Positions 1-64,000 of a DNA stretch of 64,000 nucleotides are shown here, in pieces. Source of the stretch: Desulfofustis sp. PB-SRB1 (GTDB taxonomy: Bacteria > Desulfobacterota > Desulfobulbia > Desulfobulbales > Desulfocapsaceae); assembly GCA_016722945.1 (NCBI GenBank), contig JAEQMT010000010.1:575765-639764 (forward strand), given 5' to 3'. Position 1 is the first letter of the stretch; the number at the start of each line of letters is the position of its first letter. The translations under genes and the position numbers were made by a program. The notes below the pieces were generated by a model. The model searched no databases, had not been told where the DNA came from, and was given only the letters and a program-made list of their open reading frames with translations.

Positions 1-2
1 AG

Positions 3-1097
3 CCGGCGGTGACGGCCGGCATGTTTACCACCAATCAGGTAAAGGCGGCGCCGGTGCTTCTCGATATAGAGCGGCTCAAGCAGGGCAAGGCAAGAGCCAT
101 TCTCGTCAACAGCGGCTCCGCCAATGCCTGTACCGGCGAGATTGGGATGGCTGATGCTCACAAAACCTGCGGACTGGCGGCGCAACATCTGGGTATCGAT
201 GAAAACGAGGTGCTGGTTGCTTCCACCGGGGTTATCGGTGAGCGGCTTAAGGTTGCCGGGTTTGAAGCGCATATGGGAGAACTGGTGGCGGGGTTGCGCC
301 ACGATGGCGCCGTTGACGTGGCGCGCGCCATGATGACCACTGACACGGTGGAAAAATCCGCCTTCCGGACCATTGAGCTTGGCGGCGAAGAGGTCGCTAT
401 TGGTGGCCTGGCTAAAGGCTCTGGAATGATTATGCCCAATATGGCAACCATGCTGGCCTTCGTCATGACTGATGCCCGTATCAGCTTCCCTCAACTGCGC
501 CATTGTCTGAAAAACTCAGTAGCTGCCAGCTTTAATCTCATCACCGTTGACGGCGACACCTCAACCAATGATATGGTCTTGGTCATGGCCAGTGGCCACG
601 CCGGCAACAGGTGGATTGAAGATGTTGATCACCCGGATTGTCATGACTTTGGCGCGGCCCTTGCCGAGGTGCTGGACGAGCTGGCCGAAAAGATCGTGGC
701 CGACGGCGAAGGCGCCACCAAGCTGGTGAGAGTTGCGGTGGGCGGCGCTAAAGATGATCATGAGGCGGAACAGATAGCGCGCACGGTGGCCAACTCGAGC
801 CTGGTGAAGACCGCATTTTTTGGTGGAGATCCCAATTGGGGGCGGATCGTCGCCGCCATGGGGCGGGCCGGAGTGCGGTTTCGTCCGGAGTTGGTGGATA
901 TCGCCTGCGAGGGAATCATGCTGGTACGCGGCGGCGTATGGGTAGGGGAAGAGGCTGAGACCCAGGTGGCCGAGGCGATGCGGGCCCCGCGCTTTACCGT
1001 TTCCATCGACCTTCATCAGGGCAGCGGCGCGGCGGCGGTGCGCACCTGTGACTTATCTTATGACTACATAAAGATTAACGCCGATTATCGGAGTTGA
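3..1097 (+). CDS. argJ: Glutamate N-acetyltransferase / amino-acid acetyltransferase ArgJ (5' truncated by window edge)
   Basis: ArgJ transfers the acetyl group of N-acetylornithine to glutamate in arginine synthesis and, in bifunctional forms, also uses acetyl-CoA. The frame is open to the left edge, so about 35 N-terminal residues lie outside. The visible part holds the autocleavage region KGSGMIMPNMATML; the Thr codon at 447-449 is the expected nucleophile that becomes the N-terminus of the beta chain. The DPNWGR motif and the C-terminal part ending SYDYIKINADYRS are typical of the family. The stop is one base from the next start, so it is co-transcribed with the CHAD protein. Whether it is mono- or bifunctional cannot be read from the sequence. 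Confidence 0.96.
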   Translation, partial: PAVTAGMFTTNQVKAAPVLLDIERLKQGKARAILVNSGSANACTGEIGMADAHKTCGLAAQHLGIDENEVLVASTGVIGERLKVAGFEAHMGELVAGLRHDGAVDVARAMMTTDTVEKSAFRTIELGGEEVAIGGLAKGSGMIMPNMATMLAFVMTDARISFPQLRHCLKNSVAASFNLITVDGDTSTNDMVLVMASGHAGNRWIEDVDHPDCHDFGAALAEVLDELAEKIVADGEGATKLVRVAVGGAKDDHEAEQIARTVANSSLVKTAFFGGDPNWGRIVAAMGRAGVRFRPELVDIACEGIMLVRGGVWVGEEAETQVAEAMRAPRFTVSIDLHQGSGAAAVRTCDLSYDYIKINADYRS

Positions 1098-1098
1098 G

Positions 1099-2652
1099 AT
1101 GAGAAAACCGCGCAGTACCGCCTTGATATTTGGTGAGGCGAATCAGAGCTCAGCGTTGATTGAGCGGCTTGGTGAACATTTTATCGTTGAGCAGTTCGAC
1201 GAAACCAACACTATCCGCCGCTATTTCGATACCTTCGACTGGCGTCTGTACCGCGCCAAGCGGTTGTTTTATGCAGGGGCCGATACCATCAGCTTGTGCA
1301 CTTTAAATGAGTCACCCGTTGGGCGGGCGGCTGCCGCTCCCGCCGAATCATATTTCTGGTGGGATATCGCCGATTCTCCCCTTGCCGAGTGGCTGGCGCC
1401 GATCATTGGGGTACGGGCCCTGATTCCATTGTTTAGTGCCCAGTTGAGCACCGCCTGCTATCGTTTGCTGAATAAAGATCAGAAGATCGTTGTCCGGGTG
1501 GAGGTGGAGACCACCGTGGTGGACGGCGTCGACGGCGACCAATTGCATATGCATGGGGTGAGCTTCGAGGAGGTGCGGGGATATGATGAGCAGTATGATA
1601 CAGCAACCTCAATTGGTGCGGCATGCGGTGGCCAAGCCCCGGCCCAAAAGGCCTCACGCTTCATAAACGGCTTGTCGGTGAGCGGCCGAACACCGCTTGA
1701 TTACACCAGCAAGTTTGCCATTGCCCTGCCGCCCGAGATACCCATCGGCCGGGCGGTAAGCGCCATTTTCCTCGATCTGGCCGGCACCATGAAACGCAAT
1801 CATGACGGGGTCATGAATGATGTCGATTCCGAGTTTCTGCACGATTTCCGGGTTGCGGTGCGGCGTGCCCGTTCACTTCTGAGCCTTTTCAGAAAGGTGC
1901 TGCCCGAGGCCGAGTGCGACTGGTTTCAGCAGGAATTCAAGTGGCTGGGCAGTGTCACCGGGCCGGTCCGTGATATCGATGTCTATCTGCTTGCCCGTCA
2001 GCATTACAGCACCATGATCCCGGCCAGCCTCAGTGGTGGACTGGCACCATTTTTCGATGAACTGGCGGGGCACCGTAAAGCCCACCTCAGCGCTTTGCGG
2101 GGGGCACTTGCTTCTCAGCGGTATCAGCGGCTGCATGAACGCTTGCATGAATTCTGTACCCATGAAGAGTCGCCGCTCTTTACCGAGATGCGGGCCGGGC
2201 GGTGCAAGAAACTGGTTGATGAGCTTATTCTCAAGCGCTTTAAACGTTTTGTCCGTGACGGCGGCGCGATCACCGATGATAGCGTTGATGAGGTACTTCA
2301 TCGACTGCGCATCAACGGCAAGAAATTCAGGTATCTGCTAGAATTTTTCAGCAGTTTTTATGCACCGGAAGATATGAGCAGATTTGTCAGGCACATGAAA
2401 AAACTGCAGGACAATCTTGGCGATTTCAACGATCTGTCCGTTCAGCAGGATATGCTGTTGGGAAAACTCGATGAACTTAGCGGACGGGGTAAACGCACCA
2501 TGAAACTCGCCGCCGCTTTGGGCGGGTTGATTGCCGTGCTTGCCGACCGGCACAGGGTGGTGCGGGGAGAATTCAACGCTACCTACGCCGCGTTTGCCAC
2601 TGAACAAAACATCCCAAAACATCCGATTGCTCAAGTCCATGGTCACCGGTAA
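1099..2652 (+). CDS. CHAD domain protein with CYTH-like N-terminal region
   Basis: A 517-residue protein in two parts. The N-terminal 200 residues contain YFDTFDWRLYRAKRLFY and a later VRVEVETT stretch that resemble the CYTH (triphosphate-tunnel) fold, though the ordered Glu/Lys pattern looks weak and activity is doubtful. From about residue 215 a CHAD domain follows, with the conserved FLHDFRVAVRRARS helix and a second basic, His/Arg-rich helix (HRLRINGKKFRYLLE). CHAD domains are known to bind polyphosphate. It starts one base after argJ and is followed 9 bases later by the ParA-like gene and then sixA. Domain assignment is confident; a polyphosphate role here is inference. Confidence 0.88.
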   Translation: MRKPRSTALIFGEANQSSALIERLGEHFIVEQFDETNTIRRYFDTFDWRLYRAKRLFYAGADTISLCTLNESPVGRAAAAPAESYFWWDIADSPLAEWLAPIIGVRALIPLFSAQLSTACYRLLNKDQKIVVRVEVETTVVDGVDGDQLHMHGVSFEEVRGYDEQYDTATSIGAACGGQAPAQKASRFINGLSVSGRTPLDYTSKFAIALPPEIPIGRAVSAIFLDLAGTMKRNHDGVMNDVDSEFLHDFRVAVRRARSLLSLFRKVLPEAECDWFQQEFKWLGSVTGPVRDIDVYLLARQHYSTMIPASLSGGLAPFFDELAGHRKAHLSALRGALASQRYQRLHERLHEFCTHEESPLFTEMRAGRCKKLVDELILKRFKRFVRDGGAITDDSVDEVLHRLRINGKKFRYLLEFFSSFYAPEDMSRFVRHMKKLQDNLGDFNDLSVQQDMLLGKLDELSGRGKRTMKLAAALGGLIAVLADRHRVVRGEFNATYAAFATEQNIPKHPIAQVHGHR

Positions 2653-2682
2653 GCGGCCTGGATGCAGCTCTACCACAAGCCG

Positions 2683-3426
2683 ATGATTATTTGCGCCGTA
2701 TACAGCAGTAAGGGGGGAGTGGGGAAAACGGCCGCTGCCGTAAATCTGGCCTATGTTGCCGCCCATGGCGGACAAAAGGTGCTGCTCTGCGATATGGATT
2801 CACAGGGATCCGCCTCCTACTATTATCGTATCAAGCCGAAAAAACGGTTTAATCGTGCCAGATTGCTGGCGGGCGAAGCAGAGTCGTATATCAGGGGCAC
2901 CGACTATCCCGGCCTTGATCTCCTGCCAGCCCATTTTTCCTTCCGTAAGCTTGACGTGGCCCTCAATGACCGGGGAATCAAAACGGGCGGCAGCGCCCTG
3001 GTGGAATTGTTTGCCCCGCTTGCCCGTGAATACGATGTATTGCTGCTTGATTGTCCGCCCAACCTGACAGTGCTCTCCGAGCATATCATCGTTGCCGCTG
3101 ACTTCATTATCGTCCCGGTGGTGCCGACCACCTTGTCGATTCTGGCCCTGGATCAGCTCTTGAAGCTGATGCGCAAGTTGGGGTGCCGGCGCGACAAACT
3201 GCTGGCTTTCTTCTCCATGGTGGAAAAACGCAAATCCATGCATGCCGACATCATGAGAAAATATTCCGACCACCCCATTTTTCTTAGCAGCGCTATTTTG
3301 TATCTGGCCGAGATCGAGAAGATGGGGATTACCCGTCGACCGGTGGGCGCCGGTACCGGTCGATCGCTGGCGGCCTCTTATTATCAGGCGCTGTGGCAAG
3401 AAATTGAATTGAGATCAGGTTCGTGA
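2683..3426 (+). CDS. ParA/MinD-like P-loop ATPase
   Basis: A 247-residue ParA-family ATPase with the deviant Walker A motif SSKGGVGKTAAAVNLA near the N-terminus, a CDMDSQGSAS switch segment and LLLDCPPN as Walker B. Such ATPases position plasmids, chromosomes or protein clusters on the nucleoid or membrane. No ParB gene adjoins it, so it is more likely an orphan positioning ATPase than a chromosome partition gene. Start chosen at the ATG at 2683 (MIICAVYSSKGG), which places the P-loop at the usual distance; an ATG at 2662 would add seven residues. The end overlaps sixA by four bases (GTGA). The CHAD-ParA-SixA order suggests a link to polyphosphate or phosphohistidine biology, unproven. Confidence 0.88.
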   Translation: MIICAVYSSKGGVGKTAAAVNLAYVAAHGGQKVLLCDMDSQGSASYYYRIKPKKRFNRARLLAGEAESYIRGTDYPGLDLLPAHFSFRKLDVALNDRGIKTGGSALVELFAPLAREYDVLLLDCPPNLTVLSEHIIVAADFIIVPVVPTTLSILALDQLLKLMRKLGCRRDKLLAFFSMVEKRKSMHADIMRKYSDHPIFLSSAILYLAEIEKMGITRRPVGAGTGRSLAASYYQALWQEIELRSGS

Positions 3427-3917
3427 GGCATCTCTATCTCATTCGTCACGCCAAATCGAGTTGGCGTGATCCGCATCTGCAAGACATCGATCGACCTCTG
3501 AACAAGCGCGGCATCCGTGATGCTCCGATGATGGGAGAGCGGCTGCGAAAAGCGGGGATTTGCCCTGATTTGATGCTTGTCAGCCCCGCCGTCCGGGCAC
3601 GCGCCACCGCCGATGCGATCGCCGGGGCGATCGGTTACCACCAATCCCTGGTGGTCATTGTCGAGGACCTCTATAGCTTTGCCATGGAAGGAATTGTCTC
3701 CGTGCTCCATGGCGTTGATGATACCGTCCAGTCGGTGGCGCTGGTGGGCCACAACCACGGCATGACATCCGCTGCCGAATGGTTCACCGGTGCAAGCCTG
3801 GGCAACGTGCCCACCTGTGGCATTGTTGCCATCGACACCATGGTGGATCAGTGGCGGTTGATGTCCGCAGGAGACGGGATGTTGCGCTTTTTCGACTATC
3901 CCAAGCGCACCCTCTAG
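3423..3917 (+). CDS. sixA: Phosphohistidine phosphatase SixA-like
   Basis: A 164-residue histidine phosphatase. The catalytic LIRHAKSSW motif is at residues 6-14 (His9 the nucleophile), and a second His occurs in LVGHNHGMT. The length and the compact single-domain form match SixA, which removes phosphate from histidine on phosphotransfer proteins in enterobacteria; the substrate here is unknown. It starts with GTG overlapping the TGA of the ParA-like gene, which implies translational coupling. The next gene begins 19 bases downstream. Confidence 0.92.
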   Translation: MRHLYLIRHAKSSWRDPHLQDIDRPLNKRGIRDAPMMGERLRKAGICPDLMLVSPAVRARATADAIAGAIGYHQSLVVIVEDLYSFAMEGIVSVLHGVDDTVQSVALVGHNHGMTSAAEWFTGASLGNVPTCGIVAIDTMVDQWRLMSAGDGMLRFFDYPKRTL

Positions 3918-3936
3918 CTGATTTCTTTGTATCCGC

Positions 3937-4887
3937 ATGTCCCTGATCCACAAGTGCCGGGCGCAGCTCATCGATATCGGGCGCGAAACCGCGTATACCA
4001 GTTGGGAGCTGATCAAGATTACCGTTCCGGTAATTATTTTTACCAAGATATTGGCGGAACTAGGCTTCATCGTTGTGGTCAGCAAGGTAATGGAGCCGCT
4101 TATGGGGCTGGTGGGATTGCCGGGCGAGCTTGGTTTTGTCTGGGCAACCGGTATGCTGACCACCCTCTACGGGGCGATTGCGGCATTTGCCGCCCTGGCG
4201 CCCGCTCTTGAATTGAGTGGCGCCCAGGTCACCATACTCGGCGCCATGCTGCTCATTGCCCACTCGTTGCCGGTGGAACTGATCATCACCAAAAAGGCCG
4301 GCGCCGGGCTGGTTCCCATGGCCGCTATCAGGCTGGGCGGGGCATTGGTGTATGGTATGCTCTTGTATCATCTTGCTGAACTGTTGCAGGTGTGGCAGGA
4401 ACCGGCGGTGATATTTTTTCAGGCCGGTGATGGCGGCCAGGGATTGGCTCAGTGGATCGAGGCGCAGATTATCAATATCGGCATCATCGTGGTGGTGATC
4501 TTCTGCATCCTGGTGATTATGCGGCTGCTGCGTGGTCTTGGCGTGCTCGCCTTGCTTGAGAAACTGCTCAGTCCGGTGTTACCGTTTTTCGGCATGAGCC
4601 ATCGGGCCGCGCCCATTACCGTGGTGGGCATGATCATGGGACTCGCCTACGGCGGCGCCCTGATTATCAGGGAAACCACCACCGGGGTCATGGAGAAGCG
4701 GGAGATATTCAATTCCCTCGCTCTGATGTCGCTCTGTCATGGACTGGTGGAGGATACCCTGCTGATGATGGCGATCGGGTCGAAATTGGCGGGCATATTA
4801 TGGGGCAGGTTGTTATTTTCCTTACTGTTATTGTATATAATCGTGCGGGTAAGTGACTACATGCGGGCGCGAACGTCACCCAACTGA
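3937..4887 (+). CDS. Nucleoside-recognition (Gate) domain membrane protein
   Basis: A 316-residue polytopic inner-membrane protein with two nucleoside-recognition (Gate) repeats: WELIKITVPVIIFTKIL...FVWATGMLTTLYGAIAAFAA in the first half and LLEKLLSPVLPFFGM...VGMIMGLAYGGALI in the second. About eight hydrophobic segments are visible. Relatives include SpmA/SpmB-like and YjiH-like proteins of unknown transport role. It follows sixA on the same strand and ends just before avtA, so the cluster is probably one operon. The substrate cannot be inferred. Confidence 0.85.
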   Translation: MSLIHKCRAQLIDIGRETAYTSWELIKITVPVIIFTKILAELGFIVVVSKVMEPLMGLVGLPGELGFVWATGMLTTLYGAIAAFAALAPALELSGAQVTILGAMLLIAHSLPVELIITKKAGAGLVPMAAIRLGGALVYGMLLYHLAELLQVWQEPAVIFFQAGDGGQGLAQWIEAQIINIGIIVVVIFCILVIMRLLRGLGVLALLEKLLSPVLPFFGMSHRAAPITVVGMIMGLAYGGALIIRETTTGVMEKREIFNSLALMSLCHGLVEDTLLMMAIGSKLAGILWGRLLFSLLLLYIIVRVSDYMRARTSPN

Positions 4888-4912
4888 CTACTTGACTGTT
4901 GATCCCATCACC

Positions 4913-6184
4913 GTGAAACTATCTCGATTTGGCGTCAAACTCAGCAGTGACGCCGGTATTGCCTCATTGATCGACGACCTTGGCCGGGCCATGAGTGGTG
5001 CCGATGACTTAATCATGATGGGCGGCGGCAATCCCGGCCATATTGACGCCGTCCATAGGCTGCTCAAGGAAAAACTGGCCGCCCTTGCCGCTGACGATAC
5101 AAGGTTTCGTGAGCTGATAAACATCTACGATCCTTCCCAGGGGCATATTCGTTTCAATGAGCATTGTGCACGACTGCTGCGCCGCGAGTATGGCTGGGAT
5201 GTGGGGCCGGAAAATATCTGCCTGACAAACGGCAGCCAGACCGCGTTTTTCATGCTGCTCAATATGTTTGGTGGACGTTATCCGGATGGTACCATGAAAA
5301 AGATCAGGTTTCCCCTGGCGCCGGAGTATATCGGCTATGCCGATCTGGGGATCGATGATGATCTCTTTATTTCTACCAGACCGCATATCGAGTATCTCGA
5401 AGACCGCCAGTTCAAGTACCGGGTCGATTTTGACGGACTCGATATCGGTGAGGAGACCGGCGCCATCTGTCTCTCGCGGCCCACCAACCCCACCGGCAAT
5501 GTGGTTACCGACATTGAGTTGCGCCGTCTGCACGGCCTTGCCGAAGAACACGACATCCCGCTTATTATCGACAGCGCCTACGGTCTGCCCTTTCCCCATA
5601 TTGTCTATACCGAGGCATCTGTTTTCTGGGATGAACGGATCATTATCTGTCTGTCGCTGTCGAAACTGGGACTGCCGGCGGTGCGAACCGGTATCGTCAT
5701 TGCGAGCCGGCACATCATCAAATCGCTTGCCGCCATGAATGCGGTGATCTCACTGGCGCCGGGCAGTTTCGGCGCCTTGCTGGTGGAAGAGCTGGTACAA
5801 AACGGAGACATCATCGAGCTGGGTAAAAAAGTAGTCAAGCCGTTTTACCTGGAAAAGGCAAACAAAACCCTTGCCTGCGTGCACAAAGAATTGCGCGGCA
5901 TTCCGTATCGGGTGCACCGGCCCGAGGGTGCGATGTTTCTGTGGGTGTGGTTTGAGAACATGCCGATATCGAGTCTGGAGCTGTATCACCGCCTCAAGCG
6001 CCGAGGCGTGCTGATCGTCTCCGGCCACTATTTTTTCGTGGGCCTTAGTGAACCATGGCAACATAGCCAGGAGTGTATTCGAGTTACCTATTCCCAGGAC
6101 GATGATGAAATTGCCCGGGGACTTAGAGTCATCGGCTCCGAGGTGCGGGCACTGTACGATGCGGCAGGGGCCACCACGAGCTAA
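4913..6184 (+). CDS. avtA: Valine-pyruvate aminotransferase AvtA
   Basis: A PLP-dependent class I aminotransferase closely matching AvtA along its length: MMGGGNPGHI, NICLTNGSQTAFF, PLAPEYIGYADLG, SRPTNPTGNV and the PLP-lysine motif LSLSKLGLP (Lys codon at 5663-5665). AvtA exchanges amino groups between valine, alanine and 2-oxo acids in the last step of branched-chain amino acid metabolism. The GTG at 4913 is chosen because VKLSRFGVKLSSDAGI then aligns with the enterobacterial N-terminus; TTG at 4892 or GTG at 4853, overlapping the previous gene, are possible. No clear Shine-Dalgarno decides this. Predicted length is 423 residues. Confidence 0.93.
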   Translation: MKLSRFGVKLSSDAGIASLIDDLGRAMSGADDLIMMGGGNPGHIDAVHRLLKEKLAALAADDTRFRELINIYDPSQGHIRFNEHCARLLRREYGWDVGPENICLTNGSQTAFFMLLNMFGGRYPDGTMKKIRFPLAPEYIGYADLGIDDDLFISTRPHIEYLEDRQFKYRVDFDGLDIGEETGAICLSRPTNPTGNVVTDIELRRLHGLAEEHDIPLIIDSAYGLPFPHIVYTEASVFWDERIIICLSLSKLGLPAVRTGIVIASRHIIKSLAAMNAVISLAPGSFGALLVEELVQNGDIIELGKKVVKPFYLEKANKTLACVHKELRGIPYRVHRPEGAMFLWVWFENMPISSLELYHRLKRRGVLIVSGHYFFVGLSEPWQHSQECIRVTYSQDDDEIARGLRVIGSEVRALYDAAGATTS

Positions 6185-6193
6185 GGCGAAGTT

Positions 6194-8161
6194 ATGACGA
6201 TGCTATCGCTAAAGAGGTGTTGGAGTATGAGCATGGGTGCCAAACTTGGATTGTTCGTGGGTATCGGCCTGATTTTTTCAGCCCTGGGCGCGTATGCAAG
6301 CTGTCTTGAGGGAAATTGCCGGGACGGAACCGGAGTCTATCAGAGCCCTGACGGGCGCCGTTATGAAGGAACGTTTTCACGCGGCTTCATCAACGGTGAA
6401 GGAACCATGTATTTTCCCGACGGCTCGGTGTATCGCGGCACCTTCCGCAATGGCGTCATGGAGGGCAGAGGCCTACTTGAAGGGGCCGACGGCAGACGCT
6501 ATCAGGGGGAGTTCAAAGATGGGGTAATTGATGGCCAGGGGGCGCTTGTTCTGCCGTCCGGCCTGCGTTACCGGGGCGAGTTCAGCTATGGCCAGTTTCA
6601 TGGTCAGGGAATTTTGTTATATCCCGATGGCCGGGAGTACACGGGCCAGTTCCGCAACAATATCGTCGACGGTTACGGCCGTCTCATCTTCTTGGATGGC
6701 AGCTGGTATGAGGGTGATTTTGTCAACGGCAAGCCATCGGGTAAGGGGACTCGTCTCTATCCGGATGGATCGCGCTACAGCGGTGAAATCAGTGGTGAGA
6801 TGCGACACGGTCAGGGCCACTTTGAGTCGGCCTCGGGCGATATCTACGATGGCGGCTTTGCGGCGGATTTGTACCACGGTCAAGGGACCCTTGATTACCG
6901 TGACGGCAGGCGCTATACCGGCACCTTCAAGAACGGCAGAAGAAACGGCCAGGGCGAGCTTATCTATACGGACGGGTCGCGCTACAAAGGCGGTTTCGTC
7001 GAAGATGTACCGCAGGGGGTCGGTACCCTGAAATTTGCCGATGGTAGCCGATATACGGGTGACTTTGACGATGGCCGAATGCATGGCCAGGGAGAGTACT
7101 GGTACGCTGATGGTGCATATTACAAGGGGGATTTTGTTGACGGGTTGCCAAACGGCTATGGTGAATTGCGTTATGGTGATGGTGAAATCTTCACCGGCGC
7201 CTTTATTGACGGTGAGCCGCAGATAGTGGAAAGCGTCGATATTTTTGCTGAGGCATCGGTGGCGGCGACTGCGGAGGGTGATGAAGAAGATATGACTGGT
7301 ACCGGCTCTAAAATCGTGGCTGTGGATATGGGCAGCGATCTCGATAGCTCTACCGTTGAACCAGTTGATAGCTCCGGCGCTGCAGCTGATATGGCCGTTG
7401 CCGCTTCTGGGGCAGGTGATGAGATGGCTCTTACTCCGGTTGACGGCGGTGCCGTCCCGACGACGGCGTCGGTTGAAACCGCGCAGACGCCTGCTTCAGA
7501 AATCGTTACGGAACAGGTATTGCTGATCACCGGTGATGCCGTTATTGAACGCGATGCAGTCTTATATGTTAGTAGTGATCCAGAGCGTCCGCTGAGTGGT
7601 ACGGTTGATTATATATTTGCCGATGGCTCCCACTATCGGGGCGAGGTACGGGAGGGGCTATTCGAAGGCGACGGCATTATTGAGTTCTCCGGCGGCGACA
7701 GTTATGAAGGAGAGTTTGGCGGCGGCGTATTCAATGGCCGGGGAACGTATCGCTATGCTGACGGCAGAAGCTATGAAGGGGAATATGTTGCCGGCAGACG
7801 TAACGGCTCCGGCCGTTATGCCTATCCTGACGGAACAACCTACACCGGCGAGTTCAAGGATGATTTTTTTCACGGCAGCGGCGTCTACCTTTTTGCCGAC
7901 GGCAGCCGCTACACCGGACAGTTCCGCGGCGGTACGTTTAATGGCCGGGGAAGATTGGAATATCAAAACGGTGCGGTCTATACCGGCAATTTCAAGGATG
8001 ATCTGCCCCATGGTGAAGGAGTTCTCATCGGCGCCGATGGATCACGCTATGACGGTTTATTTTCCGCCGGCAGAAGAGATGGCGAGGGCATTCTGATTTT
8101 ACCGGACGGCAATCGCTACGAAGGGCTCTTTGTCAATGACACCTTTGTCGGCGCCCAGTAA
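6194..8161 (+). CDS. Exported MORN-repeat protein (21 repeats of 23 residues)
   Basis: A 655-residue protein built almost wholly of MORN repeats with an exact 23-residue (69-base) period. Thirteen repeats run from residue 57 to about 345 (the last partial), then an Ala/Asp/Glu/Ser/Thr-rich linker to residue 480, then eight repeats from 481 to the end. Each unit reads roughly YxGxFxxGxxxGxGxxxxxDGSR. A hydrophobic stretch at residues 18-36 ending AYAS looks like a Sec signal, so the protein is probably periplasmic or surface-exposed. An ATG at 6227 with GAGGTG upstream is an alternative start. MORN repeats form rigid beta-solenoids that bind lipids or proteins; the role here is unknown. It follows avtA by nine bases. 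Confidence 0.9.
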   Translation: MTMLSLKRCWSMSMGAKLGLFVGIGLIFSALGAYASCLEGNCRDGTGVYQSPDGRRYEGTFSRGFINGEGTMYFPDGSVYRGTFRNGVMEGRGLLEGADGRRYQGEFKDGVIDGQGALVLPSGLRYRGEFSYGQFHGQGILLYPDGREYTGQFRNNIVDGYGRLIFLDGSWYEGDFVNGKPSGKGTRLYPDGSRYSGEISGEMRHGQGHFESASGDIYDGGFAADLYHGQGTLDYRDGRRYTGTFKNGRRNGQGELIYTDGSRYKGGFVEDVPQGVGTLKFADGSRYTGDFDDGRMHGQGEYWYADGAYYKGDFVDGLPNGYGELRYGDGEIFTGAFIDGEPQIVESVDIFAEASVAATAEGDEEDMTGTGSKIVAVDMGSDLDSSTVEPVDSSGAAADMAVAASGAGDEMALTPVDGGAVPTTASVETAQTPASEIVTEQVLLITGDAVIERDAVLYVSSDPERPLSGTVDYIFADGSHYRGEVREGLFEGDGIIEFSGGDSYEGEFGGGVFNGRGTYRYADGRSYEGEYVAGRRNGSGRYAYPDGTTYTGEFKDDFFHGSGVYLFADGSRYTGQFRGGTFNGRGRLEYQNGAVYTGNFKDDLPHGEGVLIGADGSRYDGLFSAGRRDGEGILILPDGNRYEGLFVNDTFVGAQ

Positions 8162-8208
8162 TTTTTCATGGCATACTATATATAGGGTAGTTGGGGGACA
8201 TCATAATT

Positions 8209-8341
8209 GATGAGGTCAAAAAAAAAACCAAAATTGCTTGTTCACGTCATTCCCCGAAAGCGGGAATCCAGTAATTTCAAATAATGATGGAATCCGGTGC
8301 AACTCCACCATGACGATAATTAGGGTTTTTTCGCGAACATC
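8209..8341 (+). repeat. 133-bp inverted-repeat element, family 1, full copy
   Basis: This stretch matches the element at 43956-44088 in length (133 bp) and order of parts: a gatg... left end, a central hairpin tccccGAAAgcggga within a cgtcattcccc...gggaatccag context, a conserved aatttca...atg.cgggt-like segment, and a gggtttttt..catc right end. The copy is diverged, with an A-run replacing part of the left end. It fills the gap between the MORN gene and the DUF4177 gene, with no coding potential. It is probably a non-autonomous MITE-like element; the hairpin may also end transcription. Confidence 0.75.
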
Positions 8342-8358
8342 AGAATTAACCAGGCGCA

Positions 8359-8802
8359 ATGGCTATGAAATGGGGATATAAGGCGGTTCATTTTGAAATG
8401 AAAAAAGGTGGGCTGATCGGCAGCGCCTTTTTCGATGAATCTGAGATAGAGGAAGCGCTCAATAATTTCGGCGCCGCCGGCTGGGAACTGATTTCCGTAC
8501 TGGAGGTGCACGACGGGGTTATCGCTTTTTTCAAACAGCCCCTTGCCGTAGGCGAAATGGCCCCGCATGTTCATGTTCGGCCCCCGGTTGCCCACCAGCC
8601 TGAAGATGAATTGCCGGATCGGGATCAGCCACCCATTGCTCATCTAACCCAGGATGAACCGCCAGCGCCGGTATCGACACCTTCGAGAGCCGCACCACAT
8701 CCCCATCTTGATTTAAATGAGGTGAATAAGGCGGCGGAAGAAAACCCGGGTGGTGAGGATTCCGGTGAGGACGAACGGGTAGGTGCAATCAGGATCGAGT
8801 AG
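8359..8802 (+). CDS. DUF4177 domain protein with Pro/Glu-rich tail
   Basis: A 147-residue small protein. Residues 1-60 (MAMKWGYKAVHFEMKK..., GAAGWELISVLEVHDG, IAFFKQPL) match the DUF4177 pattern, a short alpha-beta domain of unknown function. The C-terminal half is rich in Pro, Glu, Asp and His and looks disordered. It ends four bases before the ligase gene, so it is probably co-transcribed with ybdK-like and ggt. No signal peptide or membrane segment is seen. Confidence 0.78.
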   Translation: MAMKWGYKAVHFEMKKGGLIGSAFFDESEIEEALNNFGAAGWELISVLEVHDGVIAFFKQPLAVGEMAPHVHVRPPVAHQPEDELPDRDQPPIAHLTQDEPPAPVSTPSRAAPHPHLDLNEVNKAAEENPGGEDSGEDERVGAIRIE

Positions 8803-8806
8803 CTTA

Positions 8807-9928
8807 ATGAAGAGCAAGACACTGCAATTCAACTCCACGGATTCATTCAGCCTCGGTGTTGAAATCGAGTTTCAGATCCTTGCAAAGAGCAACTTCGCCC
8901 TTTCGCCACGCGGCCCCATATTGCAGGCTAGCGCCCCAGCGCAACTGCAACCGCGTATCGCCCCGGAATTCATCACCTCGATTCTGGAAATACAGACCGG
9001 CGTCTGCCCCAGTGTGCGGGCGGTGGAGAACGATCTGTTGCAGACCTGCACACTGATGGAGGAGTTGGCCGATGAACATGAGTGCATCCTGTTCGCCGCC
9101 AGCCTGCATCCATTTGCCCGCGCCGCCGAGCAGCAGACCAGCCAGGAAGAGCGTTATCAGCGTATTATGGAGGAATTACAGCTGATCGGGCGCCGCTTCA
9201 TCACTCAAGGGTTGCATATCCACGTGGGGTTGGCCGACGGTGACACCGCCGTGCGCGTGAACAATCTACTGCAGGCCTACCTGCCGCTCTTTCTTGCCTT
9301 GAGCTGCTCGTCGCCGTTTTTTGAGGGTGAAGACACAGGCCTGCTTTCCTACCGCACCAAATTGTTCGAGTCCCTACCCATGGCGGGGATTTACCCGTAT
9401 GTTGAGAATTGGCGTGCGTATAGTGAAGAGATACACAATCTGATCCACCACGGCATCATCGAATCACCCCGCGATCTCTGGTGGGATTGCCGCCCCAATT
9501 ATCGGTTCGGTACCGTAGAGATCAGAATCTGCGACCTGCCCTGCCGGTTTAGCGACATCCTCGCGCTGGTTGCCCTCATCCAGTCTACTGTCGCCTGGCT
9601 TGGTGAGGAGGTCAAGGAGGCCCGTCCGCTGCGCCTGCTACTGCTCAGTGCCAACAAATGGCAGGCGGTGCGGCATGGCAGCCGGGGGCGTTTCGTCGAT
9701 CCGCTTGGCTTGTTGGGGACAGAGAACATGAGCGTGGCGGAAGCGATCCGGCGGCTGCGTGACCGGACTGAGCGGTTCTGCCATCAATTAGGTGGAGATT
9801 CTTATCTTGATCCACTTGATACGATCATCACCCGTGGCACCGGGGCTGAGCTCATGCGCCGATCATTTGCTGAAACCAACGATTTTGTACAAGTTATCGG
9901 TACCTTGCACAAAGGATTCTGGCAATGA
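8807..9928 (+). CDS. YbdK-type carboxylate-amine ligase (GCS2 family)
   Basis: A 373-residue member of glutamate-cysteine ligase family 2. SFSLGVEIEFQI at the start, TQGLHIHVGLADGD in the middle and FGTVEIRICDLPC later are the metal- and substrate-binding strands of the fold. E. coli YbdK has weak gamma-glutamylcysteine synthetase activity, and the physiological substrate is unsettled. The ATG at 8807 is used because MKSKTLQFNSTDSFSLGVE fits the family N-terminus. It overlaps the following gamma-glutamyltransferase by ATGA, which suggests that both act on gamma-glutamyl compounds. A glutathione or similar thiol is a reasonable inference. Confidence 0.87.
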   Translation: MKSKTLQFNSTDSFSLGVEIEFQILAKSNFALSPRGPILQASAPAQLQPRIAPEFITSILEIQTGVCPSVRAVENDLLQTCTLMEELADEHECILFAASLHPFARAAEQQTSQEERYQRIMEELQLIGRRFITQGLHIHVGLADGDTAVRVNNLLQAYLPLFLALSCSSPFFEGEDTGLLSYRTKLFESLPMAGIYPYVENWRAYSEEIHNLIHHGIIESPRDLWWDCRPNYRFGTVEIRICDLPCRFSDILALVALIQSTVAWLGEEVKEARPLRLLLLSANKWQAVRHGSRGRFVDPLGLLGTENMSVAEAIRRLRDRTERFCHQLGGDSYLDPLDTIITRGTGAELMRRSFAETNDFVQVIGTLHKGFWQ

Positions 9929-11451
9929 GCAGATACCGCAAGGCACTTGTCGCCTCAGGCCATACCCTGGTCAGTGAGGCCGGTGCGACAATCTTAAAAG
10001 AAGGCGGCAATGCCTTTGATGCGGTGGTGGCGGCGGGGTTTGCCGCCGCCGTGGCGGAACCGTCTCTGACCAGCCTTGGCGGTGGTGGATTGCTGGTGGG
10101 CTATGATCAGCGGCGGGGGCAATCGCTTTTTTTTGATTTTTTCGTCAACACCCCCGGTATGGGGCGAAAGCCGCAACGAGACAATCTGCACTTTTTCCCG
10201 GTTACCATCCAGTTCAGTGGTTCCACCCAGGACTTCAACGTCGGGCTTGGTTCGGTGGCCGTGCCCGGGAACCTCAAGGGCCTTATTCATGTGCACCGGC
10301 GGCTGGGGCGCATGGGGCTTGCCCAGGTAATCGCACCGGCCAGAGAACTTGCCCGCGGCCATACACTCAACAAGCAGCAGGGTAACTTTTTCTCGCTGCT
10401 CTACCCCATCCTGACGATGACCGAACGGGGCCGCTCTCTTTATGAAAGAGACGGTCGGTTCGTTCAGGCGGGTGACACCATTAAAAATCCTGATGCGGTC
10501 TCTTTTTTCGACCAGCTTGCCCATGATCATGGCCGGGAATTTTATGAGGGTGAACTGGCCCGTCGTATCGACACAGAGATGAGAGCGGGCGGCGGCCTGC
10601 TGAGCGCCGAAGATCTGCGTGCTTACGAGGTGTATGAGCGCAAACCGTTGGCCATAAACTATCGCGACTACCGACTGCTCACCTGTCCCGGGCCATCGGT
10701 AGGCGGCGCCATGATCGGTTTGTCCCTGAGTCTGCTGGAACATTCTGGTGTTGGCGCTCAGCGGTGGGGTGATGGCGCCTATCTGGTCAGGACCCTGGGG
10801 TTGATGCGTGAGGTGGAACGGCTCCGCGCTGATGGATTCAGCGCCGATTCCCATCTGTCCTCATTTCTGGCCGATCACGCCGCGGTTACTTCCTCGATTG
10901 ATCGCATTCGTCTGTTCAGTCGCGGTACCACCCATATCAGTGTGGCCGACAAAATGGGCAACTGCGCGTCCATGACCTTTTCCAATGGGGAAGGCTCCGG
11001 TTACATCGCCCCCGGCACGGGGGTGATGCTCAATAACATGATGGGCGAAGATGACCTCCATCCGGACGGCTTTCACCTTGATCCGCCGGGGCTGCGGGTG
11101 GCCTCGATGATGTCGCCGTCACTGCTGATAAAAGATGAAACGGTGCGGCTGGTGATCGGCAGCGGTGGTTCCAAACGCATCCGTACCTCCATGGGCCAGG
11201 TACTGAGCCAGGTCTTTGACTATGGACGCTCTCTCACAGAGGCGGTGGAGGCGCCGCGGCTCTTCTGGGATGGCGAAGCGGTGCAGATTGAGCCGGGCTT
11301 TTCCGATGAGGCGCTGGCTGAGCTGAAGCGTTATGCTCCCATCAATGTCTGGGATGATCTCGATGTCTATTTCGGCGGCGTCCACGCCGTCATCCCCGGT
11401 GAGACCGGGGCCGGTGACCCACGCCGGGGCGGCAGTGTGGTGGAGGTGTGA
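9925..11451 (+). CDS. ggt: Gamma-glutamyltransferase
   Basis: A 508-residue Ntn-hydrolase precursor. The autoprocessing Thr lies in GTTHISVADKMG (Thr335, codon 10927-10929), giving predicted chains of 334 and 174 residues. Other family signatures are EGGNAFDAVVAAGFA near the start, GGGGLLVGYD, and GSGGSKRIRTSMGQV near the end. GGT cleaves gamma-glutamyl bonds of glutathione and related peptides. No signal peptide is evident (MSRYRKALVASGHTLVSEAG), unlike periplasmic enterobacterial GGT, so a cytoplasmic location is likely. It is translationally coupled to the YbdK-like ligase by ATGA. Confidence 0.93.
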   Translation: MSRYRKALVASGHTLVSEAGATILKEGGNAFDAVVAAGFAAAVAEPSLTSLGGGGLLVGYDQRRGQSLFFDFFVNTPGMGRKPQRDNLHFFPVTIQFSGSTQDFNVGLGSVAVPGNLKGLIHVHRRLGRMGLAQVIAPARELARGHTLNKQQGNFFSLLYPILTMTERGRSLYERDGRFVQAGDTIKNPDAVSFFDQLAHDHGREFYEGELARRIDTEMRAGGGLLSAEDLRAYEVYERKPLAINYRDYRLLTCPGPSVGGAMIGLSLSLLEHSGVGAQRWGDGAYLVRTLGLMREVERLRADGFSADSHLSSFLADHAAVTSSIDRIRLFSRGTTHISVADKMGNCASMTFSNGEGSGYIAPGTGVMLNNMMGEDDLHPDGFHLDPPGLRVASMMSPSLLIKDETVRLVIGSGGSKRIRTSMGQVLSQVFDYGRSLTEAVEAPRLFWDGEAVQIEPGFSDEALAELKRYAPINVWDDLDVYFGGVHAVIPGETGAGDPRRGGSVVEV

Positions 11452-11675
11452 TCTTACACGCGGACTAGCCGGGAAATTCAGCACCACTTCAGGGAGGTGA
11501 GTGCCTGTTTGATTGCCAGTATGTGGTGAAGCTGCTTACCCCGAAAAGATCGGCGGGCGTCCACGCGTGATGGAATTCTAAGATTGGTTTGCCGAACGGT
11601 ACCGGTACATACCAACCCTCCTGCCAAGACACAAGATTATTAGGTGTGGGGATAGCTCTATTTCCAACCCACCGC

Positions 11676-13883
11676 TCATCCAAAACCCAGCGCCATGCCC
11701 AGTTGATATACCGCCACTGCCAGGGCGAAGGCGAAGATGGTGTTGAAGCCCATGGAAAAGGCGGCCCAGCGCCATGAGGATTCGCGGGCGATGCAGACCA
11801 CGGTGACGAAACAGGGGGCATAGAACATGATAAAGATAAGCGCCGCCACCGCCACCACCGGATTCCAGGAGGGTGAGCGGGTCAGCCGGTGGCTGAGCGA
11901 GGCCGCCGCTTCGGGATTCGTATCGCCCATGGAATAGGCGGTGCCAAGGGTAGAGACGATTACCTCTTTGGCGACAAAACCGCCCAGCAGGGCGATGTTG
12001 GTACGCCAGTCAAAACCAGCCCAGGAGGAGATCGACTCCAGTCCGTGGCCGATACGCCCAGCTACTGAATAGCGCAGGGCCTGGGCCGACTGCTCCTGAT
12101 CAAGCCGCCTGAGCTCTTCGGCAAGGAGGCTGTGGTTATCGGTCTTTGAGATGGGGTCGAGCAACGATAGTTCCTGGCTGATTGACGCTTTTTGCTGGGC
12201 AAAGTAGCGCTGCTGTTCTTCGGGCAGATGGGGATAGGTCATCAATGCCCAGAGCAGGATTGAAATGGCCAGGATGACCGTGCCCGCCTTTTTGATGTAT
12301 TGCCAGGTGCGCTCCCAGGTGTGGATAAGCAGTCCGCGAGTGGTGGGAAATCGATACGGTGGCAACTCCATGACAAAGGGAGTCGGCTCGCCGCGCAGAA
12401 AGGTCGTTCTTAAAAATTTTGCCGCCACCAGTGCGACAACCCATGCCAGCATGGTGAAACCAAACATCATCAAGGCCTGATGGTTGGCGAAAAAGGCGCC
12501 GATCAGCAGGGCCAGCACCGGAATCTTGGCGCCACAATTCATGAAAGGCACGGTGAGCAGGGTAGCCATCCGTTCTTTGGGCGAGCGCAGGGTTCTGGTG
12601 GCCATGACGCCGGGCACCGCGCAGCCCCCGGCAATACCGCCGGAGACGATAAAGGGCATGACCGAGGAGCCGTGCAGGCCAAATATGCGAAAGATGCGAT
12701 CCATCATATAGGCCACCCGGGCGAGGTAGCCCGAATCCTCCAGCAGGGCAATGCCGAAAAACATGAACATGATGAGCGGCACAAAACCCAGAACCCCGCC
12801 CACCCCGTCGATGACCCCCGATATGATAAGTGACTTGAGCGGCCCGTCAGCCATGGCGCCATCCACCATCTCCCCCAGCCAGACAAACAATTCTCCCATC
12901 CAGGCAACCGGCATGCTGCTCCAGGAAAAGGTGAACTGATAGAGGAAATAGAGCACCGCCAGCATGATTGCCGGCCCGCCGATCCGGTGGGTGGCGATCT
13001 TGTCGATTCGATCCGAGGCGTAGAGCCGATCCGGGGCGGCGGTGTGGGTGATAATCCCACCTCTGAGCAGGGACTTGAGATAGCCGTAGCGATGATCGGC
13101 GACAATCACCTCCGGGTAGACATCAAGAGTTTTGTGGGTATGTGCCGCCAGGTTTTCCACCACACTCTCGAGCATCCGGGCAATATCTGGATTCTTATCG
13201 CGCCCGAGGGCGAGGATCTGCTCATCCTGCTCGAGATATTTTACGGCAGTGAATTGAGCCGGATAGCGATCGGTGAGAAATTCATGTTCCTCGATAACCC
13301 TCGTCAGTTCGATGATGGCGCCGTCAAGGTCATCACCATAGGAAATGGTGAGCGGTTTCCATTCAGGCGGATTACGAGCCACCTTTATGGCAGCCTGCAT
13401 GAGTATGTCGGTTCCGGTGCCCGCCCTGGCAACAATGGGGATTATCGGTACGCCGAGAATCTCAGATAGCTTCTCGGTATCGATTTTGATCCCGCGTGAT
13501 GTCGCCACATCGATCATGTTTAAGGCGATGACCAGGGGCGCCCCCAGTTCAAGAAGCTGAACGCTCAGATAGAGGTTGCGCTCCAGGTTGGCGGCATCGA
13601 CGATGTTGATGACAACCGCCGGCCGCTCGTTAACGAGAAAATCTCGAGCCACCAGTTCCTCGGCCGAGTAGGCGGTGAGTGAATAGGTACCGGGCAGATC
13701 CACCACCGCGATAAGCTCGTCGTCCACCCGCAGATAACCGCTTTTGCGTTCAACCGTGATACCGGGGTAATTGCCGACGTGCTGCCTGGCGCCGGTAAGT
13801 TGATTGAACAGGGTTGTTTTGCCCGCGTTAGGGTTACCGGCAAGGGCAATGGTATGGGATATATCGTTACGCTGCACGCTCAT
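11676..13883 (-). CDS. feoB: Ferrous iron transport protein FeoB
   Basis: A 735-residue FeoB. The N-terminal G domain has [16 protein letters not shown] (G1, residues 16-31), DLPGTYSL (G3) and ALNMIDVA (G4). The C-terminal half has two Gate segments, [17 protein letters not shown] and ..[16 protein letters not shown], and about ten membrane spans including [19 protein letters not shown]. It imports Fe2+ across the inner membrane. The ATG at 13883 ([19 protein letters not shown]) is preferred over a frame extension to 13931. It lies downstream of feoA and the Cys-rich peptide gene. The 224-base gap to the convergent ggt end holds no recognisable feature. Confidence 0.97.
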
Positions 13884-13948
13884 CGGCCGACAGGTGGATG
13901 CAAGGAGAACACGGCCGGCACCGCCGAGCAAAAAGCTGCCATCGAGAG

Positions 13949-14128
13949 CTATTTTATGGAATCAATGGGGAACACTCGTCTGCCGTAACCGTTGCCGCAG
14001 CCGCAGCCGCCTCCACTAATACATGAATCTGGAGCATCAGCGAGAACGGCCCGCCAATAGAGCCAGAGGCACCGTCCGACGTAGAGCCCGCTTGCGGTGA
14101 CGATGAGTATGATGAGTATTGTTTGCAT
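13949..14128 (-). CDS. FeoB-associated Cys-rich membrane protein
   Basis: A 59-residue ORF between feoA and feoB, easily missed because of its size. It begins [19 protein letters not shown], one hydrophobic transmembrane segment, followed by a basic-aromatic stretch (CLWLYWRAV) and a Cys/Gly tail, [15 protein letters not shown]. Small proteins of this shape are encoded next to feoB in many anaerobes (FeoB-associated Cys-rich membrane protein family). They are thought to help Fe2+ transfer or oligomer assembly, possibly in place of FeoC, but the function is unproven. The four Cys could bind iron. The upstream ribosome site is weak. Confidence 0.82.
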
Positions 14129-14187
14129 CAGGCGAAAAATTAGGAAACCCTAAGATCAGCGGCAAAAAAAATGGTCCAGAGTTTTGC

Positions 14188-14481
14188 TTATTCCGTTACC
14201 ACAATATTATCCGAGGTGCACCGATCAAGTGAAATTGTCCCGCCATGTACCCTGATCAGGCAGGTGTCGCCGCGAGCGGGGCAGAGCAACTCGATCTCGC
14301 TGCCCGGATAGACACCCATAGAAGCAAGACGGGCACAATGGGTGCGATTGCCGTTTATTTCGCATACCCGCATGGGGCCGCGGCCATTCTTCTCGCTCAG
14401 CCGTGCTTTACGACACGACATACCCTTATTGCCGGCACCACTGCGGCGACCGTTGCATCTCTTTGCAAAAAACTGTTTCAT
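14188..14481 (-). CDS. feoA: Ferrous iron transport protein FeoA
   Basis: A 97-residue FeoA with an SH3-like fold: GPMRVCEINGNRTHCARLASMGVYPGSEIELL and GDTCLIRVHGGTISLDR, ending in NIVVTE. FeoA supports FeoB function at the membrane. The first 30 residues are basic and Cys-containing (KRCNGRRSG, MSCRKARL) and longer than in minimal FeoA. It is first of the feoA-small peptide-feoB run on the minus strand. No clear Fur box was found in the upstream sequence by eye. Confidence 0.93.
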   Translation of the reverse strand: MKQFFAKRCNGRRSGAGNKGMSCRKARLSEKNGRGPMRVCEINGNRTHCARLASMGVYPGSEIELLCPARGDTCLIRVHGGTISLDRCTSDNIVVTE

Positions 14482-14672
14482 AGTTCAATGGTATGTATTT
14501 ACAGTGGTTTAGTACAGGGTGTTGCGGATTCTGTCAAGATATTTGTCAATAAGGCGTAACAAGATTAAGGACAACTAACTTAGACGGGCTATAAAATCAT
14601 ACACTGCAGCACTTGCTTTTTGCGAGTCGATCAAATTTATCTTATTGAATATCCGCCGATATTTTTAATTCT

Positions 14673-14688
14673 ATACTATATATTGTGT
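14673..14688 (+). promoter_or_regulatory. NrdR box 1 upstream of nrdJ
   Basis: The 16-mer ATACTATATATTGTGT matches the palindromic NrdR-box consensus acaCwAtATaTwGkgt at 15 of 16 positions. NrdR represses ribonucleotide reductase genes, and the NrdR gene itself is present at 60702. The box sits 140 bases upstream of the nrdJ start, overlapping a likely promoter. Confidence 0.8.
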
Positions 14689-14703
14689 TTTTCGGTTGTT
14701 CGA

Positions 14704-14719
14704 TCAATAAATATGGTGT
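14704..14719 (+). promoter_or_regulatory. NrdR box 2 upstream of nrdJ
   Basis: The 16-mer TCAATAAATATGGTGT matches the NrdR-box consensus at 12 of 16 positions. It begins exactly 31 bases after box 1, three helical turns, the spacing known for tandem NrdR boxes. The weaker match alone would not convince, but the phasing supports it. Confidence 0.68.
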
Positions 14720-14828
14720 AGAGGCACCGGTGAAATGGAAAGGCCGGGAAGGCCGGCTTACCCGGTTCCCGGAAGTTCGTTGATATTCCCGACTACAGAC
14801 CAAACACAACGTTAAGGGAGCGATACTC

Positions 14829-17003
14829 ATGCTTGTCGATAGTGCCATTCAGGTGTTGACCGAGACCGCGGAAACGGTGTTGCAGCGACGCTATTACCTA
14901 AAGGATGCGGAAGGTAATCCGATCGAGGACTGGTACCAACTATGCCGCCGGGTTGCTGATGCGGTTGCCCTGGGTGAAAACAAGCCGAAGAATCACCAGG
15001 AGTTACGAGAGCGTTTTTTTGAGCTGCTCTATCATCTCGACTTTCTGCCTAATTCGCCCTGTCTGATGAATGCCGGCACCAATCTCGGCCAGCTTTCCGC
15101 CTGCTTTGTCCTGCCCATCGAAGATTCCATGGACGGCATTTTTTCGGCGGTACGCAACGGCGCCCTGGTTCATAAAACCGGCGGCGGCACCGGCTATGCC
15201 TTTTCGCGGCTGCGTGCCAAAGATGCCTCGGTCCAGTCCACCCAGGGCGTAGCGTCCGGCCCATTGTCCTTTGCGGCGGTGTTTGATGCCGCCACCGAGA
15301 CCATTAAGCAGGGGGGTAAGCGGCGTGGGGCAAATATGGGGGTATTGCGCATTGATCATCCCGATATCCTCGATTTTATCACCTCCAAACAGGATCAGAA
15401 CCAGTTCAACAACTTCAATTTCAGCGTCGCCATTACCGACGCCTTTATGGAGGCGGTTGAGCACGATACCGAATATGATCTGGTTGAGCCCTCTACCAAG
15501 ATTGTAAGGCGCTCGCTCAAGGCCCGCGAAGTATTTGAGATGATCGTCGACCTGGCATGGCTTAACGGTGAACCGGGCGTGCTCTTCATCGATGCGGCCA
15601 ACCGGGACAACCCAACCCCGCAGCTGGGCAATTTTGAGGCCACCAACCCGTGCGGTGAGCAGTGGCTGCTGCCGTATGAGAGCTGTAATCTCGGCTCAAT
15701 TAATCTTGGTAATTTTGTCGTTGACCAGAAAATCGACTATGAACGGCTGGCGCAGACCGTCCATACCGCCACCGTTTTTCTTGATCGGGTCATCGACTGC
15801 AATCGTTTCCCGATCCCCGAGATTGGTCACATGACCTTGAAAACGCGCAAGATCGGTCTGGGCATCATGGGCTTGCATGACATGCTTATAGGGCTTGAAA
15901 TTCCCTACGGCAGCGATGAAGGTCGGCAGACGGCGGCGGAGGTGATGCGTTTCATCAGGCGCGAGGCCGAGGTCGAATCCATTCGTCTGGCCGAGACCCT
16001 TGGCCCTTTTCCCGCCTTTGATCCATTAATCAATACCTACCCGGCCCGGCGCAACGCCGCGCTGACCTCGATACAACCCACCGGCACGGTATCGATGATT
16101 GCCGATTGCGCCTCCGGCTGTGAGCCCTACTTCTCCATTGTCATGATCAAACATGTCATGGACGGTGATCGTCTCATGCTGGTGAACAAACATTTTGAAA
16201 AAGTTGCCGTGCGCGAAGGGTTTTATTCAGAGGAGTTGATGGCAAAGGTTGCCGACAGCGGTACGGTCATCGGCCATGCTGAAATTCCCGAGAAATGGCA
16301 GGAGATATTTCGCACCGCCCAGGACATCAGCCCCGAAGATCATATTAAAATGCAGGGCATTCTCCAGCAAAACGGGGTAGACAGCTCCATTTCAAAAACC
16401 ATCAACCTGCCTTCCGGCGCCAGTCGCGAGGACGTCAAGCTTGCCTACCTGCAGGGATATAAGCTGGGATGCAAGGGGCTCACCGTCTATCGTGACGGTT
16501 CACGCGATGCCCAGGTGCTCAACACCAAGGCGCGTTCGGAGGCGGACAAGGGCGAACCCATGGCGGTGGTAAGCGCCAACGGTAAACGCAAACTGCCCGA
16601 TGTGCTGAGTGCCAAGCGGTACCGGTTGAAAGATCAGGACCAGAAGTCGGTCTACATCATCGTCTGTTTTGGTGAAGACGAGCAGCCCATGGAGGTTTTT
16701 GCCAAATTTCCCTTTGATAACCGGCTCGATCTCAAGGACAAATCTACCATGTGGACCACCACCTGCCGACTCGTCTCCCTGGCCCTCAGATTTAACGTGC
16801 CGATCGGTGAAATTATCAAACAGCTTGATCGCTCCAGCGGTCACATGCAGGATTTGCCCTCACAACTGAGTAAATTGTTCAAATCCTTCATGGCAGGCAC
16901 CCACCACGGATTTTCCAGCGTCTGTCCGGAGTGTTCCGGCCAGCTGGTATTTGAAGAGGGGTGCGAGACGTGCCGGGCGTGTGGCTACTCCAAGTGCGGG
17001 TAG
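14829..17003 (+). CDS. nrdJ: Vitamin B12-dependent ribonucleoside-diphosphate reductase, class II (NrdJ)
   Basis: A 724-residue adenosylcobalamin-dependent ribonucleotide reductase, which makes deoxynucleotides with or without oxygen. LPNSPCLMNAG, the HKTGGGTGYAFSRLR loop and the active-site FEATNPCGEQWLLPYES (Cys275 as thiyl radical site, Glu277) are clear. QPTGTVSMIADCASG is also typical. The C-terminal tail ends with CPECSGQLVF...CRACGYSKCG, the Cys-rich swinging arm that re-reduces the active site. The preceding AAGGGAGCG is a good ribosome site. Expression is probably repressed by NrdR through the tandem boxes upstream. No class I or III reductase gene is in the window. Confidence 0.96.
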   Translation: MLVDSAIQVLTETAETVLQRRYYLKDAEGNPIEDWYQLCRRVADAVALGENKPKNHQELRERFFELLYHLDFLPNSPCLMNAGTNLGQLSACFVLPIEDSMDGIFSAVRNGALVHKTGGGTGYAFSRLRAKDASVQSTQGVASGPLSFAAVFDAATETIKQGGKRRGANMGVLRIDHPDILDFITSKQDQNQFNNFNFSVAITDAFMEAVEHDTEYDLVEPSTKIVRRSLKAREVFEMIVDLAWLNGEPGVLFIDAANRDNPTPQLGNFEATNPCGEQWLLPYESCNLGSINLGNFVVDQKIDYERLAQTVHTATVFLDRVIDCNRFPIPEIGHMTLKTRKIGLGIMGLHDMLIGLEIPYGSDEGRQTAAEVMRFIRREAEVESIRLAETLGPFPAFDPLINTYPARRNAALTSIQPTGTVSMIADCASGCEPYFSIVMIKHVMDGDRLMLVNKHFEKVAVREGFYSEELMAKVADSGTVIGHAEIPEKWQEIFRTAQDISPEDHIKMQGILQQNGVDSSISKTINLPSGASREDVKLAYLQGYKLGCKGLTVYRDGSRDAQVLNTKARSEADKGEPMAVVSANGKRKLPDVLSAKRYRLKDQDQKSVYIIVCFGEDEQPMEVFAKFPFDNRLDLKDKSTMWTTTCRLVSLALRFNVPIGEIIKQLDRSSGHMQDLPSQLSKLFKSFMAGTHHGFSSVCPECSGQLVFEEGCETCRACGYSKCG

Positions 17004-17012
17004 GAGCGGGCA

Positions 17013-17558
17013 ATGGCGAAGATCGGTCGAAATGACCCCTGCCCCTGCGGCAGCGGCAATAAATATAAGCGCTGCTGTGGGCTGAAACGGCAGACCACTC
17101 CCACTGCCGCGACTGCTCCACCACCGACCGAGACCACGCTTTCGGCGGCGGTTGAGGAAATTATCGGGGCGGCATCAGCAGGACAACAAAAAGTCAGGGA
17201 ACTGGGCGTGTTTGTGCTGGTGTCCACCGCCGAAGGTGATGCGTGGCTGTTGGAGATTACCCAGTCCGATTGCGTCAAGCTGGCGGACGGAGGGAAACCC
17301 TGTACCGTTTCCATCGATGAAACTCCACATGCCATCGAGGTTGAGTGGAGCCACCGGTTTGTTGTTCGGCGCTCGGGCATGGAAATAACAGGCTATCGCG
17401 ACAAGAAAAAATCAACGCTGGCCGGCTTCCCGGCCCAGCAGGTAGGCGCCGCCATCAAGCGCATTCGACGGCGGATACCACCGGGCCTCTACCGGGAACT
17501 CCATCTTGACCCTGAAAAAGGTGACAATAACTATTCTTCCAGGGGTGAGTCCGCGTAA
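17013..17558 (+). CDS. SEC-C motif protein
   Basis: A 181-residue protein opening with [23 protein letters not shown], the zinc-binding SEC-C motif found at the SecA C-terminus and in many small proteins (Cys-x-Cys...Cys-Cys). After a Pro/Thr linker comes an uncharacterised alpha-beta region (about residues 45-165) with [14 protein letters not shown] and a basic segment, [11 protein letters not shown]. It starts ten bases after nrdJ and is probably co-transcribed. The motif suggests zinc-dependent binding to a partner; function unknown. It converges with hemB 22 bases later. Confidence 0.83.
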
Positions 17559-17580
17559 ATGGCAGAAGAAGAGTAGCCAA

Positions 17581-18564
17581 TCAGAATTGACCCTTTGCCA
17601 GCAATTGCGCCATTTGCTTGGCGAAGTAGGTAATGATGATGTCGGCGCCGGCCCGCTTGATGCCGATCAGCGTTTCGGCCATGACCCGCTCTTCATCAAG
17701 CCAGCCGTTGGCGGCGGCGGCCTTGATCATGGCGTATTCTCCGCTTACCTGATATGCCGCCAGCGGCAGGTCAAACTCGTCGCGCAGCCTGGCAATGATG
17801 TCAAGATAGGCCAGAGCCGGTTTGACCATGAGAATATCAGCACCTTCCTCCACATCCAGAGTGGCCTCCCGGATCGCCTCCCGGCTGTTGGCCGGATCCA
17901 TCTGATAGCTTGCCCGATCGCCGAACCGGGGGGCCGAATCGGCCGCCTCGCGAAACGGCCCATAGAAGGCGGAATAGTATTTTACCGCATAGGACATGAT
18001 CGGGACGTTGACGAAATTCTCCTCGTCAAGGGCGGCACGAATTTCAGCCACGCGACCATCCATCATATCTGACGGGGCCACGATATCGGCCCCGGCCCGG
18101 GCGTGAGAGACGGCAACCCGGGCAAGAATTTCCAGGGTAGCGTCATTATCCACCTCGTTGTCTATGATAAAGCCGCAATGGCCATGATCAGTGTACTCGC
18201 AGAGGCAGACATCGGTGATTACCACCAGTTCCGGAACCGTGTTTTTCAGCTCTTTTATGGCACGCTGGATGATGCCGTTTTTGGCGTGGGCGGAAGAACC
18301 GCTGTGATCCTTGGTTGCCGGCAAGCCAAATAAGATGACAGCGCGAATACCCAGTGCGACAAGCTGCCGGGCCTCAGCGGCCAGGGTATCTATGCTCAAT
18401 TGATACACGCCCGGCATGGATGCTACCGGGTGGCGAGAGTTTTTACCCTCGATGACAAACAGCGGGTAGACCAGTTGCCCGGGGTCGAGTCTTGTCTCCC
18501 GGGTAAGGGCGCGAAGCGTGGCGGTGCGCCTGAGGCGGCGGGCACGATATTCGGGGAAGAGCAT
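17581..18564 (-). CDS. hemB: Porphobilinogen synthase (delta-aminolevulinate dehydratase)
   Basis: A 327-residue HemB, which condenses two 5-aminolevulinate molecules in tetrapyrrole synthesis (heme, siroheme, cobalamin). The zinc-type active site [14 protein letters not shown] supplies Cys120, Cys122 and Cys130. The two catalytic lysines are Lys195 ([17 protein letters not shown]) and Lys248 ([11 protein letters not shown]). The ATG at 18564 follows AAAGGAGAAAACC, a strong ribosome site, so it is preferred over the ORF start at 18582. It lies 22 bases after ntrX and seems to be the last gene of the DUF4390-ntrY-ntrX-hemB operon. B12 made through this path would serve NrdJ. Confidence 0.96.
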
Positions 18565-18586
18565 GGTTTTCTCCTTTATCAACTTA

Positions 18587-19951
18587 TCATTCGATGATTT
18601 CCAGGGTTTTCAGTTTCTTGTGCAGATGTGATCGTTCCAGACCGATGAGCTCCGCCGTCTTGGAGATATTTCCCTGATTTTCGGCAAGCTTCGCGGCCAG
18701 GTAGTCACGTTCAAACAAGCGGCGTGCCTCTTTGAAATCACCCACCAACATGAGAGTATTTCCGGCGGTGCCAACCTCTGGTTGCGGAGCCGCCCCATCT
18801 AAAAACGGGGTTACGTGGCCGACATCGATGTTTTCTTCCGGGCACATGATGCAGAGACGCTCGATAAAATTGCGCAGCTCACGGACGTTGCCCGGCCACC
18901 GGCTGTTCATCATGGCCTGCAGGGCTTCGCTGGAAAATGTTTTGCGGGGCAGTCCCTTTTCGTATAGCTGGGTCAGCAGATCGGCAACCAGCAGCGGAAT
19001 ATCATCGACTCGTTCATCGAGGCTGGGGACCCGGATCGGCACCACGTTGAGGCGGTAAAAGAGATCGGCACGGAAGGTTCCTTCACTGATCTCCTGTTCA
19101 AGATCTTTGTTGGTTGCCGCCAGTACCCGGACGTTGACCTCGAATGTTTTCTGCCCGCCGACCCGTTCAAATTTCTGCTCCTGCAGGATGCGCAAAATTT
19201 TTGCCTGCGTTTTCAGGCTCATGTCGCCGATCTCGTCGAGAAACAGGATGCCGCCGTCGGCCTGATCGAACTTGCCCCGCTTGTGGGTATGGGCGCCGGT
19301 AAACGAGCCTTTGACGTGGCCGAACAATTCTGATTCGATCAACTCCTCGGGAATGGCCGCGCAATTGACTTCAATCATCGGTCGATGGGAGCATTTTGAG
19401 AGCTGGTGAATGGTTTGCGCCACCAGTTCCTTGCCGGTACCGTGATCGCCGCGGATCAGCACCCAGGAATCGGTCGGCGCCACCGTTTCGATCTGGGTGC
19501 GCAACTCCCTGATTGCCTGTGACTCGCCGGTAATCGATGATTTTTTGACCGCACGCTCGCGCAGCAGTTGATTGTCCTGTTCCAGCTGGGCGACACGCAG
19601 CCCGGCGCCGATGGAAATAATGACTTTGTCGTATGAAAGGGGCTTTTCGATAAAATCCTGGGCCCCGCTCTGCACCGCCTGCACCGCCGTCTCGATGGTG
19701 CCGTGGCCGGAAATCATGATAACCGGCAGATTGTAGGTGGATTTGATATGGTGCAGGGCGCTCATACCGTCCATCCCTTCACCGAGCCAGATATCCAGCA
19801 GCACCAAGTCGACCCGTTCCTCGGCCAGGATTTTTAACCCTTGCTCAGCATTTTCCGCACTGAACGGGGAAAATCCCTCGTCCTCGAGGATACCTGATAA
19901 CGACTCCCGGATCCCCGGCTCGTCATCGATGATTAAAACCGATTTCTTCAT
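18587..19951 (-). CDS. ntrX: Sigma-54-dependent response regulator NtrX-like
   Basis: A 454-residue NtrC-family activator. The receiver domain (residues 1-120) has IIDDEP, phosphoacceptor Asp53 (VLLDIWLG) and a KPL lysine. The AAA+ domain has a P-loop reading GDHGTGKE instead of the usual GESGTGKE, a sigma-54 contact loop GSFTGA in place of GAFTGA, and Walker [11 protein letters not shown]. The C-terminus has a Fis-type helix-turn-helix, [20 protein letters not shown]. The sensor gene ntrY is 24 bases upstream. NtrYX systems affect nitrogen metabolism and redox or respiratory control in proteobacteria; the signal here is unknown. Confidence 0.92.
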
Positions 19952-19975
19952 TGCACCATACGTATATGCAAGACC

Positions 19976-22324
19976 CTAGAGATATTCAACCGGCTCATCG
20001 TCCGGGCTGTCGTCGATTTTTTCGCTCATGGGCAGTTCGATGATAAATATGGCCCCCTGTGGCACGTTGTCCTCAGCACGAATAGTGCCGTTATGGTCGG
20101 TGACGATGGTTGAGACAATGGCGAGGCCGAGGCCGGTTCCCGATTTTTTGGTTGAGAAGTAGGGCTCGAACAGTTTTTGTTTTATATGGTTGTCTATGCC
20201 TTTGCCGTTGTCGGCAACGGTAATGGTTACCCGGCGTGAAACCGCGCTGGCGCTAAGGGTGATCGCGATTTCACCGCCCTCGGGTAAGGCGGCGACACCG
20301 TTGTCGAGCAGATTTATCAGACACCGCTTGATCTGCTCGGGATCGAACATGAAGGGTGCAACCACATTTTTTTGAGTAAAGGTGAAGCTGATACCGTCAT
20401 GCGCCTCTTCATACAATACCATGGTGTCGCGAATCAGGGCGGGCAGATCGGCAACGCTTTTTTTCAGTGTAGGCATGCGGGCGAATTGTGAGAACTCGGT
20501 AACCAGGCGGCGGATTTCTTCCACCTGGGTGATGATTGTTTGTGTACAGCGATCAAAGACCTCGTCGTTGGCCTTGAGAATCTCCGGATAGCGCCGCCGC
20601 AAACGCTGGGCGGAGAGTTGAATGGGGGTGAGCGGGTTTTTTATCTCGTGGGCAATACGCCGCGCCACCTCACGCCATGCCGCCATGCGCTGCATTTTTT
20701 CCAGTTTGGTCAGATTGTCAAAGACCAGAACAAAGCCGAGCGGGTTGCCTTCGTCGTTTTCCAGTTTGGTAAACTTGATCAGCAGTGAGAGATTGGTGCG
20801 ATTCAGGGTTACCTTGAGGTGGCGTTCGATTGAGGTTTTATCACTGATGTAAAGTTCTTCGATAAAACGATCAAAAATCAGGGCGTAACTTCGCGGCATG
20901 GCCTCGCGATAGGTAATACCGATGAAGTTGGCCCGTTCTATGCCCAGAAGATGTTCGGCAAAGTGATTGACGGTAGTGATGCGGCCGTGATCATCAAGCG
21001 ATATCACCCCGGCGGAGACGTTCTGCAAAATTATTTCCATGTGCCGCCGCCGTTGCTCCGCCTCCAGCGAACTCTGGGCAAGTGCCTGATTGGCCTCCGC
21101 CAGCTTTTGGTTGCTGAAGTTGATGTTGGCCGTCATCGCGTTGAATGAGGTGATGAGCTGGCCGATTTCATCTTCGGAGTGGGGCTTCATGGTGAAATTG
21201 AAATCACCTTCGGAAATGCGTCTGGTGGCCGCCACCAGATTGTCCACCGGCTCGGTGATACTGCGGGAAATACGCAAGCCGAACCAGATAGCGGCAAAGA
21301 AGATAAGCAGGGTCACCAGCAATAATACAAGCAGCAGCCAGAATTTAAACGGGCCCTTGAGCAGTTTGAGCTGGCGGTAGCTCTCGATCCCCTCGCTGAT
21401 CTGAGCCATTTTTTCAAGTTTATCCTGTTCGATCAGAAGAGTGGTGATCAAGATGAATGGGGGGGCGATGGTTTGTTGAGATGAAAGCTTGCGGACGTCG
21501 CGAATGAGCTCACCCCGATTGGAGTCTTGCAGCAGCGACTTGATACTGTTTTCATTTTTGACCTGTTGCACGGTTGCGGCGGGAATATCGGGTACCAGAA
21601 CACCTTGAAAATCGGTGGTGGTTTCCATGAGCTCAGTGCCGTCCAGAGTTGAGATGAGGGTGAGGGCGGCGGGAATTCCCGGCGGAGCAAGGGTCAGTGA
21701 GTCGGCCAGAGTCGCGGCCAGTTGCCGGCTATCAGGCCGGCTCGGCCATAGTTCGCTCAGGCGAGTATCGACCCGCTCACCGGCAATAGCTGCCTGCTCC
21801 CGGGTGTGGCTTATCTGATCGCGGGCAAGCTGGAGCGATTGGTTGAGGGAATCTTCGATCCGGAAGTTGAACCAGTACTCAACGCTTGATGATATAAATT
21901 GCAGAGCGATCACAAACAACAAAACGGCGGGAATAAGGGACAAAGACAGAAAGGAGACCACCAGCTTTGTTCGAAGCCTGGATCCGAGAATATTGAGTTT
22001 TCGCTCGAAAAGGAGTTCGGCCAGATTTCTCAACACCAGGTAGACGACAATGATAATAAGAATGACATTGAGATTGATGAGGGCGAAAATAATGATATTG
22101 CTGTTGACGGGCAAAGAAACATCGGCATTGAACAGTCGTGCCTGCAGCCAGATAAAAAGAGGGATCAGGCAGATGCAGAAGCCGATGACGCGGCGCACCA
22201 GCTTTTTTTTCTTGTACCGCTCCGCTTGTGTGATAAGCGGTTTGTAGGGGGGGGGCAATTCCGCTGCCCGCTGCCCGTCTTCCCGGGGGTGTTGGCCTGC
22301 TATCGTGTTGATTCGGTTCGCCAT
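19976..22324 (-). CDS. ntrY: Membrane sensor histidine kinase NtrY-like
   Basis: A sensor kinase of about 782 residues. Membrane spans near the N-terminus (IGFCICLIPLFIWLQARL, NLNVILIIIVVYLVL, VVSFLSLSLIPAVLLFVIAL) precede a periplasmic region, another span (FWLLLVLLLVTLLIFFAAIW), a HAMP domain, a PAS domain (SAGVISLDDHGRITTVN), the H-box RRIAHEIKNPLTPIQLSAQR and an ATPase domain with DNGKGID and GTGLGLAIV. Start at 22324 (MANRINTIAGQ) avoids overlap with DUF4390; an upstream start at 22375 would overlap by 17 bases. It pairs with NtrX. Confidence 0.92.
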   Translation of the reverse strand: MANRINTIAGQHPREDGQRAAELPPPYKPLITQAERYKKKKLVRRVIGFCICLIPLFIWLQARLFNADVSLPVNSNIIIFALINLNVILIIIVVYLVLRNLAELLFERKLNILGSRLRTKLVVSFLSLSLIPAVLLFVIALQFISSSVEYWFNFRIEDSLNQSLQLARDQISHTREQAAIAGERVDTRLSELWPSRPDSRQLAATLADSLTLAPPGIPAALTLISTLDGTELMETTTDFQGVLVPDIPAATVQQVKNENSIKSLLQDSNRGELIRDVRKLSSQQTIAPPFILITTLLIEQDKLEKMAQISEGIESYRQLKLLKGPFKFWLLLVLLLVTLLIFFAAIWFGLRISRSITEPVDNLVAATRRISEGDFNFTMKPHSEDEIGQLITSFNAMTANINFSNQKLAEANQALAQSSLEAEQRRRHMEIILQNVSAGVISLDDHGRITTVNHFAEHLLGIERANFIGITYREAMPRSYALIFDRFIEELYISDKTSIERHLKVTLNRTNLSLLIKFTKLENDEGNPLGFVLVFDNLTKLEKMQRMAAWREVARRIAHEIKNPLTPIQLSAQRLRRRYPEILKANDEVFDRCTQTIITQVEEIRRLVTEFSQFARMPTLKKSVADLPALIRDTMVLYEEAHDGISFTFTQKNVVAPFMFDPEQIKRCLINLLDNGVAALPEGGEIAITLSASAVSRRVTITVADNGKGIDNHIKQKLFEPYFSTKKSGTGLGLAIVSTIVTDHNGTIRAEDNVPQGAIFIIELPMSEKIDDSPDDEPVEYL

Positions 22325-22358
22325 GAGAGTGGGCTCAATCCTCTGCTGCCGGTTACCA

Positions 22359-22940
22359 TCAGTAGCGAAATTCAATGGAATGCCAGGGGGTGTCTAAATC
22401 CCACCAACTCATAAATGGGAGAACATTGTGGAGGCTCAGCGGCAGGGTGGTTTCATCCATGGTGGCCTTGAGTCTTAAGCGATAGGTGCCTTCGGCTTCC
22501 AGCCCGCTTAATTCCGTCACTTTCATCCCATTGATTTCACTGAATAAAGCAATCGCTTCGGAGAGCGTTTCGATGATATATTGGTCTCGGTTCTGCTCAT
22601 CGGCCTCGATGATATAGATCTCCTTAAGGGTGTCGTAGCGCAGGGTATGATAAAACTGGTGGCTGGTGAGTTGCCGGTTGAACCACATGGATCGGAGCTT
22701 CTCCAGTTCAACGAAAAATGAGAACCTGATCGGGATGCCGCTGTGCAGTCCCTCTATCATCTGGTCGGATACTCCGTTTTGCAATTCCGCGAACAGCAGC
22801 AGATGAGTATCTGAAGTGGTAATGATAATATCGGTAAAAAGTGGTTTGGTGTTTCTGCTTTGGGCGCCGACGAAGTTCGTGCTCAGCAGGGTCAGGGCAG
22901 CAAGGAAGATGATGAAATATATTCGAATTGTTCGCGACAT
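22359..22940 (-). CDS. DUF4390 protein with signal peptide
   Basis: A 193-residue protein. The first 26 residues (MSRTIRIYFIIFLAALTLL..VGAQS) are a Sec signal peptide, and the rest matches the DUF4390 pattern with IRFSFFVELEKLRSMWF and a C-terminal WWDLDTPWHSIEFRY. DUF4390 genes commonly stand directly before ntrY-ntrX in proteobacteria, as here, so it may be a periplasmic or membrane-associated partner of the sensor. The function is unknown. Confidence 0.85.
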   Translation of the reverse strand: MSRTIRIYFIIFLAALTLLSTNFVGAQSRNTKPLFTDIIITTSDTHLLLFAELQNGVSDQMIEGLHSGIPIRFSFFVELEKLRSMWFNRQLTSHQFYHTLRYDTLKEIYIIEADEQNRDQYIIETLSEAIALFSEINGMKVTELSGLEAEGTYRLRLKATMDETTLPLSLHNVLPFMSWWDLDTPWHSIEFRY

Positions 22941-23216
22941 GGCGACGGATTAGACTCTGATAGTATGGAAAAACGTATATGCTCCCGGAACTGTACGGCA
23001 ATTATTCCGGACATAGTACCTGAGAGGGGTGGGTGTGTCCATTTCTTGTTCGGTATCGCCTCGATAATGGTGAGGTGGGTAAATATACTTGACCCGTATA
23101 GATAAATAATTTAACGGTGGAGCACGTAATATCTCATTATACTCATACGGTGCGATAAACCATTAACACCTTACCCGGCATCGAGATGAACTCCGATGAC
23201 GGGTGCACTCACATCC

Positions 23217-23504
23217 ATGTCCCCTCGTCCCAGGAAAATACGACGCTGTTCCGGGCAGTTTCGCGGCCGGGCTTTCAAGCCAACCGGCACGCCGCTTGAT
23301 GCTCTTACCCAGGTGCCGCTGTATCGAGATGAATTGGAAACACTTAAATTGTGTGACGGCATGGGGTTTACCCAGCAGGAGGCCGGCCTGAAAATGGGGA
23401 TTTCACGAGGTACGGTGCAACGCATTATAACCGGGGCACGCAAAAAGATAGCCGTTGCCCTTAACGAAGGGCAGGCTCTGGTATTTGTTGACCAGGACCT
23501 ATGA
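23217..23504 (+). CDS. DUF134 family predicted DNA-binding protein
   Basis: A 95-residue protein opening MSPRPRKIRRCSGQFRGRAFKP and carrying a helix-turn-helix (LKLCDGMGFTQQEAGLKMGISRGTVQRIITGARKKI region), as in the DUF134 family. Members are predicted regulators, often next to NifX/NafY-like iron-molybdenum proteins, but none is here. The start at 23217 fits the family N-terminus; an in-frame ATG at 23196 adds seven residues. It stands alone between ntrY-X and rfbB. Targets unknown. Confidence 0.82.
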   Translation: MSPRPRKIRRCSGQFRGRAFKPTGTPLDALTQVPLYRDELETLKLCDGMGFTQQEAGLKMGISRGTVQRIITGARKKIAVALNEGQALVFVDQDL

Positions 23505-23566
23505 CGGCGCGGTAAGGGATCAGTTTATTTTATTACGATACTATCACTTATTCAATCCTCGAGGCT

Positions 23567-24634
23567 ATGACCGATATAACAGAGCAAAGGGTTCTGGTAA
23601 CCGGGGGGTGCGGTTTCATCGGCGCCAACTTTATCCATTTTATGCGCCGGGCGTGGCCACGGGCGAGGATTGTAAACCTCGACAGCCTGACCTATGCTGG
23701 TAATCCCGCCAGTCTTAAGGGAATTGAAGAAGGGGAGCGGTATCGGTTTGTCCATGGCGATATCCGTGATGGTGAACTGCTTGGCTCTTTATGCGCTCAG
23801 GAGCACTTTACCCACATTGTCCACTTCGCCGCCGAATCGCACGTGGATCGCTCCATCGTCGGCCCTGATGAATTTATCAATACCAATATTCACGGCACCT
23901 TCCGGCTGCTGGAGGCGGCCCGTATGATGTGGAACGACTCACCGGATGCACATCGGGATGTGCGTTTTTTGCACATAAGCACTGACGAGGTATATGGATC
24001 ATTAGGAAAAACCGGCGCCTTTCATGAAGAAACGCCCTATGATCCGCGCTCACCCTATTCCGCCTCAAAGGCGGCGTCCGATCATCTCAGTTCAGCCTAC
24101 TACCACACCTACGGCGTACCGGTTGTCATAACCAATTGTTCCAACAATTACGGACCCTTCCAGTTTCCTGAAAAACTCATTCCCCTCATGTTCCTTCATG
24201 CTCTTGAGGGCAAATTCCTGCCCGTCTACGGTGATGGTGGGAACGTGCGTGACTGGCTCTACGTTGAAGATCACTGCCGGGCACTGTGCAGAGTTCTGGA
24301 AAGAGGCAGACCAGGACGCTCGTATAATATCGGCGGCAACAGCGAAAAAACCAATCTCGAAGTCGTAACGCTGATTTGTGATTTGCTCGATGAACAGGTG
24401 GGCCCGCTGGCCTCGGGCGAGCCGCGACGCTCACTCATCTCCTTTGTCACTGATCGCCCCGGCCATGACCGTCGCTATGCCATTGATGCCTCACGGATAC
24501 GAGACGAACTTGGCTGGCAGCCGGCGGTTGATTTTGAGGCGGGCATGAAGCTTACAATTAAGTGGTATCTCACGAATACCGAGTGGCTGGCAACGATGCG
24601 CGACGGCTCGTATCGGATAGATCATGGGCGGTGA
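23567..24634 (+). CDS. rfbB: dTDP-glucose 4,6-dehydratase
   Basis: A 355-residue short-chain dehydrogenase/reductase: NAD-binding VTGGCGFIGANFIHFM, STDEVYGSLG with the catalytic Thr-Asp-Glu, and the active-site YSASKAASD Tyr-Lys pair. It converts dTDP-glucose to dTDP-4-keto-6-deoxyglucose, step two of dTDP-rhamnose synthesis for O-antigen or other surface polysaccharide. rfbC follows six bases later. rfbA and rfbD are not in the window, so the pathway is split. Confidence 0.96.
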   Translation: MTDITEQRVLVTGGCGFIGANFIHFMRRAWPRARIVNLDSLTYAGNPASLKGIEEGERYRFVHGDIRDGELLGSLCAQEHFTHIVHFAAESHVDRSIVGPDEFINTNIHGTFRLLEAARMMWNDSPDAHRDVRFLHISTDEVYGSLGKTGAFHEETPYDPRSPYSASKAASDHLSSAYYHTYGVPVVITNCSNNYGPFQFPEKLIPLMFLHALEGKFLPVYGDGGNVRDWLYVEDHCRALCRVLERGRPGRSYNIGGNSEKTNLEVVTLICDLLDEQVGPLASGEPRRSLISFVTDRPGHDRRYAIDASRIRDELGWQPAVDFEAGMKLTIKWYLTNTEWLATMRDGSYRIDHGR

Positions 24635-24640
24635 GTCGCG

Positions 24641-25186
24641 GTGAAGATACTGCCAACCCGCATACCGGAGGTGTTGATTGTCGAGCCGGACGTCTTTGGT
24701 GACGAGCGCGGCTTTTTTATGGAAAGTTTCAATGAGCGTAAGTGGCGGGAGGCCACCGGTCTGCATGGGTCTTTCGTGCAGGATAACCATTCACGTTCGA
24801 CCCGTGGCGTGCTCAGGGGACTACACTACCAGTTGAGTCGACCGCAGGGTAAACTGGTGCGGGTAACGGCGGGAGAGGTCTTTGACGTTGCCGTTGATCT
24901 GCGCCGATCATCTGAGTATTTTGGCCTCTGGGCCGGGGTACGCCTCAGTGAACACAATCATCGCCAGTTCTGGGTGCCGCCTGGGTTTGCCCACGGTTTT
25001 CTGGTGCTCTCCGAGCGTGCCGATTTTCTCTATAAGACTACCGAATTCTATTACCCTGATGATGAGCGGGTGATCATCTGGAACGATCCGGATTTGGCCA
25101 TTTCTTGGCCCGATGAGGTAACTCCCCGTCTCTCCGCCAAGGATGGCGCCGCCCCACCGCTCAGCGATGCGGACGTATATCCATAA
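24641..25186 (+). CDS. rfbC: dTDP-4-dehydrorhamnose 3,5-epimerase
   Basis: A 181-residue cupin-fold epimerase with VQDNHSRSTRGVLRGLHYQ, in which the His of RGLHYQ is the catalytic base, then FDVAVDLRRSS, FWVPPGFAHGFLVLSE and YYPDDERVIIWNDPDL. It acts after RfbB in dTDP-rhamnose synthesis. The start is GTG at 24641 (VKILPTRIPEVLIVEPDVF), six bases after the rfbB stop. The gene converges with the kinase gene 15 bases later. Confidence 0.95.
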   Translation: MKILPTRIPEVLIVEPDVFGDERGFFMESFNERKWREATGLHGSFVQDNHSRSTRGVLRGLHYQLSRPQGKLVRVTAGEVFDVAVDLRRSSEYFGLWAGVRLSEHNHRQFWVPPGFAHGFLVLSERADFLYKTTEFYYPDDERVIIWNDPDLAISWPDEVTPRLSAKDGAAPPLSDADVYP

Positions 25187-25200
25187 TCTCCAGAGCGTCG

Positions 25201-26535
25201 CTACCAGGTATCAATGGTGGTAACGGCGAACACATAGCAGGGACAATCCTCGTCCTGAATACCGGCATAGCCCATGTCACTGTTGAGAAACCACCGTTCT
25301 TGGGAGCCGTGCGCGTCGCTGCTCCATATCCATTGCTTGCCTGGATTGAAGAGTTCCGGTGCGGTCTGGTTATAGCACTCATCCAGCAGAGAGAGCAACT
25401 CACTGATGGTGGGAAGGCGCCAGGACCGTATCGCGGCTTCGGGGTGGTCATTGAGTTGATGTATGTAGTGACAGGCCTCTTTCCATGAGAGCGGAAAGTC
25501 GCTGCCCCCCGGTCGCCAGAGCAGTCCGGTGGCCTGATCGAAGATACCATGCTGGTGCTCCCGAAAATCTGAATCGATATAACGTCGGGGACGATTGAGC
25601 TCAGTGAGATCAAGCTGGCGACGTGCCCGTGCACCGCAGAGATTGGCCGGCGAATCTCGCAAGACCTCAGGTACCGGCAGAGAAGGGAACGGCGCTGTTG
25701 TAACCGGGCAGAGGGGAGCATGTAAGCTCAGGTTTTGCAGACTCTCTTTCATTTCGGCGGCGGATTGAAACCGTTTGTCCGGATCCCATTGCAGACCGAT
25801 ATGGAAAAACTGATCCCACTGTTCATCATAGCGGGGATTGATCAGCGACAAGGGGAAACTCTGCATACCCGGCAGGCTGCCCGTCAACATCCGATAGAGC
25901 AAAACCGCGGCACTGTAACAATCAGCCCTGTGGTCTACCTGATGGGGATTCTTCTGCTGCTCTGGCGGGGTGTAATAGGGTGAGCCGATCTGCATGTTCG
26001 GTGGCCCGGCAAAGGAGACGCCTGAGACCAATGCCATGCCGAAGTCACAGATTTTTACCCGGTCTTCATCGGTTACCAGGATATTGTGGGGCTTGATATC
26101 TCGATGCACGATCTGGCGATGGTGCAGGTAGTCGAGTCCATCGAGCATCTGAACTCCGTATTGAAGTACTTTTTCCGCGGCAATAGGCCGTGAGGGCTGT
26201 TCCACCTCGAAACGCTCGCCAAGCATGATGCCGAGGTTGTTACAGATATATTCCATGGTGAAGAACGGTCTGCCCTGCTGGTCGCGGTCAAAATCCCATA
26301 CCGAAGCGATATGAGGGTGATGCAATGATGCCTGGGTTTTCGCTTCGGTAAGAAAGATCTGCTCGAGTTGGTCAGCGTCCATGGTAATCTGCATGGCCTC
26401 TGATGGTTCAAGAACCTTGAGGGCGACAACACGCTCGATGACCGGGGTGAGCGCCTTGAAGACAATCCCCATGCCACCTTTGCCAAGGCGTTTGAGTAAA
26501 CTATAGCGTCCGACGGTTTGTGGAGTTTTGCTCAT
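25201..26535 (-). CDS. Ser/Thr protein kinase fused to DUF1566 domain
   Basis: A 444-residue protein. Residues 8-275 form a Hanks-type kinase with glycine loop LGKGGMGIVF, Lys40 (VVALKV), catalytic HRDIKPHN (Asp146) and CDFG (Asp164), so all key residues are present. After a linker, residues 325-440 form a DUF1566 (Lcl C-terminal-like) domain: HGIFDQATGLLWRP, SWKEACHYIHQLN, SWRLPTISELLSLLD, with a Trp-rich end. No membrane span is visible, so unlike PknB types it is probably cytoplasmic. It overlaps the upstream phosphoesterase by ATGA; the pair may act oppositely or on one signal. Confidence 0.92.
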   Translation of the reverse strand: MSKTPQTVGRYSLLKRLGKGGMGIVFKALTPVIERVVALKVLEPSEAMQITMDADQLEQIFLTEAKTQASLHHPHIASVWDFDRDQQGRPFFTMEYICNNLGIMLGERFEVEQPSRPIAAEKVLQYGVQMLDGLDYLHHRQIVHRDIKPHNILVTDEDRVKICDFGMALVSGVSFAGPPNMQIGSPYYTPPEQQKNPHQVDHRADCYSAAVLLYRMLTGSLPGMQSFPLSLINPRYDEQWDQFFHIGLQWDPDKRFQSAAEMKESLQNLSLHAPLCPVTTAPFPSLPVPEVLRDSPANLCGARARRQLDLTELNRPRRYIDSDFREHQHGIFDQATGLLWRPGGSDFPLSWKEACHYIHQLNDHPEAAIRSWRLPTISELLSLLDECYNQTAPELFNPGKQWIWSSDAHGSQERWFLNSDMGYAGIQDEDCPCYVFAVTTIDTW

Positions 26536-27263
26536 TGCAGACGGGAAGCGTTGACCACCGGCAATCCCCGTTCACGGATCAGCCGGACGGTGGTGGCGAC
26601 ATCATAGGCAATTGAACGGAGCATAATGAAATCAGCCGGTATATCCCAAATGCAATATTTAGCGTTTTTATCACTGCTGTCTCTCGGCTGACCGACACTG
26701 CCGGGAATAATAAGGTGCCGATCATTTGGTGAAAGCTCGGTGGTGCCGGGGCGAAGGGAGTGAGTGTGGATGATGCCCTCTTTGTTGCGTGTAAAGAGGG
26801 AAAGCCCATGGGTATGTCCGCAAAAACAGATCCGCTCATCATAGCTGTAAAATATACGAGACAACCGGGTGGGTGAGGGGTGAAAGAGATACGTGGTGAG
26901 CGAGGAGGGCGGGCACCCATGGACGAATCGGGCCTCATGGCGCAGTGCAACATAGGGCAGTTCCTTCACCCAGGTGGCATTGGCGGGGCTGAGCAGTTCT
27001 CTGGTAATATCGATTGACTGCTGGGTAATTGGGTTTAGCCGGTTGTAGCAGGCAGGGTTGAAAAGGGCCAGTTCGTGGTTTCCCATAACGGAAAGAACCC
27101 CTCGCGCCCGCAACTGATCAATTACTTCATTTGGTTCCGGGCCATACCCGATATTGTCTCCAAGAGAAATGATACCCTCGATATTCTGCTCATCGATATC
27201 AGCTAAAACGGCCTGCAATGCCCTGAAATTACCATGAATATCAGCGACAATGGCAATTCGCAT
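26532..27263 (-). CDS. Calcineurin-like metallophosphoesterase
   Basis: A 243-residue metallophosphoesterase of the YfcE/diadenosine tetraphosphatase-like group. Metal ligands are in VADIHGN, SLGDNIGYGPEP, VMGNHE and CFCGHTHG, followed by PGSVGQPRD. Start at 27263 (MRIAIVADIHG) fits the family, with the ORF extension to 27296 ignored. It is coupled by ATGA to the Ser/Thr kinase gene, the point of interest here; substrates could be phosphoproteins, cyclic nucleotides or dinucleotides. Confidence 0.9.
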   Translation of the reverse strand: MRIAIVADIHGNFRALQAVLADIDEQNIEGIISLGDNIGYGPEPNEVIDQLRARGVLSVMGNHELALFNPACYNRLNPITQQSIDITRELLSPANATWVKELPYVALRHEARFVHGCPPSSLTTYLFHPSPTRLSRIFYSYDERICFCGHTHGLSLFTRNKEGIIHTHSLRPGTTELSPNDRHLIIPGSVGQPRDSSDKNAKYCIWDIPADFIMLRSIAYDVATTVRLIRERGLPVVNASRLQ

Positions 27264-27381
27264 GACTTCTCTTGGCTCACATGTATCCGCCGCCATGTCA
27301 GGTGCGCCGCCCTGAACCTTAAGACAGTGCCGCTCCGGGCAGTGGGCGCGTCATCTCTCTAAATCGCCAGGATTCGGAAAA

Positions 27382-27819
27382 CTAACCCGAGTACCAGCCG
27401 GGATAGACGATCTCGCCGCCGGTGTGGCCAAGACCAGCGCAAATCGCCAGGCACACCAGATAGAGGATGCGCAGTTCCTTGTTTGAGGCGCCTTTTGTTT
27501 GACGAAAGACGGTGTATGCCAGCGCACAGGCCAGGATGGCGCCAAGCACCAATTTGGTGATGTAAAGCCCCGAGACATCTCCCCCCCAGCCGTATTGCCA
27601 GTCCAACACACCGGTTATATAGACCGGCACAATAAAAATAAGAGCCAATACAATACAGTGCGAGGCCGTCGTGGTGAGATGTTTATGCGGCCATTTAATT
27701 GCCGCGAATGAAAAGAGAACGGCCCCGATCACCAGCCCCATGGGCAGATGCACCAGGGCGGGATGGAGGGGATGAGTGTAGCCGAACATGGCCACGAGAT
27801 TATATATTGAATCTATCAT
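27382..27819 (-). CDS. DUF2231 membrane protein
   Basis: A 145-residue inner-membrane protein with four hydrophobic segments and the DUF2231 signature THPLHPALVHLPMGLVIGAV followed by GVLDWQYGWGG and CLAICAGLGHTGGEIVY. The His residues in membrane segments suggest heme or metal binding. Such genes often stand near cytochrome genes, and here the next upstream gene on the strand is a c-type cytochrome 119 bases away. Function unknown; redox role inferred. Confidence 0.85.
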   Translation of the reverse strand: MIDSIYNLVAMFGYTHPLHPALVHLPMGLVIGAVLFSFAAIKWPHKHLTTTASHCIVLALIFIVPVYITGVLDWQYGWGGDVSGLYITKLVLGAILACALAYTVFRQTKGASNKELRILYLVCLAICAGLGHTGGEIVYPGWYSG

Positions 27820-27938
27820 GGAGCATCTCCCGTTATGTTATGAGCAAAAATATGTATGTTGTCACTGACCCAACGATAAGCGCATCCCGGCAAATCTCAA
27901 CTTCTTTCTTGTTCTGGCATTTTGGGTTTCGACCTCTA

Positions 27939-28259
27939 TTACTGAGTTTTCAACCAGGCGTATATATCCGCTACATCCTGTTTGGGGATCTTTTCTTCCG
28001 AATACTTCGGCATAATGGGTGAGCCGGCGTTTCTCACCGCGGAAAGAAATGCGCTGAAACTGATATTGTTGGCATCGATGATCGGGCCGTCCCCATTTTT
28101 GCCGGTATCGCCGTGACAGGCGTAGCATTTTTGCATGGTGTACCACCGTTTGCCGTCATCGGCATTACCCTCAGGGGTTGTGCAGGCTGTCACCGTGAAA
28201 AGCAGGGCAACACCGATGATGGTGATAAGCCAACCATTGCTAAGCATTACAGGTTTCAT
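27939..28259 (-). CDS. Small c-type cytochrome, probable lipoprotein
   Basis: A 106-residue protein with an N-terminal hydrophobic segment ending in a lipobox-like TVTAC (Cys26), a heme-c site QKCYACHG and a likely axial methionine in GSPIMPKYSEEKI, followed by the helix VADIYAWLKTQ of class I cytochrome c. It is expected to be membrane-anchored in the periplasm and to carry electrons. A strong ribosome site (GGGAGAAC) precedes it. It is adjacent to the DUF2231 gene, with which it may form a redox unit. Confidence 0.88.
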   Translation of the reverse strand: MKPVMLSNGWLITIIGVALLFTVTACTTPEGNADDGKRWYTMQKCYACHGDTGKNGDGPIIDANNISFSAFLSAVRNAGSPIMPKYSEEKIPKQDVADIYAWLKTQ

Positions 28260-28356
28260 GATGTTCTCCCTCAGATAAAATGATATTTGTGTACCGCTTG
28301 CCCGCCGATCGCAGGTGAAGCGGAAGTGTAGCCAAACACCTCATATATTGCAAGAT

Positions 28357-29583
28357 CTAGGGCGATTGCCGGCGCTCTGCCGTTCGCAAGCCGGCATAAT
28401 GGAGTAGGCAGCTGAGCAATTCATCCCGTTTGTTGCTCCGCTGATTGAGGAGGATCACGAACGGATCAAGATGATGTTCCGCTTTGAGATAGCCGGCGTA
28501 GTTGTATACCCCGCTCAGGGTGCCCGACTTCACGAGTATACCGTCCTGTTCCGGCAGAAGATCCGCATAAGGCTTGAAGAGGGCAAGAATTTCTACCATG
28601 GCGTCGGCGGTAACCTGGTTAGCTTGTGACAGACCGCTTCCCTCCTCGATGTGTATTAGCGACTTGGCACGTGGTGCCAGGTCTTGAAGGATTGTCGCGG
28701 CCGCTCTCCTTCCTTTTTCCCAGTTCGCGGGATAGCCATAACGTTCCGCCCCGCAGACAAGAAATATCTGATTGGCAATCATGTTGTTTGAATACGTAAG
28801 GCAGGCGCGCAGGACTTCGCTCAATGGTATGGGCGTGTGAGCGTTGTAGATGAGCCTGCCGCGTGGTGCTGTTGACCTGATTGAGATTGCTCCCGCCACC
28901 ATGATTCCGGCCTGTCGGAAGAGTGCCGCAAAGATTTCACCGGCGTAGCGCAGACGAAGATTGTTCCCGCCCGCATCGGCGGCTGAAACGTTTATCCGGT
29001 GGTACCCAACCGCTACGCCCTGTCCTAATGCCGTTAGTATAGCAACGGTGGGTGTTTGCGATTCAGCTGAAAGAACACGGCCATCTTCAAATTTTCGTAT
29101 CGCCGCCGTGTTGAAATTAACGTTGATGGCTCCGTTTTCCGCATCGTATGGATTATCCGAGCGATGCTGCCAGTTCTGAGGAAATTCTAACCTGAAGGCG
29201 GAATCATCAATGATTATTTCATTGATATGGGTAATTCCGCGTAGTCTAAGCTGTCGTCCATGTTCGGCGATTACTTCGGAGATCAGCCAGGGATCGCCGA
29301 ATCCCCGGATGGTGAGCCGGTTGTCTTCATCGATGTAGTAAGCAGTGCTGAATCGATACTCGGGGCCGAGGGTCTCCAGGGCTACCAGGGCGGTGACGAT
29401 CTTCAGGGTCGAGGCGGGGATGAACAGGGCATCTTCGTTATAGCTCGATACCGGTGTCTCAGCATCTCCCAGCAGATAGGCGCCGTTGCTGATGTGCTCA
29501 ATACATGGAGCATTGCCGAGGCTTTCAGCAGCCAGCGGCGGGCAAACGGCAATGATAAGCGTCCATGCCGCAGCCGAAGTCAT
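28357..29583 (-). CDS. dacB: D-alanyl-D-alanine carboxypeptidase/endopeptidase (PBP4, peptidase S13)
   Basis: A 408-residue periplasmic penicillin-binding protein of the DacB type. Catalytic motifs are STLK (Ser58, Lys61), SNN (TYSNNMIANQ) and KSG (LVKSGTLSG, the KTG variant). A signal peptide, MTSAAAWTLIIAVCPPLAAES, starts at ATG 29583. The frame is open to 29751 but those 56 codons are mostly a dispersed repeat (29613-29753), so the longer start is rejected. It trims or cross-link-hydrolyses peptidoglycan. It stands alone between the cytochrome and trpB2 genes. Confidence 0.9.
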   Translation of the reverse strand: MTSAAAWTLIIAVCPPLAAESLGNAPCIEHISNGAYLLGDAETPVSSYNEDALFIPASTLKIVTALVALETLGPEYRFSTAYYIDEDNRLTIRGFGDPWLISEVIAEHGRQLRLRGITHINEIIIDDSAFRLEFPQNWQHRSDNPYDAENGAINVNFNTAAIRKFEDGRVLSAESQTPTVAILTALGQGVAVGYHRINVSAADAGGNNLRLRYAGEIFAALFRQAGIMVAGAISIRSTAPRGRLIYNAHTPIPLSEVLRACLTYSNNMIANQIFLVCGAERYGYPANWEKGRRAAATILQDLAPRAKSLIHIEEGSGLSQANQVTADAMVEILALFKPYADLLPEQDGILVKSGTLSGVYNYAGYLKAEHHLDPFVILLNQRSNKRDELLSCLLHYAGLRTAERRQSP

Positions 29584-29612
29584 ATATAAGACTCTGGCAA
29601 CACATTTTACCA

Positions 29613-29753
29613 GGGAGAACCGTGCAACATGGGCTTTTTTTCGCCCACCTTCTTTGTTGTTCAAAAAAGTTAATCCTGACAATAAACCCAATATACCCGC
29701 GGTAAGATGTTCCTGGCGCCTTGAATTTGCACGAAAATACTCATTATTCAAGG
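29613..29753 (-). repeat. Dispersed ~135-bp inverted-repeat element, family 2, copy A
   Basis: From gggagaaccgtgcaacatgg to attattcaagg this matches the family 2 elements, here in reverse orientation. The ends are imperfect inverted repeats (cc-ttg-a/c-aa-a/c-atg). It lies in the gap before dacB and creates a false in-frame N-terminal extension of that gene. Confidence 0.8.
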
Positions 29754-29767
29754 AACCCAGAGGTTAA

Positions 29768-31111
29768 TCAAACCGATGGCAGACCGGCTATGGATTTGGC
29801 GATTGCCTCCGCCGGATATTCATAGTCGAACAATTCACCGGCGTAATACTTGTCATACGAGGCCATATCGATCAGGCCATGGCCGGAAAAGTTAAACAGG
29901 ATAGTCTGCGGTTTTTCCGGCTCGCGGGTGGCCTCTCTGATTACCCCGGCAATGGCGTGACAGGTCTCCGGCGCCGGGATGATGCCTTCGGTTTTTGCGA
30001 ACATGACGCCGGCGGCAAAACATTCCGTCTGGGGGAGTTGCATCGGGTCGACAATCTTGTCGCGTACCAGCGCCGAGACGATTGGCGACATGCCGTGATA
30101 ACGCAGGCCGCCGGCATGGATTCCAGGCGGGATAAAATCATGGCCCAGAGTATACATGTAGAGCAGAGGCGTGGTCTGCGCGGTATCGCCGAAGTCATAG
30201 GCAAGTGTGCCCCCGGTCATGGTGGGGCAGGAGGCCGGTTCGGCACCCACGAAACGAATGGTTTTACCGTCCAGATGATCTGGGACAAAGGGAACGGCGA
30301 GCCCGGCGAAATTTGAACCGCCGCCGCAGCAGCCAACAATCACATCGGGGAAATCGCCGGTCATTGCCATCTGTTTTTTCGCCTCCAGCCCGATAATGGT
30401 CTGGTGATGTACCACATGGTTCAAGACTGAACCCAGGGCATACTTGGTATCATCATGGGTTGCAGCGTCTTCCAGGGCTTCGGAGATAGCGATGCCCAGT
30501 GAACCGGGGGTGTCGCCCAGTTTGTCAAGCATCATGCGGCCGGTATTGGTTTCCAGGCTTGGACTGGGAACGACACGGGCACCGTAGGTCTGCATGATCG
30601 ACTTGCGATACGGTTTTTGTTCAAAGGAAATTTTCACCATGTAAACAACGCATTGCAGCCCGAACTTATTGGTTGCAAGGGACAGGGCGCTGCCCCACTG
30701 GCCGGCGCCGGTCTCCGTGGTCAGACGTTTGACCCCTTCTCTTTTATTGTAATAGGCCTGGGCTACCGCACTGTTTGGTTTGTGCGAGCCCACCGGTGAT
30801 ACCCCTTCATTTTTGAAATAAATTTTTGCTTTTGTCTTGAGGGCAGCCTCCAGATTTGTCGCCCGCACCAGCGGGGTTGGCCGCCAGATCATCAGCAGAT
30901 CGAGGACTTCATCAGGGATATCGATATAGCGATGAGGCGACATCTCCTGCTCAAGCAGCCCCATGGGAAATACCGCGGCAAGCTTTTCCGGACCTATCGG
31001 CTCTTTGGTTTCGGGATCCAGCGGGGGCGCCAGGCCGCCCGGCAGATCAGGGATAATGTTGAACCATTGGCGGGGTATTTCATCATCGCGCAGGACAATT
31101 TTCTTGTTCAT
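29768..31111 (-). CDS. Tryptophan synthase beta-like protein, TrpB2 type
   Basis: A 447-residue PLP enzyme of the TrpB2 subfamily, longer than TrpB1 and with characteristic [20 protein letters not shown] near the N-terminus. The PLP lysine is Lys111 in [17 protein letters not shown]; the phosphate loop is [12 protein letters not shown]. TrpB2 makes tryptophan from indole and serine and often occurs without trpA, as here. ATG at 31111 follows GGAGCAGCC, a good ribosome site. It is flanked by family 2 repeats on both sides and has no trp neighbours. Confidence 0.93.
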
Positions 31112-31167
31112 GGCTGCTCCTTGCAAGGTTGTCTTGTTATGCCGGGAAAAGAGCTACGTAAGAAGCC

Positions 31168-31302
31168 CCTTGAAAAATGAGAAGTTTCGTTCAATGCCGC
31201 GGCGCCAAGAGCACCTTACCGTAGACATATAGCTTGTATTGCCAGGATAGCATTTTCTGAGCAACGAAGAGGTTGGGCAAAAGGCCATTTTGCAAGATTC
31301 CC
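31168..31302 (+). repeat. Dispersed ~135-bp inverted-repeat element, family 2, copy B
   Basis: Starts ccttgaaaaatgagaa and ends ttgcaagattccc, the same order as copy C at 62296. The inner part keeps caccttaccg, attgccaggata and tgagcaacg...ggttgggcaaaa. It fills most of the gap upstream of trpB2 and shows no coding potential. Confidence 0.82.
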
Positions 31303-31327
31303 TTGAAAGACCTGCTTACCATGGACG

Positions 31328-33868
31328 CTAACCGTGCGGCAAGTCCCAATCGGCATCAAGCGGTCGCCAGCTTACCTTGACGATGCGTGTGCACTGTAGA
31401 GTGGCGTCGCGGACAATGTGCGCCAGTGCGATTTCAGGTTTTACCGACGGCATCGAGCTTTTATGTATTACGTCAAGCGTCACCAGTTGCTCACCATCAC
31501 AATCCAGGTGGGGAATCAGAGGGCGAATGTCCAGAGTCCGTGGCTTGGATTTGCGTATGATTTCGATGATATAATTCCGCGCTGCCGTGAAATCCTCACA
31601 ACAGGCCCGTTGCTCTTTAGTAAGTGGTCTGGCTGGAGTGATTTCGTAACGGCAGACAATATCGTTCGCCATTTTACCAGGTGATTGAGCAATGCCGGTA
31701 ATGGTGATACCACTGGGCAAGGTCTGGTTCAACGATTGCAACACCGAGTCGCTCTCCAGCGGCTCGGGGGTCTGCATGGAAAAAAATTCACACAGCGACT
31801 CGGTGCCGACCGGTAAAGCGGGGCTGAAGGAGAGTTTTGGTTGCGGGTTGAACCCTTGGGAAAAACAGGTGAAGATGCCCACCCGCCTGATTGCGCGGTT
31901 CATAATGCGAATAAAATCAAGATGGCCGAGAAAGCGAACATCGCCGACTCGTGAATAAGAAAGAAGATAGCGATATGGAGCGTGCGGGTCGGGCTGGCTT
32001 TGTGGCGGGAACTTCAGCTCGTTTTGTTTTGTTATCGTATTCGACCGGCTGTAAGTAACGGGAGCGATACTGGTGAAATCGCAGAGGCCGCAGCCCTGGC
32101 AGTCGCCGCCACGACAATCAGCCGTAGCCCCCTCACTATATGCTTTGTCCCGCTCAGCTAGTAAAAAAGTTTCGCTGACGCCGCTGTCCAGATGGTGCCA
32201 CGGCAGCACCTCATCATCATGGCGGCGGCGCAGATAGTGAGTCAACTCCAGACCGCGGGCATGAGCGGCCGCCTGCCAGGTGGCGAGATCAAAATGCTCT
32301 TCCCACCCGTCCAACCGCGCACCGTTGTGCCAGGCGGCAATAATGAGTTCGGCCAGACGACGATCACCGCGGGCAAAGACCCCTTCCAGAAAGCTCTGCT
32401 CGGGGTTGTGATATTTAACGACGATCTTGTTATTCCGGATTGCCGTTTTAAGGCGCCCGATGCGCTTTCTGCTGGCTTCAAGAGAAAGTTGCGGCTCCCA
32501 TTGAAACGGGGTGTGCGGTTTGGGCACGAAGGTGCCGACGCTTACCGTCAAACCGATTCGCGAAAACCCCTCTTGCTTGCAGGTTGCCAGGGTTTTTTCC
32601 ACCAGCGAGCCGATTGCCGCGATATCATCCTCACCCTCAGTTGGCAGTCCGATCATGAAATAGAGTTTGAGCCGGCGCCAGCCATGGCGAGCAGCGTCAA
32701 TCGCCGTTTGCAGCAGATTGTCTTCGCTGATTCCCTTGTTGATTACCCGGCGCAGCCGTTCGCTCCCCGCCTCCGGCGCCAGAGTAAAACCAGTCTTTCG
32801 CACCGATTTGATCTCCTCCATTACCTCCGGCGCCAGGGTGCCCACCCGCATGGATGGCAGCGAAACCGAAACGCGGCTTTCTCGCAACCGCCGCATAAGC
32901 GTTTTCACCAGATCGGACAGGCAGGAGTAATCCCCCGTTGACAAAGATAACAGCGCTATTTCATCGAAACCTGAGTTGGCCAGTCCTGCCTCGACACTGC
33001 TCATGATTTCATTGATGCCGCGCTCACGAACCGGCCGGTAAATAATCCCCGCCTGACAGAAACGGCAGCCGCGGGTACAGCCGCGGGCAATCTCTACACC
33101 AAGCCGGTTGTGAACAATGTCGATGTTTGGCACCAGCGGGTGCAGCAGATGGTCGATGCGATCCAGATGCGAAATAACCCTTCTTCGTATCTTCATCTTT
33201 TCAGGATGAAGCGAACAAATAGAATAAATGGAGCCATCCGCGTTATATTTTGGGATGAAATCAGCCGGCAGGTAGATTCCAGCCAGGCCCCGCAACTCAT
33301 CAATCCGTTCCGAGCGCCCCACGTTTCTATGTTTGGCCGCGAGCAGGCTTCGGGCGATCTCTTCAATCGCGTCTTCACCGTCACCCAGCAGGATAGCGTC
33401 AAAAAACTCCGCTACCGGTTCCGGGTTAAAGGCTAGCGGGCCACCGCCGATGATGATGGGGTTGTCTCCTGATCGATGCGCTGCCTGAAAGGGGATCTGG
33501 GCCAGATCCAGAATGGTGAGGATATTGGTATAACTCAGCTCATACGGGAGGGTGATACCGATGAGGTCAAAATCAGCCAGCGGTCGTCCCGACTCCAGGC
33601 TGGTAAGTGGTATGGCATGATAACGCAGATAATTCTCGGCATCGGGAGCGGGGCAATAGCATCGTTCGGCGTGGACATTAGGCAGTTTGTTGAGCAAATT
33701 ATAGAGGATATGCAGGCCCTGGTGGGACATCCCGATTTCATACAGATCCGGAAAGACAAGGGCGCAGAGCAGATCACCGTCTGCAGCCGGGGCGTGTCGG
33801 CGATTTACCTCATGGCCCAGATAGCGCCCGGGCTTGGCGACATGTGAGAGGATGGAAGATGATTCCAC
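31328..33868 (-). CDS. Radical SAM fusion protein (TIGR03960/TIGR03936 type)
   Basis: A fusion of about 846 residues. The N-terminal part holds a B12-binding-like region (LVFPDLYEIGMSHQGLHILYNLLN). The radical SAM core has GCTRGCRFCQAGIIYRPVRER with the three cluster cysteines, and ends near residue 590. A Cys-rich bridge (CRGGDCQGCGLC) leads to a DUF2344-like domain, RYLLSYSRVGDVRFLGHLDFIRIMNRA and GFNPQPKLSFSPALPVG. Separate or fused, these two domains are widespread in anaerobes and often lie near rne/rng or obg genes; the substrate is unknown. GTG 33868 is chosen because AKPGRYLGHEV then sits near the N-terminus; the frame is open to 33958. Confidence 0.88.
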   Translation of the reverse strand: MESSSILSHVAKPGRYLGHEVNRRHAPAADGDLLCALVFPDLYEIGMSHQGLHILYNLLNKLPNVHAERCYCPAPDAENYLRYHAIPLTSLESGRPLADFDLIGITLPYELSYTNILTILDLAQIPFQAAHRSGDNPIIIGGGPLAFNPEPVAEFFDAILLGDGEDAIEEIARSLLAAKHRNVGRSERIDELRGLAGIYLPADFIPKYNADGSIYSICSLHPEKMKIRRRVISHLDRIDHLLHPLVPNIDIVHNRLGVEIARGCTRGCRFCQAGIIYRPVRERGINEIMSSVEAGLANSGFDEIALLSLSTGDYSCLSDLVKTLMRRLRESRVSVSLPSMRVGTLAPEVMEEIKSVRKTGFTLAPEAGSERLRRVINKGISEDNLLQTAIDAARHGWRRLKLYFMIGLPTEGEDDIAAIGSLVEKTLATCKQEGFSRIGLTVSVGTFVPKPHTPFQWEPQLSLEASRKRIGRLKTAIRNNKIVVKYHNPEQSFLEGVFARGDRRLAELIIAAWHNGARLDGWEEHFDLATWQAAAHARGLELTHYLRRRHDDEVLPWHHLDSGVSETFLLAERDKAYSEGATADCRGGDCQGCGLCDFTSIAPVTYSRSNTITKQNELKFPPQSQPDPHAPYRYLLSYSRVGDVRFLGHLDFIRIMNRAIRRVGIFTCFSQGFNPQPKLSFSPALPVGTESLCEFFSMQTPEPLESDSVLQSLNQTLPSGITITGIAQSPGKMANDIVCRYEITPARPLTKEQRACCEDFTAARNYIIEIIRKSKPRTLDIRPLIPHLDCDGEQLVTLDVIHKSSMPSVKPEIALAHIVRDATLQCTRIVKVSWRPLDADWDLPHG

Positions 33869-33896
33869 AAGTATCTTGGTTAGGGTCGGAGAAATT

Positions 33897-34190
33897 TCAT
33901 GGTCCGCTCTTCTCGTTTTTCCGCAGGCTGTGACGCACCACCGTATCGCCGCTGGCAAAGCTGATTGATCGCTGGTTTATCGGAGCGAAACCCAGTAGCG
34001 TGCCAGCGGCTGGCATGAACATCGGCCAGGAAGAGGTCATTTCATTCTGACGAAAGTAGTAAGTGTTTCCGTGTCTGCTGCCGACAAACAGATCGGTATC
34101 GCCGTCGGCCCACAGAAGGCGGCCTGACGACACGGTAAGAGATCTGAATAATACTACTATGTATTTTTTTTTCCAGTGGTGGCGTGATAT
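33897..34190 (-). pseudogene. Possible C-terminal remnant of a repeat-rich (FG-GAP/VCBS-like) protein
   Basis: The frame reads GRLLWADGDTDLFVGSRHG, NTYYFRQNEMTSSWPMF and ends SGDTVVRHSLRKNEKSGP. The DGDTDLFVG stretch resembles an FG-GAP or VCBS repeat, and the composition is protein-like, but there is no start codon outside the repeat element that abuts it (34193-34326). It may be the 3' end of a gene cut by that element, or a chance ORF. It overlaps the disputed 5' extension of the radical SAM gene. Confidence 0.35.
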
Positions 34191-34192
34191 AT

Positions 34193-34326
34193 GGCAATAT
34201 TGCAGAATGGCCTTTTCGGCCAATCTAGTCGTTGCTAATAAAATCTAACGCACTTAATATCAGTCAGGCATTCGGTGATATGTTCCTCGCGCCTTGATCT
34301 TGAACGAAAATTCTCATTCTCCAAGG
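34193..34326 (-). repeat. Dispersed ~135-bp inverted-repeat element, family 2, copy D
   Basis: Reverse orientation copy from gcaatattgcagaatggcc through cgcgccttgatcttgaacg to ctccaagg. It matches copy E closely over gcgccttgatcttga and gaaaattctcatt. The 5' part is more diverged. The remaining bases to the AMIN gene (34327-34492) show no feature. Confidence 0.75.
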
Positions 34327-34492
34327 CACCCATAAGTAATGGAAATATTCGTTATGCACCAATGAATGTGAGTTTTGATGGTAGCAGCATCCTGGTGAAA
34401 TGAATTGACTTTTTAACTCATCATGGAGTAAGCAACCAAAAGTATCGGCTGGGGCAGATAATCATACAATATTAGGTTATTGCGGCAGGGTA

Positions 34493-35785
34493 ATGAATAT
34501 TTCGTGGCGCCTCTTTTTTGGGGTGGCGACAGCATTGTGCGGCTTTCTCCCGTTTCTGTGTGCAGGTGTTCAGGCGGCGGTCGGCGCGGAGGCTTCGCTG
34601 CTTCGCGTTTTATTTGTCGCTACCGGTGAAGGCAGCGAAGAGGTGGTATTGTTGCTTGACGGCGAGCCGGAGATGAATCTGTTTCGGCTAGACGGCGAAA
34701 ACCCCCGCCTGGTTATCGATCTTTTTTCTACCTCTTTTGCAGGAGACGCTCGCCAGATTGATGTCGATGGCGAGCTGGTTCGGGGAATACGGATAGGCAT
34801 TCATGCCGATCCTCCTAAAACCAGAGTGGTGGTTGACCTGGGTGCCGAGCTTACCTGGGAGTATTCGTATCGATTTTCTCAAGAGACAGAGCAATTGCGA
34901 GTAGTTGTCGGTACCGATGTGGCGGCCGTTGAGTCCACGGATAAACCATTCACCACGAAACCAGCGGAAGAACCGGTGGAGGCGGAGCAACAGACCGGGA
35001 CGACGGTGGCTGTGGGGACGTCGCCAGAACCTGTGCTGGTGCCAGCTCCCCAGCCTCCGGTCGCGGCGGTTGAAGACCCGGCGACTGCTGAAGATGAAGC
35101 GCTTCTCAGCCAAGAGCCCGTTCCAGTATCGGAAGCTTCGATATCTTTGGAGCAGCAGACGCCGCCCCCAGATCAGCAGGAGCTCAATGCCCAGCCGGTA
35201 ACCCCGTTTAATCCCCCATCCTGGCTTGAAATTCCAGATGGCGCCCCGCTTCCCCTGCCACCGGAAGAGCATGATGAGCCCGATACCCAGCAAGATAGAG
35301 AAGAGCAACCATCGGTTCCTCCCGCTGATCAGCTTATACCGGAGCCGGATGCTGAGAACCCAACTCAGGGGAAAGCTGATCAAGGTGCCACCGAACAGGA
35401 GAGCGAGCAATTAGCCGATACCGCGCCGGTGGATGAAATACCCGTCCCAATGTTGCGGGAAATCACTTTTGAGTTGACCGAGAACAACAGTGAGATGGTG
35501 TTTTTCCGGCTCAACGATTTTTTCCCGCCGGAGGTGTTTGCCCTTGAGGAGGATGATCCCCGAGTTGTTTTTGATTTCGCCGACATGTCGCTTGGCGAGA
35601 ATGTGCCGGAAAATCTTGGTACCGGCGGAAAATTTGTTCAGCGTATTCGGGTAGCCCGACACACCGACCCTAATAAAATCAGGGTGGTGCTGCATCTGGT
35701 TCCCAACCGCAACTACGATCTGCAGCAACTATTTTTCAAGGAAGAAAACCTTTTCGTGGTCATCGTGACTGAGTTAGTCGGCTAG
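34493..35785 (+). CDS. Exported protein with two AMIN domains
   Basis: A 430-residue protein with a signal peptide (residues 1-30, LFFGVATALCGFLPFLCAG). An AMIN domain follows at about 35-140 (VVLLLDGEPEMNLFRLDGENPRLVIDL, IRIGIHADPPKTRVVVDL), then a linker of about 170 residues very rich in Pro, Glu, Gln and Thr, then a second AMIN domain at about 318-428 (EDDPRVVFDFADMSLG, RIRVARHTDPNKIRVVLHL). AMIN domains target proteins to peptidoglycan or to cell-envelope machines such as PilQ and AmiC. No catalytic or secretin domain is present, so it may be a structural or tethering protein. It is monocistronic and flanked by family 2 repeats. Confidence 0.88.
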   Translation: MNISWRLFFGVATALCGFLPFLCAGVQAAVGAEASLLRVLFVATGEGSEEVVLLLDGEPEMNLFRLDGENPRLVIDLFSTSFAGDARQIDVDGELVRGIRIGIHADPPKTRVVVDLGAELTWEYSYRFSQETEQLRVVVGTDVAAVESTDKPFTTKPAEEPVEAEQQTGTTVAVGTSPEPVLVPAPQPPVAAVEDPATAEDEALLSQEPVPVSEASISLEQQTPPPDQQELNAQPVTPFNPPSWLEIPDGAPLPLPPEEHDEPDTQQDREEQPSVPPADQLIPEPDAENPTQGKADQGATEQESEQLADTAPVDEIPVPMLREITFELTENNSEMVFFRLNDFFPPEVFALEEDDPRVVFDFADMSLGENVPENLGTGGKFVQRIRVARHTDPNKIRVVLHLVPNRNYDLQQLFFKEENLFVVIVTELVG

Positions 35786-35834
35786 GCAACCTCCTGAAAA
35801 ACTTAAGTCCTCACCCCCCTGCTTACCCACATTG

Positions 35835-35968
35835 GGGAACCTTGCAACATGGCCTTTTCGCCCAACCGCATTGTTGCTCAAAGAACTTTATCCTCTGAAT
35901 ATTCGGTCGTCCTGCGCTAACATGTTCTTTGCGCCTTGATCTTGACCGAAAATTCTCATTTTTCAAGG
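35835..35968 (-). repeat. Dispersed ~135-bp inverted-repeat element, family 2, copy E
   Basis: The clearest reverse copy: gggaaccttgcaacatggcc, cgcccaaccgcattgttgctca, gcgccttgatcttgaccg, gaaaattctcatttttcaagg. The end sequences are inverted repeats, CCTTGAAAAATG against CCTTGCAACATG. It lies downstream of the AMIN gene; the rest of the 366-base gap holds the reduced family 1 element at 36090. Confidence 0.85.
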
Positions 35969-36089
35969 TATCCATCAGGTTAACCTTTTTATAAACAGTT
36001 TTATATCAAGGATTTGCCTCTGCGTGGGATTGCATACCATAAGACGTGGCGGTAATGGCTCCACTTCTTTGTACAACACCTTCAAGGGT

Positions 36090-36154
36090 GATGGCGTCGT
36101 AAAAACCTCGCTCTACGTCGTCGTGGGATTGTTTTGCCTTTTTACGGGTTCATC
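36090..36154 (-). repeat. Family 1 element, 65-bp internally deleted copy
   Basis: gatggcgtcgtaaaaacc at 36090-36107 equals the inverse of the right end of the 43956 element exactly. The other end, cctttttacgggttcatc, matches the inverse of its left end at 15 of 18 bases. The 133-bp interior is mostly missing. The end at 36154 supplies two bases of the TGA stop of the neighbouring lipoprotein gene. Confidence 0.7.
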
Positions 36155-36980
36155 AAGGATAGAGAGTCCTTAAATAACCGGGCGGCGCTTTCAGGGTGAA
36201 ACGTTCAGCATCGCTTTCACTGACATTGATGTCGGTAAGTTCGACAGTAAGGCCGGCGCCGAAGGTTAAACCGCTGATGGCGATCTTGTGCGGGAAAGGA
36301 CATGATCCCAGCACAAGCCAATCCTGATATGAAATCGTTGCAACCGTCTTGCCGTCGGCGTCTACCACCGCCCGCTCTACTATGGTGTTCATGCTCAGAT
36401 CAACAAGGATTTGCTCACTGTAAGCGGGTTCACCATGGCTGCTCACCTCAAACCAGATGCCGCGATCGTCACGGTCCGTTCGGATCTGGTCGACGATCAG
36501 CGACGGGTCCGGGGGTTGACCCGTCAGCCAGTGATACCAGGGGCCGGTGAGAATATGGGGCGGGAGCTCGTATCTGAGAGCGAAAGAGCGGAGACGGCCG
36601 GCGCGGTAACGGCGCTCAAAAACGTCTATAGCCTGAAAAATATCTCCCCGGCTGGTTAGAATGATTACCGGCTGACCAAGCGGGTTATAGGTGGTAAAGC
36701 GCAGAAAGTTCGGCGGGGCAATTTCCAGGCTGCCGGCGAAGAGCTGTTGATCAAAGCGGCTATGGGCATCGATGAGGGCTTCGGCTCCAAGCGGCAGCTT
36801 GCAACGTCCCACCGCGGAACTGTAGCGCAGATACTCTGCAATCAGCGTTTCACGCGCCTGCTCGTCGACGACTTTGCCCCACGGTCGGCCGCCGCACCCT
36901 CCAAGCATGAAGGAAAGCGCTATGATCAGTAACGCCGTGGCAGTTGCCGGGTTGGCGACTCTAACACTGGGGAAGGGCAT
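36153..36980 (-). CDS. Outer-membrane lipoprotein, LolB/DUF4292-like
   Basis: A 275-residue lipoprotein: signal segment ATALLIIALSFML and lipobox LGGC, then a beta-rich domain (IAPPNFLRFTTYNPLGQPVIILTSRGDIFQAIDVFERRYRAG stretch in positions about 85-130; FTLKAPPGYLRTLYP at the end), similar in pattern to LolB/DUF4292 lipoprotein-binding folds. Specific family assignment is tentative. ATG at 36980 overlaps the TPR gene by 20 bases, and GACGGAAA precedes it; longer in-frame starts would run deeper into that gene. Its stop lies at the edge of a family 1 repeat. Confidence 0.75.
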   Translation of the reverse strand: MPFPSVRVANPATATALLIIALSFMLGGCGGRPWGKVVDEQARETLIAEYLRYSSAVGRCKLPLGAEALIDAHSRFDQQLFAGSLEIAPPNFLRFTTYNPLGQPVIILTSRGDIFQAIDVFERRYRAGRLRSFALRYELPPHILTGPWYHWLTGQPPDPSLIVDQIRTDRDDRGIWFEVSSHGEPAYSEQILVDLSMNTIVERAVVDADGKTVATISYQDWLVLGSCPFPHKIAISGLTFGAGLTVELTDINVSESDAERFTLKAPPGYLRTLYP

Positions 36981-38271
36981 CAATTTTCCGTCGAACCACA
37001 TCTTTTTTATGAGGCTCCGTAAACAGGTAGATGGCTGCTTCATAGTGGGCGCGAGCCTCGAAAAGCAAACCAATGGCGTGGTATACATCACCTAAATGAT
37101 CATGAATGTGTGGGTCTTCCGGCATTAAGTCGAGCGCTTCTAAGAGCTCTATCTTCGCCTGCTTGAGGTTGCCAAGACGGAAATGAACCCAGCCGAGGCT
37201 GTCCTGGATATAGCCGTTTCCGGGTTTGAGCCACATGGCACGTTCAATATAGGCCAAGGCCTCATCGAGGTTGCGATTATCATCGGCCCAGCTATAGCCG
37301 ATAAAGTTCAATGCGTCGGCATGGTCGGGATCAAGCATGATAATGCGTTCCATTACCGTCAATGCCGTGTCGGTGTTACCTTTCTGCTCCAGTAAAACCC
37401 CGTACTCATAAAGCAAATCTACATCATTGGGAAAATGACGCACCCCCTGGGTGATCAATTCATCTTGTTTGCCGGTATCGCCGTTCTCCCGATAGAGTGT
37501 CGAGGCCAACAGATAAAACAAAGGGTGGCGGGTGGAGGCGTCATCCAGATAACCGGTAAGCATGGCCAGAGCAGAATCAGCGGCCTCTTTAGTATCCAGA
37601 ATTCTCGTTTTAAGATAGACCCGCTCCAGGAAATAGGGCTGCTTCGCATCAATTGGATCGAGGATAGCCAGAGCCTGATCATACTGGTTTTGCTCAAAAT
37701 AGAGAGACGCCATCTGGTATCGCGCCCGGGCTGACTCGGAGCCGTGAATCAGCTCACCAAGTTGAGCCAGGGCGGCAGAGTTGTTGCCCAGACGCTGGTA
37801 CAATTGAGCAAGAATGAAGGCGACCTGGTCATCGCCGGGGCGATCCGCCAGGATCAGTTCATACTGTTCCACCGCTTGTTCTTCAAGGTGCAATTGTACA
37901 AAGAGATGGGCAAGGAGGTGTCTGGCCGGCAGGTTGTCTTCGGTGCTGGCGAGAAGATCTTCAAGGGTGGCGACGGCGTCTTCCAGCCTGCCCATTTCAG
38001 CAAGAAGTGTTGCCTGCCTGAGGGTTATCTGATGAGCACCTGGATCGCAGATCCGCGCTCTTTCATAGGCGGCTAACGCTTCTTCGAATTTCCCTCGATA
38101 TTCAGCATGATTGCCCCACAGAAAGTTAAAATATGCACAGCTTGATTCAGGACTGACGGCAACCTGTTCCACAGCCTGTGCTGGTTCGAAATTTCCAGTG
38201 TGCGGGCTATGTGAACAGGATGCCAGCAGGCTGGAACACAATAAGAAAAGAAAAAAACGGAACAGAGACAT
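36961..38271 (-). CDS. TPR-repeat lipoprotein
   Basis: A 436-residue protein with lipobox LLASC (Cys19) after a short hydrophobic segment, then at least nine tetratricopeptide repeats from about residue 58 to 425, for example AEYRGKFEEALAAYERARICDPG, ALNFIGYSWADDNRNLDEALAYIERAMWLKPG and YIQDSLGWVHFRLGNLKQAKIELLEALDLMPEDP in consecutive units. Such proteins scaffold complexes at the outer membrane. Its ATG overlaps the tmk stop (TAATG) and its end overlaps the lipoprotein gene, so tmk, TPR and lipoprotein are translationally coupled. Confidence 0.9.
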   Translation of the reverse strand: MSLFRFFLFLLCSSLLASCSHSPHTGNFEPAQAVEQVAVSPESSCAYFNFLWGNHAEYRGKFEEALAAYERARICDPGAHQITLRQATLLAEMGRLEDAVATLEDLLASTEDNLPARHLLAHLFVQLHLEEQAVEQYELILADRPGDDQVAFILAQLYQRLGNNSAALAQLGELIHGSESARARYQMASLYFEQNQYDQALAILDPIDAKQPYFLERVYLKTRILDTKEAADSALAMLTGYLDDASTRHPLFYLLASTLYRENGDTGKQDELITQGVRHFPNDVDLLYEYGVLLEQKGNTDTALTVMERIIMLDPDHADALNFIGYSWADDNRNLDEALAYIERAMWLKPGNGYIQDSLGWVHFRLGNLKQAKIELLEALDLMPEDPHIHDHLGDVYHAIGLLFEARAHYEAAIYLFTEPHKKDVVRRKIDALPQC

Positions 38272-38906
38272 TAGCTATGCGGTAAATATGTTAACCTACT
38301 TCTGAGCAAGGTGGTGACATGCTCCATTATCTGTGCTTGGACTTCCACTATCGATCCACTGCCGTCTACTCTACAAATATATGGTAAGAACAATTGACGA
38401 AAAACGAAATCTACTTTTTCAAGGGATGTACGCTGCTCGAAATCGTTGGGTGTTTCTTTTCTCGCCGTGGTGATTCTTTGCAAACATTGATCAATAGGTG
38501 CTTCGATAATGAGTGCCAGTTCGGGCTGCCGTGCAAAAGCGTGGCGGGTAATTATCTCATCCGGGGAAAAACCGCGTGCGCCCTGATAGGCGGCGGTAGA
38601 AAGGAAATATCGATCACAGATGACGATACTGTTTCTCCGCAGGGCGGGAAGGATGAGGTGATGTAGATGCTCCCGGCGATCGGCGATAAAAAGTTCCAGT
38701 TCCTCCCGCGGGCTGATACGTCCGCGATTCCTGTATAAGGCTCTGATTTGCCTGCCGAATTTTCCTCGGGTGGGTTCCGCCGTTGTTACCACGTGATGTC
38801 CGAGACTTCTGAGAAAGTGGGCGAGTAGCTTAATCTGGGTGGATTTTCCAGTGCCGTCAATTCCCTCAAACACAATGAAAAAACCGCCTAGAGAATGAGG
38901 GGACAT
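38271..38906 (-). CDS. tmk: Thymidylate kinase
   Basis: A 211-residue dTMP kinase with P-loop FEGIDGTGKSTQ, the DRY-type motif ICDRYFLSTAAYQGARGF and a LID region with Arg residues. It phosphorylates dTMP to dTDP for DNA synthesis. Within the lid, ITTARKETPNDFEQR is typical of bacterial Tmk. It stands five bases after pdxA and overlaps the TPR gene by one base. Confidence 0.95.
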   Translation of the reverse strand: MSPHSLGGFFIVFEGIDGTGKSTQIKLLAHFLRSLGHHVVTTAEPTRGKFGRQIRALYRNRGRISPREELELFIADRREHLHHLILPALRRNSIVICDRYFLSTAAYQGARGFSPDEIITRHAFARQPELALIIEAPIDQCLQRITTARKETPNDFEQRTSLEKVDFVFRQLFLPYICRVDGSGSIVEVQAQIMEHVTTLLRSRLTYLPHS

Positions 38907-38911
38907 GCCAG

Positions 38912-39922
38912 TTATGCCGTTGTGCGGTTGGCGACGATTAAGAAGGCCATGGCGATTGCCGCCGAGAGGCTTTCCGCATTGGCCGTTCCGGTTCCGGCAA
39001 TATCATAAGCGGTGCCGTGATCCACCGAAGTGCGGACAATGGGTAAGCCCAGAGTGACATTGACGCCGTCATGGAAGTGGAGCAGCTTGAACGGGATCAG
39101 CCCCTGGTCATGGTACATGCTGATGACCGCATCAAATCTATCGTGTGAGGCAAGGTAATAGACGGTGTCGGGAGGCAGCGGGCCGGTAATGTGGACACCG
39201 GTATTGCGGGCAGCCGCAACGGCCGGCTGGATCACCATCTGCTCCTCGCTACCGAAGAGCCCTTCTTCGCCGCTGTGCGGGTTCAGTCCGGCCACCGCGA
39301 TGCGGGGTCGGGTAATGCCGAAATCTCTTTTCAGGCTGAGATCGGTAAGGGCTATGAGGCTTTCCAGATCGGCCTTCTTGAGGAGTTCCGGCGCTAATGC
39401 CAGGGGACAGTGGATTGACACCAGAACCACCCGTAATCTGCTTCCGGCCATCATCATGGCGATGCGGTCGGCGCCGGTATGCTGGGCAAGCAGTTCAGTA
39501 TGGCCGGGATAGTGAAAGCCGGCGTCATGCATCGTTTTTTTGTTGATCGGGCCTGTTGCCATCCCGGCGAGATGGCCGTGTTTACAGAGATCAATAGCCT
39601 TGAGTACGTAGTTGACCATGGCTTTGCCGGTAATGCTGTCGGGACGACCGGGAGTTAGCGCGGCGAGCGGCAGGGAGGAAAGCGGTAACACATTGAGACA
39701 GGATGGAACCACCTCGGCGCCCGGCAGCCAGGGTTGTATCTCGATATCTGTTTTAAGTTGAGCCGCGGTGGCACGCAGGACACCGATATCGCCGAGTACG
39801 ACAATATTGTCAGCCGCCTTTTCACCGGCTTGAGTAAACCATTTTACAATGATCTCCGGGCCAATGGAGACCGGACATCCCATGGTGATGCCCAGTGGCT
39901 TCTTTTCTTTCGGATGCGTCAT
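38912..39922 (-). CDS. pdxA: 4-hydroxythreonine-4-phosphate dehydrogenase
   Basis: A 336-residue PdxA, an NAD-dependent enzyme of the DXP-dependent pyridoxal 5'-phosphate pathway. GITMGCPVSIGPEIIVK opens the protein. Metal-binding His occur in FHYPGHTELLA, ISMYHDQGLIPFK and VRTSVDHGTAYDIAG. It makes the cofactor used by AvtA and TrpB2 in this window, although no regulatory link is seen. It lies in the ffh-to-lipoprotein run, 11 bases after yraN. Confidence 0.96.
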   Translation of the reverse strand: MTHPKEKKPLGITMGCPVSIGPEIIVKWFTQAGEKAADNIVVLGDIGVLRATAAQLKTDIEIQPWLPGAEVVPSCLNVLPLSSLPLAALTPGRPDSITGKAMVNYVLKAIDLCKHGHLAGMATGPINKKTMHDAGFHYPGHTELLAQHTGADRIAMMMAGSRLRVVLVSIHCPLALAPELLKKADLESLIALTDLSLKRDFGITRPRIAVAGLNPHSGEEGLFGSEEQMVIQPAVAAARNTGVHITGPLPPDTVYYLASHDRFDAVISMYHDQGLIPFKLLHFHDGVNVTLGLPIVRTSVDHGTAYDIAGTGTANAESLSAAIAMAFLIVANRTTA

Positions 39923-39933
39923 GGTTTTGCCTG

Positions 39934-40296
39934 CTATTGTGCTTCAAAAGCATCTTTAAGATGCTCAATCTCAAGCGATGAAGTGCCGGTAACACTGATC
40001 ACATCAAAGCGCACCGGGACATCATTAAGATTACGCTCAGAGAGGAAATAAAGCGTCGCCATTTTGAGTCGCCGCTGTTTTTGGGGGGTAATGGTTTCAA
40101 GTGGATGGCCAAGCGACCAGTTTTTTCTGGCCCGCACCTCGACGATGACATACGTGTCATTATCCATTGCCACGATATCGATTTCTCCCTGCCGGCATCG
40201 ATAGTTCCGCGCTAAAACAACATACCCGCGCCGGCAGAGATATTTCACCGCCTTTTCTTCCGCGGCCCGGGCAAATGCCATACGCTGTTCAGACAT
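39934..40296 (-). CDS. YraN/UPF0102 family protein
   Basis: A 120-residue protein of the UPF0102 (YraN) family with a restriction-endonuclease-like fold: AVKYLCRRGYVVLARNYRCRQGEIDIVAMDNDTYVIVEVRAR runs through the family core, with the G-E-I-D and VEVR residues of the PD-(D/E)xK motif. The function is unresolved; it follows rnhB in many proteobacteria, as here. ATG 40296 (MSEQRMAFARAAEEKAV) overlaps the rnhB stop by eight bases, and is preferred over the long in-frame extension. Confidence 0.9.
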   Translation of the reverse strand: MSEQRMAFARAAEEKAVKYLCRRGYVVLARNYRCRQGEIDIVAMDNDTYVIVEVRARKNWSLGHPLETITPQKQRRLKMATLYFLSERNLNDVPVRFDVISVTGTSSLEIEHLKDAFEAQ

Positions 40297-40957
40297 CCAC
40301 ACAGACACCCTTGAAGGTTTTTCGGTGAACCGGCGAAGGGCCATGGACGGCAAGGGCCGCCCGGTGGAAGGCGGTGGGATATCCCTTGTGCTCGGCAAAG
40401 CCGTAGGCGGGAAACTGGTGATGCAGACTGCTCATTACCGCGTCTCGGGTAATTTTTGCAATGATAGAGGCAGCACCGATGGTGGCGCTGCGCCGGTCAC
40501 CACCAATGAGCGGCTGCTGGGCAATGAGAATCGGCAGGGAAAACTTTCCATCCACCAGGATGCAGTCAACCGCGGCGCCGCTTCTGCATAGCCCGGCAAC
40601 AGCCAGACCCATGGCGAGCAAAGAGGCCTGGTGGATGTTCCAACGATCAATCTGGGCAGGGGAGACGACCCCGATACCCGCCGGAAGATCAAGCGCTCTG
40701 AGGGCGTCGAAGAGCTCAAGTCGCTTGATCGTACTTATCTGTTTTGAATCGGGAAAAATACGGCGGCCGGCGGACGGCGGCAATATGACCGCGGCGGCCA
40801 CGACTGGACCGGCCAGGGGCCCCCGACCAACCTCGTCAACCCCTGCTATCTGCGTGAAACCGCGATTGGCGAACAGTTTTTCAAAATGGAAAATATCCCC
40901 ATCTTCGCTATCAGTCGGCCATAACGGTCGCGGGGTAATATCACTGCTGACTGACAC
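40289..40957 (-). CDS. rnhB: Ribonuclease HII
   Basis: A 222-residue RNase HII that cuts RNA in RNA:DNA hybrids and at single ribonucleotides in DNA. Active-site acidic residues are in AGVDEVGRGPLAGPVVAAAV; ILVDGKF and SIIAKITRD carry the others. The C-terminal YGFAEHKGYPTAFHRAAL is characteristic. The first 30 residues are an extra acidic leader. It lies 55 bases after rplS. Confidence 0.95.
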   Translation of the reverse strand: MSVSSDITPRPLWPTDSEDGDIFHFEKLFANRGFTQIAGVDEVGRGPLAGPVVAAAVILPPSAGRRIFPDSKQISTIKRLELFDALRALDLPAGIGVVSPAQIDRWNIHQASLLAMGLAVAGLCRSGAAVDCILVDGKFSLPILIAQQPLIGGDRRSATIGAASIIAKITRDAVMSSLHHQFPAYGFAEHKGYPTAFHRAALAVHGPSPVHRKTFKGVCVDV

Positions 40958-41012
40958 GCCTGTTGCCGGCGGGGTTTACCGGGCACCACCCGCCAAAAAA
41001 GGAAAATTGTCT

Positions 41013-41363
41013 TTAGCGAACCCGCTGTTCGCGAATTCGAGCCGCCTTGCCGCGCCGTGAGCGCAGATAATAAAGACGCGACCGTCGCACACGGCCACGC
41101 GAGACGACTTCAATTTTCTCAATCCGGGGGTTATGCAGGGCAAAGGTTTTTTCGACGCCAACCCCGTGTGAAACTTTGCGAACCGTGTATGAACCATCCA
41201 TCTGGCCACGCTTTCGCTTAATTACCACTCCCTGAAAAATCTGCACCCGTTCTTTGCTTCCTTCGATGATGCGAATATGCACCTTGACCGTGTCACCTGG
41301 CCGAAACTCCGGATGATCCTGACGAATCTGCTCCTGGTCAATCCGATTGATTACACTGTTCAT
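41013..41363 (-). CDS. rplS: 50S ribosomal protein L19
   Basis: A 116-residue L19: [32 protein letters not shown] and [34 protein letters not shown] in the normal order and length. L19 sits at the 30S-50S interface. It follows trmD and the RNMT gene, the common order. Confidence 0.98.
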
Positions 41364-41401
41364 GAGCTATTCCCTCAATTGGTATAAACTAATATAATAA
41401 A

Positions 41402-41980
41402 CTACGCACTATTACCGCTGCCAAGCAATCGGTCAAGGATAATTGATACGGCTGAGCGGACGGAGAGATGGTTATACCCATCAATCCCTGCTATTGGCGG
41501 AAGCGAACCATCTGCTGAAAAGATAACATCGGGGGCCAGGCCATAGGCGGTACCGAACACGACCAGCATCGGCTCGGCTTTACCGGCCAGTCTTGAAAGT
41601 AATGCGGTGTAGCTTATTTCGTTGCTTTGGCTGGTAGCGCTGGTTGCCACCACAAACGGCGTTTTACCATGGCGGGCGGTGGCGTCTGCCACCGCGTGCT
41701 CGAGATCTTCCACCACACAAACCCGGCCGAGTGCTTCTCCCCGGGAAGAGTGTGTGTTTTTACCGACGCTGGTGCGCCAGTGCGCGACAATATCACCGAT
41801 GAATCGACGTTGATCCTCATAGGGGGTGGCGATGTAATAGCGCCTGACCCCAAAGGTCCGCGCAACTCGGGCAATGTCATGAATATCGAGGTTAGTCACC
41901 GCCGAACCGATGACCTTATTTTGTTTGTTAAGAACCGGATAGTGGAGCAATACAATATCCAGCACCATGGGCGGCGCCAT
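41402..41980 (-). CDS. SPOUT-type RNA methyltransferase (RNMT_2-like) between trmD and rplS
   Basis: A 192-residue protein with LDIVLLHYPVLNKQNKVIGS and a knot region PMLVVFGTAYGLAPDVIFSADG, as in the SPOUT-like RNA methyltransferase family that lies between trmD and rplS in Desulfobacterota, Aquificae and related groups. The target RNA is not known. ATG 41980 overlaps the trmD stop (TGATG), which implies coupling; a GTG three bases upstream is possible. Confidence 0.9.
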   Translation of the reverse strand: MAPPMVLDIVLLHYPVLNKQNKVIGSAVTNLDIHDIARVARTFGVRRYYIATPYEDQRRFIGDIVAHWRTSVGKNTHSSRGEALGRVCVVEDLEHAVADATARHGKTPFVVATSATSQSNEISYTALLSRLAGKAEPMLVVFGTAYGLAPDVIFSADGSLPPIAGIDGYNHLSVRSAVSIILDRLLGSGNSA

Positions 41981-42747
41981 CACAATCGGTCTGTACCGGC
42001 CAGCGCCGCCACTTTGTCTGCCAGGCCATGCCGGGCCAGAAGACGTTTTTCGTCGCTGGTAAATCGTGCCGTTGCCAGTAAGTCAGGGCGGCGTTCAAGG
42101 GTCCTTCGTACTGCCGTAAGGAATCGATACGACTCAATCTCCCGGTGATTTCCACCCAGCAGCTCAGGTGGAACGGGATGGCCGTTGAATGAGCGTGGTC
42201 TTGTGTATTGCGGATGTTTGAGCAGACCCCGGGAAAAGGTATCCTGCTCTGCTGATTGAGGACAGCCCAGCACGCCGGGCAAGAGGCGGGTTATTGTGTC
42301 GATAACGACCATGGCCGGTAATTCTCCGCCGGTAAGCACATAGTCGCCGATGGAAATTTCATCATCCACACAGTCCGATCGAAAGCGCTCGTCGACTCCC
42401 TCGTATCGCCCGCAGACGAGAATAAGATGTTTTTCTTGGCTGAGTTGCCTGGCGAGACCCTGAGTAAAAAGGTGACCCTGTGGGCTCAACAGGATGACGC
42501 GGGCCGGTGATTCGTCGCCGGTGCGAGCATGGGCAACCGCTCTGGCCAGTGGTTCGGGTTTCATGACCATCCCCTCACCACCGCCGTAGGGGCGATCATC
42601 GGTGGTGTGTTGAGCGTCATCGGTAAATGTTCGGATATCTAAAATATCGATCACCACGTGACCATCGCTCCGGGCTCGGCCGATAATCGATTCCTGAAGC
42701 GGGGAATCAAGCAGATGCGGGAAAATGGAAAGTATTGAAAAGCGCAT
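41980..42747 (-). CDS. trmD: tRNA (guanine-N1-)-methyltransferase
   Basis: A 255-residue TrmD that makes m1G37 in tRNA and prevents frameshifting. Signatures: FSILSIFPHLLDSPLQ, DRPYGGGEGMVMKPEP, LVCGRYEGVDERF, ISIGDYVLTGGELPAMV, the trefoil-knot SAM site. It is placed between rimM and the SPOUT gene. Confidence 0.97.
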   Translation of the reverse strand: MRFSILSIFPHLLDSPLQESIIGRARSDGHVVIDILDIRTFTDDAQHTTDDRPYGGGEGMVMKPEPLARAVAHARTGDESPARVILLSPQGHLFTQGLARQLSQEKHLILVCGRYEGVDERFRSDCVDDEISIGDYVLTGGELPAMVVIDTITRLLPGVLGCPQSAEQDTFSRGLLKHPQYTRPRSFNGHPVPPELLGGNHREIESYRFLTAVRRTLERRPDLLATARFTSDEKRLLARHGLADKVAALAGTDRL

Positions 42748-42765
42748 CGACCCTGTTACGGGAAA

Positions 42766-43305
42766 TCACCGGTTGATCTCAAGCAACCCCGGTGGCGGCT
42801 CGACAACTATCACCCCGTTTCCCTGCCGGCGGATAATGGGAGGGCAGGCTGGGATAAGCAGTTCTGCTTCACCAGTATCCACAACCAGCAGGCCCGAGGC
42901 GCCATTATCCAAGAGTCCGGCGGCGATTCCTAAAACGGTTCCATTGCCGAGGGAAACGGTTTGCCCACGCCATGTATCAGATGCCGGGGACTCAGGAGAT
43001 GGCGCCGGGTTTTCCACCGAAATCAAGACATCCATGCCGATGGTGAGTTCTGCTTCAGCACGACTGTCAATTGACTCAAGGTGCACGACCATGGTGTTGC
43101 CGGAGATGCCGTGTTTGTGGGTTATTGCCAGTGGAGTGGTTCGTCTGCCTTTATCGCCGGCCAGTATGAGCCTATCGGCCGCGGCAAAATGGTTGCCGTA
43201 TGGGTGATACGGTCTGATCTTGACGCCGCCGTTAACACCGTGTGCTTTGACGACGCGGCCGACCACAGTGTACTGTTCGGTATCCTGGCAAAAGGCGGTG
43301 GCCAC
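42766..43305 (-). CDS. rimM: Ribosome maturation factor RimM
   Basis: A 179-residue 16S processing factor that binds S19. The N-terminal VVGRVVKAHGVNGGVKIRPY and PRC-barrel part with LLIPACPPII are typical. Its place after khpA and before trmD matches the standard rpsP-khpA-rimM-trmD-rplS order. Confidence 0.94.
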   Translation of the reverse strand: MATAFCQDTEQYTVVGRVVKAHGVNGGVKIRPYHPYGNHFAAADRLILAGDKGRRTTPLAITHKHGISGNTMVVHLESIDSRAEAELTIGMDVLISVENPAPSPESPASDTWRGQTVSLGNGTVLGIAAGLLDNGASGLLVVDTGEAELLIPACPPIIRRQGNGVIVVEPPPGLLEINR

Positions 43306-43320
43306 CCCAGCCTCATCCCC

Positions 43321-43551
43321 CTATTCGATGATATCGAGGCGTACTTTTTTGTCGTCCCGTTCAGCCACGGCACTGAGAAGAGTGCGGATTGCACGGGCGG
43401 TGCGACCCTGTTTGCCGATGACCTTGCCGATATCATCGGAGGCGACCCGTAACTCGATGGTGATCGAGTCATTGTCTTGTTTTTCTTCAATCGTCATTGA
43501 CTCCGGCGTGTCGATCAGAGCCCCGGCAAGATGCGAAACCAGCGTTTTCAT
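43321..43551 (-). CDS. khpA: KH-domain RNA-binding protein KhpA
   Basis: A 76-residue protein with a single KH domain. The motif VASDDIGKVIGKQGRTARAI contains the GxxG loop (IGKQG). KhpA binds RNA and in firmicutes acts with KhpB/Jag on cell division. The ATG overlaps the rpsP stop by four bases. Confidence 0.94.
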   Translation of the reverse strand: MKTLVSHLAGALIDTPESMTIEEKQDNDSITIELRVASDDIGKVIGKQGRTARAIRTLLSAVAERDDKKVRLDIIE

Positions 43552-43802
43552 TGACTGTCGGCGCTGAGTGCGGCCTTGTTCAACAAGCTTTTCACCGTTG
43601 TGGTGGGCAGGGCCCCTTTACCGACCCATTCATCGAGTTTCTGCCTGTTCACCGAGACGGCGTGCGGTTCCTGCATTGGATCATAGGTGCCGACAATGTC
43701 GAGAAATTTGCCGTCACGGGGGCTTTCGCTGTCGGCCACGACGATGCGGTAGAACGGTTTTTTCTTCCTGCCAAGCCTGGTGAGGCGGATACGTACGGCC
43801 AT
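43548..43802 (-). CDS. rpsP: 30S ribosomal protein S16
   Basis: An 84-residue S16: MAVRIRLTRLGRKKKPFYRI, VVADSESPRDGKFLDIVGTYDP and LDEWVGKGALPTTTVKSLL in family order. GGAG lies just before the ATG. It is the first gene after a repeat-filled 457-base gap that separates it from ffh. Confidence 0.98.
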   Translation of the reverse strand: MAVRIRLTRLGRKKKPFYRIVVADSESPRDGKFLDIVGTYDPMQEPHAVSVNRQKLDEWVGKGALPTTTVKSLLNKAALSADSQ

Positions 43803-43955
43803 GCTGTTAACTCCTTTGTATGTGATTTTCGAACCAGGTAGTTGAAGGTTGTAAATCGCAATAGATAATCTTTTACCTCAATTGAAGCAAGGGTAACTGT
43901 TTTATATCCGGCTCTATGGGCCGGTGCTGCTCAGTTTTTGACGAAGCAAAAAATT

Positions 43956-44088
43956 GATGAACTCGTAAAAACCTCAAAATTGCTTGCTGCCGTCATTCCC
44001 GCGAAAGCGGGAATCCAGTGATTTCAGTTAATTATGGATATCGGGTCAATTCCAGTATGACGGGAACATTGGTTTTTACGACGCCATC
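43956..44088 (+). repeat. 133-bp inverted-repeat element, family 1, best copy
   Basis: Ends gatgaactcgtaaaaacc and ggtttttacgacgccatc form imperfect 18-bp terminal inverted repeats (15 of 18). The centre has the hairpin TCCCGCgaaaGCGGGA in the context cgtcattcccgcg. The second element at 8209 is also 133 bp. It lies between ffh and rpsP, with family 2 copy F 32 bases away, so nothing else is coded in this gap. Confidence 0.82.
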
Positions 44089-44120
44089 AAAATTAGCGGG
44101 AGCAGTAGAAAAAAATATTT

Positions 44121-44236
44121 TACCAAGATCAGGGTGCGAGAAAAATTTTACGGCAACCATATACCCGCTACTTGGAGGGTATAATTTTATGCACAATGAA
44201 TAAGTTGGGCGAAAACACCATGTTTCAAGGTAACCC
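44121..44236 (+). repeat. Dispersed element, family 2, copy F (left end lost)
   Basis: Matches the family from caag.gc.cgagaaaa.ttta to gttgggcgaaaacaccatgtttcaaggtaaccc, in the same direction as copies B and C, but the ccttgaaaaatgaga left end is absent. It directly precedes the ffh stop (44260). Confidence 0.7.
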
Positions 44237-44259
44237 GGTATGGACCATGAACAGCTCTA

Positions 44260-45612
44260 TCAGCGCCGCATCCCTTTGGGGATTTTGCGGCGTTTCTTGC
44301 CCGAGATCATTGATGGTTTGCCGCGCATTTTCTTGAGCATTTTGAGCATCGCCCCATAGTTATTCAGAACCCGGTTGACATCGGCAACGCCGGTGCCGGA
44401 ACCGGTCGCAATTCGCTGTCTGCGACTGGCGTTGATGATACGATGATTGCGCCGTTCACTGGGCGTCATGGAGTATATGATTGCTTCGGTTTTTTTCAGT
44501 TCGCGCTCATCCGGTTGAGGGGCATCCTTGAGTTGTTTGAGTTTATTGATGCCGGGAACCATGCCCAGGATCTGCTCAAGCGAACCCATTTTTTTTATCT
44601 GCTGGATCTGATCGAGAAAATCCTCCAGGGTGAATTCACTTCGCTTTAGCTTTCTGGCGATGTCATCGGCTTTTTGTTTGTCGACAACCGCTTCTGCTTT
44701 TTCAATCAGGGTTAAAACATCACCCATACCAAGGATGCGCGATGCCACCCGGTCCGGGTGAAATACTTCAAGGGCATCAAGGCTCTCGCCGACACCCACG
44801 AATTTGATGGGCTTGCCGGTTACCCGTTTGATGGAGAGTGCCGCGCCGCCGCGTGCATCACCTTCCATTTTAGAGAGGATTACGCCGCTGATTTCCAGCC
44901 GCGCATTAAAGGCGTCGGCGACGGTAACCGCGTCCTGGCCGGTCATGGAGTCGGCAACGAAAAGGATCTCATGTATTGCTATTGTTGCCTGAATCCGTTC
45001 AAGCTCGCTCATTAACTGATCATCGACATGCAGACGACCGGCGGTATCGATAATCAGGGTGTCGTAGCGATTCAGCCGGGCCTCTTGAAAGGCAGCCTGG
45101 CAGATATCAACCGGATTCTCCTCGGTGGTGGCGGGATGAACCGCAACCCCGATTCGTTCCCCGAGAATCTGTAATTGCTCAATAGCGGCGGGTCGATAGA
45201 CATCGGCGGGGACAAGATAGGGGCGCCGACCCTGCTGTTTGAGTTGGGCGGCCAATTTTGCCGCGGTGGTTGTTTTACCGGAGCCCTGAAGGCCGGCCAG
45301 CATTACGACAGCCGGCTGAGGTCCATCAAGTTTGAGGGGCTCGGCGTTGTCGCCAAGCAGGGCAACCAACTCCTCATGGACGATTTTGATAACCTGTTGA
45401 CCAGGCGATAGTTTTTTGGAAACCTCCGCACCGATCGCCTTCTCGGCAACCGTGTCCACAAAAGACTTCGCCACCTGATAATTTACATCGGCCTCAAGCA
45501 ACGCCATGCGCACTTCCCGCATGGCATCTTTGATGTTTTCTTCGGTAAGAATGCCGTGGCCGCGGAGTTTTTTAAATACCCCCTCGAGCCGGTCGGTTAG
45601 ATTTTCAAACAT
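44260..45612 (-). CDS. ffh: Signal recognition particle protein Ffh
   Basis: A 450-residue SRP54 GTPase. The N and G domains show GLQGSGKTTTAAKLA (P-loop), DTAGRLHVD and SKMEGDARGG. The C-terminal M domain with MGSLEQILGMVPGINKL and a basic end, SGKKRRKIPKGMRR, binds 4.5S RNA and signal peptides. It directs co-translational membrane insertion. The 4.5S RNA gene itself was not found near it. The gene is in the usual order before rpsP but separated by two repeat elements. Confidence 0.97.
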   Translation of the reverse strand: MFENLTDRLEGVFKKLRGHGILTEENIKDAMREVRMALLEADVNYQVAKSFVDTVAEKAIGAEVSKKLSPGQQVIKIVHEELVALLGDNAEPLKLDGPQPAVVMLAGLQGSGKTTTAAKLAAQLKQQGRRPYLVPADVYRPAAIEQLQILGERIGVAVHPATTEENPVDICQAAFQEARLNRYDTLIIDTAGRLHVDDQLMSELERIQATIAIHEILFVADSMTGQDAVTVADAFNARLEISGVILSKMEGDARGGAALSIKRVTGKPIKFVGVGESLDALEVFHPDRVASRILGMGDVLTLIEKAEAVVDKQKADDIARKLKRSEFTLEDFLDQIQQIKKMGSLEQILGMVPGINKLKQLKDAPQPDERELKKTEAIIYSMTPSERRNHRIINASRRQRIATGSGTGVADVNRVLNNYGAMLKMLKKMRGKPSMISGKKRRKIPKGMRR

Positions 45613-46135
45613 GGCTGTTCAGTCGGCGTTAAGCGATTGTTTCAGGGTGCAGACAGGGCATGAGGTTCTGTGCCCAGCGCAAAAACACATATTTATACTA
45701 CTATACCGAATTCAATTCAAGATCTCTGTTGACCCTTATCACAGGAAACCCTGCTCCCTTGCGGGTGGGGCGTACTGACCGGAGTTGGCGGAAAATGTGG
45801 GTAGGGGATTTTACATCCATCATGGATGATGAGCCGGCTAAAACCTTTGCAATGGCTTTCTACCCTCATTGCCGGCCTTGATCACACCATGCAAGGGCAG
45901 GGTTCAGCGGCAATCAAACAATTTCAGTTCATCATAGATGTCGGCCCAACTCCGCTATGACGGGAAAAGGGGACTTGGTGATTTCATCAGCGTTGATGGC
46001 TGTAATAGCGTCTCAGTATGCATATAGTGGTGAAGACGGAGGCAGGCGATGCAGTTCAGCCGGCGCGAATGAATACGACCTGTTCACTAATAGTGGTACA
46101 TTGACGTTTACCCAACACATTTGTTCATTGCTCAT
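45613..46135. other. Long intergenic region between ffh and the thioredoxin gene
   Basis: These 523 bases between the divergent ffh and thioredoxin starts hold no supportable gene. Two small open frames (45506-45778, 45957-46148) lack protein-like composition or ribosome sites. A fragment of a family 1 element lies at 45921-45966. The 4.5S RNA consensus GGAAGCAGCC was looked for and not seen. Confidence 0.6.
45921..45966 (+). repeat. Family 1 element fragment
   Basis: atttcagttcatcatagatg and the following tcggcccaactccgctatga and cgggaa align with atttcagttaattatggatatcgg...tatgacgggaa of the 43956 element (about 37 of 46 bases). Only this right-of-centre part remains. Confidence 0.6.
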
Positions 46136-46579
46136 ATGGAAACAATAATTGCCGGCTGCCGTTCATGCGGCGCAAAAAACAGGATCTTGCTGAAAAAACA
46201 GCACCTAAATCCTCGTTGTGGCACATGTAAAGAAGCAGTTGATCTTTCCAATCAGGCCCTGCCGGTGCCATTGGGAGACCACGATTTCCAGCAGTTCCTC
46301 AAAGCGGCGCCAATACCGATGCTTGCCGATTTTTTTGCCCCCACCTGCGGCCCGTGTCGAGCCCTGGCCCCCATTATTATCAATCTGGCATGCAGTTATG
46401 TGGGGCGGTTGATCGTGGCCACGGTAGATACCAGCCACCATCCGGGAACGTCCGCCCATTATCAGATAAGAGCGGTGCCGACTCTGCTCTTTTTCAGAAA
46501 CTCGGTGCTGGTTGATCAGATGATCGGGGCTCCGGCGGAACGGGAATTGATTACCAAGCTGGAGCAGCTACTTCAGTAA
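46136..46579 (+). CDS. Thioredoxin with N-terminal zinc ribbon (TrxC-like)
   Basis: A 147-residue thioredoxin 2 type protein. Residues 8-31 hold two Cys pairs (CRSC, CGTC) that form the TrxC zinc finger. The thioredoxin fold follows with FFAPTCGPCRALAPI (Cys71, Cys74; Thr replaces the usual Trp before the motif) and cis-Pro in AVPTLLFF. It reduces protein disulfides in the cytoplasm. The start at 46136 (METIIAGCRSC) is chosen; the ORF extends five codons upstream. The last 12 bases overlap the convergent rnd gene. Confidence 0.9.
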   Translation: METIIAGCRSCGAKNRILLKKQHLNPRCGTCKEAVDLSNQALPVPLGDHDFQQFLKAAPIPMLADFFAPTCGPCRALAPIIINLACSYVGRLIVATVDTSHHPGTSAHYQIRAVPTLLFFRNSVLVDQMIGAPAERELITKLEQLLQ

Positions 46580-47710
46580 TGATGGATTAATCAGAGGGAT
46601 TATATCGGCCAGGAAGTGGCCGCGCCAGCCGGTGAGCAGGCGTCTGGCTCTGCCCAGTGATGCTCTCTTGTTTGCTGAAACAATTTCCTTGAGCTCGCTG
46701 CTGGTGGCGATGAGAGCGGGATCTATTCCTAGCATAGTGCATTTTTGTTCAACCTGTGTTTTGAGAAGGTTATACGCTTTTTTTTCTGTTTCCGAGAGCG
46801 GGTGTCGGGTTTCTTTTTCAGGCAGCAATGCAGACGGAACCTTATAGCCCTTCTGCACACATGAAGCGATACCAGCTCCATATGTTCGCAGCTTGCGCTC
46901 GTTCAGCGCTCCTGATTGGCGCAGTTTGTCAATACTGTTGAGACGGAGTCTGGCAATAGTGACCATGGTCTTGTCCGCCATGATGTGCGATCGTGGCCGA
47001 TCACGCCGGATTGCCTCACACTCACGCCACCGGTAAAGTTCACGGACAATGGCCAGACCGCGGCGATCAAGTGATCGTGCTCCTTTGACCTTGAGATAGC
47101 GGGTGTCATCCGATTCGTCTGCGAGCTGTTTGTCGGCTAATCCGAGAAGTTCCTCAGCCAGCCAATGTCTTGTTTCAGGGGTGGTAATGCGGCCGAGCAG
47201 GATAAAGCGAAGCGGCACCAAATAGTTGACGTCGTCACACGCATAAGACAATTGTTCCGGGCTGAGGGGACGTTTGAGCCAGTCTGATCGAGTGTGTGAT
47301 TTGGTAAGGCCAACCCCCAGTATTGTGTTGACAAGGGTTGCCAGGGAACTGGTTGAACTGAGGCCGCAGAAACCGGCGGCGAGCCTGGTGTCAAAAATAT
47401 TTTTTGCCGTTTTCCCGGTGGCGCCCGCAAGAATCGTTAGATCCTGCTGCGCATCGTGGAAAATTTTGACTACCGAGCCATCAGCCAGCACTGCTGCAAA
47501 AGGTTCCAGGTTGCCGATTGCCGGTACATCAAAGAGAAAGCACCGGCCGTCGGGCAGGGCCATCTGAATGAGACCGAGGCGCGGATAAAAAGTACGTTCC
47601 CACACGAACTCGGTGTCTACCCCAATTGCCCCGGCGGTACGTGCCTGCCTGGCGATCTCTTCAAGATCCGAGGTTGAATCTATTAATGTGGTGGTGGCCG
47701 AATCTGTCAT
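46568..47710 (-). CDS. rnd: Ribonuclease D
   Basis: A 380-residue 3'-5' exonuclease for tRNA maturation. The DEDD exonuclease core has GVDTEFVWERTFYP, KIFHDAQQDL and LSYACDDVNYL, and an HRDC domain follows at about residue 210-290 (ELYRWRECEAIRRDRPRSHIMAD). ATG 47710 is used; a TTG six bases earlier is also in frame. It converges with the thioredoxin gene. Confidence 0.93.
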   Translation of the reverse strand: MTDSATTTLIDSTSDLEEIARQARTAGAIGVDTEFVWERTFYPRLGLIQMALPDGRCFLFDVPAIGNLEPFAAVLADGSVVKIFHDAQQDLTILAGATGKTAKNIFDTRLAAGFCGLSSTSSLATLVNTILGVGLTKSHTRSDWLKRPLSPEQLSYACDDVNYLVPLRFILLGRITTPETRHWLAEELLGLADKQLADESDDTRYLKVKGARSLDRRGLAIVRELYRWRECEAIRRDRPRSHIMADKTMVTIARLRLNSIDKLRQSGALNERKLRTYGAGIASCVQKGYKVPSALLPEKETRHPLSETEKKAYNLLKTQVEQKCTMLGIDPALIATSSELKEIVSANKRASLGRARRLLTGWRGHFLADIIPLINPSLLK

Positions 47711-47904
47711 TATCAATGAGATGCCTCACCGCCTTGAGAGCAATGGTAAGATTTTCCTGTTTTCCATTTTGTGGGAAGCTGGTATTCTTTGCCGTTGACT
47801 CTACCACCGATTTTACTAAGATCAACAGGGTGGAGTGAGTGAGGCCGTTATGGGGTCTCTTCTGCTGTAAAAATAGATAGTCGGTAATCAAACCAGCACA
47901 CGAT

Positions 47905-48702
47905 ATGAATATGGTCGGCCAAACTCTGAGCAGGCTCGGCGAGAGTGGGCTCTATGTCCTGAGTGATCTCGGAAGGATGAGTCTGTTTCTTCTGAATTCA
48001 TTGCGCGGCATATTCATCCGTCCTTTCAGATGGGCCGAGCTGATCAAGCAGATCCAGTTTGTCGGGGCGGGATCGTTCTGGGTCATTTTTTTTACCGCCA
48101 TATCCACCGGTATGGCGCTTGGTTTACAGGGTTATTACTCTTTGAGCAAATTCGGCGCCGAGGGAATGCTTGGTTCGGCCGTGTCATTGTCGCTGGTCAT
48201 GGAGCTTGGGCCGGTCTTGACCGCGCTGATGGTTGCCGGCCGCGCCGGTTCAGCCATGTGCGCGGAGATCGGCATAATGCGGATTTCTGAACAGATCGAT
48301 GCCCTGGAGTGCATGGCGATCAATCCCTATCGGTTTGTCGTTTCCCCCAAATTTCTTGCCACCATTATTTCCGTACCGCTTCTTACCGCCCTGTTTGACC
48401 TGGTTGGAATAATGGGAGGGTACCTCACCGGGGTTATCCTGATGGGAGTCAACCCCGGAAGCTACCAGCAGGGTATGGAGGTAAGCGTTACCAACCACGA
48501 TATTCAGCTGGGTATAATCAAATCGTTTGTCTTTGCCCTGCTGGTAGTGTGGATCAGTACCGGCCGGGGGTATTTTGTTCATCAGATACGTGGTGCCGGA
48601 TTTGGGGCTGAGAGCGTAAGCCGGGTCACAACCCAGGCGGTGGTGCTCTCATCCATAGCTGTTTTGATCTTCAACTATCTCCTTACGGCAATCATTTTAT
48701 GA
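47905..48702 (+). CDS. mlaE: Lipid asymmetry ABC transporter permease MlaE
   Basis: A 265-residue MlaE permease with five membrane spans. FWVIFFTAISTGMALGLQGYYSL, LVMELGPVLTALMVAGRAGSAMCAEIG and EQIDALECMAINPYRFVVSPKFLA are strongly conserved. It works with MlaF and MlaD to move phospholipids between outer and inner membrane. It overlaps mlaF by ATGA. No mlaB (STAS) gene follows. Confidence 0.95.
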   Translation: MNMVGQTLSRLGESGLYVLSDLGRMSLFLLNSLRGIFIRPFRWAELIKQIQFVGAGSFWVIFFTAISTGMALGLQGYYSLSKFGAEGMLGSAVSLSLVMELGPVLTALMVAGRAGSAMCAEIGIMRISEQIDALECMAINPYRFVVSPKFLATIISVPLLTALFDLVGIMGGYLTGVILMGVNPGSYQQGMEVSVTNHDIQLGIIKSFVFALLVVWISTGRGYFVHQIRGAGFGAESVSRVTTQAVVLSSIAVLIFNYLLTAIIL

Positions 48703-49451
48703 GTGGTCTTCCCATATCGTTTGCCGGCGTGAGCAAAAGCTTCTCCTCCCGTGGCGGGATAAGCCAGGTTGTGCTTGACCGGGTTTCATTTTCCATAGCA
48801 GCGGGTAAGACCACGGTCATTGCCGGAGGCAGCGGGCAGGGAAAAAGCGTTACCCTCAAACTGATCCTGCGGCTTATGATGGCCGATGAAGGGCATATCC
48901 ATGTCGGCGATGTCGATGTCGGCAATGCCACCGGCACTGCCTTGACCAGTTTGCGCACCCGGTTCGGGGTGCTGTTTCAGGGCGCGGCGTTGTTTGATTC
49001 CATGACTGTTTTCGATAATGTCGCGTTACCGCTGCGTGAACGCACCAGTGATTCGGAACAACTGGTTGCGGAAAAGGTGATGCAGACTCTGGCTCGACTG
49101 GAACTGGCCGGCCATGAAAAAAAGTTCCCGGCTCAACTCAGTGGTGGCATGCAGAAGCGGGTTGGTCTGGCACGGGCCCTGCAACTGAAGCCGGAGATTT
49201 TACTCTTTGATGAGCCAACCACCGGGCTTGACCCAGTCATGAAGCATGATATCTACGATCTTTTCGCGGCCACCCATGAAAAGCACGGGTATACCGCGGT
49301 TATCGTCAGCCATGACATTCCAAAAATCTTTACTCTGGCGGATCAGGTAATTTTTTTACACAACGGCACGGTGGACGTGTTTGATGACGTTGATAATGTC
49401 TATAGTACTGAAATAAAATACCTTAGAGAGTATATCGACAAAACGCGGTAA
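48699..49451 (+). CDS. mlaF: Lipid asymmetry ABC transporter ATPase MlaF
   Basis: A 250-residue ABC ATPase: Walker A GGSGQGKS (43-50), Q-loop GVLFQGAALFDSMTVFDNV, signature AQLSGGMQKRVGLARAL, Walker B EILLFDEPTTGLDP and an H-loop His in VIVSHDI. It energises MlaE. Start overlaps mlaE; mlaD follows 26 bases later. Confidence 0.95.
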   Translation: MSGLPISFAGVSKSFSSRGGISQVVLDRVSFSIAAGKTTVIAGGSGQGKSVTLKLILRLMMADEGHIHVGDVDVGNATGTALTSLRTRFGVLFQGAALFDSMTVFDNVALPLRERTSDSEQLVAEKVMQTLARLELAGHEKKFPAQLSGGMQKRVGLARALQLKPEILLFDEPTTGLDPVMKHDIYDLFAATHEKHGYTAVIVSHDIPKIFTLADQVIFLHNGTVDVFDDVDNVYSTEIKYLREYIDKTR

Positions 49452-49477
49452 CAGAACCATTTTTTCTGGGTAGATAC

Positions 49478-49930
49478 ATGGGAACACATGGATTAAGAGA
49501 AATCATCGTTGGCCTTTTTATGGTGATCGGCTTTCTTGCGCTCATCTACCTTTCCGTTAATCTTGGCGAGGTTCCCCTGCTTGATCGTGGCGATTCCTAC
49601 GAGGTGAAAGCGGAATTTGTTAATGTTGCCGGGGTGAAAAAAGGCGCTTCAGTTCAGATTGCAGGCGTTGAGGTTGGTGAGGTGAGTCGCATCTATCTCA
49701 ATGAAGACTTTTACGCCATGCTCATTTTACGTGTTAACAACGATGTTCAAATCCCTCTTGATTCAATCGTTTCGGTAAAATCACAGGGAATTATCGGCGA
49801 TAAATATATTCAGATCAGCCTTGGTGGAGATCTTGATTTCTATGGCGAAAACGACATAATAGTCGATACTGAGTCTTCGGTGGATATAGAGTCCTTGATC
49901 AGCAAGTTCGCCTTTGGTAGCGCCCAATGA
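49478..49930 (+). CDS. mlaD: MCE-domain lipid transfer protein MlaD
   Basis: A 150-residue protein with one N-terminal membrane anchor (REIIVGLFMVIGFLALIYLSV) and one MCE domain, YEVKAEFVNVAGVKKGASVQIAGVEVGEV region through GIIGDKYIQISLGG. MlaD forms a hexameric ring on MlaFE in the periplasm. The end overlaps mlaA by four bases. Confidence 0.95.
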   Translation: MGTHGLREIIVGLFMVIGFLALIYLSVNLGEVPLLDRGDSYEVKAEFVNVAGVKKGASVQIAGVEVGEVSRIYLNEDFYAMLILRVNNDVQIPLDSIVSVKSQGIIGDKYIQISLGGDLDFYGENDIIVDTESSVDIESLISKFAFGSAQ

Positions 49931-50790
49931 GCTTACCTTCTAAAGCCCTACTCGCGCGTGTACTTTTTTTCTCCGCACTGCTATTGGCACTGGTTGCCGT
50001 TACGCAACGCACCGGTGCCGCTGATCCGGCCAAGGAGCTTGACTCCAATTTGTCGGCCGAGGAGGCTGGCGGTGGATTTGGCCCTGATCTTCTGGAGGAT
50101 GACCCGTTTTTTAACGATTCCACCGAGGTATTGGGAGATTCGATTTTTGAGGATGATTTCTACTTCAGTGAGCCACTCGTCGAAATTAGTGATCCCCTTG
50201 AGCCGCTGAACCGCGCTTTTTTCGTATTCAATGACAGGCTCTATTTCTGGGTGCTAAAGCCTGTCACGAATGTATACAGTGCGGTATTGCCATGGGACAT
50301 CAGGCTGATTATCGGCAATTTTCTTGCCAACCTGGCCTCACCCATAAGTTTTGTAAATAACATCTTACAGGGTGAAATCGACGATGCCGGTGTCGTTCTT
50401 GGTCGCTTTCTCATCAATACAACGCTGGGTGTCGGCGGACTGGGTGATCCGGCGGCGGTTGATTTCGGTCTGCAGCCGCGTGATGCCGATCTTGGGCAGA
50501 CTTTTGGGAAATGGGGGATCGGTGAGGGAATTTACATCAACTGGCCGTTTTTCGGGCCTTCCAATGTTCGTGACAGCTTCGGTCTGGTGGGTGACGCCTA
50601 CCTTCATCCGGTTCCATGGGTGGAGGGTGGGGTTGGGTTAACGGCCGGCTATATCGCCGTTGACCGGGTGAACACCCTCTCATTGAGCCCAGACGTGTAT
50701 GAAGAACTCAAGCGCATTTCCATCGATCCTTATGTGGCGGCGAGGCAGGCATTTTTCGAATACCGGCGGGCAATTATCAACCAGCGTTGA
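49927..50790 (+). CDS. mlaA: Outer-membrane lipid asymmetry protein MlaA (VacJ)
   Basis: A 287-residue MlaA: DPLEPLNRAFFVFNDRLYFWVLKPV, RFLINTTLGVGGLGDPA, DLGQTFGKWGIGEGIYI and a LPWDIRLIIGNFLANLASPI helix. It forms a channel in the inner leaflet of the outer membrane that draws out misplaced phospholipid. The N-terminal signal (ALLARVLFFSALLLALVAV) ends without a lipobox Cys, and the protein has no Cys, unlike E. coli MlaA. An acidic insert at residues 36-80 precedes the domain. Being in the transporter operon is usual outside enterobacteria. Confidence 0.95.
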   Translation: MSLPSKALLARVLFFSALLLALVAVTQRTGAADPAKELDSNLSAEEAGGGFGPDLLEDDPFFNDSTEVLGDSIFEDDFYFSEPLVEISDPLEPLNRAFFVFNDRLYFWVLKPVTNVYSAVLPWDIRLIIGNFLANLASPISFVNNILQGEIDDAGVVLGRFLINTTLGVGGLGDPAAVDFGLQPRDADLGQTFGKWGIGEGIYINWPFFGPSNVRDSFGLVGDAYLHPVPWVEGGVGLTAGYIAVDRVNTLSLSPDVYEELKRISIDPYVAARQAFFEYRRAIINQR

Positions 50791-50913
50791 TTTCTTTTGT
50801 GCGATTCTTGAAAAACATTTTGTGGATAAAATTTATAAGCAGCAATGAGATGGGGCGAATTGGTTACATCGCAAGTTCCCCATGTACCTGGCTTTGATGC
50901 GGGGAAGATAGGT

Positions 50914-51513
50914 ATGAAATTTAAAGCATCGATGTTATTTGTTTTTTTGCTCGTTTCCGTGCCCGGTTTCAGCGTTACGGAGGGAGGACCCACCGAGCAA
51001 CTGAAGCCGATTATTGACGAGCTTGTTTCGATCTTGGCTGATGACTCGCTCAAAGGCAAGGACCACAAAACCGAGCGACGTGAGAAAATTATGGGAGTTA
51101 TATCAAGCGGTTTTAGCTTTCGCGAGATGTCGCGCCGGGTGCTCGGTCGAACCTGGAATGAGCTCAGCGATGATGAACGTGATTACTTTGTCACCCAGAT
51201 GACCAAACTGCTGGAAAATGTCTATGTCGGTACACTCGAAAGCTACAGCGGTGAAACGGTGAGCTTCGTGGGTGAGAGGATAAAGGGACGGCGGGCCCAG
51301 GTAACCACCTTGATATCCGATGGACAAGAGTCGATTCCGGTCCACTACATCATGCAGCAGGTGCAAGCTCAATGGCTGGTATACGATATCAATGTTGAAG
51401 GGGTCAGCTTAGTTCGAAACTACATGGAGCAGTTCCGCGCTATTATTCGCAAGGAACAATATGAAGGGCTGATCAAGGCAATCGAGGAAAAAAATAGATC
51501 CTTCGAGCTGTAA
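50914..51513 (+). CDS. mlaC: Periplasmic phospholipid-binding protein MlaC
   Basis: A 199-residue protein with a signal peptide (KFKASMLFVFLLVSVPGFS) and the MlaC/Ttg2D domain: FSFREMSRRVLGRTWNELSDDERDYFVTQM region, YDINVEGVSLVRNYMEQF. It ferries lipid between MlaA and MlaD. ATG 50914 follows GGGGAAGATAGGT and is preferred over an in-frame start at 50845. It ends the mla operon. The 294 bases to yceD show no other gene. Confidence 0.93.
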   Translation: MKFKASMLFVFLLVSVPGFSVTEGGPTEQLKPIIDELVSILADDSLKGKDHKTERREKIMGVISSGFSFREMSRRVLGRTWNELSDDERDYFVTQMTKLLENVYVGTLESYSGETVSFVGERIKGRRAQVTTLISDGQESIPVHYIMQQVQAQWLVYDINVEGVSLVRNYMEQFRAIIRKEQYEGLIKAIEEKNRSFEL

Positions 51514-51807
51514 ATCGTCGGCCGTTCCCGAATATTTGCCACTGGTCGAAACCGTGCTCGCAAACCCACAGAGCCAAATCATACCCACACAAAGGCTTAT
51601 TTTATTGCAATCAGCACCAACAAGGAATTGTTTGGTATGACTTATCTCTCAAACGGCCTTTTTGCTGAGGGAAAAATGTGCTGCTGCTAAGATTTGCGGC
51701 ATAATTCTTCCCGCCCACATCTTCAGAACCCTACTTTTTGCTGGAAATAAAATCCTCATAAGTTATACTTTTTAGTTTTATCCCTTTCCAAAGGAAAGGC
51801 AGTTGCT

Positions 51808-52332
51808 ATGAAAATTGCCCTTGACCGGCTTGCCGCGCCGCACACTACTTACACATTCGGTCCAGGTTGCCAGGTAGCTTGTGCGGGGTTTGAGATTGCT
51901 GGTGGTGTTTCGGCAACATTGGAAGTACATCTTGCCGAACACGGAGTAGTGGTGGTGAACGGGACTATGCTGGCTACGGTCGTGCAACAGTGCGATCGAT
52001 GTTTGGGAGAATTTGATATAACGGTGAACGAGTCGTTCACCTATCACTATCATCTTGGGTGTGCGCAGGAGCCTGAAAGGGTAGGCGATGATAGTGGTGA
52101 AAACGGCGCTACAGCATACGAGATCGATGAGCTTGCTGAGCCGATTTTAGATGTTGATGATATCTTACGCGAGCAGATATATCTTTGCATTCCGCACAAG
52201 CTGATCTGCGGTGAAGGGTGCCGCGGCCTTTGTGCAGGCTGTGGCGCAAACTTAAACAATGAGAAGTGCAGTTGTTCCAGTAAACGAATCGAATCAGTAT
52301 TTGGAGTATTACAAAACATCAAGGGTACATAG
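51808..52332 (+). CDS. yceD: YceD/DUF177 family protein
   Basis: A 174-residue DUF177 protein with two Cys pairs: VQQCDRCLGEF (mid) and the C-terminal CIPHKLICGEGCRGLCAGCGANLN. It is the usual partner gene upstream of rpmF. In bacteria and chloroplasts it is tied to 23S rRNA maturation. The ribosome site AAAGGAAAGG precedes the start. First gene of the rpmF-plsX-fab run. Confidence 0.9.
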   Translation: MKIALDRLAAPHTTYTFGPGCQVACAGFEIAGGVSATLEVHLAEHGVVVVNGTMLATVVQQCDRCLGEFDITVNESFTYHYHLGCAQEPERVGDDSGENGATAYEIDELAEPILDVDDILREQIYLCIPHKLICGEGCRGLCAGCGANLNNEKCSCSSKRIESVFGVLQNIKGT

Positions 52333-52368
52333 CCGCTGCCAGGTGGCTGCGTCATAAGGGAGAAAACA

Positions 52369-52554
52369 ATGGCATTGCCGAAACGAAGACATTCACATGC
52401 ACGAACCCGTCTGCGCCGTTCACATCACGCGCTTTTAGGTCCGGCACTTTCCCGCTGCCAGGATTGCGGGGAGCCCAAGTTGCCGCACAGACTTTGTGGA
52501 AATTGCGGGAAATACAAAGGGCGTTCCGTCTACGTTCTGGATACGGAACTCTAA
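52369..52554 (+). CDS. rpmF: 50S ribosomal protein L32
   Basis: A 61-residue L32, MALPKRRHSHARTRLRRSHH, with the four-Cys zinc ribbon CQDCGEPKLPHRLCGNCG. The ribosome site GGGAGAAAAC precedes it. It lies between yceD and plsX, the common order. Confidence 0.97.
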   Translation: MALPKRRHSHARTRLRRSHHALLGPALSRCQDCGEPKLPHRLCGNCGKYKGRSVYVLDTEL

Positions 52555-52566
52555 AAACGCGTATCT

Positions 52567-53583
52567 ATGCATCTCGCCTTGGATGCCATGGGCGGCGACT
52601 ATGGCCCGCGTGAGCTGATCGCGGGGGGCGTGCTTGCGGTTGAGCTAGAAGATGTTGAAGTCAGTCTGGTAGGCGATGAGAAGGTCATCACTCGTGAATT
52701 GGCAACTATTTCCATTCGTAGTGAGGTACGTGATCGTCTGCATATTGTCCATGCCCCCGTGGTTGTAGGCATGGGTGAACACCCCGTTGATGCTATCCGA
52801 ACCAAAAAAGACTCGTCAATCATGGTCGCTTTTGATTTGGCTAAAAGCGGCAATGTGCAGGGCGTAGTGAGTGCGGGTAATTCCGGTGCGACCCTGGCGG
52901 CGGCGATACGAAAACTGGGTCGGCTCAAGAATGTTGCACGGCCGGGCATCGCATCGATTTTTCCCACCCTAAAGGGGCCGGTAGTGATCATGGATGTCGG
53001 TGCCAACGTCGAGTGCCGACCGGCCCATCTGTACCAATTTGCAGTAATGGCCGGTTCGGTGTCAAGTATGTATCGATCGGAGAATCCACGGGTGGGACTG
53101 CTTACCATCGGAGAGGAATCGGGCAAAGGTAACGCTCTGGTGAAAGAGGCCTATGATCTACTCAGCAAAAGCACATTGAACTTCATCGGCAACGTCGAGG
53201 GTCGGGATGTATTTCGTGGTGATGTGGACGTTATCATCTGCGATGGTTTTGTCGGCAATATCTGTCTTAAAATCAGCGAGGGGTTGGCTGAAGCCGTCAT
53301 GAAGATGCTTCGCGACGAGATTCTCAAGTCCTTTCTCGCAAAGATTGGGTATCTGTTGGCCCGTCCCGCTTTCAGGCGATTTAAAAAACGGGTGGACTAT
53401 GCCGAATATGGCGGGGCGCCGTTACTGGGCATAAATGGAACCGGGATTGTGTGTCATGGTAAATCAAATGCCCATGCCATTAAAAACGCCCTGCGAGAAG
53501 CGATGAAAATGGAGCAGATGAATATAAACGAGGTTATCTCCCGCAACCTCAGTACGCCATCCATGCGCAGTGGTGCTATCTGA
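52567..53583 (+). CDS. plsX: Phosphate acyltransferase PlsX
   Basis: A 338-residue PlsX that makes acyl-phosphate from acyl-ACP for phospholipid synthesis. LALDAMGGDYGPRELIAG, GVVSAGNSGATLAAA and YAEYGGAPLLGINGTGIVCHG are typical. It starts 12 bases after rpmF, and its stop overlaps the fabH start (TGATG). Confidence 0.97.
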   Translation: MHLALDAMGGDYGPRELIAGGVLAVELEDVEVSLVGDEKVITRELATISIRSEVRDRLHIVHAPVVVGMGEHPVDAIRTKKDSSIMVAFDLAKSGNVQGVVSAGNSGATLAAAIRKLGRLKNVARPGIASIFPTLKGPVVIMDVGANVECRPAHLYQFAVMAGSVSSMYRSENPRVGLLTIGEESGKGNALVKEAYDLLSKSTLNFIGNVEGRDVFRGDVDVIICDGFVGNICLKISEGLAEAVMKMLRDEILKSFLAKIGYLLARPAFRRFKKRVDYAEYGGAPLLGINGTGIVCHGKSNAHAIKNALREAMKMEQMNINEVISRNLSTPSMRSGAI

Positions 53584-54560
53584 TGGGTACGATAATTCTT
53601 GGAACCGGCTCCTGGTTGCCGCGGCGGGTAATGTCAAATGTTGAATTGGAGGAGATGGTCGATACCACCGATGAGTGGATCAGAACCCGGACCGGCATTG
53701 AAAATCGTCGCATTGCCGGAGCCGGTGAGAAGACTTACCAGCTTGCCGCGAAGGCGGCCCGGAAGGCCCTTGCCACGGCCCAATTGTCCGCTGAAGAGAT
53801 TGAACTCATCGTTGTCGGCACCATCAGTTCCCACATGCTTATGCCGTCCTGTGCGTGCTACGTGCAGCATGAAATCGGCGCCGTCAATGCCCAAGCCTAC
53901 GACATCAACGCGGCCTGCTCCGGCTTCCTGTACGGGATCGATATCGCTGATCACCATATCCAGGCACGAAAAGAGGCCAAGGTTCTAATAATCGGGGCCG
54001 AAGCCATATCATCGCGCCTTAACTGGCAGGATCGCAACACCTGCATTTTATTTGGTGACGGCGCCGGTGCCGCCGTTTTCGGTTACAGCGAAGACGCCCG
54101 GCGAGGGGTGCTGGGCAGCAGCCACGGCACCGACGGTAGCCAGTGGGAGTTGCTTTACATGCACACCGCGCCAAGCACCAATGCAGATATTGAGGTAGCC
54201 GGCAATAAGGGCGCTTTTTTGGTCATGGAAGGAAAGGAGATTTTTAAATTCGCGGTCAAGGCGATGGAGGAAGCGGTTTTTAGGGTGCTCGACGATACCG
54301 GGGTGAGCCTTGCTGATGTCTCCTTGCTTATTCCCCATCAGGCCAATATGAGGATTTTATCTAAATTGCTCGAGCGTCTGGCGGTGCCGCGTGAAAAGGT
54401 GTTTCTCAATGTGATGAACTACGGCAACACATCGGCCGCGTCTATCCCCATTGCCCTGGATGAGGCGAATCGGGCCGGCAGGCTGAAAGCTGATGATACT
54501 ATTTTGTTTTGCTCGGTCGGCGGCGGCTTAACCTGGGGCGCAACGCTGATCAGGTGGTAA
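53583..54560 (+). CDS. fabH: Beta-ketoacyl-ACP synthase III
   Basis: A 325-residue KAS III that starts fatty-acid synthesis from acetyl-CoA and malonyl-ACP. The catalytic triad is Cys112 (INAACSGFLYG), His in LLIPHQANMRI and Asn in MNYGNTSAASIPIAL. Start overlaps plsX. Next on the strand, where fabD is often found, stands acd. Confidence 0.97.
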   Translation: MGTIILGTGSWLPRRVMSNVELEEMVDTTDEWIRTRTGIENRRIAGAGEKTYQLAAKAARKALATAQLSAEEIELIVVGTISSHMLMPSCACYVQHEIGAVNAQAYDINAACSGFLYGIDIADHHIQARKEAKVLIIGAEAISSRLNWQDRNTCILFGDGAGAAVFGYSEDARRGVLGSSHGTDGSQWELLYMHTAPSTNADIEVAGNKGAFLVMEGKEIFKFAVKAMEEAVFRVLDDTGVSLADVSLLIPHQANMRILSKLLERLAVPREKVFLNVMNYGNTSAASIPIALDEANRAGRLKADDTILFCSVGGGLTWGATLIRW

Positions 54561-54576
54561 AGGAGAAAGAGTGACT

Positions 54577-55728
54577 ATGGATCGGTTTTTAAGTGAAGAA
54601 CAGCAGATGATTGTGGACATCGCCCGGCAGATCACGGATGAAATGATCATTCCCAAACGCGCCGAGCTTGACGAAAATCATGAGTTTCCCCGGGAAATTC
54701 TTGAGGCAATGGCCCAGGCCGACCTGTTCGGGGTACCGATTCCCGAGGCATACGGCGGCTATGGCGGCGGCTGTTTTGATATCGTCCTTGCCCTTGAGGA
54801 AATTGCTCGGGGATGCGTCGGCGTTGGCACAGCTTTTGCGGCCAGTGCTCTGGGCGCCTACCCAATCATGATCGGCGGTTCCGAAGAGTTGAAGCAGAAA
54901 TATTTGCCGGCGGTGGCAAGTGGTGAGAAGTTCGCGGCCTTCGGTTTGACCGAGGCAAATGCCGGCTCCGATGCCTCAGGGATCAGAACAACGGCGGTGC
55001 TCGATGGTGATGAATGGGTGTTAAACGGCACCAAACAATGGATTACCAATGGTGGTGAAGCACAGATTTACACGGTCGTAGCCATAACCGATAAACACAA
55101 AGGGGCACGCGGGGCCTCGATGTTCGTGGTCGAGGATAGCGATGCCGGGTTTTCCTGCGGGGTAAAGGAAAAGAAGATGGGGATCCGTGCATCTTCCACC
55201 ACCGAGTTAATATTCAAGGACTGCCGCATTCCCAAAGACCGCATCATCGGCCGGCGCGGTACCGGCTTTATAACCGTTATGAAAACCCTCGATTCCAGCC
55301 GGCCCGGCATTGCCGCCCTTGGTGTTGGCCTTGCCCAGGGTGCCATCGATATGGCCGTCACCTATGCCAAACAGCGTGAGCAGTTCGGCCGCCCGATCAT
55401 CGGCTTTCAGGCGGTGCAGCATCTGCTGGCTGATATGGCCACCCACAATGAGGCGGCACGGGCACTCACCTACGCGGCTGCCCGTCATATCGATGCCCAT
55501 CCGAAAGATATGTCCAAGGTTTCGTCCATGTCAAAGGTGTTTGCCACTGATGTAGCCATGAAGGTGACGACGGATGCGGTGCAGGTTATGGGTGGGTATG
55601 GGTATATGTGCGAGTATCCGGCCGAAAAAATGATGCGCGATGCGAAGATTCTGCAGATTTATGAAGGGACCAACCAGGTGCAGCGCAATGTTATCGGTCA
55701 GGAACTCAACAAGGAATATAACCGGTAA
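54577..55728 (+). CDS. Acyl-CoA dehydrogenase (butyryl-CoA dehydrogenase-like) in the fatty-acid synthesis cluster
   Basis: A 383-residue flavoprotein of the short-chain acyl-CoA dehydrogenase type. FAD-binding parts are FGLTEANAGSDASGIRTTA and QWITNGGEAQIY. The catalytic Glu is in ILQIYEGTNQVQRNVIG, about 20 residues from the end, so the enzyme should be active. ATG 54577 (MDRFLSEEQQM) fits the family start; GTG 54571, five bases after AGGAG, is equally possible. It precedes etfB and etfA and lies between fabH and fabG. With an Etf it could reduce enoyl-thioesters rather than oxidise acyl-CoA. Confidence 0.94.
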   Translation: MDRFLSEEQQMIVDIARQITDEMIIPKRAELDENHEFPREILEAMAQADLFGVPIPEAYGGYGGGCFDIVLALEEIARGCVGVGTAFAASALGAYPIMIGGSEELKQKYLPAVASGEKFAAFGLTEANAGSDASGIRTTAVLDGDEWVLNGTKQWITNGGEAQIYTVVAITDKHKGARGASMFVVEDSDAGFSCGVKEKKMGIRASSTTELIFKDCRIPKDRIIGRRGTGFITVMKTLDSSRPGIAALGVGLAQGAIDMAVTYAKQREQFGRPIIGFQAVQHLLADMATHNEAARALTYAAARHIDAHPKDMSKVSSMSKVFATDVAMKVTTDAVQVMGGYGYMCEYPAEKMMRDAKILQIYEGTNQVQRNVIGQELNKEYNR

Positions 55729-55746
55729 GACGGGGCGCACGGCTAT

Positions 55747-56529
55747 ATGGAAATCATTGTATGTGTCAAGCAGGTGCCGGATGCAAAAGATGTCCGTCTT
55801 GACCCGGTTACCAATACCCTGGCCAGAGAAGGCGTTGAATCCATTCTCAACCCCTATGACCAGCACGCCCTGGAGGCCGCCGTTACCCTGAAAGAACAGT
55901 TTGGCGGCCAGGTCACGGTCATTTCCATGGGACCGCCGCAGGCCGAGGAAGTGCTGCGGCTGGCCATTTCCTGTGGGGCGGATCGGGCTTTTTTGATATC
56001 TGATAGACAATTTGCTGGTGCCGATACCTGGGCAACCGCCTACACGCTGGCCAAGGCCATTGAGAAAATCGGTCATTTTGATTTGATTGTCTGCGGCAAG
56101 CAGGCCATCGATGGTGATACCGCCCAGGTTGGTCCGGGCCTTGCGGTGCGATTGGGGATTGGTTACGCCACCTGTATTCAGCACATCCGCGAGGCAAACG
56201 GTGAGCATCTGGTGGTGGAACGCATGATGGATAGCGGCTATGATGTGTTGCGGGCCCACTACCCGTTTCTGATGACGGTAGTCAAAGATATCAATCAGCC
56301 TCGGGTGCCGTCTTTAAAGGGGAAAATGCGTGCTAAAAAAGCTGTAATCACCACCCTCAACGCACAGGATATCGATGCCGATCCGGCCTCTATCGGTCTT
56401 CCCGGATCACCGACGCAGGTGGTACGGGTGTTTGCGCCCCAGCCGCGCGGCAAGCGAGCAATGCTCAGCGGTACGGTGGATGAACAGGCTGCCGCCCTGG
56501 TTGCCAGCATCAAGCCATATCTTTTGTGA
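55747..56529 (+). CDS. etfB: Electron transfer flavoprotein beta subunit
   Basis: A 260-residue EtfB: MEIIVCVKQVPDAKDVRLDP at the start, LNPYDQHALEAAVTLKE, and the nucleotide-binding CGKQAIDGDTAQVGPGLAVRLG. The IDGDTAQVGP stretch is of the kind found in Etfs of bifurcating butyryl- or caffeyl-CoA enzymes, but class assignment by eye is not firm. It lies 18 bases after acd and 14 before etfA. Confidence 0.95.
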   Translation: MEIIVCVKQVPDAKDVRLDPVTNTLAREGVESILNPYDQHALEAAVTLKEQFGGQVTVISMGPPQAEEVLRLAISCGADRAFLISDRQFAGADTWATAYTLAKAIEKIGHFDLIVCGKQAIDGDTAQVGPGLAVRLGIGYATCIQHIREANGEHLVVERMMDSGYDVLRAHYPFLMTVVKDINQPRVPSLKGKMRAKKAVITTLNAQDIDADPASIGLPGSPTQVVRVFAPQPRGKRAMLSGTVDEQAAALVASIKPYLL

Positions 56530-56543
56530 GGTGAAATGCGGCA

Positions 56544-57734
56544 ATGCTGAAGCTTGACGAAACCCGCTGTATCGGCTGTGGAATCTGCGAAGATCAATGT
56601 CCGTTCGGCTCCATTACCATGACCGATGGCTTGCCGGTGGTCGGCCAGTCCTGTAATCTGTGCGGCGCCTGTATCGAGCAGTGTGAGGTTGAGGCCCTCA
56701 GCCTGAAGATAGAAAAGAAATCCCAGCACCCCCAGCATCATCTCTTTTCAGGGGTGTGGGTATATGCTGAGTTTGGTGATCAAGGATTGGCCGATGTTTC
56801 GCTGCAATTGCTTGGCATTGGGCGCAGCCTCGCCGATCAGCGTGGGGTTGAATTGGCCGCGGTTCTGCTGGGCCACCAGACGGGTGATGCGGCTGCCGGC
56901 CTGATCGGACATGGTGCCGATACGGTCTATCGGATCGATCATCCGGCTCTGGCCGCTTTTACCGATCAATGTTACGAAGCCGCGTTTTCGGAGCTTATCA
57001 CCGCCCATAAGCCGGAAATTGTTCTTGCCGGGGCAACCGCCATAGGCCGCTCATTTATCCCCGGTGTGGCGACCACGGTTGACGCGGGCCTGACGGCTGA
57101 TTGCACCAGTCTGAGCATCAGAGAGGAAGATGGGGCGCTGCTGCAGACACGACCGGCCTTCGGCGGCAACGTTATGGCGACCATCGTCTGCCAGGATGCA
57201 CGACCGCAGATGGCAACGGTTCGCCCGAACGTGATGAAGCAGCTGCCGTTTGATTCACAGCGTACCGGCGAAATCAACGATGTCATCCCGAAGGTGCAGC
57301 TTACCAGTAGCGTTGAAGTCCTGGAATCATCAACCCAGCAGCGGGCGGCAATCAATATCCAGGAATCAGATATCCTCGTATCGGGCGGCAGAGGGTTGGA
57401 AGACGAGAAGGGGTTTGAGCTGCTTGCCCAGCTGGCAGCAGTATTGGGAGGGAAGGTTTCGGCCTCCCGGGCGGTTGTTGATGCCGGCTGGATACCCTAC
57501 CCGCATCAGGTCGGCCAGACCGGCAAGACGGTGGCGCCGAAACTCTATATCGCCTGCGGCATCTCCGGTGCTGTTCAACATGTTGCGGGCATGCAGTCCT
57601 CCGAAACGATAGTGGCCATCAATCGAGATCCGGATGCCCCGATTTTTGATGTGGCCGATTATGGTATCGTAGGTGACCTATACGAGGTGATCCCAAAGCT
57701 CATTGCTGAGATTGAGAGGCAACGAACCGCATGA
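56544..57734 (+). CDS. etfA: Ferredoxin-fused electron transfer flavoprotein alpha subunit
   Basis: A 396-residue EtfA with an N-terminal two-cluster ferredoxin domain. Cys9, 12, 15 and 19 (CIGCGICEDQCP) and Cys37, 40, 43 and 47 (CNLCGACIEQC) are complete sets for two [4Fe-4S] clusters. The Etf-alpha part from about residue 65 ends with the FAD domain: SGGRGLEDEKGFELL, DAGWIPYPHQVGQTGKTV, YIACGISGAVQH. CarE of Acetobacterium caffeyl-CoA reductase has the same architecture. The clusters suggest ferredoxin exchange and possible electron bifurcation. Its end overlaps the fabG start by four bases, tying it to fatty-acid synthesis. Confidence 0.95.
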   Translation: MLKLDETRCIGCGICEDQCPFGSITMTDGLPVVGQSCNLCGACIEQCEVEALSLKIEKKSQHPQHHLFSGVWVYAEFGDQGLADVSLQLLGIGRSLADQRGVELAAVLLGHQTGDAAAGLIGHGADTVYRIDHPALAAFTDQCYEAAFSELITAHKPEIVLAGATAIGRSFIPGVATTVDAGLTADCTSLSIREEDGALLQTRPAFGGNVMATIVCQDARPQMATVRPNVMKQLPFDSQRTGEINDVIPKVQLTSSVEVLESSTQQRAAINIQESDILVSGGRGLEDEKGFELLAQLAAVLGGKVSASRAVVDAGWIPYPHQVGQTGKTVAPKLYIACGISGAVQHVAGMQSSETIVAINRDPDAPIFDVADYGIVGDLYEVIPKLIAEIERQRTA

Positions 57735-58477
57735 GATTAGATGAAAAAACAGCCCTTGTTACCGGTGGCGGCCGTGGCATCGGCCGGGCCGTCAGTTCTT
57801 TGTTGGCCCAGCGCGGGGCGCATGTTTACGTAAATTATGTAAACCGGCCCGAGGCGGCCCAGCAGACGGTTGCTGATATTGTCGCCGGCGGCGGCAAGGC
57901 GACGGCGATTCAGTTTGATATTGCCGATTTTTCTGCTACCCAGGCGGCTATCGCCCGGTTGTTGGGTGAGATCAAGGTGATTGATATCTTGGTGAATAAT
58001 GCGGGAATTACCCGTGACGGGTTACTCGCCAGGATGAAAGAGGATGATTGGGATGCGGTGATGAGCACTAATGTTAAAGGTGCTTTTGCCTGTACTAAGG
58101 CGGTAGTCAAGCCGATGATGAAACAGCGCAGCGGCCGGATCGTCACTATCGGTTCAGTTGTGGGAGCAACCGGTAATGGTGGCCAGGTCAATTACGCGGC
58201 GGCAAAGGCCGCTCTGGTGGGGATGACAAAAACACTGGCGAGGGAGTTGAGTTCTCGTGCGATAACGGTCAATTGCGTTGCTCCAGGATATATCGAAACT
58301 GAAATGACCCAGAAGTTGTCCGATTCAGTACGCGCCGAGTTGTTGAGTCAGATTCCACTGGCTAAGCTGGGTGGCGGGGCTGATGTTGCGGCTGCCGTCG
58401 CTTTTCTGGCAAGCGATGAGGCCTCCTACATAACCGGCCAGACAATTCATGTGAACGGCGGCATGTTTATGGGGTAG
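57731..58477 (+). CDS. fabG: 3-oxoacyl-ACP reductase
   Basis: A 248-residue short-chain dehydrogenase: VTGGGRGIGRAV cofactor loop, VNNAGITRD, and the catalytic Ser142, Tyr155 and Lys159 (SVVGATGNGGQVNYAAAK). It reduces 3-oxoacyl-ACP with NADPH. The ATG overlaps the etfA stop. A 156-base gap with a promoter-like sequence separates it from acpP. Confidence 0.96.
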   Translation: MRLDEKTALVTGGGRGIGRAVSSLLAQRGAHVYVNYVNRPEAAQQTVADIVAGGGKATAIQFDIADFSATQAAIARLLGEIKVIDILVNNAGITRDGLLARMKEDDWDAVMSTNVKGAFACTKAVVKPMMKQRSGRIVTIGSVVGATGNGGQVNYAAAKAALVGMTKTLARELSSRAITVNCVAPGYIETEMTQKLSDSVRAELLSQIPLAKLGGGADVAAAVAFLASDEASYITGQTIHVNGGMFMG

Positions 58478-58496
58478 CTGCTGTTTTTGACATGGG

Positions 58497-58532
58497 CGTG
58501 CAAAATGATGAACTACGAAATTGATTTGCACG
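58497..58532. promoter_or_regulatory. Inverted repeat overlapping the acpP promoter
   Basis: cgtgcaaa (58497-58504) and tttgcacg (58525-58532) form a perfect 8-bp inverted repeat with a 20-base spacer. It covers the proposed -35 region, a place where an operator for a fatty-acid regulator would be expected. No known regulator site is matched. Confidence 0.4.
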
Positions 58533-58548
58533 AAAAATGGTGTATCAT
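58521..58548 (+). promoter_or_regulatory. Candidate sigma-70 promoter for acpP
   Basis: TTGATT, 16 bases, then TATCAT resembles a -35/-10 pair, 86 bases upstream of the acpP start. A separate promoter for acpP would suit its high demand. Identified by eye only. Confidence 0.42.
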
Positions 58549-58633
58549 AGGTGGGTTATACCCATTGAGCGTACTTGCTTTAACATACCACTAAGGCGTT
58601 TACCGAGCGCACTGTTATTAAGGAGAGAAAGTC

Positions 58634-58867
58634 ATGGCAATAGATCAGGAACTGATTGATATCATTGTAGAACAGCTCAGTGTAGAAAAAGATAAGGTTG
58701 TCTCTGGCGCCTCGTTTGTTGATGATCTGGGTGCTGATTCACTCGATCTCGTTGAGTTGATCATGGCGATGGAGGAAAAATTCGACATTGAGATTCCCGA
58801 TGAGGATGCGGAGAAGATCGTGACCGTCCAGGATGCGGTTGACTATGTCAATAATCTCAAGAAATAG
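58634..58867 (+). CDS. acpP: Acyl carrier protein
   Basis: A 77-residue acidic ACP. The phosphopantetheine serine is Ser36 in [33 protein letters not shown] gives a strong ribosome site. It carries growing acyl chains for FabH, FabG and FabF in this cluster. Confidence 0.98.
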
Positions 58868-58921
58868 TCCATTGCAGAATCAATTCCTGCTCATTGATGT
58901 AATCATTTTATCGTTGAGGAA

Positions 58922-60166
58922 ATGCAATATCGCAGGGTAGTTGTCACCGGAGCCGGCCTCATTATTCCCCAGGGTATTGGAGTACAAAAGGCGTGGCCTG
59001 CCATCTGTGCCGGTAAAAGTGGAGTTGTCAACATTTCTCGTTTTGATGCCTCGGCATCCAGCGTTCAGATTGCCGCTGAGATACAGGATTATTATTCCGA
59101 GGATTTTTTCGACAAGAAGGATGCCAAGCATATCGATCTATTTGTCCAGTATGGTCTGGTTGCCGCCCGCGAAGCGCTGGCGCACAGCGGACTGGTTATA
59201 GACGATGAGAATTGTGGCAGGGTAGGCGTCATTACCGGATGCGGAATGGGCGGTTTGCCGACCATTTCCGCGCAGCATAAAATTCTCTTTGATCGTGGTC
59301 CAAAACGAATCAGTCCGTTTTTTATTCCGATGGCTATCGCCAATATGCCGTCCGGTCATATATCCATGGCAATCGGCATTAAGGGGCCCAATTTAACCCT
59401 TACCACTGCCTGCGCGGCGGGTACACATGCCGTTGGCGAGGCCTATCGACACATAAAATATGGGCTGTGCGATGCGATGGTGACCGGTGGCACCGAGGCT
59501 GTCTTATGTGAGATCGGTATTGCCGGTTTTTCCTCCATGAAAGCCTTGTCAAGGCGAAATGATGAGCCGGCTGCCGCCTCGCGCCCCTTTGATGAAGAGC
59601 GTGACGGTTTTGTCATGGGTGAGGGGGCTGGTATCCTCGTACTTGAAGAGTTAGAGTACGCACTGGCGCGAAATGCCTCGATCATCGCTGAGATCATTGG
59701 CTATGGTCTGAGCAGTGATGCCTATCATGTGGCAGCACCGCCCGAAGATGGTGAAGGGGCGGTCAGGGCTATGCGCCTGGCCCTGGATGATGCCGGACTT
59801 GCTCCGGATGAGGTTGATTATATTAACGCCCACGGCACCTCCACCCAGCTCAATGATCGATGTGAAACCCTTGCCGTCAAAACCGTTTTTGGTGACGCCG
59901 CCTATGGGTTGGCCATGAGTTCAACTAAATCGATGACCGGTCATCTGCTGGGTGCCGCCGGTGGCATCGAGGCGGTTTTCACGGCCCTGTCAATTCGTGA
60001 TCAGATTGCCCCGCCGACCATCAACCTGCATCGGCCAAGTCCTGAATGTGATCTTGACTATGTACCCAATACAGCTCGTTCCATGGCGATATCCGCGGCG
60101 CTTTCCAGCTCCTTCGGGTTCGGCGGCACCAATGGTGTAGTGGCCATGAAACGGTTTGAACCGTGA
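58922..60166 (+). CDS. fabF: Beta-ketoacyl-ACP synthase II
   Basis: A 414-residue KAS II. Active-site Cys164 is in TLTTACAAGTHAVGEA, and the two His in NAHGTSTQLND and MTGHLLGAAGGIEA. It elongates acyl-ACP with malonyl-ACP. GAGGA precedes the ATG. The end overlaps rpiB by four bases. Confidence 0.96.
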   Translation: MQYRRVVVTGAGLIIPQGIGVQKAWPAICAGKSGVVNISRFDASASSVQIAAEIQDYYSEDFFDKKDAKHIDLFVQYGLVAAREALAHSGLVIDDENCGRVGVITGCGMGGLPTISAQHKILFDRGPKRISPFFIPMAIANMPSGHISMAIGIKGPNLTLTTACAAGTHAVGEAYRHIKYGLCDAMVTGGTEAVLCEIGIAGFSSMKALSRRNDEPAAASRPFDEERDGFVMGEGAGILVLEELEYALARNASIIAEIIGYGLSSDAYHVAAPPEDGEGAVRAMRLALDDAGLAPDEVDYINAHGTSTQLNDRCETLAVKTVFGDAAYGLAMSSTKSMTGHLLGAAGGIEAVFTALSIRDQIAPPTINLHRPSPECDLDYVPNTARSMAISAALSSSFGFGGTNGVVAMKRFEP

Positions 60167-60603
60167 GCGATTCATTAACAAAAATCGCAATCGGCAGCGA
60201 TCATGGCGGCTTTAATCTGAAGCTGGAAATTATAGAAATTCTGCGGGAGAAGGGATACTCTATCATTGATTGTGGATGTGTTTCGACGGAGTCGGTGGAC
60301 TACCCTGATGTTGCTGTAAACGTTCGCGAGGCTGTGGTCTCGGGCCAGGCTGCGCGGGCTATTCTCATCTGTGGAACCGGTATCGGGATGGCTATGGCGG
60401 TGAACCGTGATGTTCGTATCCGTGCCGCTCTGTGCCACGATGAGTATACGGCGCGGATGAGTCGGGCCCATAACAACGCCAATGTGCTGTGTCTGGGCGG
60501 GCGGGTCATCGGTTCCGGGGTTTGTCGGGCAATCGTTGAAACCTGGCTGCAAACGGAATTTGACGGAGGTCGACATCTAAAGCGGATTGCCAAATTTTCC
60601 TGA
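60163..60603 (+). CDS. rpiB: Ribose-5-phosphate isomerase B
   Basis: A 146-residue RpiB that interconverts ribose 5-phosphate and ribulose 5-phosphate. IAIGSDHGGFNLK, DCGCVSTESVDYPD and ILICGTGIGMAMAVN (catalytic Cys) are conserved. The GTG start overlaps the fabF stop. In relatives glyA often follows rpiB; here a terminator and nrdR follow. Confidence 0.95.
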   Translation: MSDSLTKIAIGSDHGGFNLKLEIIEILREKGYSIIDCGCVSTESVDYPDVAVNVREAVVSGQAARAILICGTGIGMAMAVNRDVRIRAALCHDEYTARMSRAHNNANVLCLGGRVIGSGVCRAIVETWLQTEFDGGRHLKRIAKFS

Positions 60604-60625
60604 GCCAGACCACAGAACATTTTCC

Positions 60626-60658
60626 AACCGGCGAAATCACACGATGTCGCCGGTTTTT
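60626..60658 (+). terminator. Rho-independent terminator after rpiB
   Basis: aaccggcga (60626-60634) pairs with tcgccggtt (60647-60655) over nine bases around a 12-base loop, followed by tttt. It lies 23 bases past the rpiB stop and should end the fab-rpiB transcript before nrdR. Confidence 0.8.
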
Positions 60659-60701
60659 CTATTACGTGCTCAGCTGAAAATCCTGAACAGGGGAGAGACC
60701 C

Positions 60702-61169
60702 ATGAAATGCCCGTACTGTAATACTATTGATAACAAGGTTATCGATTCCCGGCTCAACAAGGAAAGTACCATAACAAGAAGAAGGCGTCATTGTCTGGCC
60801 TGTGATCAGCGCTTTACCACCTATGAGCGGCTTGAAGTGATGATGCCCATGCTTGTCAAAAAAGATGGCAGAAGAGAGCCATGGGACCGCCAGAAGATGG
60901 TTGTCGGGCTTGAAAAAGCATGTGAAAAGAGGCCCATCAGTAGAGATGCCATTGACCAGTTCGTTGACGAAATAGAGCATCAGTTACAGGACAGCGGGAC
61001 TAAGGAGGTTTTCACCTCAACCATCGGAGAGTGGGTGATGGAGCGACTTTCCACCGTTGACGAAGTGGCCTATGTTCGTTTCGCTTCGGTGTATCGACAA
61101 TTCAAGGATGTCAACGAATTTATGGATGAGCTGAAGCTATTGCTCGATGCACGAGAAAAGGAAGCATAG
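60702..61169 (+). CDS. nrdR: Transcriptional repressor NrdR
   Basis: A 155-residue NrdR. The zinc ribbon MKCPYCNTIDNKVIDSR...CLACDQRFTTYER contacts DNA, and an ATP-cone follows from about residue 46 (VMMPMLVKKDGRREPWDRQK) that senses ATP/dATP. It represses ribonucleotide reductase genes. Tandem NrdR boxes precede nrdJ in this same window. AGGGGAGAGACC is the ribosome site. ribD follows 24 bases later. Confidence 0.97.
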   Translation: MKCPYCNTIDNKVIDSRLNKESTITRRRRHCLACDQRFTTYERLEVMMPMLVKKDGRREPWDRQKMVVGLEKACEKRPISRDAIDQFVDEIEHQLQDSGTKEVFTSTIGEWVMERLSTVDEVAYVRFASVYRQFKDVNEFMDELKLLLDAREKEA

Positions 61170-61193
61170 TTCGCCGCAATTTTTTTCCTGATC

Positions 61194-62308
61194 ATGCCGG
61201 AGCCACCTGATCGTCACTATATGCGCCTTGCCCTCATCGAGGGACGTAAGGGCAGGGGCGTACTTCTCCTAATCCCTGTGTCGGTGCAGTCGTAGTCAAC
61301 AATCACAGAGTTGTCGGTAAGGGGTATCATAAAAAAGCGGGAGCTCCCCACGCCGAAGTGATGGCGTTGGACCAGGCCGGAGAATTGGCACGTGGGGCAG
61401 AACTTTATGTAACGCTTGAACCATGTAACCATAGTGGGCGAACCCCGCCGTGTACCCAGCGAATCCTGGCAAGCGGGATTCGCCGGGTGGTAATCGGGGT
61501 GAGCGATCCAAACCCGCGCGTTATCGGTGGGGGAGCTGACTACCTGAGAAGCAATGGAATTTCAGTTGACGAAGGGGTGCTTGAGGAGCAGTGCAGGGAG
61601 CTGATTCGACCGTTTATCAAGTACATCACCACATCATTGCCCTTAATTGCCATGAAGGCGGGGCTTACCCTGGATGGAAAAATTTCCCTCAAAAGAGGCA
61701 GGCGAGCGACAATTACCGGACCGGAGTCACACCGGTTCGTGCACCGCCTTCGGGATCACTATGACGCTCTGGTGGTCGGCATTGGCACGGTGATTGCCGA
61801 TGACCCGTTGCTCACTACTCGTATACCCGGCAAACGGGGTAATGATCCTGTTCGCGTGATTCTTGATACACACCTGCGTATAGATGAGGATGCGCGGGTT
61901 CTGCACGCCGATTCCGCCGCCGCTACCTGGATATTTTGTGGGCCGGATTGCGCAAGTGCAAAGGCTGATCGACTGCGCTCGGAAAAGGTGAGGGTATTCT
62001 CCGTTGCATGCGGTCGTGACGGCAAACTCGACCTTGACCGGATTGTCAGGTTACTCGCCGCTGAAAATATCATGTCGGTGCTGGTTGAAGGGGGTGCCAG
62101 GGTCCACGGAGAGTTTATCAAACGGCAGCTGGTAGATCGGGTCTATCTGTTCTATGCACCGTTTTTTGGCGGCACCGGCGGTAATTCGGTGATCGAGTGC
62201 GATGAGCCCTTTTCCTCTTCTCTGCGGATCACCCGTTCAAAGGCTCGTCGATATGGCAGCGATGTCCTGATCGAGGGGGACGTCTGTTATGGAAACCTTG
62301 AAACATGA
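61194..62308 (+). pseudogene. ribD: Riboflavin biosynthesis protein RibD, interrupted by a one-base frameshift
   Basis: RibD joins a deaminase and a reductase for two steps of riboflavin synthesis. The N-terminus reads MPEPPDRHYMRLALIEGRK from 61194; the frame then breaks at the GGGG run 61255-61258. Adding one G restores GRTSPNPCVGAVVVNNH and runs straight into HAEVMALDQA with zinc ligands in LEPCNHSGRTPPCTQR, giving 371 residues, the normal length. The reductase half (LIAMKAGLTLDGKI, VEGGARVHGEFI) is intact. A single homopolymer slip in an essential gene points to sequence error or a very recent mutation. The last codons and the stop lie inside a family 2 repeat. Confidence 0.9.
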
Positions 62309-62432
62309 GAATATTCGTTCAAGGCGCGAGGCGCGAGGAAAATGTTACCGCGGGCATATGATCGATATTGCCAGTATAAAATTATTTGAGCAACGCTGCG
62401 ATTGGGTGAAAAAACCATGTTGCAAGGTTCCC
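62296..62432 (+). repeat. Dispersed ~135-bp inverted-repeat element, family 2, copy C
   Basis: Begins ccttgaaacatgagaa and ends catgttgcaaggttccc, with caaggcgcgagg, aaaatgttaccgcgggcatat and gagcaacgctgcgattgggtgaaaa inside. It overlaps the last four codons of ribD, supplying its TGA stop, and fills the gap to the convergent ParB-like gene. Confidence 0.85.
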
Positions 62433-62477
62433 TTATAGGTGATGGGCTTTTCATCCTTTTCTCATTTTCTGGTTCTT

Positions 62478-63416
62478 TTAAACTTTTTTGGCAAGCAGTG
62501 GTCTCAATTGTGGCCATAGAGCGTTCAGGCTGTCGCGTGAGCTGAATGCAACATTAAGCCACACCGTATCGTTCTCAAATGCCTGACTGGGGGTGATTGT
62601 GCAGTGAGTCGGCAGCCCCAGAGATTGTTTGTAACGATCAAAATCACCTTTTGCCTGAACACTAAGTGGATGTGCACGTGCATTGAGCGCCTTGGCAATC
62701 CGGTCGACGGTTTGCGGGATATTTGTCTCTTGGCCGCCGGCGACTAGTGAAATCAGTTCGGGGTCATTGAAGATATCGGCAATGGAGCACTGCCTGGTAG
62801 CGCTGATGATTTTGCAGGTGTCTATAAATTTCAGTTGTTTATTGGCGCCTACCTGAAAGCGGACAAAGAATTCAGCGAGAGCGAGACGATCCTGAGTGGC
62901 AAGGGGAGACATAGCAAAACCCGACCGCTCCGAGATATGGCCATAGTGGAGTCCGTTGCGGATGAGCAGTTCAAGTTCAAGCAGCTTACTGTAATGGGAA
63001 TGGGTGGATTTTTTCCCGATGTCTGTTCGCGCTTTTACGGCGCGGGCTTTCTTGTGATCAAGATATTGATCACAGAGGGCGTGAAAGCGTGCCTTCTCCA
63101 TGACCGAAAGGTCCCCCCCCGCGTCGTTGATCCTCCAGGATCAACCCAAGAAGATGATCTGGTGAAGCCTGGACATCCACCTCAAGACATACAATATGCG
63201 TCAGGTTAAGCTGATGGGCAATTGCCATTCGGTTTGCGCCACATATGAGCTCGAAGGTGTCTTCCCTTCTTTTCTCATAATAGGCGGGTGAATGATGCCG
63301 AATTGCCCTATTGAGTCAACCAGAGGGGTGTTGAATGCGGGATCGATATCCTGGTGAAGACTCCACCTTCGCAAAGAGGAAATGACGGTGAGCGGGACGG
63401 TGCGGGGGATCAGCAA
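62478..63416 (-). pseudogene. ParB N-terminal-domain-like protein, two frameshifts
   Basis: Three frames must be joined to read one protein of about 312 residues. Frame one, from TTG 63416, gives ISSLRRWSLHQDIDPAF and LVDSIGQFGIIHPPIM; after the T-run 63270-63273 the next frame gives EDTFELICGANRMAIAHQLN and HLLGLILEDQRRGG; after the C8 run 63114-63121 the third gives MEKARFHALCDQYLDHKKAR and onward to the stop. The pattern SI.xxGxxxPPIM...ELICGANRMAIA is a ParB-type nuclease/CTPase N-domain; the rest, helical, is unknown. Both breaks are one-base homopolymer changes, so error is possible. Confidence 0.75.
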
Positions 63417-63523
63417 GATTGGTTGGTTACCTGTAATGTAGCAAAGTAAATGCCGGACACTGGGAAACGTGTTGCCATCTCGCGAAAACCCTTAATGAAA
63501 CAGATGCCCACTATGAATTCATC

Positions 63524-63808
63524 TCAGGAGTTGATTTTTTCCCGGAGAATACCAGATGGCTTGAAGGTTACCACGCGCCGGGGTCCCAGAATGAGTTCAT
63601 TGCCGGTTTGCGGGTTTCTTCCACGCCGGGCATTTTTTTCCTTGACGTTAAATTTGCCAAATCCGCTAAGCAGTAGATCGGAACCGTCAATCAAAGACTG
63701 CTTGGACAACCGAATAAGGGTCTCGACTGATTCGGTCGCCTCTGCCTTGGTGAGTTCCTGATGATTTTTGTATACCTCTTGTACCAGGTCTGCTTTTGTC
63801 AGTGTCAT
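63524..63808 (-). CDS. ihfA: Integration host factor alpha subunit
   Basis: A 94-residue HU/IHF family protein: MTLTKADLVQEVYKN, LLLSGFGKFNVKEKNARRGRNPQTG (beta-arm with the Asn-Pro intercalating pair) and PRRVVTFKPSGILREKIN. It bends DNA and assists sigma-54 activators such as NtrX. AGAGAAG precedes the ATG. It might be HU rather than IHF-alpha, but RGRNPQTGNELILGPRRVV favours IHF-alpha. Confidence 0.88.
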   Translation of the reverse strand: MTLTKADLVQEVYKNHQELTKAEATESVETLIRLSKQSLIDGSDLLLSGFGKFNVKEKNARRGRNPQTGNELILGPRRVVTFKPSGILREKINS

Positions 63809-63850
63809 ATCTTCTCTCTTGGTTTTCGGTAATGTAGGTGTTATGAACGG

Positions 63851-64000
63851 TTAAATATTACCGGCCATCTGAAAAATCGGCAGATACATGGCCACGATTA
63901 TACCGCCGATCATACCACCCAACCCGACAATCATCAGTGGTTCGATGGCCGCGGTCAGGTTTTCCACCGCCTGATCTACTTCCTCATCATAAAAATCAGA
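63851..64000 (-). CDS. pilC: Type IV pilus inner-membrane protein PilC, C-terminal part only
   Basis: The last 49 residues of a PilC/GspF-type protein run off the right edge: SDFYDEEVDQAVENLTAAIE, LMIVGLGGMIGGIIVAMYLP and FQMAGNI. The FYDEEVDxAVxxLTxxIEPLMI motif and the final membrane span are diagnostic. It suggests a type IV pilus locus beyond the window. It ends 42 bases upstream of ihfA on the same strand. Confidence 0.9.
   Translation of the reverse strand, partial: SDFYDEEVDQAVENLTAAIEPLMIVGLGGMIGGIIVAMYLPIFQMAGNI

Follow-up and report, generated by a model that had tools for sequence, protein, structure and literature searches.

The question raised by this locus is what controls nrdJ in Desulfofustis sp. 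PB-SRB1 and whether that control stops at the reductase. In the window (the whole 64,000-nucleotide stretch of DNA analyzed here) an earlier note had placed two 16-mers before nrdJ that resemble NrdR boxes, matching 15 and 12 of 16 consensus positions and starting 31 bases apart, and we found them exactly so. It is very probable that positions 14673-14719 form an NrdR operator that would repress nrdJ, the sole reductase found, when dATP rises. The observation in the note is thus correct, and an operator of this sort is expected; the new part is an NrdR-like tandem site at mraZ, the first gene of the division/cell-wall cluster.

A Tandem NrdR-Type Operator Before nrdJ

14673..14688, + strand: NrdR box 1, ATACTATATATTGTGT; 15/16 to the consensus ACACWATATATWGTGT; 20.9 bits (matrix without the window)
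14704..14719, + strand: NrdR box 2, TCAATAAATATGGTGT; 12/16 to the consensus; 14.2 bits (matrix without the window)
14829..17003, + strand: nrdJ, adenosylcobalamin-dependent (class II) ribonucleotide reductase; TIGR02504 707 bits, cut-off 399.95; Pfam

Matches were counted against ACACWATATATWGTGT, which we take to be the NrdR-box consensus. C4 and G13 of the box are GC pairs contacted by NrdR. Box 1 keeps both and is nearer to the consensus in the window than in relatives; box 2 keeps G13 and has an A at position 4, where C4 is absent in 27 of 34 relatives too. Single boxes with at most three mismatches occur 43 times in the whole genome vs. 48 times for a reversed control pattern, so that a box taken by itself is no more frequent in the genome than chance would give. 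A sequence-only model of the tandem site was built, without the window, on 34 aligned nrdJ sites of relatives, which were chosen because the pair was visible. Among the 150 of 507 first-look candidates that were scored, the nrdJ pair is the only strong match of this model in the 4.69-Mb genome (E = 2.4e-7; next best 0.187), and the model run on the window gave E = 3.3e-9. The earlier note had suggested a scan with an NrdR-box matrix. With a matrix from the 34 loci, window excluded, the nrdJ pair ranks first in the 464 kb of genome sampled, at 35.1 bits.

Two further NrdR-like pairs in this sample, of 25.2 bits (C1:39146; L267:19146) and 21.1 bits (C1:54807; L268:14807), belong to a repeat: both lie in intergenic copies of a 262-bp element that are 86% identical. 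The pair before mraZ ranks third. Elsewhere in the window, a strong single NrdR-like box of 18.8 bits, ATACTATATATAGGGT, lies at 8173-8188 between a gene with MORN-type repeats (6194-8161) and an ORF at 8359, and no partner box was found for it. The 16-mer TTACTCTATGTAGTGT is present four times in the genome (C1:893940, C2:54081, C48:6518, C51:3590) and is probably part of a repeat.

The boxes in the 34 nrdJ loci start 31 bases apart in 22 cases and 32 in 12. Scored with the nrdJ-box matrix, 46 of 51 nrdJ upstream regions contain a pair of at least 15 bits; outside the training rows this holds for 12 of 17, three of the 12 being copies of training rows and one the window itself. The five regions below 15 bits are L018, L050, L052, L053 and L061, the last only 122 bp long. 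NrdR is present in the genomes of L050, L052 and L053 (G023, G007 and G035, respectively). Together, the sequence comparisons support an NrdR-type tandem operator before nrdJ that is conserved across the family.

The Regulator and the Reductase Complement

60702..61169, + strand: nrdR; Zn-ribbon and ATP-cone; TIGR00244 196.8 bits, cut-off 124.65; PF22811, PF03477
17013..17558, + strand: SEC-C motif protein, 9 bp after nrdJ

The gene for the regulator is present at position 60702, where it had been noted. Its product keeps D15, R17, R26-29 and R37, which are named as NrdR DNA contacts, and has a lysine at position 12, where an arginine is given (PMC9110341). As far as its sequence can tell, this NrdR looks genuine. 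NrdR is present in 34 of 36 relatives and missing in 12 of 148 genomes. That nrdR shares the window with nrdJ amounts to neighborhood and not to linkage, as it lies 44 kb downstream and has no box directly before it. Autoregulation of nrdR was rejected: no box was seen by eye in 60560-60701, and the highest score among 208 tiles from 30 nrdR loci is 8.3 bits. In several relatives (G001, G005, G012, G014, G016, G020, G021) nrdJ and nrdR are on one contig, some 40 to 95 kb apart. Since this resembles the distance in the window, the loose neighborhood seems old.

Apart from nrdJ, no reductase was found; the genome is rated 97.6% complete, so that another could be missing. The class I small subunit was absent in 24 of 24 genomes including that of the window, with control families detected; NrdD was not found in the window genome and is present in 10 of the 24. 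Since a search of NrdJ for an ATP-cone gave no match, NrdR is the only ATP-cone control of the reductase found here. Only one reductase and one NrdR were found, and NrdJ shows no ATP-cone, which makes this lineage a clean case in which ATP-cone dATP feedback would act only via transcription. The SEC-C gene is probably in the same operon as nrdJ. It is present in 44 of 55 nrdJ loci examined, and its product is perhaps linked to reductase function.

The earlier note had also reported that no B12 riboswitch is visible at nrdJ and took this to suggest that NrdR is the main input. The observation itself was borne out: across the window no match to any Rfam family passed the gathering score, and a scan of 14480-14900 at E up to 10 gave three matches, none of them a cobalamin riboswitch. 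RF00174 has no match in the window and two elsewhere in the genome (C39, C46), one of which stands, by eye, before a FecCD-type permease. B12 elements of delta-proteobacteria are reported before the B12-independent nrdDG and not before nrdJ (PMC545781), so that their absence at nrdJ is expected. The proposed consequence does not follow, and the absence of the riboswitch says nothing on the strength of NrdR control.

NrdR-Like Pairs Upstream of mraZ

C47:172973 and 173004 (172973-173019), other contig than nrdJ: NrdR-like pair before mraZ in the window genome; AAGGCACCTGTAGTGC (weak) and CCACCATATATTGTAT (strong), 22.4 bits

Within the order Desulfobulbales, 34 relatives have mraZ, of which 30 were taken as loci, and the 450 bp upstream of mraZ were scored with the matrix from the nrdJ boxes only. 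Pairs of at least 15 bits were found in 18 of the 30 regions, window genome included, and pairs of at least 20 bits in 15. None of 353 control tiles reached 15 bits (0 of 145 from the same mraZ loci, 0 of 208 from nrdR loci), the highest being 14.4. The best pair beats all 200 shuffles in 19 of the 30 loci. The tandem model built on nrdJ also matches before mraZ in G001 (E = 4.4e-5), G018 (0.047), G019 (0.024) and G026 (0.030). We conclude that the NrdR-like tandem site at mraZ is a statistically firm sequence feature.

In the mraZ alignment, the pair is followed by CTTGACA and TATAAA; next come GTGG repeats, presumably MraZ's own sites, and finally mraZ. Box 2 lies 53-55 bp from the mraZ -35 in 13 of the 18 pairs, the others lying at 12, 46, 51, 60 and 60 bp; the pair of the window genome is 53 bp upstream of TTGACA. 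When the regions were anchored on the -35, 16 of 29 loci scored at least 10 bits at this offset, compared to 0 or 1 at twelve other offsets. This fixed place upstream of the promoter suggests contact with the polymerase or another factor and not simple occlusion.

The ligand of these pairs is likely NrdR. They could instead belong to another, palindrome-binding regulator of mraZ, a reading to which their place would lend itself, as they are not over the promoter as at nrdJ (see section "The nrdJ Promoter and Its Surroundings"). The matrix that finds them was nonetheless derived from nrdJ boxes alone, and the pairs prefer its spacing (32 in 10 loci, 31 in 9, 30 in 5, every other at most 2). The half-sites are often weak, for example 3.8 + 17.5 bits in the window genome, and 12 of the 30 mraZ upstream regions stay below 15 bits, among them loci with a single good box as well as loci that have no good box; both points fit a different regulator, but column-permuted matrices reach 15 bits in only 0.19 of 30 loci on average and in at most 8 (100 permutations). 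Furthermore, G175, a genome outside the order, has pairs upstream of two genes, one NrdD-like (24.5 bits) and the other mraZ (22.6 bits), which supports reading both as NrdR sites. The four scored genomes without NrdR have no mraZ pair, although they are too few to weigh much. We therefore place another regulator on the unlikely side and continue with NrdR as the probable ligand.

Breadth and Other Candidate Targets

For the phylum, 140 genomes had an mraZ match, of which 130 were scored, three (G000, which is the window genome, G026 and G035) were in the order set and seven were left out. Eleven of the 130 mraZ regions reach at least 15 bits, including 4 of 4 in one family and 2 of 2 in a second; the four members sampled here from the window's order all stay below. 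The mraZ pair is thus common in the order and patchy outside it, as judged from these scores.

The list of weak hits gave two leads. In G175, smc is preceded by an NrdR-like pair of 21.9 bits (L300:1500-1546), and in G102 a pair of 26.2 bits (L298:1496-1543) precedes the gene for topoisomerase VI subunit B or its divergent neighbor. Both genes may be further NrdR targets in single genomes. parA was rejected as a target: the model matches a ParA-like gene in G102 and G152, but the tandem scores are only 6.2 and 8.7 bits, and none of 29 ParA loci of relatives reached 10 bits.

The nrdJ Promoter and Its Surroundings

14696..14701, + strand: -35-like TTGTTC between the boxes, where relatives have TTGAGN; consensus match only
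14719..14724, + strand: TAGAGG, a poor -10, at the position where relatives have theirs; comparison with 28 loci of the same layout
14720..14828, + strand: probable nrdJ 5' leader; start site taken from relatives
14188..14481, - strand: feoA, divergent neighbor, with feoB at 11676-13931

In the relatives, a -35 TTG lies between the boxes and box 2 falls inside the 17-bp promoter spacer, while a TATNNN -10 starts on the last base of box 2 in 27 of the 28 loci of the main layout. This sigma70-like layout is the expected one for occlusion by a bound repressor. With promoter weights that we assumed, the window's own TTGTTC-17-TAGAGG scores 2.1 and the corresponding sites of several relatives about 8 to 9; no good sigma70 promoter overlapping the window's boxes was found. 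The nrdJ start site is therefore uncertain and we infer occlusion at this locus from the relatives.

The decayed -10 could also mean that the boxes are NrdR sites whose promoter has moved upstream, for instance to TAAAAT at 14592, with NrdR acting as a roadblock or the site decaying. The upstream side of nrdJ has indeed been rearranged, as feoAB adjoins it only in this genome, and a candidate AGGACA-18-TAAAAT is present at 14568-14597. This candidate is however at chance level (1 found, 0.9 expected), and decay of the site sits badly with a box 1 that is closer to consensus than that of relatives. We regard a moved promoter as rather improbable and retain the layout of the relatives for the window.

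The leader offers little else. The region 14700-14832 is not unusually structured (folding z -0.24), and an RNA element was rejected, as neither Rfam scans (at gathering and at permissive cut-offs) nor folding pointed to one. The leader alignment rows listed share no conserved sequence from the boxes to the nrdJ start.

It is highly improbable that the boxes serve the divergent feoAB. In favor of this reading, feoA does begin 192 bp from box 1, on its far side from nrdJ, but feoAB was found beside nrdJ in only 1 of 55 nrdJ loci while the boxes stay with nrdJ and so go with that gene. A Fur box between feoA and nrdJ was also rejected, the best candidate having only 11 of 19 matches to the consensus we assumed. 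Elsewhere in the window genome, C15:5000-9000 (L100) carries Type I-E CRISPR genes, with Cas1e and Cas5e above cut-offs.

Proposed Mechanism

When dATP rises, NrdR with dATP and ATP in its ATP-cone would form a tetramer that grips both boxes, about three helical turns apart. Bound in this way it would block access of RNA polymerase to the promoter, which lies between the boxes and overlaps them, and nrdJ would be repressed. The boxes, their spacing and conservation, NrdR, the sole reductase and the promoter overlap in relatives are read from the sequence; from these we infer NrdR binding, its dependence on dATP and the repression of nrdJ. The earlier note held that the circuit from NrdR to the class II reductase can be read from sequence, which stands for the tandem operator and for nrdR, but has to be qualified for the -10 TAGAGG and for a circuit that is probably wider and includes mraZ. 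In a probable extension, NrdR would also bind the pair upstream of the mraZ promoter, by which the division/cell-wall cluster would read the dNTP state. The probable targets of NrdR are thus nrdJ and, for many of these bacteria, the division cluster as well.

In its most complete form, the proposal is that NrdR may serve DNA supply and division alike as their common dNTP sensor in Desulfobulbales and scattered families of the phylum. High dATP would repress nrdJ by occlusion and modulate, perhaps activate, the division/cell-wall cluster from the site 53-55 bp upstream of the mraZ -35, coupling idle replication to division. We consider the chances of this full scheme to be even. Should the sites before mraZ be bound by NrdR, the division cluster would have a dNTP sensor directly on it.

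Comparison With Known Systems

NrdR boxes before ribonucleotide reductase genes are textbook knowledge (PMC9110341, PMC4409342). Like nrdRJ of Streptomyces coelicolor and the nrd operons of E. coli and Pseudomonas aeruginosa, the locus has a reductase promoter with two 16-bp palindromes spaced by about three helical turns, and its NrdR has the Zn-ribbon, the ATP-cone and the conserved DNA-contact residues (PMC9110341). Unlike in these systems, nrdJ is here accompanied by no other reductase that we found, nrdR is distant from nrdJ and not co-transcribed with it, C4 is absent from box 2, the -10 is degraded and a further pair stands before mraZ.

NrdR regulons average 3.2 genes (PMC5343134), and the main text of that study does not mention mraZ. 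Among the published titles and abstract openings listed, none reports NrdR control of mraZ. A close parallel is topA of P. aeruginosa, for which activation by NrdR is reported (PMC4409342). Both are non-reductase genes, topA serving DNA and chromosome upkeep and mraZ being under predicted control; topA has a single box, while the sites at mraZ come in tandem and upstream of the promoter, from which their distance is fixed. As reported for topA, NrdR would perhaps activate at mraZ.

In E. coli, the division cluster (mraZ/dcw) is controlled by PdhR through its mraZ promoter (PMC3265435). The predicted arrangement resembles this in that a metabolite-sensing regulator would act at the mraZ promoter. 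Binding of NrdR to the mraZ sites would provide a testable molecular link of DNA precursor supply to division. Work on E. coli has looked for such a link in other regulators, among them PdhR. Unlike PdhR, which senses pyruvate and belongs to a different protein family, the candidate signal at mraZ here would be dATP/ATP.
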